Shown: in pieces, positions 1 through 34,251 of the stretch
Numbering within the stretch: position 1 is the first letter of the stretch
Layout: every line of letters starts with the position of its first letter
Program-made: the position numbers and the translations under genes
Assembly: GCA_900474095.1 (NCBI GenBank)
Contig: UCOA01000044.1
Location: 1 to 34,251, forward strand
Length of the DNA: 34,251 nt
Source of the DNA: Hyphomicrobiales bacterium
GTDB lineage: Bacteria; Pseudomonadota; Alphaproteobacteria; Rhizobiales; Rhizobiaceae
Reading direction: 5' to 3'
The notes under the pieces: model-generated
What the model saw: the letters and a program-made list of their open reading frames with translations, nothing else
Databases searched by the model: none
What the model was told of the DNA's origin: nothing

Positions 1-1
1 G

Positions 2-616
2 CTTGCCGAACCGGCCGAGCGGGTACGCGAGCTGAAATCGCACGAGGGCTCAGCCATCACACTGGCGACCAGGGCGGACTATGAGCCGATCTTCGATTTC
101 GCCCGCGCCACCGGCCTACGGCTAGAGGAATGCCTCTTGAAGTGGTCGGAAGTGGACTGGCAAACGGGATGGATCGTCAAGACCGGTAAGGGTGGCCGGC
201 TGGTGAAGACGGCAATCACGCCGACTGTTCGCGAGATCCTGTTGCCTCTGCGCGGCCACAACGCGGAATGGGTGTTCACCTATCAGGCCGCTCGCGTCCG
301 CAAGGCCAAATCTGCCTATAAGGGCGACGGCGAGGCTCGTCTTCGCGGCCAGCGCTACCCGATCACCTACAATGGCTTGAAGTCGCAATGGAAACAAATC
401 CGCGCGGCGGCTTCTGTCGAGGACTTCCGCTTCCATGATTTCCGCCACGACCTGGCAACCAAGCTCCTGCGCGCCACCGGCAATTTGAAGATGGTCCAGA
501 AGGCCCTCAGCCATGCCGATATTAAGACCACGACGCGCTATGCGCATGTGCTCGACGAGGAGGTTGCAGGAGCATTGGAGAAGCTATCGCGAAAGCAAAA
601 ACGGGGCGCTCGGTAG
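2..616 (+). CDS. Tyrosine-type site-specific integrase, 5'-truncated by window edge
   Basis: This is the C-terminal catalytic part of a phage/island tyrosine recombinase; the reading frame is open from position 2, so the N-terminal part lies outside the window. The catalytic set is visible in order: Arg in ATGLRLEE, Lys in KTGKGGR, His and Arg in HDFRHD (Arg of the HxxR box), His in LSHADI, and the nucleophile Tyr in TTTRYAHV. The HxxR box normally continues RHTF/RHTA, and here it reads RHDLATKLL. The enzyme would integrate and excise the island by strand exchange at a tRNA 3' end. Its position at the far end of the segment from the tRNA-Pro scar at 6457-6501 fits a mobile island. Family call is firm; the exact subfamily cannot be told from the fragment. 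Confidence 0.93.
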   Translation, partial: LAEPAERVRELKSHEGSAITLATRADYEPIFDFARATGLRLEECLLKWSEVDWQTGWIVKTGKGGRLVKTAITPTVREILLPLRGHNAEWVFTYQAARVRKAKSAYKGDGEARLRGQRYPITYNGLKSQWKQIRAAASVEDFRFHDFRHDLATKLLRATGNLKMVQKALSHADIKTTTRYAHVLDEEVAGALEKLSRKQKRGAR

Positions 617-832
617 CGATCGCCACCTACGGCCTGGCCGGAGCCGACATTGGAGACGTCAGGCAGAACCCGAGAACAGACCTTTTTTTGCCGAAGGTCC
701 CGCCCGTGACAGAGATTGCACCGCGCCGGCGGCGCCTAGAGACTGGAGCCTCCTGCGCCGTTACAAATACATCGGTGGGTTGAACTGTTCTTCTGTTATA
801 GAGACTAGCCGATCTGTATCATGGGGAGATAA

Positions 833-3436
833 ATGGCGCTTTCAGATTTGACAGATCCCGCAGCTGTCACCGCTGCGATGGATGAGTTCGACCAGCTCGG
901 TCGAGAGAGTTTTCTCCAAAAGTACGGCTTCCGCCCTGCAAGAGCTTACTTCATCCGTCGAAATGGAAAGCATTACGATTCAAAGGCCATTGTGGGTGCT
1001 GCCCGCGGCTTCCAGCACTCCGAGCTTGGTAGCCTGCGCTCCGATGAATTTAGCGGTGGCGAGCAAACCGTTCGCGCACTTCTTGAAAGGCTGGGATTCG
1101 AGGTGGTTGTCGAAGAAGGGAACCAAGCACCCATCACCTCGCGGGATATCGAACTCATGAGGCAAAGCCGTGCCAAGGCTCGGTATACGGATTTTTCTGA
1201 GGAAGAGCGTTCAGCGTACCAAAGGGTTCATGCCGCCCTGGGTGAACTTGGCCATGTCGCCGTTGCGGAGCTCGGCGGCCCAACAAAGTATGTTCTGAAG
1301 CTAACTTCTGGATTTCATCCTTCCTCGGGCATTCGTGGAGGCAAGCCAAAGGACCTGTGGTTCGGTGTGTATCGGCGGGAAAACGAAGACCCCTTTCTCG
1401 GAAACCCTCAAATCTTCATGATCGTGTCCGAACGCGGTATTGAGTTTGGCTTTGGCGCTCTCACTCACCCCGACGACTTTTCGAACCAGGAAATTAAGAA
1501 TCGGGTCCGGGCGATTGCACCACAAGTGCTTCAGCTGCTTCCCCCGCCTGACTCAATCCAAGCGCAGGATCTGAGCGCGCGGCTTACAGAGACCGGACCT
1601 TGGTATTTTCGCCGAAAGCAGCGTCTCGAACCAAAGCAGTCAGAATATGTGCCTTTCGAACAATGGCTTAGGTTTGTTCGATCTCCCGATGGCGCCCGCA
1701 ACGCTGGAGGAGGCATCACGCAGTATCTACAAATTGACGAGGTTGATGGCGCCAACCTCAACGAGCTAGTCCGTCAGACAGTTTACGTTTTTGGTTCTCT
1801 AATGGAGGCGGTAAGCGCCAACAAGGAGCACGAATTGATCGCAATATCCGAAGGTCCCAGAGACAGCGCAGACCACGACTTACAGGTTGGCAATCGGGAG
1901 TTCGCCGATGCTCTCGGCACGTTCTTGGCGCAATTTGCAAAAGCGCGCGCTGAGCCATTTCAAAAGACCGAGAATCTGTGGGCGGCGATGGCTCGGGTTA
2001 AAGATCGACTTGAGCGTTTTCCGGCTGTGCAAAGCCGTAAGGATATCCTGGTTAGCATGAGTGTCGGACAGGGCAACTGGGCCAGCGTACCCTGGATCGC
2101 CCTGATGAACACCAAGGTTACGCGCTCAACGCAAGAAGGTGTCTCCGCTGTCTTTCTGATCGCAAAAAACCTCGAGCGAATTTTCCTTACTCTCAATCAA
2201 GGCACAACAAAGCTCGTCAATGAGCTTGGACAAACCGGTGCGCAAGCCCGAATGGAGGCTGTTGCCAAAGCAGCACGTGTTCAAATCTCTGATTCTCTGG
2301 GAAGCCGCTATTCGCTCGATAATCTCATTGATTTAGGAGCAACCGGCTGGCTTGCCAGGAACTATGAGTTCGGCACCATCGCGCACACGGATCTGGAGGC
2401 AAACAATCTCCCCTCCGATGAAGGCATGAATGAAATGCTAGAGGCTGTGCTCGCTGCTTATGACCAAGTCATTGATGCGCCCGAACGTCCTGCGCCGCTT
2501 CACAATGCTTCCGATACTCGAGACGCAGAAGAGAATGATTCGAGCGGACCCGAGCCTTACGCGATTGAAGATGCCCTTGATGATATCTTCATGGATCGCG
2601 ATGCGCTTGAACGGCTTCTGGCTATTTGGCACAGCAAGAAGAACTTAATACTCCAGGGTGCACCTGGCGTAGGAAAGAGCTATGTCGCAAAGCGGCTTGC
2701 TCAATTGTTGTTGGGGGCCAAAGACGCAAGCCGAATCGCGACCATTCAGTTCCATCAATCTTACAGCTATGAGGATTTCGTTCAGGGCTATCGCCCTGAC
2801 GGGGCGGGTGGCTTCGAGCTGCGAAATGGGATCTTTCACCGCTTCTGTGAAAAGGCGGATCGCTCGCCGGCCCTGCCTCACGTCTTCATCATCGATGAAA
2901 TCAATCGCGGAAATCTCTCAAAAATCCTCGGCGAGCTTATGTTGCTGGTGGAGCACGATAAACGCGGCCCCGGCTGGGCAACGACTTTGACATACTCAAA
3001 GGAGGGTGACGCTCCGTTCTTCGTTCCGGAAAATATCTACATCCTGGGCATGATGAACACCGCTGATCGGTCGCTCTCATTGGTGGACTACGCACTTAGG
3101 CGCAGATTCTCATTCGCATCGCTCGAGCCCATGTTCAATAGCCCGAAGTTGGGGGCCTTGCTGGAAGCGTGCGGTGTACCTGGCGAAATCGTAGCAATGA
3201 TCGTCGAGCGCATGAACGCGCTAAATCACACGATCGGCGACGATCGGGCCAATCTTGGGCCCGGGTACCGGATTGGACACAGCTTCTTCGTTCCGCCGTC
3301 CAAATTTCATTACGACGAGGGCTGGTATCGTCGCGTAATTGAGACTGAAATCTATCCTCTTCTTGAAGAGTACTGGTTCGATGATCCGGATAAGGCGCTT
3401 GACTGGCAAGCGCGCTTGCTTGCAGGCGCGCCGTGA
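833..3436 (+). CDS. McrB-like AAA+ GTPase with ScoMcrA-like N-terminal extension
   Basis: 867-residue protein, much longer than E. coli McrB (about 460). The AAA+ motor is in the C-terminal third: Walker A GAPGVGKS at 609-616, Walker B plus McrB signature IIDEINRGN at 686-694, the MNTADRS box at 741-747 and arginine-finger region LRRRF at 755-759. McrB proteins hydrolyse GTP and translocate DNA while driving the McrC nuclease. Residues about 5-95 (GRESFLQKYGF, YDSKAIVGAA, FSGGEQTV) resemble the N-terminal head domain of Streptomyces ScoMcrA. Residues about 390-545 resemble the MrcB/DUF3578 N-terminal domain. Residues about 120-380 are not recognised. The start is fixed by the ribosome site GGGGAGA just before the ATG and an in-frame stop upstream. 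The stop overlaps the mcrC-like start. AAA+ call is firm; N-terminal assignments are pattern matches only. Confidence 0.9.
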   Translation: MALSDLTDPAAVTAAMDEFDQLGRESFLQKYGFRPARAYFIRRNGKHYDSKAIVGAARGFQHSELGSLRSDEFSGGEQTVRALLERLGFEVVVEEGNQAPITSRDIELMRQSRAKARYTDFSEEERSAYQRVHAALGELGHVAVAELGGPTKYVLKLTSGFHPSSGIRGGKPKDLWFGVYRRENEDPFLGNPQIFMIVSERGIEFGFGALTHPDDFSNQEIKNRVRAIAPQVLQLLPPPDSIQAQDLSARLTETGPWYFRRKQRLEPKQSEYVPFEQWLRFVRSPDGARNAGGGITQYLQIDEVDGANLNELVRQTVYVFGSLMEAVSANKEHELIAISEGPRDSADHDLQVGNREFADALGTFLAQFAKARAEPFQKTENLWAAMARVKDRLERFPAVQSRKDILVSMSVGQGNWASVPWIALMNTKVTRSTQEGVSAVFLIAKNLERIFLTLNQGTTKLVNELGQTGAQARMEAVAKAARVQISDSLGSRYSLDNLIDLGATGWLARNYEFGTIAHTDLEANNLPSDEGMNEMLEAVLAAYDQVIDAPERPAPLHNASDTRDAEENDSSGPEPYAIEDALDDIFMDRDALERLLAIWHSKKNLILQGAPGVGKSYVAKRLAQLLLGAKDASRIATIQFHQSYSYEDFVQGYRPDGAGGFELRNGIFHRFCEKADRSPALPHVFIIDEINRGNLSKILGELMLLVEHDKRGPGWATTLTYSKEGDAPFFVPENIYILGMMNTADRSLSLVDYALRRRFSFASLEPMFNSPKLGALLEACGVPGEIVAMIVERMNALNHTIGDDRANLGPGYRIGHSFFVPPSKFHYDEGWYRRVIETEIYPLLEEYWFDDPDKALDWQARLLAGAP

Positions 3437-4512
3437 AAATACCGATCCGGAACCTTTATTATCTCTTCCTCTACGCATGGGATCGTTTCCCGGGCGGAGC
3501 GCTGACGAGTGCTGGTCTCGACGACAGCCCGGATCTCCCCAATTTACTGGCGCGCCTTTTATCGTCCGGTACCAAACGCTTGGTTCGCCGCGGGTTGGAC
3601 CGGGATTACAGGGCTTTCACCGAAGAGTTGGTGAGCCCTCGTGGCCGACTACGACTAGACCGCATGGCGAAGGAGACTACCAAGCTTCGGGGAACGGTCG
3701 TCTGCGATATTGATGAACTTTCCCATGACGTCCTGCACAACCAGATCCTAAAATCAACCCTGTCCAGTCTCGGCCGTAGTCCCGAGGTCGAAAAAGCTAC
3801 GAGGCATGAACTGCGGGCACTTGCCAGTCGATTTCCGGACGTCTTAGACATTCGCGTTTCCGGTGGGTTGTTCCGGCGGATTGCGGTCTCGCGGAACAAT
3901 CGAGAGTACGCGTTCCTTATGCGTATCTGTGAATTCCTATTCTGGTCGCTGATGCCGGACCAAAATGGGGCCGAGGTGCGGTTCCAGAGGATCCTCGAAG
4001 ATGAGACGAAGATGTCCTCGGTCTTCGAAAAATTCCTCCGTAGCTTCTACCAAATTCATCGGCCCGAATACCGGGTTCGTGCGGAGGCGCCAGCCTGGCA
4101 TGTTTCTGACGCGACCGAGGCTGATTTGGCTCTGCTCCCCCGCATGATCACCGATATCACGCTGCGGGGCCGCGACAGGACTATCATTGTCGACGCAAAA
4201 TTCTACAGAGCGGCATTGGCACCGAGTCCGTTTGGTGAGCGGGTCAGGTCGCAGCACCTATATCAGTTGATCACATATCTCCAACACGAGCGCGCCCGAC
4301 GCGATGGAGGGACGGTTGTCGGCATGCTTCTTTACCCGCAGGTCGGAAGGCAACTTCGCCTGCAGTACCGACTGCTTGGTATCCCAACAATCGTCGCAAC
4401 CGTCGACTTGGGACAGGATTGGCAGAGTGTCGAGGCTGAGCTCCACCAACTCATCGACATCTGCGGGGAATATCGGCAACCGATAGTCGACGGCCGTGAA
4501 CAGGTACTCTGA
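3433..4512 (+). CDS. McrC-like PD-(D/E)XK restriction endonuclease subunit
   Basis: 359 residues, the size of McrC-family proteins. It starts with GTG inside a GTGA overlap with the stop of the mcrB-like gene, so the two are translationally coupled as in classical mcrBC. The N-terminus (IPIRNLYYLFLYAWDRF) has the usual McrC beginning, which is thought to contact the McrB ring. The nuclease core is visible as Asp241 in ITDITL, Asp254-Ala-Lys256 in IIVDAKFY and a following helix with QLYQLITYL-like Gln/Tyr. These match the D...DxK metal-binding set of McrC nucleases. The family cuts DNA when the partner motor is loaded at a modified recognition site. Nothing appears truncated. The modification recognised cannot be deduced from this subunit. 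Confidence 0.88.
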   Translation: MKIPIRNLYYLFLYAWDRFPGGALTSAGLDDSPDLPNLLARLLSSGTKRLVRRGLDRDYRAFTEELVSPRGRLRLDRMAKETTKLRGTVVCDIDELSHDVLHNQILKSTLSSLGRSPEVEKATRHELRALASRFPDVLDIRVSGGLFRRIAVSRNNREYAFLMRICEFLFWSLMPDQNGAEVRFQRILEDETKMSSVFEKFLRSFYQIHRPEYRVRAEAPAWHVSDATEADLALLPRMITDITLRGRDRTIIVDAKFYRAALAPSPFGERVRSQHLYQLITYLQHERARRDGGTVVGMLLYPQVGRQLRLQYRLLGIPTIVATVDLGQDWQSVEAELHQLIDICGEYRQPIVDGREQVL

Positions 4513-4557
4513 GAGCAAATGGCGCAGGCATGATCGCGGCTTAAGCGGGGTTCGACA

Positions 4558-6249
4558 ATGGAAAGGCGGAGTGCGCAGAAGGACGGTAATGCAGCTTGGC
4601 GCGATGTCCGGAGGCAGGTGCTTGAACGCGACCGGAATTGCTGTGTGAGCTGCTCAGTGTCTGTCACCTCTGCTGAGGCTGACATACACCATCTGTTGCC
4701 ACGGTCTATGGGGGGAACAGACGAACTTTCCAACCTCATCACGCTATGTGACGGGTGTCATGCTGCTCACCATCCCAATCTTGCCGGAGGGTTAGCGCGA
4801 GGCCTTATAGAGCGCTGGGCTGTAAGGCTGGCTCGATGGATTGACACCACTGGTTCGAGCCAGGCTCTGGTCAACTTCGGCCCGGCTCTTCGCCTGTTTG
4901 GAGTCCATCGTTTTCGTGAAGGTCAGCTTCCGATCGTTCTGGCTGCCCTCTGTGGGAAGTCCGTGCTTGTAGTAAGCCCCACTGGATCCGGAAAGACCCT
5001 CTGTTTTCAACTACCAGCCATGCTGCGTCATGGCCCAACGATCGTGGTTAGTCCGCTAAAGACCTTGATGGCCGACCAGGTCTCGAACCTATTGTCACGG
5101 AAGATCCCTGCGACTTTCATCAATTCCGATCTCGCGAAAGATGAGAAGCGGATCAGATTTGAGCTACTTAAAAAAGGGGCGATCAAGCTGCTCTATCTCG
5201 CACCTGAAAGATTTTTCGTGCGCAGCGAGGAGGAGCGGAACGGCCTTAAGCGAACACGACCTTCGTTCCTCGTTATCGACGAGGCTCATTGTGTGGACCA
5301 GTGGGGACGAGACTTTCGCCCCGAGTACGGAAGGCTACACGAAGTCCGGGAGAAATTGGGCAAGCCTACTGTACTGGCTTTCACGGCGACCGCCGGGCGA
5401 GAGATGCAGCAACGTATCCTGAGCTCACTTGGTGTGAACGACGCTGTCATCTTCGTCAGGGGCGTTGACCGTCCCAATATCGCTCTCGTCAGAGTGAAGG
5501 CTCATGAGAGCGAGCGCGTGAATGAGATCGCCAAACTGCTTCGTTTGCGAGAACTGCAGGGGCAGAAAGCCATGATTTTCGTACCGTCCGTCGCAGTCGG
5601 CGAGAGGCTCAAAAATGCATTGGCACAGCTCGGGCTTGAGATTCCATTCTATCATTCCAGCCTGGGTACCCCATGGGAACGTCAAGAGCTTGTAAAGAGG
5701 TTCGTGGGGCAGAGTAGGCCTGTTGCGGACCAGATCATTTGCACCAACGCATTCGGGATGGGTCTCGATGTTCCGAACGTCCGTTTGGTGGTGCACTGGC
5801 AACAGTCGGCGTCAGTCGAAGACCAGCTTCAAGAATATGGAAGGGCTGGGCGTGACGGACGCGCTTCAGCTGCCGTCATTTTCCACGAAGGAAGACCAGA
5901 GGGACGTGATGTCGGGCGGTTGAAGTTCATGGCCGAAAAAACTGCCGAAGCTGCAAAGCTAAGCGAAATCGAGTCCATCCGCATGCGCGAACGTCGATTC
6001 AGGCAAATCGATCAGGTCAGTGCGATCTTGCACTCCAGTTCATGCGTCCGGGAAGCTGTGATCGACTACTTCGAGGGGGCCAAGAAACGCCAGCCTCTTT
6101 CGCTATCTACGCGAATCCTTGATTGGGTTTTCGGCAGCCGCCATGAGGCGGCGAAAATTCGTTTCTGCTGTGATCATTGCGATGCTGCATTGATAAAGAA
6201 ATCTGGTGCCGTTGGATATGTGGCTGAGGCGGTGCGCGGGCGGCGCTAG
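4558..6249 (+). CDS. HNH nuclease fused to RecQ-type DEAH helicase
   Basis: 563 residues with two modules. Residues about 14-75 form an HNH/McrA-type nuclease: CxxC at 29-32, paired His at 44-45 in DIHHLLPRSMGG, Asn59, CxxC at 64-67 and His68/71/72. Residues about 105-545 are a superfamily 2 RecQ helicase: PTGSGKT (141-147), DEAH (241-244), AFTATA (274-279) and QEYGRAGRDG (425-434). A partial RecQ zinc site follows (Cys496, Cys537/538, Cys541), with one Cys of the usual set apparently absent. There is no HRDC domain. Ordinary RecQ has no HNH domain. The gene begins 45 bp after the mcrC-like gene on the same strand, so it probably belongs to the same operon and supplies a second nuclease and an unwinding motor. 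Function as defence is inferred from domains and context. Confidence 0.9.
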   Translation: MERRSAQKDGNAAWRDVRRQVLERDRNCCVSCSVSVTSAEADIHHLLPRSMGGTDELSNLITLCDGCHAAHHPNLAGGLARGLIERWAVRLARWIDTTGSSQALVNFGPALRLFGVHRFREGQLPIVLAALCGKSVLVVSPTGSGKTLCFQLPAMLRHGPTIVVSPLKTLMADQVSNLLSRKIPATFINSDLAKDEKRIRFELLKKGAIKLLYLAPERFFVRSEEERNGLKRTRPSFLVIDEAHCVDQWGRDFRPEYGRLHEVREKLGKPTVLAFTATAGREMQQRILSSLGVNDAVIFVRGVDRPNIALVRVKAHESERVNEIAKLLRLRELQGQKAMIFVPSVAVGERLKNALAQLGLEIPFYHSSLGTPWERQELVKRFVGQSRPVADQIICTNAFGMGLDVPNVRLVVHWQQSASVEDQLQEYGRAGRDGRASAAVIFHEGRPEGRDVGRLKFMAEKTAEAAKLSEIESIRMRERRFRQIDQVSAILHSSSCVREAVIDYFEGAKKRQPLSLSTRILDWVFGSRHEAAKIRFCCDHCDAALIKKSGAVGYVAEAVRGRR

Positions 6250-6363
6250 ATGACCGCCTTTTGGCTCGAAGCGGAAGTTGCCTCATGACCGCTGATTGGC
6301 CCATCGCTGCCGTTTAGGCGCCTAGTCACAAGGGTATTGGGATTTCCGGCCAGCGCAAAAGCA

Positions 6364-6408
6364 GGACACGGAGTCCCGAAAAAAGTCCCGGACACGAATG
6401 GAGAGTCC
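6364..6408. repeat. Short direct repeats beside the att scar, possible integrase arm sites
   Basis: GGACACG occurs at 6364-6370 and 6390-6396, and AGTCCCG at 6372-6378 and 6384-6390, with a related GAGTCC at 6403-6408. Such clusters 50-100 bp inside an attachment site are where tyrosine integrases often bind with their N-terminal domain. The assignment rests only on position and repetition. Confidence 0.35.
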
Positions 6409-6456
6409 GTTGTAACCCCTTTTCACGCATGCGAAATCGGCGTTAGGCGCATTCTC

Positions 6457-6501
6457 CTGGGGGTCAAGGGGTCGTGGGTTCGAATCCCGCCGCTCCGACC
6501 A
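6457..6501 (+). repeat. Attachment-site scar (attR-like): 3' portion of a tRNA-Pro(GGG) gene
   Basis: The segment reads as the anticodon loop CTGGGGG (6457-6463), the 3' anticodon strand TCAAG, a variable loop, T-arm GTGGG-TTCGAAT-CCCGC (6474-6490), 3' acceptor strand CGCTCCG (6491-6497), discriminator A and CCA. The bases before it (TTCTC) cannot pair with TCAAG and no 5' acceptor strand CGGAGCG lies upstream, so this is not a whole tRNA. It is what an island leaves at its far end when the integrase uses the tRNA 3' end as core site. The intact tRNA-Pro should lie just left of this window, next to the integrase. It marks the right end of the island. Confidence 0.82.
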
Positions 6502-6721
6502 AAAACCTTTTGATTTCCTCCAGATCGTCCTTTTCCATTTTCCTAGCTACCGGAAGAAAACGGAACAAAAAGGCGACGAATCGCGGTTTTGGTAGCACAG
6601 TCCCTAGAACAAAACAGACATCTGTCCAAGGGATGTTCCCACCGGAAATGGTGGTCAAGTCAATCTACAGGACCGGCCGTTAATGCTGGTACTTTGAGCG
6701 ACTACGTGCTTCAAAAACCGC

Positions 6722-7057
6722 ATGGATTTCAGCTGGCAATACGTTCACGACAATTTCGATTGGCTCGGCCACGTGGTGGAGGCGCTTTGCATTGCCACCG
6801 TCCTAACCGTCCTTGGTCTCGCGTTCTTCAAACGCCGCACCGCTCTAATCATCGGCCTCGCGTTTGCCTCGGGGCATTTCCACGGCCGAGAAAAGCGTGA
6901 TTTCGAAATCGCGACCCGCATGCCGCCCCCGCATCTCGACGCCTACAAAATGTGGAACTGGTCCTGGGATCAAGCTACCGACTTCTGGCCTGTAGCCGCC
7001 GTCACGTTTGTCCTTCTCATAATGACCATAAGGTACAAGCGCACTCCGCACGATTAA
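6722..7057 (+). CDS. Small phage-like membrane protein
   Basis: 111 residues with two clear hydrophobic segments, about 17-37 (VVEALCIATVLTVLGLAFF) and about 90-106 (FWPVAAVTFVLLIMTI). A charged central region contains GHFHGREKRDFE. Small membrane proteins with a GREKRD-like stretch after the first hydrophobic segment are common in phages and prophage remnants of proteobacteria. The ribosome site is weak, so the start is uncertain. The gene lies just outside the att scar, which suggests an older integrated element or a second island at the same tRNA. Function is unknown. Confidence 0.55.
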   Translation: MDFSWQYVHDNFDWLGHVVEALCIATVLTVLGLAFFKRRTALIIGLAFASGHFHGREKRDFEIATRMPPPHLDAYKMWNWSWDQATDFWPVAAVTFVLLIMTIRYKRTPHD

Positions 7058-7202
7058 ATTGTGTTACTCCAAGGGGGACGCAGAATAGATTGCCAGATCA
7101 GTCGAACGCGTGCTCTCGCGAAAACGGCCGACACGCTCTTACAGGCTTAGTTAAGCCTTGGGGAAAGCTCGTCCTAGTCTTCCAAGCAGCAGCAACCGCC
7201 GG

Positions 7203-7469
7203 TCAATGCACGGACACCTCCGGCTCCGGGTCTTCCAGAAACGACCGGATGCCGTCCCGCTCAACGGTGGCGAGGAATTCCTCGAAAGCTTCCTTGTCGG
7301 TGGGAAACGGCTCTTCCCAGACGGTCAGGCCCTCGTCCTGGTCGATCACCTCCATCGTCCAGCCGTCGTTGCTTCCCGCATCGCGGAAGATGTCGACGAG
7401 CACGGTGACGCCGTCATCGGTGAATTCGCCGGCGAAATCCGAATGCTCGAGCTTCTGCTTCTTTGCCAT
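7203..7469 (-). CDS. Conserved small hypothetical protein, acidic
   Basis: 88 residues starting MAKKQKLEHSDF, with an acidic body (DDG, DQDEGLTVWEEPF, DPEPE) and no signal peptide or membrane segment. I do not recognise a domain. The start was chosen because the longer frame upstream translates to low-complexity Arg/Gly-rich sequence typical of a shadow of the neighbouring gene. It follows the next minus-strand gene by 5 bp and is probably cotranscribed with it. It looks like a small cytosolic protein of unknown role. Confidence 0.7.
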   Translation of the reverse strand: MAKKQKLEHSDFAGEFTDDGVTVLVDIFRDAGSNDGWTMEVIDQDEGLTVWEEPFPTDKEAFEEFLATVERDGIRSFLEDPEPEVSVH

Positions 7470-7474
7470 GATGC

Positions 7475-7825
7475 CTATGCCTGTTTCGGGTTGGTGACGG
7501 TGGCGATAAGCCGGCCCCTGGAGCGTTCGCGGGTGGCGATCCCCTCGAGGCGTTTTGCGGCTTCCTTGATTTCCAACGGCGTAAACAGCGAGCGATATTG
7601 CGCCCGCACCATCGCCGCCTCCATCGACAATTCGGTCTTGCCGGCGTCGATCAGGCGCTCGAGCCCGGTCGTACCCGGCTTGAACACCAGTTCCTTTGCC
7701 GCCTCGACGCCGCCCTTCAAAATGACGAGACGGCGAAACAGGACCGGCCGGAAGCCGAAACGCGCGCAATGATCGTAGAGGGCGAGCATGTCCGCGTGAA
7801 AAGTCGCCTGAAGGGATTTCGTCAT
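7475..7825 (-). CDS. Conserved hypothetical protein
   Basis: 116 residues starting MTKSLQATFHADM. It is mostly helical in appearance (DMLALYDHCARFGF, GLERLIDAGKTELSMEAAMV, EIKEAAKRLEG) with no membrane segment, signal peptide or known catalytic motif. The longer frame upstream is Arg/Pro/Ser-rich shadow sequence, so the internal ATG is preferred. It forms a pair with the 88-residue gene downstream. I do not recognise the family. Confidence 0.7.
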   Translation of the reverse strand: MTKSLQATFHADMLALYDHCARFGFRPVLFRRLVILKGGVEAAKELVFKPGTTGLERLIDAGKTELSMEAAMVRAQYRSLFTPLEIKEAAKRLEGIATRERSRGRLIATVTNPKQA

Positions 7826-7889
7826 GTCGTTCTTTTCTTCATCCGGGGTAGGAGATGTGGAGGTGCGAGGCGGCGAAACCAAGGGCCTC

Positions 7890-8135
7890 TCACTCCTGGA
7901 CATGGAGCTCCGCCTCGGCGGCGGCCGCGATGAACGCTTTTCGCGCATCTTCCGCCGACTTCTTGCCTTCGACGGCCGCAGCACAGATATCGAGCGCGCG
8001 GTTCAAGGCCGGGGCATCGTCCAGCGGCCAATCCTCGATCATCGCCCAGGACGCCTCGGTGGTATTGGAGACGGTCACATATTTGCCCGGTCCCTCGAGG
8101 GCCAGCGTCACGCTTTTCGTCCAGGGCTTTTCCAT
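7890..8135 (-). CDS. DUF982 domain protein
   Basis: 81 residues. The pattern (SWAMIEDWP, then RALDICAAAVEGK, then ARKAFIAAAAEA) matches the DUF982 family, a short helical family expanded in rhizobia and of unknown function. A TTG two codons upstream is possible, but the ATG has AAGG at a suitable distance and is preferred. It precedes the two hypothetical genes on the same strand. Confidence 0.8.
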   Translation of the reverse strand: MEKPWTKSVTLALEGPGKYVTVSNTTEASWAMIEDWPLDDAPALNRALDICAAAVEGKKSAEDARKAFIAAAAEAELHVQE

Positions 8136-8268
8136 GCGCAACGCCTTGCTTTAAAAATCGATGGAGTTTCGTACCATACACGCTGGTGACGGCAAGAGAG
8201 GAAAGCGGCGAACAGACGCATGCCCATATCGGCACCTCATCCGCGCGGAAACGGCACCCCCGCCCTTT

Positions 8269-8802
8269 CTACCGCACCTGATCGAGCAGGCGCTTGCATT
8301 CCAGGAGATCGTAAAGCGCCTCCTGCAGCAGGGCACGATCCTCCTTGCCGACGGACGTCTTGCCGATCGAGATTTCCGGCGTCTCGTCATTGCCGCCGAC
8401 GAAGGAGAAGAACCGGCGGCTCGCCGGCGCCTTGGCGCGGCCGACAATCTGGTCTTCCTCCGGATTGCCGAGCTTCGGCTGTGCCGGCTCCTCGATATTG
8501 GCCGCAGCCAGCGCCTCGACGGTGGCGAGGTCGCCGCTGGCGATCGCCGCGACGAACTTGTTGCCGTTCATCTTCAGCAGTTTCTGCACGCCCTTGATGG
8601 TATAGCCGTGGTCGTAGAGCAAATGGCGGATGCCCTTCAGCAGATCGACATCTTCCGGCCGGTAATAGCGCCGGCCGCCGCCGCGTTTCATCGGCTTGAT
8701 CTGCGGAAATCGCGTCTCCCAGAATCGGAGCACGTGCTGCGGCAGGTCGAGATCGTCGGCCACTTCACTGATGGTTCGGAACGCGTCCGGGCTTTTGTCC
8801 AT
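8269..8802 (-). CDS. MerR-family transcriptional regulator
   Basis: 177 residues. The N-terminal 75 residues form the MerR winged helix: [22 protein letters not shown] as helix-turn-helix, [20 protein letters not shown] as wing, and [19 protein letters not shown] as the following helices. The rest is a variable Ala/Glu-rich region with no Cys cluster, so metal sensing of the classic MerR kind is unlikely. This gene lies directly downstream of ihfA in the same direction, an arrangement conserved in alphaproteobacteria. The start was placed at MDKSPDAF, preceded by GGGGAAG; two upstream in-frame ATGs would add up to nine residues. Target genes are unknown. Confidence 0.88.
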
Positions 8803-8821
8803 GTCTTCCCCCATCCACGGC

Positions 8822-8933
8822 TGCTGCACAATTCCTTAAATCTGCATCGATTCAAGGATAAAATTATGCAGCAATCTAAAGGTTCTACAGCGTCCCTTTG
8901 CGCGTCTGAATAGACGCGGAAAGGACGCTGTAG
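8822..8933. repeat. RIME1-type twin-palindrome repeat, copy 1
   Basis: Two adjacent palindromes: a diverged one at 8822-8873 (TGCTGCACAATTCC ... AATTATGCAGCA) and a strong one at 8885-8933 (CTACAGCGTCC ... GGACGCTGTAG). The same pair, in the same order and spacing, occurs at 23235-23333. This is the structure of the Rhizobium-specific intergenic mosaic element RIME1, about 100 bp long. It sits between ihfA and the merR gene start. The first palindrome is less perfect here than in copy 2, so this copy looks older. Confidence 0.85.
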
Positions 8934-9051
8934 GCGGACGCGAACACGACATCGTCGTGCGGCGCCCCAGCAATACGCATGATTACACGAATCATGTGTA
9001 TTTCAACGGCTTATGGACGTGTTTTCAACCACATTAATGCTCAGCGCGCGA

Positions 9052-9390
9052 TTACAAAGCCGGCGACTGCGGTTTCAGCTTGGCCTTGCGCGACAAATGC
9101 GCCTTGAGAACGCGCTGCTTGAGCACGTTGGAGGCCTTGAAGGTCATGACGCGACGGGGTGAAATCGGCACTTCCTCGCCGGTTTTCGGATTGCGGCCGA
9201 TGCGCTCGTTCTTGTCGCGCACCTGGAACGTTGCGAAGGAGGAAAGCTTGACGCTTTCGCCGCGCACGATGGCGTTGCAGATCTCGTCGATCACGGTCTC
9301 GACCAGTTCGGCCGATTCCGTTCGGGAAAGACCGACCTTGCGAAAAACCGATTCAGCCAGGTCTGCTCGTGTCACCGTTTTTCCGCTCAT
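9052..9390 (-). CDS. ihfA: Integration host factor, alpha subunit
   Basis: 112 residues, matching IHF-alpha. The protein bends DNA as a heterodimer with IHF-beta in replication, recombination and transcription. Visible family features are [17 protein letters not shown] at the N-terminus, the beta-arm with [12 protein letters not shown] (the Pro intercalates into the minor groove) and [13 protein letters not shown]. The C-terminal tail ([12 protein letters not shown]) is the usual variable end. It lies between fabH and merR, the conserved alphaproteobacterial order DUF177-plsX-fabH-ihfA-merR. Confidence 0.96.
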
Positions 9391-9431
9391 CGTCCCCCAC
9401 CGATTTTTTTGAAATATCGATTAGCCCGGAA

Positions 9432-9460
9432 GAGTATTGCCCTTGTCCATTCCGGTCAAG
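9432..9460 (-). promoter_or_regulatory. Candidate housekeeping promoter of ihfA
   Basis: On the minus strand CTTGAC (9455-9460) is followed after exactly 17 bp by ATACTC (9432-9437), close to the rhizobial housekeeping consensus CTTGAC-N17-CTATAT. It lies about 40 bp before the ihfA start. This suggests ihfA can be transcribed independently of fabH. The -10 match is moderate. Confidence 0.45.
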
Positions 9461-9484
9461 CCTCTGCGTTATATTGTCTTTTCT

Positions 9485-10456
9485 TTACCAGCGCAGCAGC
9501 ACGGAACCCCACGTGAAGCCGCCGCCCATGGCCTCGAGCAGAATGAGGTCGCCCTTTTTGATGCGACCGTCAGAGGCTGCGACGTTGAGCGCCAGCGGAA
9601 TGGAAGCGGCAGACGTGTTGCCATGGAGGTCAACTGTAACCACAACCTTGTCGAGCGGGATGCCGAGCTTCCTCGCAGATCCGTCGATGATACGGCGGTT
9701 GGCCTGATGCGGCACCAGCCAGTCAAGGTCCTCGGCCGTCGTTCCGGTCGCCTCGAAAGCCGCTTCGATGACGTCGGTGATCATGCCGACCGCATGCTTG
9801 AAGACCTCGCGACCCTCCATGCGCAGATGGCCGACCGTGCCGGTGGTGGACGGGCCACCGTCGACATAGAGCTTTTCCCTGTGGGCGCCATCCGAGCGCA
9901 GTTGCGCGGTCAGGACGCCGCGGTCGGCCGTCGTTCCGCTGCCTTCCTGGCCTTCCAGGATAATGGCGCCGGCGCCGTCGCCGAACAGCACGCAGGTCGT
10001 GCGGTCGCTCCAATCGAGTATGCGAGAAAACGTCTCTGCTCCAATGACCAGCACGCGCTTGGCAAGACCACCGCGGATATATGCATCGGCCGTTGCAACG
10101 GCATAGACGAAGCCGGAGCAGACCGCCTGCATGTCGAAGGCGGCACCATGGTGCATGCCGAGACGGTTCTGGATGTTGACGGCGGTTGCCGGAAACGTGT
10201 TGTCCGGTGTCGAGGTCGCGACGATGATGACGTCGAGGTCGGCGGGCGTCAGGCCGGCCCGGTCGAGGGCTGCACGCGCCGCGGCCTCTCCCAGCGATGC
10301 GGTCGTTTCGCCCTCGCCGGCGATATAGCGCTGGCGGATGCCGGTGCGCTGCACGATCCATTCGTCAGACGTGTCGACCTTCTCTTCCATTTCGCTATTG
10401 GTCATCACCCGTTTGGGAAGCGACGCCCCAAAACCGCGAACCACAGAACGGATCAT
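9485..10456 (-). CDS. fabH: 3-oxoacyl-[ACP] synthase III (KASIII)
   Basis: 323 residues. It condenses acetyl-CoA with malonyl-ACP to start fatty acid synthesis in the cytosol. The catalytic triad is in place: Cys113 in AVCSGFVYA, His250 in [10 protein letters not shown] and Asn280 in [10 protein letters not shown]. The ending [13 protein letters not shown] is the usual FabH C-terminus. The start is [10 protein letters not shown], five bp after the plsX stop; a TTG three codons upstream would overlap plsX and is also possible. Translational coupling with plsX, which supplies acyl-phosphate for phospholipids, is expected. Confidence 0.96.
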
Positions 10457-10461
10457 ACTCT

Positions 10462-11520
10462 TCAAACCTCGTCAGCCAGACCGCGCGCAGCACCTTCGGA
10501 AGGGCGCGAGGCATGGTATTTTTGCAAATCGTTTTCGATCTTGGCCTTCAGGCCATTGCGGACCATGTCGTAGCCGACGTCGATCGCCGCTGCGAAACCT
10601 TCCGCGTCGGTTCCTCCATGGCTTTTGATCACGACACCATTAAGGCCGAGGAAGACACCGCCGTTGACCTTGCGTGGATCCATCTTCTCGCGCAGGCGGT
10701 CGAAGGCGCCCTTAGCAAGAATATACCCTATTTTGGCAAGCAGCGTGCGCGACATGGCGGCGCGCAGATATTCGGCGATCTGCCGGGCGGTGCCCTCGGA
10801 TGCCTTCAGCGCGATGTTGCCGGCAAAGCCTTCCGTCACCACGACGTCGACCGTGCCGCGGCCGATGTCGTCGCCCTCGACGAAGCCGAGATAGTCGATG
10901 CCGTCGGGCGCCGCTTCACGGATCAGCCGTCCGGCTTCCTTGACCTCTTCCTGCCCCTTGATCTCCTCGACGCCGACATTGAGCAGCCCGAGCGTCGGGC
11001 GCTCGACTTCGAACAGGGCGCGCGCCATGGCGCCACCCATCAGGGCGAAATCCATCAACTGCTGCGCGTCCGCGCCGATCGTGGCACCGACGTCGAGTAC
11101 GATGCTCTCGCCTTTCAGCGTCGGCCAAATCGCCGCGATCGCGGGGCGCTGGATGCCGGGCATGGTGCGCAGGCAAAACACCGACATCGCCATCAGCGCG
11201 CCGGTATTGCCGGCCGACACGACCACATCCGCATCACCCTTGCTGACGGCGTTGATCGCCTGCCACATGCTCGCCTTGCCGCGGCCGCGCCTGAGCGCCT
11301 GGCTCGGCTTCTCATCCATGGCAATCGCCAGTTCGGACGGATGAAACGTGCTGTTTGCCTTCAGCCTCGGATATTTCTCCAAAAGGGGGGCGCACTGATC
11401 CTCAATGCCATACAGCACGAAGCGGATATCGGGATGCCGTTCGAGCGCCCTTGCGGCACCCGGGATGACGACCTGCGGACCGAAGTCGCCGCCCATCACA
11501 TCAAGAGAAATTCTGACCAC
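10462..11520 (-). CDS. plsX: Phosphate acyltransferase PlsX
   Basis: 352 residues. PlsX converts acyl-ACP to acyl-phosphate, the first step of the PlsX/PlsY route to phosphatidic acid. Family features: [13 protein letters not shown] at the N-terminus, [10 protein letters not shown], and the C-terminal [16 protein letters not shown]. The start is taken as GTG at 11520 with AAGG five bases before it, because the frame upstream of that point has no PlsX character. It is the second gene of the DUF177-plsX-fabH cluster, with 203 bp between it and the DUF177 gene. Confidence 0.95.
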
Positions 11521-11723
11521 GCGTGCCTTATCCTTTGTTCCTGCCACACTGCATGTTTCGTCCCGGCGCAATCGGTGTGAGCGATGGAGACACACGTGTT
11601 TTCATGACGTTTGAGACGCAACTGCCCTGCTTGCAGGGCAAACGGCCCAACGGGCTGGATTGCGGCCAAAATACCGTTTTTCGCTGATGTGACAACCGAA
11701 TTGTGCCGCATCCTTTTTTAGAC

Positions 11724-12275
11724 TCAGTCCTTTTTCCAATCCTTGAGCACGGCAAAAGGATTTGGACGGACGTCATCCTTCTCGCTGCTTTCGATCCGTT
11801 CGCCGAAGCTCGCGCCCTGCTTGCGCGGATAAGGGTCGATCGCCAACGCCGCGTGTTCGGTGACGGCGACACCCACATCGATCGTGTCGCCGGTGAACAT
11901 GTCTGGAAGATCGGGACCATCCGGATCGAGAACCATCTCGCCACTGTCATTGGCGGCAATCCGCGCCAGCCGCGACCCTTCCGGCACGAAGATCGCCTCC
12001 ACCGCCTCGTCGATTTCCGATTCCACCGGCTCCAGCGTCACCACGCAGGCCTGGACGATCTTCGCCCTGACGCGGCCCTTGACCTTCACGCCATCCTTCT
12101 TCCAGCGCGCCATCTGCAGATCGGAGGAGAGCGACAGCACTTCCGACACATTCCACAGGTCGCGCAGCGCCTTGCGCTCTGCCGCATTCGCCTCGATATG
12201 AACCGTCACGGCATTGGCGGAGATATGGCCAACCTTGACCGGATAGGAAAATGCAGGTTTGTCGTCGGGGTTCAT
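11724..12275 (-). CDS. DUF177 (YceD-like) protein
   Basis: 183 residues. The family is linked to 23S rRNA/ribosome biogenesis and usually sits beside rpmF or plsX. Typical features here are the mixed beta N-terminus (SYPVKVGHI), the central CVVTLEPVESEIDEAVEAIFVPE, and the acidic stretch followed by AALAIDPYPRKQGASF and the closing NPFAVLKDWKKD. Start MNPDDK is preceded by AAAGGA at good spacing. The gene heads the plsX-fabH cluster; no rpmF is present next to it. Exact role is not settled for the alphaproteobacterial members. Confidence 0.88.
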   Translation of the reverse strand: MNPDDKPAFSYPVKVGHISANAVTVHIEANAAERKALRDLWNVSEVLSLSSDLQMARWKKDGVKVKGRVRAKIVQACVVTLEPVESEIDEAVEAIFVPEGSRLARIAANDSGEMVLDPDGPDLPDMFTGDTIDVGVAVTEHAALAIDPYPRKQGASFGERIESSEKDDVRPNPFAVLKDWKKD

Positions 12276-12353
12276 CGTCAAGTCCTTTCGGGCAGCGTCG
12301 CCGCCCAAGATAGTGCTGCCGGTTTGCTCTGGCGCCGCGTGTCCGGGACGGTT

Positions 12354-12893
12354 TCAGACCGCCGCTTCCGGCAGGTCTATTTGGCCGGTTTCTACGACAT
12401 CCTCTCCCTCTTCCGCAAGCTGCGCTTCAGCATCAAGCATATAGCCGGCAAGGCCGTGCATGGAGAGGGTCGGATCGTCCGCCTGCGGGTGAAAATTGCG
12501 TATCAAAGCCGCCGCCAGTTCGTCGCGATCCTTATGGTCCAGTGCCGCGGCATAGCTTTCCAGCCGGCCGTAGAACATTGAGGCGAACTTCTTCATCTTC
12601 TTCGGCACGCTGACGTCCCCGACGCCCAGCTCCCGGATCGAATGATCGACATCCTCAAAAAAAGCGTCGATGATTTCCTGCGCGATCTCCTGCCCTGCCC
12701 GCCCGGAACTGCGCGTGCGACGGAAATAGAGTATCAGTGTCGCTGACAACATCTCGAAGCGCCCCATGACGGTGTCGGGAACGCCAAGATCGGTATAGAG
12801 GTAAGGCCGCCGGGCTGCTGCGGTCAAAAGATCGTACTGGCGCGCGACGATGGCCGCGTTGCTGTTTTTTTTGCCGAACAGTCCGAATATCAT
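12354..12893 (-). CDS. Ubiquinol-cytochrome c chaperone family protein
   Basis: 179 residues. It resembles the CBP3/UQCC1-type chaperone domain that assists cytochrome bc1 assembly: helices with AAIVARQYDLLTAAARRPYLY, RFEMLSATLILYFRR, QEIIDAFFEDVDHSIRELGVGD, VPKKMKKFASMFYGR and LAAALIRN. The pattern SIRELGVGDxxVPKKMKK is characteristic. The start is MIFGLFGKK; a second ATG lies one codon earlier. It precedes the DUF177 gene on the same strand with 78 bp between, as is common in alphaproteobacteria, and is divergent from the bamE-type gene. Confidence 0.88.
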   Translation of the reverse strand: MIFGLFGKKNSNAAIVARQYDLLTAAARRPYLYTDLGVPDTVMGRFEMLSATLILYFRRTRSSGRAGQEIAQEIIDAFFEDVDHSIRELGVGDVSVPKKMKKFASMFYGRLESYAAALDHKDRDELAAALIRNFHPQADDPTLSMHGLAGYMLDAEAQLAEEGEDVVETGQIDLPEAAV

Positions 12894-13024
12894 CATAAAG
12901 CCCAAGTTTGACCGCTTCAAAATGCGCTAGTCCGCGCATCCTGTTGTTGCATGATCGCTGAAGCTGGTTTACCGAAGCAGGCACGAAATGCAATGGCGCA
13001 TCTGCCAGCGTTACCTTGAGGGAG

Positions 13025-13549
13025 ATGTCGTTGACGAAACGGTATTTCAAGTCAGACATGAAATTTCTGAATAACGTCGTTTTCACAGTGGCAATTTGCG
13101 CAACGACCCTTTCGGGATGCAAGACGGCGGAGGTGTTGAACACCAGCCAGACCATCAATCAGGGTTATGTCGTCGATCAGGAAACGCTGGCGCTGGCGCC
13201 GGTCGGGTCCAGCCGAGAACAGGTGCTTCTGTCGCTCGGCACACCTTCGACAACCGCGACCTTCGACAATGAAGTGTTCTACTACATTTCGCAGAAGCGT
13301 CAGCGGCCGGTTGCCTTCATGAAACCCAAGCTCGTCGACCAGAGCGTTCTTGCCGTCTATTTCGACAAGGAAGGCGTCGTCTCGCAATTGGCGCACTACA
13401 CGCTGCAGGACGGCAAGGTCTTCGACGTGATTTCCCGCACGACACCGACCGGCGGCAAGGAAATGACCTTCCTCGGCCAGCTCTTGAGCGGCAACGGCAT
13501 CGGCAAGAGCATGGCGCGGTCGATCTTCGCGGACGGCTCGGACAAGTAG
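13025..13549 (+). CDS. bamE: Outer membrane assembly lipoprotein of the BamE/SmpA/OmlA family
   Basis: About 174 residues. BamE is the small lipoprotein of the Bam complex that inserts beta-barrel proteins into the outer membrane. A lipoprotein signal is clear: MKFLNNVVFTVAICATTLSGC, with lipobox LSGC. The BamE fold follows: VGSSREQVLLSLGTPSTTATFDNEVFYYISQ, then VLAVYFDKEGVVSQLAHYTLQDGKV. The start is uncertain. ATG 13025 has GAGGGAG directly against it, TTG 13031 has that site at ideal spacing, and ATG 13061 starts exactly at the signal peptide. All give the same mature protein. It is divergent from the bc1 chaperone gene. Confidence 0.92.
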   Translation: MSLTKRYFKSDMKFLNNVVFTVAICATTLSGCKTAEVLNTSQTINQGYVVDQETLALAPVGSSREQVLLSLGTPSTTATFDNEVFYYISQKRQRPVAFMKPKLVDQSVLAVYFDKEGVVSQLAHYTLQDGKVFDVISRTTPTGGKEMTFLGQLLSGNGIGKSMARSIFADGSDK

Positions 13550-13580
13550 CGACCGGCAAGCTGCTCGCAACCAACAAAGA

Positions 13581-13617
13581 AACCCGCGGAAATCGCTTTC
13601 CGCGGGTTCTTTTTTTT
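13581..13617 (+). terminator. Rho-independent terminator after bamE, probably bidirectional
   Basis: A perfect 12-bp stem, AACCCGCGGAAA (13581-13592) with TTTCCGCGGGTT (13597-13608), loop TCGC, runs into an uninterrupted T tract ending at 13617. On the other strand the stem is followed by TTTCTTTGTT, so it can also stop readthrough from hppA. The two genes converge here. Confidence 0.93.
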
Positions 13618-13626
13618 GGCGATTGA

Positions 13627-13654
13627 GCGCCGCGTGCCAACTGACACGCGGCGC
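13627..13654 (-). terminator. Hairpin downstream of hppA
   Basis: A perfect 10-bp G+C stem GCGCCGCGTG / CACGCGGCGC with an 8-base loop lies just after the hppA stop. On the minus strand no T run follows directly, so it is more likely an mRNA 3'-end protector acting together with the neighbouring 13581-13617 terminator. Confidence 0.55.
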
Positions 13655-13662
13655 GGTAACGA

Positions 13663-15798
13663 TCAGGCAAGGACCGCCAGAAGCAGAAGAGCGACGATGT
13701 TGGTGATCTTGATCGCCGGGTTGACCGCGGGGCCGGCGGTATCCTTGTAGGGATCGCCGACCGTATCGCCGGTGACGGATGCCTTGTGGGCTTCCGATCC
13801 CTTCATGTGCCGCGTGCCGTCCTTGTCGACGAAGCCGTCTTCGAAACTCTTCTTGGCGTTGTCCCAGGCGCCACCGCCCGATGTCATCGAAATGGCGACG
13901 AACAGGCCGTTGACGATAACGCCGAGCAGGGACGCACCCAGAGCTGCAAAGGCCGAGGCCTTCGAGCCTGAGAGCGCCAGCACGCCGAAATAGACGACGA
14001 TTGGCGCCAGCACCGGCAGGAGGGACGGCACGATCATTTCGCGGATCGCCGCCTTGGTCAGCATATCGACGGCGCGGCCATAATCCGGCTTCTCCGTTCC
14101 TGCCATGATGCCCGGCTTTTCCTTGAACTGGCGGCGGACTTCCTCCACCACCGACCCGGCGGCGCGGCCGACGGCGGTCATGGCGATGCCGCCGAACAGG
14201 TAGGGAATGAGCCCGCCGAAGATCAGGCCAGAAACGACATAGGGGTTGGAAAGATCAAACGAGATCGCCCCGATATCCGCAAAATAGGGATATTTGTCGC
14301 CGTTGGCCGCGAAATACTTGAGATCGTTCGAGTAGGCCGCGAACAGCACCAGGGCGCCGAGACCGGCGGAGCCGATCGCATAACCCTTGGTGACCGCCTT
14401 GGTGGTGTTGCCGACCGCGTCGAGCGCGTCGGTGGATTTGCGCACCTCCGGCGGAAGATGCGACATCTCGGCAATGCCGCCGGCATTGTCGGTGACCGGA
14501 CCGAAGGCATCGAGCGCCACGATCATACCGGCGATACCGAGCATGGCCGTAACCGCTATGCCGGTTCCGAACAGGCCTGCCAGCTGATAGGTGGCGATGA
14601 TGCCGCCGACGATGACGATCGCCGGGAGCGCGGTCGATTCCAGCGATACCGCAAGCCCCTGGATGACGTTTGTGCCGTGGCCGCTGACGGAGGCCTGTGC
14701 GATCGAATTCACCGGCCGCTTGTTCGTCCCGGTATAATATTCGGTAATCACCACGATCAGCGCGGTGACGACGAGGCCAAGAATGCCACAGACGAAGAGG
14801 TTGGCACCGGTGATGTCCTTGCCATCCACGACGCCTATAGAGCCCCAGCCGATGGTGAGCGACGTTGCGGCACCAAGGCCGATGATCGACAACAGGCCGG
14901 TGACGATCAGCCCCTTGTAGAGCGCGCCCATGATCGAGCCGTTCGAGCCAAGCTTGACGAAGAAGGCGCCGATGATCGAGGTGATGATGCAGGCGCCGCA
15001 GATTGCCAGCGGATAAGTCATCACCACTGCGAGGTTCGCAGCGCCGGCAAAGAAGATCGACGCCAGTACCATGGTGGCGACGATCGAGACGGCATAGGTC
15101 TCGAACAGGTCGGCGGCCATGCCGGCGCAGTCGCCGACATTGTCGCCGACGTTGTCGGCGATGGTGGCCGGGTTGCGCGGATCGTCCTCCGGAATGCCGG
15201 CTTCCACCTTGCCGACGAGATCGCCGCCGACATCGGCGCCCTTGGTGAAAATGCCGCCGCCGAGACGGGCAAAGATCGAGATGAGCGAAGCGCCGAAGCC
15301 GAGCGACACAAGCGAGTCGCTCACTTCACGCGAACCTTCCGGCAGTCCGAGGCCGGCGGTCAGCACCAGATAGTAGATCGACACGCCGAGCAGTGCCAGA
15401 CCGGCGACGAGCATGCCGGTGATGGCACCGGACTTGAAGGCGATATCGAGGCCTGCCGCGAGGCTGACCGACGAGGCCTGCGCCGTGCGCACATTGGCCC
15501 GGACCGAGACATGCATGCCGAGGAAACCGGCAGCCCCTGACAGGACAGCACCGATCAGGAAGCCAACGGCTGCTGTCGCGGAGAGAAGAACCCATGCAGC
15601 GACGAAAACGACGGCGCCGACCATGGCAATGGTCATGTATTGACGTGTGAGATAGGCCTGCGCCCCCTCGCGTATGAAGCCTGCGATCTCTTGCATGCGG
15701 GCATTGCCCTGATCGGCTGATAGCACCGATTGCGTCGCCCAGGCGGCATAAACCACCGAAAGCAACCCGCATGCGATAACGCCCAGTAATATGGTCAT
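13663..15798 (-). CDS. hppA: Membrane-bound proton-translocating pyrophosphatase, K+-independent type
   Basis: 711 residues with about 16 membrane segments, the full length of the family. It hydrolyses pyrophosphate in the cytosol and pumps protons across the membrane. The pyrophosphate site is seen at [20 protein letters not shown] (180-199) and [20 protein letters not shown] then GDCAGMAAD (202-230), with the repeated acidic boxes that bind Mg-pyrophosphate. Lys467 in GNTTKA marks the K+-independent subclass; K+-dependent enzymes have Ala there. The start MTILLGV is preceded by GGAGGAAA; the longer frame adds 15 unlikely residues. It converges with bamE. Confidence 0.97.
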
Positions 15799-16018
15799 TT
15801 CGCACTTTCCTCCGTTTAAGCCTGCGGGCTCACTCCGTTCCACAGGCCCCCAAAAAGCGCTGCGAACCGTGCCTCCTCTTCAAGCGACGGTAGCAGACGT
15901 GGCCGCAGAGTGCGGGGACGAATCGGGATCGTCAAGCCGCCACAATCGGAAAAACCCACGTTTTTCGGTATGTTGGCGGCAGCTTACAGGAGCGGGAAAG
16001 CAGTTTTAGCGTCAAATC

Positions 16019-17224
16019 TCAGGCAGGACGCCGCTTTTCGGCAATAAACAGCGAAATCAGCAACAGAAGGCAAAATGCCGTAACCGGCCAGACCGCGGCA
16101 CTCAGCATATCCCAGCCATAGGCGGTCAGGACCTTGCCCGAACCGAAGGATGCGAGCGCGACCGCGGTGAACAGGATGATGTCGTGGAAACCCTGCACCT
16201 TGTCGGCTTCCTGCGGACGGTAGCTCGAGGCGATGATCGCGGTCGATCCGATGAAGCCGAAGTTCCAGCCGGCACCGAGCAGGATGAGCGCGCCCCAGAA
16301 ATTCCACAACGCGATCCCCGCATGCGCGACCAGCGCGCAGAGCATCAGGATCACCAGACCGCAGGCGACGATCCTTTCGGCGCCGTAGCGGCTGACCAGC
16401 ATGCCGGTGAAGAAGCTGGGCGCGAACATCGCCATCACATGCCACTGAATGCCAAGCGTCGCCATGTCCTGCGAAAAGCCGCAGCCGACGACCATGGCGA
16501 TCGGTGCGCCGGTCATCATGAAGGTCATCAGCGCATAGGTGGAGATGCCGCAGATCATGCCGGTGAGGAAGCGCTGGGTGAGCACGATCTCCCGCAGCGG
16601 TCGCACCGGCCCAGCTGGGGCGGCTCCGGCAACCGGGCGCAGGTCCGGCAGCTTGAGGAACGCCAGTATTGCGATCGCTACGAAACAGGTCGGGATCAGC
16701 GCGAGGAAGGCGCCGGCGAAGAAAACCGGTGCCAGCATATCCTTGGTCAGAATGACGAGCTGTGGCCCGAGCACGGCGGAAACCATGCCGCCGGCCAGGA
16801 TCCAGGAAATCGCCCGCGGTTTGTAGAACCTGGGCGAGGCATCCGCCGCGGCAAAGCGCAGTTTCTGGGTAAAACCCCCGGCCACACCCGATATGCACAG
16901 GCCGAGCGCAAACAGCCAGAAATCGTTCAGAAAAAGCGCGTAGGCCGCAAGCATGCCGCCACAGGCGCCAAGCAGGGCGCCGACCATGAAGGCTGCCTTG
17001 CGGCCAAGCAGTCTGGAAACGGCGGCGACGAAGACCGCGCCGAGCGCCACGCCGACATTGAAGCCCGTGAGCGGCGCGGTGGCCAGCGACTTGTCGTCGC
17101 CGAGAAGCTGATAGCCGGCGACGCCGCCGACGGCAAAGACGATCGGCCCGATCGTGCCCAGCACGGCCTGGGCGGCCGTGAGAAGGTAGACATTGCGGCG
17201 GGCGCCGCGCAGTTCATGATCCAT
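16019..17224 (-). CDS. Major facilitator superfamily transporter
   Basis: 401 residues with about 12 hydrophobic segments. The loop between segments 2 and 3 has the MFS pattern SRLLGRKAAFMVG; the central cytoplasmic loop carries LPDLRPVAGAAPAGPVRPLRE; the C-terminal half repeats the pattern with SRYGAERIVACG. These features support a single-polypeptide secondary transporter. The substrate cannot be predicted. The start MDHELRG was preferred; a GTG three codons upstream is an alternative. It follows nusB by 31 bp on the same strand and could be read from the ribH-nusB transcript. Confidence 0.88.
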   Translation of the reverse strand: MDHELRGARRNVYLLTAAQAVLGTIGPIVFAVGGVAGYQLLGDDKSLATAPLTGFNVGVALGAVFVAAVSRLLGRKAAFMVGALLGACGGMLAAYALFLNDFWLFALGLCISGVAGGFTQKLRFAAADASPRFYKPRAISWILAGGMVSAVLGPQLVILTKDMLAPVFFAGAFLALIPTCFVAIAILAFLKLPDLRPVAGAAPAGPVRPLREIVLTQRFLTGMICGISTYALMTFMMTGAPIAMVVGCGFSQDMATLGIQWHVMAMFAPSFFTGMLVSRYGAERIVACGLVILMLCALVAHAGIALWNFWGALILLGAGWNFGFIGSTAIIASSYRPQEADKVQGFHDIILFTAVALASFGSGKVLTAYGWDMLSAAVWPVTAFCLLLLISLFIAEKRRPA

Positions 17225-17255
17225 GTCCTGCACCCCGCACTGTCATCGGATGATC

Positions 17256-17738
17256 CTACTTCTTGACGTCGGTTCTGATCGTCCGGGCGATCCGGTCAAG
17301 GACCGCATTGACCAGCTTCGGCTCGTCGTCCTCGAAGAAGGCCTTGGCGATCTCGACATATTCCGTCACGATCACCGCGACGGGAACGTCCTTGCGTTCG
17401 CGAAGCTCGAACGTGCCGGCACGCAGGATAGCGCGGACGGTCGAGTCCAGGCGAGACAGCGCCCAGTCGTCCTGAAGGGCCGTACCGATGAGGGGATCGA
17501 GCAGACGCTGGTCGCGCACGACACCCGAAACGATCGAGCGGAACCAGGAGGCGTCCGCCTTGAGATAGGTCTCGCCGTCAAGTTCCTGGCCAAGCCGGTG
17601 GGCTTCATACTCGGCGACAATTTCGAGCACGCCGGTGCCGCCGACGTCCATCTGGTAGAGGGCCTGGACGGCAGCGAGACGGGCAGCCCCGCGCTGGTTG
17701 GCCTGCTTGATCGGCGGGTCGGAAGGAATATCGCTCAC
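17256..17738 (-). CDS. nusB: Transcription antitermination factor NusB
   Basis: 160 residues. NusB binds boxA RNA with S10 (NusE) and promotes antitermination of rRNA operons. Features: [16 protein letters not shown] at the N-terminus, the helix [36 protein letters not shown], and [35 protein letters not shown], the most conserved NusB stretch. Its start overlaps the ribH stop by four bases, so the pair is translationally coupled, as usual in alphaproteobacteria. Confidence 0.96.
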
Positions 17739-18196
17739 AGTTCGCCGCCCAGCTTGCTTTTCAGGTCGATCATGGTGAGCGCCGCGCGGGCGGCAAAACC
17801 ACCCTTGTCCCCTTCGCTCTTCCTGGCGCGCGCCCAGGCCTGCGCATCGTTTTCGACCGTCAGGACACCGTTGCCGATGGCAAGGCTCTCGCTGACGGCA
17901 AGGTCCATCAGGGCACGCGAGGATTCGTTGGAAACGATATCGAAGTGGTAGGTCTCGCCGCGGATGACCATGCCGAGTGCGACGAATCCGTCGTATTCGG
18001 TGCTGCCATTGTCGGCGCCATCGAGCGCCATCGCGATCGCGGCTGGAATTTCGAGCGCACCAGGAACCGTCACGACGTCATAGGTCGCACCGGCCTCTTT
18101 CAGCGCCGAGGTCGCGCCATCGAGCAGCGCGTCGGCCATGTCGTCATAGAAGCGCGCTTCCACAATGAGGATATGTGGTTTCTCGGTATCGGACAT
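17735..18196 (-). CDS. ribH: 6,7-dimethyl-8-ribityllumazine synthase
   Basis: 153 residues. It condenses the ribitylaminouracil intermediate with dihydroxybutanone phosphate to give the lumazine precursor of riboflavin. Family features: [17 protein letters not shown], the GALEIP box at 46-51, and the active-site region [20 protein letters not shown] with catalytic His84. It heads ribH-nusB. The rest of the pathway genes here (ribD, ribC) lie about 3.3 kb away on the same strand, separated by three opposite-strand genes. I see no FMN riboswitch in the 208 bp before it. Confidence 0.96.
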
Positions 18197-18404
18197 TTGT
18201 CACCTGTCTGAAAAGGGGGGGGCCGGACATCTCCGGCGCAGGCGGCGGTCAAATCATGCCAAGGCCCGGTTGGCAAGCATTTTTCGCTGGAAGGCGCCGA
18301 TTTGCGGCGCCACTTGAAGAGCTCGCGCATCAATGGCTCGAATTGCCGCCGCCTTTTCAATCTCATGGCGTCTCTGTACAAGTTTAAGCGGAGTGGAGAA
18401 AAAC

Positions 18405-18908
18405 ATGACAGATTTGCAAGAACCGATCATCAATCTCGCCGAACTCGAACTCGAGCATTGGCAGGAAGGCACGTTTTTCGAGTCCCATGACGCCTCCTTC
18501 GGCGCACAACTCGGCCTCAAGGACCTCGGCATCGGCTATGGCGAGGTGCCGCCGGGCAAGTCCGGCTGTCCGTTTCACAATCACCATATCGAGGAAGAGC
18601 TGTTCGTCATCCTGAGCGGCGAAGGCGAATACCGCTTCGGTCCGAACCGGTATCCCGTCAAGCCCGGAGCCGTTCTCGGCGCCCCGGCCGGCGGCCCCGA
18701 GACTGCCCATAACCTGATCAACACGGGTACGGTGCCGCTGAAATATCTTTCCATCTCGGCCAATGCGAAGGCCGAAATCGTCGAATATCCGGATTCCGGC
18801 AAGTTCCTGGCAAAGTCACGCGATGGCGCCGGCGGCAAGCCGCGCTTCCGCTTCGTCGGGCGACCGGAAAGCGCAGTCGATTATTGGGACGGCGAGCCGG
18901 GAATCTGA
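18405..18908 (+). CDS. Cupin-domain protein
   Basis: 167 residues forming a single cupin barrel. The metal site is visible as CPFHNHHIEEELFVILSGEG (two His, Glu) in motif 1 and the G-E-T-AHNLINTG region (His) in motif 2. Cupins of this type include sugar isomerases, dioxygenases and binding proteins; the closing RFRFVGRPESAVDYWDGE is often seen in uncharacterised cupins of proteobacteria. The start has GGAG six bases upstream. It is divergent from ribH. The specific reaction is unknown. Confidence 0.85.
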   Translation: MTDLQEPIINLAELELEHWQEGTFFESHDASFGAQLGLKDLGIGYGEVPPGKSGCPFHNHHIEEELFVILSGEGEYRFGPNRYPVKPGAVLGAPAGGPETAHNLINTGTVPLKYLSISANAKAEIVEYPDSGKFLAKSRDGAGGKPRFRFVGRPESAVDYWDGEPGI

Positions 18909-18951
18909 TCGAATGGTGGAATCGAGCTTCAAATCGGACTGAACCGCCCAA

Positions 18952-19470
18952 ATGCACAGCGTCCCCACCATCGAGACCGAACGCCTGATCCTTCGCCCCT
19001 ACCGCCGTGACGATTTCGGGCCCTACAGCACGCTCTTTGCCGACCCCGAGGTGACGCGCTTCATCGGCGGTGTGCCGTTTTCGCGCGAGCAGGCCTGGAC
19101 GCGGTTCCTGCGTCAGGTCGGCATGTGGCATTATTTCGGTTTCGGCTTCTTCGCCCTGCAGGACCGCGACACCGGCCAGTTCATCGGCGAGGCCGGCTTC
19201 CACGACCTCCACCGCGTCGTCAGCCCGTCTCTCGAAGGCACGATGGAGACCGGCTGGGCGCTCTCCCCCCGCTCCCACGGCCGCGGCCTCGCGACCGAAG
19301 CCGTCAGCGCTGCGCTGCGCTGGGGCGACCAGCAATTTCCGGCGCTGCGGAAAACCTGCATCATCGACATCGAAAACCTCGCCTCGATCCGGGTGGCATC
19401 GAAACTCCGCTTCAAGGAAGCGCGGCGGACGGTCTATCACGGAGCGCAGGTGATCCTGATGGAGCGGTGA
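18952..19470 (+). CDS. GNAT-family N-acetyltransferase (RimJ/RimL-like)
   Basis: 172 residues. The N-terminal IETERLILRPYRRDDFGPY is the typical RimJ/RimL opening. The acetyl-CoA binding region is GWALSPRSHGRGLATEAVSAAL (the R/Q-x-x-G-x-G/A loop), followed by NLASIRVASKLRF, the usual strand-and-helix that closes the fold. This subgroup acetylates protein N-termini or small amines. The substrate is not predictable. It follows the cupin gene by 43 bp on the same strand and may be cotranscribed with it. Confidence 0.9.
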   Translation: MHSVPTIETERLILRPYRRDDFGPYSTLFADPEVTRFIGGVPFSREQAWTRFLRQVGMWHYFGFGFFALQDRDTGQFIGEAGFHDLHRVVSPSLEGTMETGWALSPRSHGRGLATEAVSAALRWGDQQFPALRKTCIIDIENLASIRVASKLRFKEARRTVYHGAQVILMER

Positions 19471-19638
19471 GCTTCAGAATGACGGCTTTGCACCGCCGCT
19501 ACGCCGATCAATGATCAAACCTTTTTCTTGAACGACATACCGATTGCCCGAGGCGGCGATGGTCAAGCGGACCGATCAGGTTTAGAGTCCTTGTGACGGC
19601 GCGTTCGCCGCCTCCCACGACAAGGATGGGTCTGCACC

Positions 19639-21411
19639 ATGACGGGCGAGCATGTTCAGCGCAGGCTTGCTGCCATACTTGCGGCCGATGTGGTCGGCTA
19701 CTCGCGCCTGATGGAGGCCGACGAGGCCGGCACGCTGGCTCGGCTCAAGTCATTGCGCGGAGCCGTCATCGACCCGGCCGTCGCGCGCCATTGCGGCCGC
19801 ATGGTCAAGCTCATGGGCGATGGCGCGCTGCTGGAGTTTGCGAGCGCCGTCGAGGCGGTAACCTGCGCCATGGAGATCCAGAAACTGGTGCCGGAGCACG
19901 ATCCCGGCAGTTCTCCTGAAAACCGGATCCAGTTCCGCATCGGCATCAATGTCGGCGACGTGATCGTCGATGGCGACGATATATACGGCGACGGCGTCAA
20001 TGTCGCTGCCCGGATCGAGGCCCTGGCGCAGCCCGGCGGCATCTACATTTCCCGTTCCGCCGCCGATCAGGTGCGCGATAAGATCCCGGTCGGTATCGAG
20101 AGCCGCGGATCACAGACGGTCAAGAACATCGCGCGGCCCATCGAGATTTTCTGCCTCGTCAACGGCGATGCCCGGCACCCGCTTGCCACCGGCACCATGA
20201 CGGCATCATCTCAACCGTCGCGAACGGAGAAGACCTCGATTGCCGTGCTCGCCTTCAACAACATGAGCGGCGATGCGGACCAGGAGTATTTCTCGGACGG
20301 CATCAGCGAGGACATCATCACCGATCTCGCAAAACTCTCGGATTTGCATGTCATCGCCCGCAATTCCTCGTTCGTCTACAAGAAGAGCCCTATTTCGATC
20401 CGCGACGTCGCGGCCGCACTCGGGGTCCGCTATGTCCTCGAAGGCAGCGTGCGCAAGGCCGGCAACAGGGTGCGGGTCACCGCGCAGCTGATCGACGCGA
20501 CGACGGGCGGCCATGCCTGGGCCGATCGTTTCGACCGTGACCTGACGGACATCTTCGCCGTTCAGGACGAACTCACCCAGCAGATCGTTGCCGCGCTGAA
20601 AATAAGGTTGACGACTTCCGAAATTGACCGTCTCTCCGGCAGGCGGATTGCCGATATCACGGCCTACAATTACTTCCTGCAGGGGCGCGATCAGGTGTGG
20701 CTCCACACGCGGGCCGGCAACATCAATGCCCGCGCCTTCATGGCAAAGGTGATCGACATCGATCCGGACTGTGCGGCGGCGTACGCGTTCACCGCGTTCA
20801 CGCACATCAATGACTATGTGAACGGTTGGGCCGCCGAGCCGGATGTGGCCCTGTCGACCGGCCTCGATCTTGCCCGCCGCGCGGTCGCCATGGACGACGA
20901 AGAGCCGGAGGCGCATTTCGCCATGGGTGTGGCGCTGTTGTGGAGCCGCGAGATCGACAAGGCTCTCGAAGCTTCGGCGCGCTGCATTGCCCTCAGCCCC
21001 AGTGCGGCGGAGGCGCGCGTTCTGAAGGCTCACATCCAGATCTTCAGCGGCCTTCCCTCCGAAGCGGTCGAAACGCTTGAGAGCTACATGCAGCTTGATC
21101 CTTTCTATCCCGAGATTGCGCTGCAATTTCTCGCCGAAGCACAGCTCTCGCTGGGCCGGTTCGACCTGGCTGCCCAGACGCTCCGCAAGCGGCTAGCGCG
21201 CAATCCGGAGTCGGCCACAGCCTATGCCTTGCTTGCGTCGTGCTATGGCCATCTCGGACAAATCGAGGAGGGCCGCTCCGCCTGGACGCAGGTCTTGAGG
21301 ATCGACCCCGGCTACTCGATCGAACACCGGCGGCGGGTGTTGCCGTACAAGAACCCTGCCGATTTCGAACTGCGCGTCGAAGGTCTGCGACGGCTCGGCC
21401 TTGCAGTTTGA
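19639..21411 (+). CDS. Class III adenylate cyclase with TolB-like and TPR regions
   Basis: 590 residues, no membrane segment. Residues 8-175 form a class III cyclase domain with all key positions: metal-binding Asp17 (AADVVGYS) and Asp61 (MGDGALLEF), substrate-specifying Lys57 and Asp114, and transition-state Asn121 and Arg125 (NVAARIE). Lys and Asp together indicate ATP, so cAMP is the likely product. Residues about 200-330 (IAVLAFNNMSGD, YFSDGISEDIITDLAKL, VRYVLEGSVRKAGNRVRV) form the TolB-like domain often fused to these cyclases. The rest consists of TPR repeats. Rhizobia carry many such cytosolic cyclases. The signal sensed is unknown. It converges with ribC, 40 bp between the stops. Confidence 0.92.
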   Translation: MTGEHVQRRLAAILAADVVGYSRLMEADEAGTLARLKSLRGAVIDPAVARHCGRMVKLMGDGALLEFASAVEAVTCAMEIQKLVPEHDPGSSPENRIQFRIGINVGDVIVDGDDIYGDGVNVAARIEALAQPGGIYISRSAADQVRDKIPVGIESRGSQTVKNIARPIEIFCLVNGDARHPLATGTMTASSQPSRTEKTSIAVLAFNNMSGDADQEYFSDGISEDIITDLAKLSDLHVIARNSSFVYKKSPISIRDVAAALGVRYVLEGSVRKAGNRVRVTAQLIDATTGGHAWADRFDRDLTDIFAVQDELTQQIVAALKIRLTTSEIDRLSGRRIADITAYNYFLQGRDQVWLHTRAGNINARAFMAKVIDIDPDCAAAYAFTAFTHINDYVNGWAAEPDVALSTGLDLARRAVAMDDEEPEAHFAMGVALLWSREIDKALEASARCIALSPSAAEARVLKAHIQIFSGLPSEAVETLESYMQLDPFYPEIALQFLAEAQLSLGRFDLAAQTLRKRLARNPESATAYALLASCYGHLGQIEEGRSAWTQVLRIDPGYSIEHRRRVLPYKNPADFELRVEGLRRLGLAV

Positions 21412-21451
21412 TGCAGTCGGGCTGCCTCAACCTCACGGCACTTTCTTTTCC

Positions 21452-22075
21452 TCACGCCTCCGCCTTCGGCGCCGGAAACTCCGCCAGCCTTGCCGCGTAG
21501 CGCGCCATCGTATCGACCTCGAAATTGACGAAATCGCCCGCCTTGCGCTCACCCCAGGTCGTCACCTCCAGCGAATGGCGGATGAGCAGCACGTCGAACT
21601 CCGCGCCATCGACGGCATTGACGGTCAGCGAGGTGCCGTCGAGGGCGACCGAGCCCTTCGGCGCCACGAATTTTGCCAGATGGTCGGGCGCGCGCAGGCG
21701 AAAGCGGGTCGCCTCGCCTTCGGTCTCGACCGAGAGGATTTCCGCCTTTCCGTCGACATGGCCGGAGACGAGATGGCCGCCGAGTTCGTCGCCGATCTTC
21801 AGCGAGCGCTCGAGATTGATCGGCTGCCCCGCCGTCCAGGAGGAGATCGTCGTCAGCCGAAGCGCCTCTTCCCAGGCCTCGACCTCGAACCAGCGGCCAT
21901 TGGCCCCCTGCTCCGGCAGCGTCGTCACCGTCAGGCAGACGCCGGAGCAAGCGATCGAGGCGCCAATGTCGATGCCCTTCGGATCATAGGCGGTGACGAT
22001 CTTCAGCTTGATGCCCTCGTCGAGGGGAGTGATCGCTTCGACGGTGCCGATATCGGTGATAATGCCGGTGAACAT
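21452..22075 (-). CDS. ribC: Riboflavin synthase, alpha subunit
   Basis: 207 residues. It dismutates two lumazine molecules to give riboflavin. The protein begins MFTGIITDIGTVEAI, the family signature, and contains two lumazine-binding repeats: the first around IACSGVCLTV, the second around LDGTSLTVNAVDG, each with the expected barrel pattern (ERSLKIGDELGGHLVSGHVDG in between). Its start shares one base with the ribD stop. In other nomenclature the gene is ribE. Confidence 0.96.
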   Translation of the reverse strand: MFTGIITDIGTVEAITPLDEGIKLKIVTAYDPKGIDIGASIACSGVCLTVTTLPEQGANGRWFEVEAWEEALRLTTISSWTAGQPINLERSLKIGDELGGHLVSGHVDGKAEILSVETEGEATRFRLRAPDHLAKFVAPKGSVALDGTSLTVNAVDGAEFDVLLIRHSLEVTTWGERKAGDFVNFEVDTMARYAARLAEFPAPKAEA

Positions 22076-23187
22076 CAGGGGGTTCTTTCGTATTCGTAGG
22101 TGTCGAGAAGGTCGTCGCCGAAGGTGTCCGTCCGCGTGTGGAGGAAGCCGACAGGCACGAGGTTCCGCTCAAGTGGGGATGGCACCCCCTCTTCGCCAAG
22201 GGTGGCCGGGCCGGTAAGCAGCAAAATCCTGTCGACCAGCCCGGCATTCAAGAACAGCTGCGCAGTCCTTGCGCCGCCTTCGACCAGCAGCGACGAAATC
22301 CCTCGGGTGGCAAGCGCCGCCAGAAAATCGCCGGGTGCGGAGGGATCGCAGACGACAACCTCGACGCCAAGTGCTTCGAGCGCCTGCCGCCGCTCAACAA
22401 ATGCCACCGAACCATGCTGCTCTCCTGTCACGGCGAGCACCGGAACCTCTCGTGCCGTCCGTACCAGTTTTGAGCCGAGCGGCAGGTCGAGATCGCCATC
22501 GATGACGATGCGCAACGGCGAGCGATGCTCGAGCCCGGCAACGCGGGCGGTCAATTCCGGATCGTCGGCAATCGCCGTGCCGATACCGACGAGGATGGCG
22601 TCGGTCTCCGCCCGCAGCCGGTGCACGAAGTCGCGGGCCGGCGCGCCGGTGATGCGCACCTGCCCCTGGCCCTTCATCCCGATCATGCCATCGGCGGAAA
22701 CAGCAAGTTTCAGAGTCACATACGGCCGGTGGTTGCGCTTGCGCATGAGGTAGGCTTCGAGCTCCCGCTCGCCCTCCTCCTCGTTCACGCCTGTCACGAC
22801 CTCGATGCCCGCATCGCGCAGCATGGCGAGCCCGCGGCCTGCGACCCTTTCGTCGGGATCCATCACGGCAACGACGACGCGGGCCACACCGGCGGCAATC
22901 AGCGCATCGGCGCAGGGCGGCGTCTTGCCATGATGGGAGCAGGGTTCGAGGGTTACATAGGCCGTCGCGCCGCGCGCCGCCTCTCCAGCCGAGGCCAGAG
23001 CCTGCGTCTCCGCATGCGGCCGACCGCCGATCGCGGTGACGGCGCGGCCGACGATCTTGGGACCATCACCCTCGTCGCCGACGATCACGCAGCCGACGGA
23101 GGGGTTGGAGCCGGTGGCACCGAGATGCTGATGCGCAAGCCTCAGCGCCTCCGCCATGAACCGTTCGTCTTGCGCCCTGTCTGCCAT
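22075..23187 (-). CDS. ribD: Bifunctional pyrimidine deaminase/reductase RibD
   Basis: 370 residues. The N-terminal deaminase domain has the zinc site His58-Ala-Glu60 and Cys83...Cys92 (LEPCSHHGKTPPCADAL). The C-terminal reductase domain begins near RPYVTLKLAVSADGM and includes RIVIDGDLDLPLGSKLV and LVEGGARTAQLFLNAGLVD. The enzyme carries out the second and third steps of riboflavin synthesis from GTP. Start MADRAQDERF was chosen; ten further in-frame codons exist upstream but look non-conserved. It follows nrdR after 171 bp containing a RIME1 element. Confidence 0.96.
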   Translation of the reverse strand: MADRAQDERFMAEALRLAHQHLGATGSNPSVGCVIVGDEGDGPKIVGRAVTAIGGRPHAETQALASAGEAARGATAYVTLEPCSHHGKTPPCADALIAAGVARVVVAVMDPDERVAGRGLAMLRDAGIEVVTGVNEEEGERELEAYLMRKRNHRPYVTLKLAVSADGMIGMKGQGQVRITGAPARDFVHRLRAETDAILVGIGTAIADDPELTARVAGLEHRSPLRIVIDGDLDLPLGSKLVRTAREVPVLAVTGEQHGSVAFVERRQALEALGVEVVVCDPSAPGDFLAALATRGISSLLVEGGARTAQLFLNAGLVDRILLLTGPATLGEEGVPSPLERNLVPVGFLHTRTDTFGDDLLDTYEYERTP

Positions 23188-23234
23188 GTGGATGAAGTTC
23201 CGCTCCTTGCCCCTCAAACGTCAAACGCCGCCTA

Positions 23235-23333
23235 CTGCATAATTCCTTAAGTCGGAATCGATTTAAGGAATTATGCAGCAGACCAAAGTGCTGCAGCGTC
23301 CTTTGCGCGTCTGGAAGGCGCGCGGCGCTGCAG
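23235..23333. repeat. RIME1-type twin-palindrome repeat, copy 2
   Basis: Palindrome A spans 23235-23278 (CTGCATAATTCCTTAA ... TTAAGGAATTATGCAG) and palindrome B spans 23291-23333 (CTGCAGCGTCC ... GGCGCTGCAG). The layout matches copy 1 at 8822-8933. It lies between nrdR and ribD inside what would otherwise be one operon and would form two strong hairpins in a readthrough RNA. Confidence 0.9.
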
Positions 23334-23358
23334 TGGCGGCGTCAGCCTCAGTGATGGA

Positions 23359-23832
23359 TCAGGCCCCGGGATCGCGGGCGATCTTGGCGCTGATCTCGGC
23401 GATCACCTTCTCGAAATCCTCCGCATGGGAGAAATCGCGATAGACCGAGGCGTAGCGGACGAAGGCAACGTCGTCGAGACCCTTCAAAGCCTCGAGCACT
23501 TGCAGGCCAATTTCTTCCGAGGAGATTTCCGTCTCGCCGGAGCTTTCCAGCCGCCGAACGATGCCGGAAACGGCCCGCTCGATCCGGTCGCGGTCGACCG
23601 GCCGCTTGCGCAGCGCGATTTCGAACGACCGCAACAGCTTGTCGCGGTCGAACGGCGCCTTGCGGCCGGTCTTTTTCAGGACCATCAGTTCCCTGAGCTG
23701 CACCCGTTCGAAGGTCGTGAAGCGTCCGCCGCAATCCGGGCAGATACGCCGTCGGCGAATGGCGGCGCCGTCCTCTGCAGGACGGCTATCCTTCACCTGG
23801 CTTTCTTCCGATCCGCAATAGGGGCAGCGCAT
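23359..23832 (-). CDS. nrdR: Transcriptional repressor NrdR
   Basis: 157 residues. NrdR represses ribonucleotide reductase genes when its ATP-cone binds dATP. The zinc ribbon is complete (Cys3, Cys6, Cys31, Cys34: MRCPYCG and [12 protein letters not shown]). The ATP-cone follows from about residue 49 ([20 protein letters not shown]) to [13 protein letters not shown]. It starts 13 bp after the glyA stop, on the same strand, in the conserved glyA-nrdR order. Confidence 0.97.
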
Positions 23833-23845
23833 CCGGGTTCCTTGA

Positions 23846-25147
<1,302 letters not shown>

Positions 25148-25264
25148 TCTCAAAGCTCCTGTGAGACCGTGGCACGCTGTTTATCGTCCTCGCATGGCAA
25201 GGGCAATACGGGCTGTGCGATTTGCGCCATTTCCACCACCTGCCGCGCCGGAACCGGAATGCGA

Positions 25265-25295
25265 AAGGCCGCGCATCCCAAGGATACGCGGCCTT
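25265..25295 (-). terminator. Hairpin terminator of the L,D-transpeptidase gene
   Basis: A stem AAGGCCGCG (25265-25273) / CGCGGCCTT (25287-25295) with a 13-base loop lies 23 bp after the stop of the L,D-transpeptidase gene. On the minus strand the stem runs into TTTCGCATT, a weak T tract. It separates that gene from glyA. Confidence 0.6.
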
Positions 25296-25317
25296 GCGAA
25301 AAGAAAGGCAGATCGCC

Positions 25318-26643
25318 TTATTGCGGCAGCAAGTCCTCCTCGACCGAACCTACAGCCTGCTCGACGCCTGTGGTGGTCTGCAGCGCCAGTTCCTGCTCGC
25401 CGTCCATCTGATAGATGTCGTCGCGGAACTGCACGATGCCGTCCGTGGCCGCCCAGGCGGTGATGTATTTGAAGTAGACCGGAACCTCCACGGCAAGCTG
25501 GATCGGCGAATTCTGACCCGAACGGATCGTCGCCTCGATTTGTTGACGCGACCAGCCGGGCGTGTCGCGCAGAAGCCAGGTCGTCAGGTCGCGGACGTTC
25601 TGTACGCGCACGCAGCCCGAACTCTCGAAGCGGGCGAGCTTGTTGAACAGGCCCTGCTGCGGCGTGTCGTGCATGTACTCGTTGTTCTCGTTATGGAAAT
25701 TGATCTTGGTCGAGGCCATCGCGTTGGTTTTGCCGGGATCCTGGCGGAACGTCAGGTTCGGCGCCTTTTCGGCATTCCAGTCGATCGTTTCGGGTGCAAC
25801 CTCGTTGCCCTGGCCGTCGATGAGGCGGATCGAATTCTTTTTCAGATATTCTGGATCCTTGCGCATCAACGGAACGATGTCCTTTTCGACGATCGAGCGT
25901 GGGGACGTCCAATAGGGATTGAGGATGACCTCATAGATCTTCGAGTTGATGATGTGGGTCGGACGGCTGATGCGTCCGACGACGGCGGTATGGCGTGTCG
26001 CCACGCGGCCATTTTCGACGGCTTCGATATAGGCGGCGGGAATGTTCACGACCACGTAGCGGCTGCCGAGGTCACCCGACATTGACTGGAGGCGGACAAT
26101 ATTGGTGTTCAGCTGCTGCAAGCGAACATCCGCGGCGATGTTCATCGCCTTCATCGAATATTCGCCGAGCACGCCGTCGGCAGGCAGGCCGTGGCGGGCC
26201 TGGAAGCGCTTGACCGCGCCGTCGACATAGCTGTCGAACGCGTTGGAAATCCCGGCGGACTGCGAAAGGTCGCCGGAAATGATCAGGCGCTGGCGCAGGG
26301 CCTGCACGGACGGATCGGAAACGCCCATCTCGAGACGAACGGAGGAATTGACCTGCGGCCAACCGCCGGCGGATACGATCTGCTGGTGTTGTCCAATGGC
26401 GTTCTGCGTGTTGGCAAGCGTGTCCATGCCGAAGATCGGCGTGTTGGAAACGACGGCCGTGGCGCTGCGCGAAGCCTTGGCGTCGAACTGGTCGTCCCAG
26501 GCGCCGCGACGCGGCGCATTGATGATCTCGTCGAGCGCATCCTGCGCAAGTGCGCCGCCGGCCCATGTCGCCGCGCCGAAGGCAGCGGCCGAGGCCAGGA
26601 AGCTGCGGCGTGAGAAAGCATCAATTCCGTTTTTTTTCGACAT
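25318..26643 (-). CDS. ldtP: Tat-exported L,D-transpeptidase (LdtP/YcbB-like)
   Basis: 441 residues. It makes 3-3 cross-links in peptidoglycan or attaches proteins to it in the periplasm. The N-terminus has a twin-arginine signal (SRRSFLASAAAFGAATWAGG, cleavage near ALA-Q33/34). A peptidoglycan-binding motif is seen at AVKRFQARHGLPADGVLGEYS. The YkuD catalytic domain ends in His325 (YMHDTP) and the Cys344 box SSGCVRVQN. In Liberibacter the adjacent MarR-type LdtR controls the gene called ldtP; the same neighbour is present here, 496 bp upstream on the same strand. The start MSKKNG follows AGGA; an ATG four codons earlier is possible. Confidence 0.92.
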   Translation of the reverse strand: MSKKNGIDAFSRRSFLASAAAFGAATWAGGALAQDALDEIINAPRRGAWDDQFDAKASRSATAVVSNTPIFGMDTLANTQNAIGQHQQIVSAGGWPQVNSSVRLEMGVSDPSVQALRQRLIISGDLSQSAGISNAFDSYVDGAVKRFQARHGLPADGVLGEYSMKAMNIAADVRLQQLNTNIVRLQSMSGDLGSRYVVVNIPAAYIEAVENGRVATRHTAVVGRISRPTHIINSKIYEVILNPYWTSPRSIVEKDIVPLMRKDPEYLKKNSIRLIDGQGNEVAPETIDWNAEKAPNLTFRQDPGKTNAMASTKINFHNENNEYMHDTPQQGLFNKLARFESSGCVRVQNVRDLTTWLLRDTPGWSRQQIEATIRSGQNSPIQLAVEVPVYFKYITAWAATDGIVQFRDDIYQMDGEQELALQTTTGVEQAVGSVEEDLLPQ

Positions 26644-27139
26644 AGATCCTACCATCCAATGCTGCGGCGCACACGCAGCGCTATCACAAATACAGTTAAC
26701 AAACGCAAACCATATCCCCCGGCCGGAGTTCACATTCGCGAGATCGTGACCGCGATGTGCCGTCCGCGACGCTCCGTCAGAAGGGAGAGCGGGAACCCTC
26801 AGGCTCGCATTTTTCGTGTCGTCGTCGCTGTCACAGCAATATGGCCAATTCGTGTCGCCTTGCAGCCGCAGCGCGACGCATCGGCTCGCGCCCTGATTGT
26901 CGCAGGGGTTCAGCAACACCGAGGTCAGCGCCGTCGGGCTGCCCTCACGGCTCGTCTAAAGCACCCGCATAACCCGCGAACAAATACGACTATTGAGACG
27001 ATCAGATTTTTCGACGCGCACTTTTGCGACGCATGCCTTAACCAGTGCCGCCTTTTAGCCCTGCCCCGAAAACGCGAACGGGTGCGCTCCCCGCGCACCC
27101 GTCAGCAATCCATCACGATCTTGCAGGCGCCGGCGGCGC
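26644..27139. other. 496 bp intergenic region between ldtP and ldtR
   Basis: No supported gene. It should contain the ldtP promoter near the 26650-26720 end, where the sequence turns A+T-rich, and it holds the ldtR terminator at 27071-27102. An A+T-rich patch at about 26975-27010 (ACAAATACGACTATTGAG) may be another regulatory site. Overlapping frames here have no family resemblance. Confidence 0.5.
27071..27102 (-). terminator. Terminator of ldtR
   Basis: A perfect 10-bp stem ACGGGTGCGC (27078-27087) / GCGCACCCGT (27093-27102) with a 5-base loop lies 38 bp after the ldtR stop. On the minus strand it is followed by TCGCGTTTT, so a short T run is present. Confidence 0.65.
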
Positions 27140-27652
27140 TTACAGCTTGTAGAGCATCGTATCGTTCCAGAACCGGTCGAGACGCTGCAGGAGCTTGTTC
27201 ATCTGGCCGAACTCGTCGGTGCCGATGCCGCCGACCTTCTGGATCGAGCCGATATGGCGCTCGTAGAGCTTGGCGACCGTTTCGGCGATCTCCTGGCCGT
27301 CGTCCGTCAGGCTGATGCGGACCGAGCGGCGGTCGATGCGCGAGCGCTGGTGGTTGATGAAGCCGAGATCAACCAGCTTTTTAACATTGTAGGATACGTT
27401 GGAGCCGAGGTAATAACCGCGCGAGCGCAGTTCGCCGGCCGTCAGTTCGGAATTGCCGATGTTGAAGAGGAGAAGCGCCTGGACGGCGTTGACGTCGGAG
27501 CGGCCCGAACGGTCGAATTCGTCCTTGATGACGTCGAGCAGACGACGGTGAAGACGCTCGACGAGGTGGAGGGATTCCATGTAGAGCGAACGGATCGCGC
27601 CTTCATGCGGATCTTTGACGGCAACGGCCTGCGGTTTCATTTTGGTGTTCAT
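27140..27652 (-). CDS. ldtR: MarR-family regulator LdtR
   Basis: 170 residues with a MarR winged helix: SLHLVERLHRRLLDVIKDEF (dimer helix), LTAGELRSRGYYLGSNVSYN then VKKLVDLGFINHQRS (helix-turn-helix) and RIDRRSVRISLTDDGQEIAE (wing). The YLGSNVSYNVKKL segment and the position beside an L,D-transpeptidase gene match LdtR, described in Liberibacter and Sinorhizobium as controlling ldtP and stress/motility functions. The start has GAGG five to eight bases before it. A palindrome about 65 bp upstream is a candidate operator. Assignment is strong by family and context. Confidence 0.92.
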   Translation of the reverse strand: MNTKMKPQAVAVKDPHEGAIRSLYMESLHLVERLHRRLLDVIKDEFDRSGRSDVNAVQALLLFNIGNSELTAGELRSRGYYLGSNVSYNVKKLVDLGFINHQRSRIDRRSVRISLTDDGQEIAETVAKLYERHIGSIQKVGGIGTDEFGQMNKLLQRLDRFWNDTMLYKL

Positions 27653-27716
27653 GATGACTGCCTCACTGTTTTGTTTGGCGGTGTATGTTTCTCTTCCCGC
27701 CTTGAGTGAGACATTA

Positions 27717-27737
27717 TCGAATACGTATAAAATTCGA
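27717..27737. promoter_or_regulatory. Candidate LdtR operator upstream of ldtR
   Basis: The 21-bp inverted repeat TCGAAT-N9-ATTCGA includes the inner palindrome ATACGTAT (27721-27728). It is A+T-rich, lies about 65 bp before the ldtR start and has the size of a MarR dimer site, so autoregulation is plausible. This is an inference from symmetry and location. Confidence 0.45.
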
Positions 27738-27783
27738 CTTAAACTACAGCCTTAACAGCGCCTTACCATCCACAGTCCTTGTC

Positions 27784-28221
27784 TCAGGGTAAATCATTTC
27801 TTGCGGCCCTGGCCTGTCTGGCCCGCTGATAGACGATCGCCAGGCGAAAAAGGACGAACGTGACTGCGACCGCGCCATGCATCATCAGCAGCATCGGCTT
27901 CTCGCCGAAGATCGCCGGATAGAAGCCGAACATGGCGACCTCCGCGAGGGCTGCGACCACCCAGAGCACCGGCCCCCAGGAGACCAGAAGCCACAATCCG
28001 AGTGCCGCCACCGGATAGACCACCGCAAGCGCGGTGGCCGCCACACGCCATGGTACCGGCAAGAGATCGAACCGCCCGCTCCCTCCGAACGAGAAGCCGA
28101 TCAGAAGCGCCCAGTAATTGAGCCCGAACCAAAAACAGGCGACCGCAACCAGCCGCAGCAACAACCCGAAGATCGTTTCAGTCAGCGACAGTTTCGGCAC
28201 TTTCACAGAATCAGGGGCCAT
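27784..28221 (-). CDS. Conserved four-helix membrane protein
   Basis: 145 residues with four hydrophobic stretches: about 20-43, 57-75, 78-100 and 110-130 (for example FGLLLRLVAVACFWFGLNYWALLIGF). There is no enzymatic motif. Small inner-membrane proteins of this kind (resembling DUF6163) are found beside ldtR in Rhizobiales. The start MAPDSVKVPK is preferred because the longer frame upstream is Cys/His/Arg-rich and has no membrane character. The gene ends 131 bp before the ldtR start on the same strand. Function is unknown. Confidence 0.78.
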   Translation of the reverse strand: MAPDSVKVPKLSLTETIFGLLLRLVAVACFWFGLNYWALLIGFSFGGSGRFDLLPVPWRVAATALAVVYPVAALGLWLLVSWGPVLWVVAALAEVAMFGFYPAIFGEKPMLLMMHGAVAVTFVLFRLAIVYQRARQARAARNDLP

Positions 28222-28612
28222 GGCGCGGAGAATAGGCGGCGAGACCGGGGTTAGCCAGCCGGATATTTTCGGACAAGGGTCGGCTGGGATGGGCAGGCTT
28301 GTGGATGATGAGGAGAGGCGATGACAGGCTGTTTCGGTCGTTGCTCCGAACGGGCAGTCACGCCAGCGGCCATGGGTGCGTGCACATTGGTGGTAGCAGG
28401 GATGCGCCGCAAGCGCCGCAAGCCCCGACAAAGCTGTCCTGGTCGCTGCCGACGATAGCTGCTTGGATGTGCGTGCTCATGCTCATGGTCGGCATCTCTC
28501 CTTTTCCGGATGGCGTTTACGTCTAAAAGAGGAGCGCACTTTCAAAGATTTGCAGGTAAATATTGACGGTGACAACACGCAGTATCGTCAACAGCAACGT
28601 GATGAAGCGACC
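28222..28612. other. 391 bp region without a supported gene
   Basis: It lies between two divergent small genes and must hold both promoters. Reading frames enter it from both sides, but their translations there are not protein-like. I see no strong palindrome. Confidence 0.5.
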
Positions 28613-28918
28613 ATGGGGAAGGCTCTTGCCGTGAGCGAAAACGACATGTCGAAATGGGATGTCGACCTCGAAAACAAACTGAAGGCCTACACCCTCCTGG
28701 AATGGGGGACGGCCACCGCGGACCCGTATCATGTCATCATGCGGATCGGGTACGCGATCTCCAAGAGGGAATGGGATCTGTACCGGGACACGGAACTTTC
28801 CCCGCATCAGCTTCAGGTCGCAATGTCTCCGACCGCTGCCAAGGAGCTCGGGGCCTTCCTGATCCGCTACGCCAAAAAACTGGAAAAACAGGTTCCGGCA
28901 AAGCGCATGCAAAATTAG
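28613..28918 (+). CDS. Small hypothetical protein
   Basis: 101 residues starting MGKALAVSEND with GAAG five bases upstream; the longer frame from 28463 has no conserved look. The sequence (MSKWDVDLENKLKAYTLLEW, DPYHVIMRIGYAISKREWDLYRDTELS, AAKELGAFLIRYAKKLE) is soluble and mostly helical, with a basic C-terminus. I do not recognise the family. Codon use is like the surrounding genome, and a symmetrical GTGAATAATTCAC follows the stop at 28921-28933. Confidence 0.62.
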   Translation: MGKALAVSENDMSKWDVDLENKLKAYTLLEWGTATADPYHVIMRIGYAISKREWDLYRDTELSPHQLQVAMSPTAAKELGAFLIRYAKKLEKQVPAKRMQN

Positions 28919-28972
28919 CCGTGAATAATTCACGATGCGCGATCGTCATACTTCCAGCCCTGGGCAGGGCTA

Positions 28973-29014
28973 GAGACCGCCGCGTGTTTTGGGCTGTATG
29001 GGGGCGGCGGTCTC
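28973..29014. repeat. Strong hairpin downstream of the 101-residue gene
   Basis: A perfect 11-bp stem GAGACCGCCGC (28973-28983) / GCGGCGGTCTC (29004-29014) encloses a 20-base loop. No T tract follows on either strand, so it is not a standard terminator. Confidence 0.6.
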
Positions 29015-29029
29015 GCTTATCTATCACAC

Positions 29030-29100
29030 GCCCGCTCGTCGCGAGGTCCTGACCGGCCGCAACTGAGCTCGAGCCTGTCGGGACCTTCGCAGAATCGGGC
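29030..29100. repeat. Long imperfect inverted repeat, intergenic mosaic-type element
   Basis: Arms of 24 bp at 29030-29053 and 29077-29100 pair over GCCCG and, allowing one gap, over GCGAGGTCCTGAC against GCGAAGGTCCCGAC; the loop is 23 bp. It is followed at 29136-29159 by a short AGCCGC/GCGGCT repeat. The arrangement resembles the palindromic mosaic elements of Rhizobiaceae, but the family is not identified. Confidence 0.5.
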
Positions 29101-29167
29101 GCTAGGGTGCGGACAGGGACGCTTTGCCAAGGGAGAGCCGCGGGTGAGGTGCAGCGGCTGCGCGAGA

Positions 29168-29434
29168 TTATCGGAAGTTCGACGAATCCAGAAGCACCAT
29201 TGCCTGCCGCTTCCCATTATATGCACGTTTCGCAACGTCCAGGATCTTGGGACGCATTTTGTCGAACGCGTCGAGATAATCTCGCTCCGCCGCGATTCGT
29301 AAAACCAGTCCTTTGGCGAGAACGTCAGCGGTCACGAAGAACTTGACCTCAAACATGCCATCGTAACCGGTAAAGCGGACTCGCATTTTGGTTTCGTCAT
29401 AACTGCGGGCACTATTCGGAAACGACAGAGTCAT
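29168..29434 (-). CDS. DUF1488 family protein
   Basis: 88 residues. The pattern MTLSFPNSARSYDETKMRVR, FTGYDGMFEVKFFVTADVL, a central AAERDYLDAFDKMRPKILDVAKRAY and the closing VLLDSSNF corresponds to DUF1488, a short family common in rhizobia and of unknown function. No signal peptide or membrane segment. A GAAAG site lies about seven bases before the start. It may be the last gene of a small minus-strand cluster with the two genes at 29469-29901. Confidence 0.82.
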   Translation of the reverse strand: MTLSFPNSARSYDETKMRVRFTGYDGMFEVKFFVTADVLAKGLVLRIAAERDYLDAFDKMRPKILDVAKRAYNGKRQAMVLLDSSNFR

Positions 29435-29468
29435 TGCGTACTTTCGATTTGCACGAGATGGAAAACAA

Positions 29469-29573
29469 TCACCGCATAGCGAAATAGGCGGTGAAGATCA
29501 GGGACAAGACCAAGGACGACTTGATCAAGAACAGCGCTACCGCGGGCGCGACCGGTAGACTGGACTTAAACAT
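29469..29573 (-). CDS. Possible 34-residue single-pass membrane peptide
   Basis: The frame MFKSSLPVAPAVALFLIKSS followed by LVLSLIFTAYFAMR is almost entirely one hydrophobic segment. Its ATG overlaps the end of the upstream gene (the stop TAA begins four bases into it), an arrangement that allows coupled translation. There is no independent ribosome site. It could be a chance frame; overlap and hydrophobicity are the only support. Confidence 0.35.
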   Translation of the reverse strand: MFKSSLPVAPAVALFLIKSSLVLSLIFTAYFAMR

Positions 29574-29901
29574 TTTCGGGTCCGGCCAGGTCCACCACAG
29601 AATGTTTCGCGACCTGACGGGGTGCGCTACGGCCATTCTTCCAAGTGTAGACCGCAATTCCCGCCTTGAAAACACAAGGGGCGTTCATATCCGAGAACGG
29701 CTGGTCCGCACCGCTCCCCAGGTAAGGCGGCTTCTTGATCCGCACGGAAAGTCTGAACCGGTTGTGCAGAAAATATATCAGCTCAGAACGCCCAACCAAC
29801 GTCGCAGCTGGCGGTTTTAAGTCCACGCCACAGTGGTGGGTTCGGTCGATGGATCTCAGCTCAACGGAATCGATGAATTCTTGCTGGGTGGTGGAAGACA
29901 A
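29566..29901 (-). CDS. Orphan hypothetical protein with TTG start
   Basis: 111 residues if read from TTG at 29901. That codon is preceded on the minus strand by AAAGGAGG with a five-base gap, the best ribosome site in this region, while the ATG 19 codons upstream has none. The translation (MSSTTQQEFIDSVELRSIDR, THHCGVDLKPPAATLVGRSE, LIYFLHNRFRLSVRIKKPPY) looks protein-like with mixed hydrophobic and charged residues. No domain, signal peptide or membrane segment is recognised. It precedes the possible small membrane peptide and the DUF1488 gene. Confidence 0.55.
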   Translation of the reverse strand: MSSTTQQEFIDSVELRSIDRTHHCGVDLKPPAATLVGRSELIYFLHNRFRLSVRIKKPPYLGSGADQPFSDMNAPCVFKAGIAVYTWKNGRSAPRQVAKHSVVDLAGPENV

Positions 29902-30146
29902 GATGTCCTCCTTTTTTGAGGCTAGGGTATGATGGCCCTCAAGCGGCAGCGCCCGCATAAAATGCTGCCGAAGCAGGGAACATGCGCTAATTGCAGCTCA
30001 CATACAAGACAATTATATCGCGCACTATTTGTAGACGCACCGGATCGACGAAGAAACCGGGATGACAGTTCGTGCGCGGCACCGATCACCCTCGCCCACC
30101 GGAGAAGGGTCATCTCGGGAGTCGAAGACAGGCGGGACCTGGCCTG

Positions 30147-30218
30147 CGCCCGTCTCGCCCGCGCCCGTCCTGCCCGCCCCGTCTCGCCCGCGCCCGTCTC
30201 GCCCGCTCCCGTCTCGTC
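30147..30218. repeat. G+C-rich tandem repeat, about five 14-15 bp units
   Basis: Degenerate units of the type GCGCCCGTCTCGCCC are repeated about five times, ending at the stop of the ABC-transporter ATPase gene. One strand is G-rich (runs GGGCGAGACGGGCGCGGGCG). Plus-strand frames across it give Arg/Pro/Ala repeats and are not taken as genes. Confidence 0.75.
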
Positions 30219-30942
30219 AGTGCACCCCGAGAAACTGCTGCAGTTCCGGCGTCTTCGGACTGCTGAACACCTCTTGCGGCGGCCCGATCTCGTGCACGCG
30301 ACCCTCGTGCATGAAGACAACCCTCGAGCAGACGTCGCGGGCGAACTTCATTTCGTGCGTCACCATCAGCAGCGTCATGCCTTCCGCCGCAAGCTCGCGC
30401 ACGACCGCCAGCACCTCCGACACCAGTTCCGGGTCAAGCGCCGAGGTGATTTCGTCGCAGAGAAGTGCTATCGGCTGCATGGCGAGTGCGCGGGCGATCG
30501 CCACGCGCTGCTGCTGGCCGCCCGAAAGCTCGTCCGGATAGGCATCGAACTTGTGCCCCAGCCCGACCCGGTCGAGCATCTTGCGCGCCATCGCATCGGC
30601 CTCCGCCTTCGCGGTCTTCTTGACGACAGTCTGGGAAAGGATGACGTTGCCGCCGACCGTCAGATGCGGAAAGAGGTTGAACTGCTGGAAGATCATCCCG
30701 ACCTTCAGCCGCAGCGCCTTCAGATGCACCTCGTCGTCGAGCAGCTGCGCGCCGGCGACCGAGATCGCCCCTTGCGTGATTGTTTCCAGCCCGTTGATGC
30801 AGCGAAGCAGCGTCGACTTGCCCGAGCCGCTCTTGCCGATGATGGCGATAACCTCGCCGGGCGCTACATCGAGATTGATGCCTTTCAGAACCTCGTTGGT
30901 GCCGTAGCTTTTGCGGACCTCAGTGATTTCGATGAGCGACAT
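30217..30942 (-). CDS. Polar amino acid ABC transporter, ATP-binding subunit
   Basis: 241 residues, a GlnQ/HisP-type ATPase. Walker A is GKSGSGKS (36-43), signature LSGGQQQR (139-146), Walker B LLCDEITSALD (160-170) and switch His196 in MVTHEMKFA. The pattern EITSALDPELVSEVL is typical of amino acid importers. It powers the two permeases upstream, whose nearer gene overlaps its start by 23 bp. Start MSLIEI is preferred to the longer frame inside the permease gene. The substrate is a polar or charged amino acid, not further defined. Confidence 0.95.
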   Translation of the reverse strand: MSLIEITEVRKSYGTNEVLKGINLDVAPGEVIAIIGKSGSGKSTLLRCINGLETITQGAISVAGAQLLDDEVHLKALRLKVGMIFQQFNLFPHLTVGGNVILSQTVVKKTAKAEADAMARKMLDRVGLGHKFDAYPDELSGGQQQRVAIARALAMQPIALLCDEITSALDPELVSEVLAVVRELAAEGMTLLMVTHEMKFARDVCSRVVFMHEGRVHEIGPPQEVFSSPKTPELQQFLGVH

Positions 30943-31579
30943 TGAGCTTCCTTTCGAGAATTTGGCTGCTCTTGGACAGGGGCCAGCAGAGCGCGAAATA
31001 GATGAGGGCGACGAGGCCATAAACGACGAAGGGCTGGAAGGTGGCGTTGGTAACGACGGTTCCGGCCTTCGACAGTTCGACGAAGCCGATGATCGAGGTC
31101 AGCGCCGTGCCCTTGACGACCTGGACCGAGAAGCCGACGGTCGGCGGCACGGCGATCTTCAGCGCCTGGGGAAAGATGACGTAGCGCATCTGCTGCAGCC
31201 GCCCCATGCCGAGGCTGGCGGAGGCCTCCCATTGTCCCTTGGCGATAGATTCAACGCAGCCCCGCCAGATTTCGGCGAGAAACGATGCCGTCCACAGGAT
31301 GAGCGCCAGACCCGCGGCAAGCCAGGCCGGAACATCGACGCCGAACAGGCCGAGGCCGAAGAAGGCGATGAAAAGCTGCATCAGGAGCGGCGTGCCCTGG
31401 AACAGCTCGATGTAGTATTTCGCAAAAGCCCTCGCCATCTTGCGCTTGCTGATGCGCAGGAAGAGCAGGAGCAATCCGACCGCCCCTCCCCCGACGAATG
31501 AGACGAGCGAAAGCAGGATGGTCCAGCGTGTTGCCAACAAGAGATTGCGCAGGATGTCCCAGGTGGAAAATTCGATCAT
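30920..31579 (-). CDS. Polar amino acid ABC transporter, permease 2
   Basis: 219 residues with about five membrane segments. The HisMQ-type domain is clear: FQGTPLLMQLFIAFFGL near the N-terminal third, and the ATPase-contact EAA loop EASASLGMGRLQQMRYVIFP followed by QALKIAVPPTVGF. It would pair with the other permease in the inner membrane. It starts in a four-base overlap with that gene. Confidence 0.94.
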   Translation of the reverse strand: MIEFSTWDILRNLLLATRWTILLSLVSFVGGGAVGLLLLFLRISKRKMARAFAKYYIELFQGTPLLMQLFIAFFGLGLFGVDVPAWLAAGLALILWTASFLAEIWRGCVESIAKGQWEASASLGMGRLQQMRYVIFPQALKIAVPPTVGFSVQVVKGTALTSIIGFVELSKAGTVVTNATFQPFVVYGLVALIYFALCWPLSKSSQILERKLNVAHRNH

Positions 31580-32247
31580 CGCACCAACCTCCGGGGAAAG
31601 ATGAAGCCGCCCAGGACGGCCAGTGTCTGGCGCAGCAGGACGGCGAGGCAGAGATAGATGAGGGTCGAAACCATATAGGCCTCGAAGGCCCGGAAGGTCC
31701 GAGACTGGATAAAATTGGCGGCAAAGGTCAGGTCTTCGGCAGCGATCTGCGACACCACCGACGAGCCGAGCATGACGATGACCACCTGCGAGGACAAGGC
31801 CGGCCAGATCCGCTGCAGCGAGGGCACCAGCACGACATGGCGGAAGGTCTCGAAGCGGCTCATGGCAAGGCTGGCACCGGCCTCGAACTGGCCTTTGGGC
31901 GTCGCCTGGATACCGGCGCGGATGATCTCGCAGCTATAGGCGCCGAGATTGATCACCATGGCGATGTTGGCAGCCGTCAGTTCGCCCAGTTGCAGGCCGA
32001 GCGACGGCAGGCCGAAGAAGATGAAGAAGAGCTGGATCAGGAACGGCGTGTTGCGGATCAGCTCGACATAGGTGGCGACGATCGGCTTCAGCCAGGCCGG
32101 TCCCAGCGCCCGCGCCCAGGCACAGAAGATGCCGAGCGATATTCCGAGCACCGCGCCGATGGCAATCAGCTCGAGCGTTATCAGAACGCCCTTGACGATC
32201 TGCGGATAATATTGGGCTAACCAGCCGAATTCAAAAACATAGTTCAA
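31576..32247 (-). CDS. Polar amino acid ABC transporter, permease 1
   Basis: 223 residues with about five membrane segments. HisMQ-type features: ELIRNTPFLIQLFFIFFGLP and the EAA loop EAGASLAMSRFETFRHVVLV. It differs enough from its partner to be an independent subunit, so the channel is a heterodimer. It lies 71 bp after the binding-protein gene in the operon. Confidence 0.94.
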   Translation of the reverse strand: MNYVFEFGWLAQYYPQIVKGVLITLELIAIGAVLGISLGIFCAWARALGPAWLKPIVATYVELIRNTPFLIQLFFIFFGLPSLGLQLGELTAANIAMVINLGAYSCEIIRAGIQATPKGQFEAGASLAMSRFETFRHVVLVPSLQRIWPALSSQVVIVMLGSSVVSQIAAEDLTFAANFIQSRTFRAFEAYMVSTLIYLCLAVLLRQTLAVLGGFIFPRRLVR

Positions 32248-32318
32248 GTTGTGCCCCTCTTCGTCTTCAACGGCGGTTTCGCCATCCCGCGACGTGCGGG
32301 ATGGCGACCATCAATCAG

Positions 32319-33107
32319 TCAGAGGTCGGCCGGAAGATCGGCGCCGAGCCATTTCTGGGAGATGCCGTTGAGCGTGCCGTCCGTCTTGGCGGCGGCAATG
32401 ACGCCGTTGACCTTTTCGAGCAGCGCCGCCTCGTTCTTGTTCATGCCGATGTAGCAAGGAGAGTTCTTGATCAGGAACTTCAGTTCCGGACGCTTCGGCG
32501 GGTTCTTGGCGAGAATGGCGGCCGCAACGACGTTACCGGTCGCGACCACGTCCACCTGACCGGAGAGGAAGGCGGAGATCGTTCCGTTGTTGTCCTCGTA
32601 GCGCTTGATGACGGTATCGGCAGGGGCAACCTTGGTCAGCTCCAGATCCTCCACGGCACCGCGCGTGACACCGACGGTCTTGCCGGAAAGTTCCTCGGCC
32701 TTGGTCACGGCCACATCGGCGGGCGCGAAGACGCCGTTGAAGAAGGGAGCGTAAGGCGACGTGAAGTCGATCACCGCTTCGCGTTCGGCATTCTTGCCGA
32801 GGCTCGAAATCACCAGGTCGACCTTGTTGGTCTGCAGGTAGGGAATGCGGTTGGCGCTGGTGACGGGAACAAGTTCGGTTTTCACGCCGAGCTTTTCTGC
32901 GATCAGATTGGCAACGTCGATATCATAGCCCATCGGCGCCATGTCGGTGCCGACGCTGCCGAAGGGCGGGAAGTCCTGCGGGACAGCGACGCGGATCGTG
33001 CCGCGGGCGGCGATGTCGGCGAGCGCGTCGGCGCGGGAGGCCGAAGCCGTGGCAAAGATGGCGGCAACGGCCATCGCCGCGACGGCGAAACGTTTGGTGA
33101 ATGTCAT
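32319..33107 (-). CDS. Periplasmic amino acid binding protein (family 3)
   Basis: 262 residues. A Sec signal peptide is visible (MTFTKRFAVAAMAVAAIFAT, cleavage near SRA-DA). The mature protein has the SBP family 3 pattern: GTIRVAVPQDFPPFGSVG, PMGYDIDVANLIAEKLG, and the region DLVISSLGKNAEREAVIDF then TSPYAPF. It captures the substrate in the periplasm and delivers it to the permeases. AAGGAG lies just before the start. It is the second gene of the operon, 18 bp after the GntR regulator. Confidence 0.95.
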   Translation of the reverse strand: MTFTKRFAVAAMAVAAIFATASASRADALADIAARGTIRVAVPQDFPPFGSVGTDMAPMGYDIDVANLIAEKLGVKTELVPVTSANRIPYLQTNKVDLVISSLGKNAEREAVIDFTSPYAPFFNGVFAPADVAVTKAEELSGKTVGVTRGAVEDLELTKVAPADTVIKRYEDNNGTISAFLSGQVDVVATGNVVAAAILAKNPPKRPELKFLIKNSPCYIGMNKNEAALLEKVNGVIAAAKTDGTLNGISQKWLGADLPADL

Positions 33108-33125
33108 GCTGTTCTCCTTTGACGA

Positions 33126-33851
33126 TTATTTCTTCAGGGATGAAACGGCCGCCACTTTCGATTTCGCGGCCGCGGGTGGAAGGGAAAGCGAGGTGCGCAG
33201 TTCCGAAAGCGGATCGCGTCGCGACGTCAGGTCGAGACCTTCCTCGACCTCTTCGAGATGCGCGATGCTGAGATCGGCGGCTTTCGTGAATTCGCCGGCC
33301 TCCAGTGCGTCGACGATCGCGCAGTGGCCGAGATGTGACTGCATGGCGTGGAAGTCGGATTGATAGAGCATGGAAATCAGGATGGTCCGCGCCGTCAGGT
33401 CGCGCAGAATGTCTATGAGCACGCCATTGCCGCTCAGCTCCGCCAGCCGAATGTGGAAATCGCCCATCAGGCAGATCAGCCGCTGTTTGTCGGCAGCCGC
33501 GATCGCGGCCTTCTCCTCGGCCAGATGGGCGCGCAGCTTGCCCCTTCCCGCTGGCGTCAGTTCGATCATGCTGCGCAACAGGCCGGACTCGATGACGCGC
33601 CGGGCGGCATAGACCGTCATCGCCTCTTCGGCGGATGGCTCTACCACGAACCAGCCGCGGCGCGGGCTGACGTGGACGATAGCGCGGGTCTCGAGCCGCA
33701 TCATTGCCTCCCGCACCCGCGTTCGCGACACGCCGAAGAGCGTCGCCAACTGGTTCTCGCTGAGGCGGGTTCCGGGCTTTATTCGGGCGGAAAGGATACC
33801 AGAGACGATTGCCGTCTCGATATCGTCCTGTGCTGTATGTAAATCTTGCAT
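33126..33851 (-). CDS. GntR-family regulator, FCD (FadR) subfamily
   Basis: 241 residues. The N-terminal winged helix is IVSGILSARIKPGTRLSENQ then LATLFGVSRTRVREAMMRLE. The FCD ligand-binding domain follows, with FHIRLAELSGNGVLIDIL and a His in MQSHLGHCAIVDALEAGEF that usually takes part in metal/acid binding. FCD regulators respond to organic acids or amino acid breakdown products. It is the first gene of the uptake operon in the same direction, so it likely controls its own transcript and the transporter. Confidence 0.93.
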   Translation of the reverse strand: MQDLHTAQDDIETAIVSGILSARIKPGTRLSENQLATLFGVSRTRVREAMMRLETRAIVHVSPRRGWFVVEPSAEEAMTVYAARRVIESGLLRSMIELTPAGRGKLRAHLAEEKAAIAAADKQRLICLMGDFHIRLAELSGNGVLIDILRDLTARTILISMLYQSDFHAMQSHLGHCAIVDALEAGEFTKAADLSIAHLEEVEEGLDLTSRRDPLSELRTSLSLPPAAAKSKVAAVSSLKK

Positions 33852-34251
33852 ACCAGATTGGAGAGCAAGTGCCGTGCCAAATTTCAGAAGACAGCCAAGT
33901 CAAGCACTTAGTGTCCTACCGCGATGAACATGATGAAAAATACGGCAGGAGCCTGTTCAGGTGGCGTTTTTTGCTGCAAGGCGAGCGATGCGGAATGCGC
34001 ACCAGACGCCCACTCACCTGCAGCCGCATCGGCTCGCCTGGAAACGGGGATGACAGCCTGCCGCGAGGTCGCCGCCGATTCTCCCTTTCCCCCAGTGGGA
34101 GAGGACGCAAAATCAACATCTTAGCCAAAGGCTAAGTGTTAGATTTAGTTGGTAAGGGGATCTTCACGATCTCTACCGCACCCCCGTTCATCCCCGCCCG
34201 ACGCCCTCATGCCATACTCCTCCCGTCCCACCACGGATACACCGGCAGGCG
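33852..34251. other. 400 bp right end without a supported gene
   Basis: It must contain the promoter and operator of the GntR-led operon near 33852-33920, which is A+T-richer. No convincing reading frame is seen. A palindrome is listed separately at 34110-34146. The window ends in non-coding sequence. Confidence 0.5.
34110..34146. repeat. Imperfect palindrome, possible rhizobial intergenic repeat
   Basis: AAATCAACATCTTAGCC (34110-34126) pairs with GGCTAAGTGTTAGATTT (34130-34146) around AAA with one or two mismatches. It is flanked on the left by TCTCCCTTTCCCCCAGTGGG-type sequence that recurs between rhizobial genes. Classification is tentative. Confidence 0.55.

Follow-up and report, generated by a model that had tools for sequence, protein, structure and literature searches.

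The window, i.e. the whole stretch of 34,251 nucleotides that was analysed, encodes McrB and McrC, a predicted pair for type IV restriction, and behind them on the same strand a protein in which an HNH nuclease is fused to the core of a RecQ helicase (hereafter HNH-RecQ). Comparison of these genes with their relatives indicates that they probably represent two neighbouring modules at a tRNA-Pro gene, namely the McrBC pair and a separately inherited HNH-RecQ gene, which is most likely defensive and would not require McrBC. As a helicase-nuclease gene HNH-RecQ is distinct and seems not to have been described. The features on which this reading rests are the following:

2..616, + strand: tyrosine recombinase (phage-type integrase), C-terminal part; Pfam Phage_integrase 1e-24, PHROG integrase 1e-30
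833..3436, + strand: McrB, 867 aa, with a long N-terminal region, an MrcB_N domain and an AAA+ GTPase
848..1105, + strand: McrA-like part of McrB, residues 6-91, resembling the N-terminal part of 5zmm, a McrA protein of 561 aa with a solved structure (E 2e-8)
1925..2470, + strand: MrcB_N domain (PF12102) of McrB, residues 365-546 (Pfam 9e-38)
2642..3109, + strand: AAA_5 GTPase core of McrB, residues 604-759 (Pfam 2e-23), with GAPGVGKS, DEIN and NTADR motifs
3433..4512, + strand: McrC nuclease subunit, 359 aa, GTG start, overlapping McrB by 4 bases
4558..6249, + strand: HNH nuclease fused to a RecQ helicase core, 563 aa, recognised by Pfam, PADLOC, NCBIfam, alignment and fold match
4642..4773, + strand: HNH nuclease domain, residues 29-72, with two Cys pairs (Pfam HNH 4e-8, HNH_5 6e-9)
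4891..6180, + strand: RecQ helicase core (DEAD 1e-26, Helicase_C 3e-18), with C-terminal cysteines C496, C537, C538 and C541
6457..6501, + strand: 45-bp copy of the 3' end of tRNA-Pro(GGG), taken as an attachment-site repeat

The McrBC pair and its genomic setting

The three open reading frames are real genes, look intact and lie in series on one strand, a gap of 45 bases separating McrC from HNH-RecQ. A preliminary description of this DNA had proposed both the operon-like layout and the identities of the three genes; the former is evident from the single strand, the short overlap and the short gap, and the latter hold by Pfam, NCBIfam and structure-sequence matches as well as by motifs. Given the size of the gap, HNH-RecQ may be co-transcribed with mcrBC in the window. 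The GTPase of McrB carries Walker A, Walker B and NTxDR motifs and its residues 571-864 match E. coli McrB structures (E 5e-100); its score of 343 bits against the NCBIfam McrB model PRK11331 lies below the 637-bit cut-off of this E. coli-type equivalog. Similarly, McrC contains a Pfam McrBC domain (1e-30), aligns with E. coli McrC through its residues 3-347 (7e-55) and scores 298 bits against NCBIfam McrC PRK09736, which is below the cut-off of 338 bits. Its gene adjoins mcrB and its product displays a TDI...DAK nuclease motif, presumably of the PD-(D/E)xK type. In McrBC systems McrB senses modified DNA and undergoes GTP-driven translocation, and McrC does the cutting. The pair in the window is best read as ordinary, intact McrBC for type IV restriction in which McrB has an unusual N-terminus, its activities being predicted from sequence. 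With E. coli K-12 McrBC it shares the combination of an McrB GTPase bearing MrcB_N with an McrC nuclease, the overlap of the two genes and the motifs, but the 867-aa McrB of the window differs by an N-terminal extension of about 360 residues.

Pfam recovered no match for residues 1-369 of McrB, and the PADLOC mREase_IV profile PDLC03662 matches its N-terminus at positions 1-90. Beyond the first 90 residues, which are 5zmm/McrA-like, the rest of the ~360-residue N-terminal region (848-1936) is conserved in L053, the locus with the closest McrBC relative found for the window (McrB 48% identical over 873 columns). This region may be a new modification sensor. A single-sequence structure model of it reached a pLDDT of only 39 and no use was made of it. 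A scan of viral contigs yielded no relatives of McrB.

The integrase upstream of McrB is cut by the contig start, the first base of contig C82 being also the first of the window. On the other side of the three genes, the tRNA-Pro border repeat extends to position 6600 at 90% (a 147-bp repeat). An exact second copy of the 45-bp stretch lies inside an intact tRNA-Pro on contig C119 (50052-50096), and the genome contains no further copies, with up to 2 mismatches, beyond these two. The outer flank of the tRNA-Pro on C119 matches genus relatives, and its inner side hardly does so. Among eight genus relatives examined the 45-bp stretch is matched in seven, with a whole tRNA-Pro called by ARAGORN in five, and the distance there between the tRNA-Pro and the core genes, the same ones as come next in the window, varies. 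Taken together, the integrase, the repeat in the window and on C119, and the layout of the relatives place the three genes at one end, the integrase end, of an island integrated at tRNA-Pro and split over contigs. The island setting suggested by the preliminary description is therefore borne out. A scan of seven genes on the side of C119 showed two that are lysis- or tail-like and one that is ligase-like, which makes it possible that the element is a prophage or a composite island. The tail-lysozyme-, endopeptidase- and DNA ligase-like genes lie at C119 40000-50051 (L080), on the inner side of the tRNA-Pro.

The HNH-RecQ protein

The helicase part of HNH-RecQ retrieved RecQ catalytic cores as the best matches in both sequence and fold searches, and the protein scores 303 bits against the RecQ family model TIGR00614, above the cut-off of 220 bits. 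Against TIGR01389, the equivalog of full-length bacterial RecQ, it reaches 313 bits with a cut-off of 640, the match stopping at model position 383 of 591, and RecQ_Zn_bind scores under its Pfam cut-off. The protein is presumably too short to accommodate the winged-helix and HRDC domains of a full RecQ. It resembles RecQ (TIGR00614; 1oyw) in its helicase motifs and four C-terminal cysteines, but differs from it by the N-terminal HNH domain and a shorter C-terminus. The same genome has a further RecQ-like gene on contig C144, with 38% identity in the helicase part, indicating that HNH-RecQ is an extra copy. Among proteins in the PDB the HNH part comes nearest by sequence to a group II intron maturase, an IscB and the HNH domain of McrA (5-methylcytosine restriction enzyme A). 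The structure model of HNH-RecQ has a pLDDT of 62, with values under 50 for residues 40-119, which take in most of the HNH domain, and only its RecQ fold match was used.

Twenty-three proteins were aligned, namely that of the window and those of 22 of the 28 related loci described below; L027, L029, L028 and L036 were left out because L026 or L038 already represents their layout (in addition, L036 is cut off by the end of its contig), and L035 and L037 because their copies are broken. In this alignment C32, D42, H44, H45, N59, C64, C67, H68, H71 and H72 of the HNH domain are invariant and C29 nearly so, and the helicase motifs and the four C-terminal cysteines are likewise invariant, which implies that both halves of the protein are under selection.

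RecQ proteins travel 3' to 5'. The RecQ core of the fusion could accordingly be pictured as moving in this direction on DNA with single-stranded parts, while the HNH domain would nick or cut the strands opened by the motor, this being the simplest view of an N-terminal HNH domain joined to a RecQ core. The substrate might be replicating or already cut foreign DNA. In the adjoining module McrB would bind DNA, probably modified, via its N-terminal region, hydrolyse GTP and translocate, and McrC would cut. Should the HNH-RecQ family prove protective, it would offer a compact gene in which HNH cutting is coupled to a RecQ motor, and which could be tested for a part in finishing off restriction products before repair.

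A PADLOC profile labelled DpdF (PDLC02859) matches HNH-RecQ with 806 bits over profile positions 2-525 of 545 and thus describes the same protein family, so that the family is not wholly uncatalogued. The earlier suggestion that the locus is undescribed accordingly survives in part: the third protein is already covered by this model, and no paper naming the fusion is recognisable among the literature matches listed, which were drawn from open-licence literature. Membership in the Dpd (7-deazaguanine) system, a candidate prompted by the PADLOC name, was not adopted, as HNH-RecQ scores 143 bits against the NCBIfam DpdF model NF041063 (813 positions), far under its equivalog cut-off of 550 bits. 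DpdD was recovered in none of 23 genomes, in a search that lacked a working positive control. The PDLC02859 label can misname genes of the HNH-RecQ type and may give false Dpd calls in alphaproteobacteria.

Among described systems, Hna is a Sinorhizobium helicase-nuclease phage-defence gene which, according to its description (PMC13381803), likewise couples an ATPase and a nuclease for phage defence in a rhizobium, but acts as a 3'-5' ssDNA exonuclease; the likeness to HNH-RecQ is one of description only. The addition of helicases or nucleases to McrBC loci is a known theme from CoCoNuT and other McrBC variants, but the added helicases are UPF1-like SF1 or YprA-like enzymes in the passages considered (PMC11090510). 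In the main text of the latter paper HNH and RecQ both have zero occurrences, and in a preprint on YprA helicases RecQ has none and HNH occurs once, in a reference title.

Co-occurrence of HNH-RecQ and McrBC

According to the preliminary description, the three genes would form a dedicated extended type IV system in which HNH-RecQ unwinds and degrades the DNA cut by McrBC. A scan of genome_contigs recovered 28 loci with relatives of HNH-RecQ, 27 of whose records name an alphaproteobacterium, the record of L016 reading only 'Pseudomonadota bacterium'. In a single one of these, L031 from Bradyrhizobium sp. NAS96.2, the gene stands directly behind mcrBC, and here the order mcrB-mcrC-HNH-RecQ and the common strand are those of the window, with gaps before HNH-RecQ of 23 bases in L031 and 45 in the window; the two loci are 36-40% identical in McrBC and 58% identical in HNH-RecQ. 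McrBC-like genes also flank HNH-RecQ in L033, the sister of L031: immediately upstream of it, on the opposite strand, is a match resembling the McrB N-terminus, and at 4.7-7.4 kb on its downstream side there are divergent matches to McrB and McrC. While these arrangements favour a three-gene system, the wider distribution of the genes argues against it. The 28 loci belong to 26 genomes (L032 and L037 share assemblies with L026 and L027), 25 of which are devoid of McrC at E<=1e-20, the exception being the genome of L031; the distant McrC-like match of L033 (24%) falls short of this limit. In a family sample of 297 genomes, HNH-RecQ (E<=1e-100) is present in four and McrC (E<=1e-30) in six, with only the window's own genome in both lists, and none of the five other McrC loci, i.e. 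L053 and four more, has HNH-RecQ in the 14-18 kb fetched around each. Wider samples added no further HNH-RecQ among 384 other genomes of the class (at 1e-80), 296 of the order (at 1e-100) and 298 of the phylum (at 1e-100).

Thus, a conserved co-occurrence of McrB, McrC and HNH-RecQ was not found. In 27 of the 28 relatives HNH-RecQ lies elsewhere than directly behind mcrBC, an outcome that the preliminary description itself had named as speaking against its proposal. The case for a conserved three-gene restriction system is weaker than first thought and not supported, and a dedicated system of this kind appears unlikely. Given that its relatives mostly occur without McrBC, HNH-RecQ instead looks like a separate gene added beside the pair. 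Phylogenetic trees point in the same direction. In the HNH-RecQ tree, which also included L050 and L052, L031 pairs with L033 (100/99) and the window falls beside a clade of Mesorhizobium/Aminobacter, though without strong support (83/87). In the tree of McrC the partner of the window is L053 (98/100), which has no HNH-RecQ in its fetched flanks. Judging from these placements, the pairings of mcrBC with HNH-RecQ in the window and in L031 would most simply represent separate events.

A further McrB gene, of the same cluster in both Bradyrhizobium loci, lies downstream of HNH-RecQ (L031 7075-8604; L033 14646-18049), divergent from a shared gene of ~250-290 aa. These genes imply that the Bradyrhizobium islands collect McrB-type genes, and given that the second McrB of L031 belongs to the cluster of that in L033, the closeness to McrBC may be inherited in this pair. 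A coupling between HNH-RecQ and restriction nucleases is kept open by the gene order of L031, by the McrBC genes about 5 kb away in L033 and by L023, where HNH-RecQ follows a type III pair.

Neighbourhoods of HNH-RecQ and its possible role

Among 34 hand-picked neighbouring genes scanned in the 28 loci, restriction- or defence-type genes (or adjacent McrBC) were detected in nine loci. These comprise a type IIG enzyme (L011 and L024), AbiEii (L012), BrxL (L014), a Vsr-like gene (L022), type III Mod-Res (L023), the adjoining McrBC (L031), PDC-S41 (L032) and NACHT (L033). The remaining loci have recombinase, exonuclease, NYN/OST-HTH, radical-SAM or efflux genes nearby. Within this hand-picked set, the variety of the defence-type neighbours suggests, rather than proves, a role of HNH-RecQ in defence.

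One could accordingly envisage HNH-RecQ as a follow-up enzyme that is plugged in behind McrBC or a type III nuclease subunit and destroys the cut products. Consistent with this, it stands behind mcrC in both the window and L031, directly behind the type III Mod-Res pair in L023, no more than 132 bases away by a heuristic start call and with a weak match for Res, and downstream of the type IIG enzyme in L024 with two ORFs between. However, the ORF upstream of HNH-RecQ is on the opposite strand in 16 of the 28 loci (heuristic gene calls), suggesting that the gene has its own promoter there, and 19 loci are without any restriction or defence gene among the hand-picked neighbours scanned; a plug-in enzyme of this kind is considered unlikely. 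Somewhat easier to entertain, if still doubtful, is the proposal that HNH-RecQ defines an undescribed, self-standing alphaproteobacterial defence family, which was recruited on more than one occasion directly behind a restriction nuclease, twice McrC and once type III Res, to destroy as a general second stage the DNA cut by any restriction system present.

Yet another reading gives HNH-RecQ a part in the maintenance of mobile elements or in their DNA processing, and none in defence. This would agree with a mobilizable Mesorhizobium plasmid that carries a copy close to IS66 and Hxs genes, with the integrase upstream of HNH-RecQ in L016, and with the resolvase-type recombinase downstream of it in L026, whose layout recurs in L027 and L029. 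Nevertheless, the nine loci with restriction- or defence-type neighbours are at odds with it, the viral_contigs scan gave no close relatives, and none of 25 matches in phage records covers 80% of the query, the eight matches listed being confined to the helicase part; this reading is considered unlikely. A phage origin of HNH-RecQ was rejected on the same viral-contig and phage matches. The reading as two neighbouring modules thus remains the preferred one, and HNH-RecQ merits a test as a stand-alone or plug-in defence lead.

Several other features of these neighbourhoods were observed. Four loci from Mesorhizobium/Aminobacter have radical-SAM genes of one cluster at up to ~5 kb from HNH-RecQ (L012 1691-3390, L013 10911-14294, L015 3106-4518 and L017 11957-15301), and hxsB/hxsC of the His-Xaa-Ser system lie near the copy on the Mesorhizobium plasmid NZ_AP023260.1 (167902-170468); from their size and order, the radical-SAM clusters would be the same Hxs genes. 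Broken or truncated copies of HNH-RecQ, as expected for a gene that is gained and lost, are present in L035 (9001-10666), L037 (9001-10190) and L051 (8284-9153), the hosts being Rhizobium, Afipia and the second replicon of a family relative. In two Mesorhizobium loci HNH-RecQ is followed after ~45 bases, on the same strand, by a gene combining NYN and OST-HTH (LOTUS) domains (L014 10696-11484 and L017 10728-11531; domains identified by Pfam on the L014 copy), whose cluster mates are convergent downstream of HNH-RecQ in L018 and L021.
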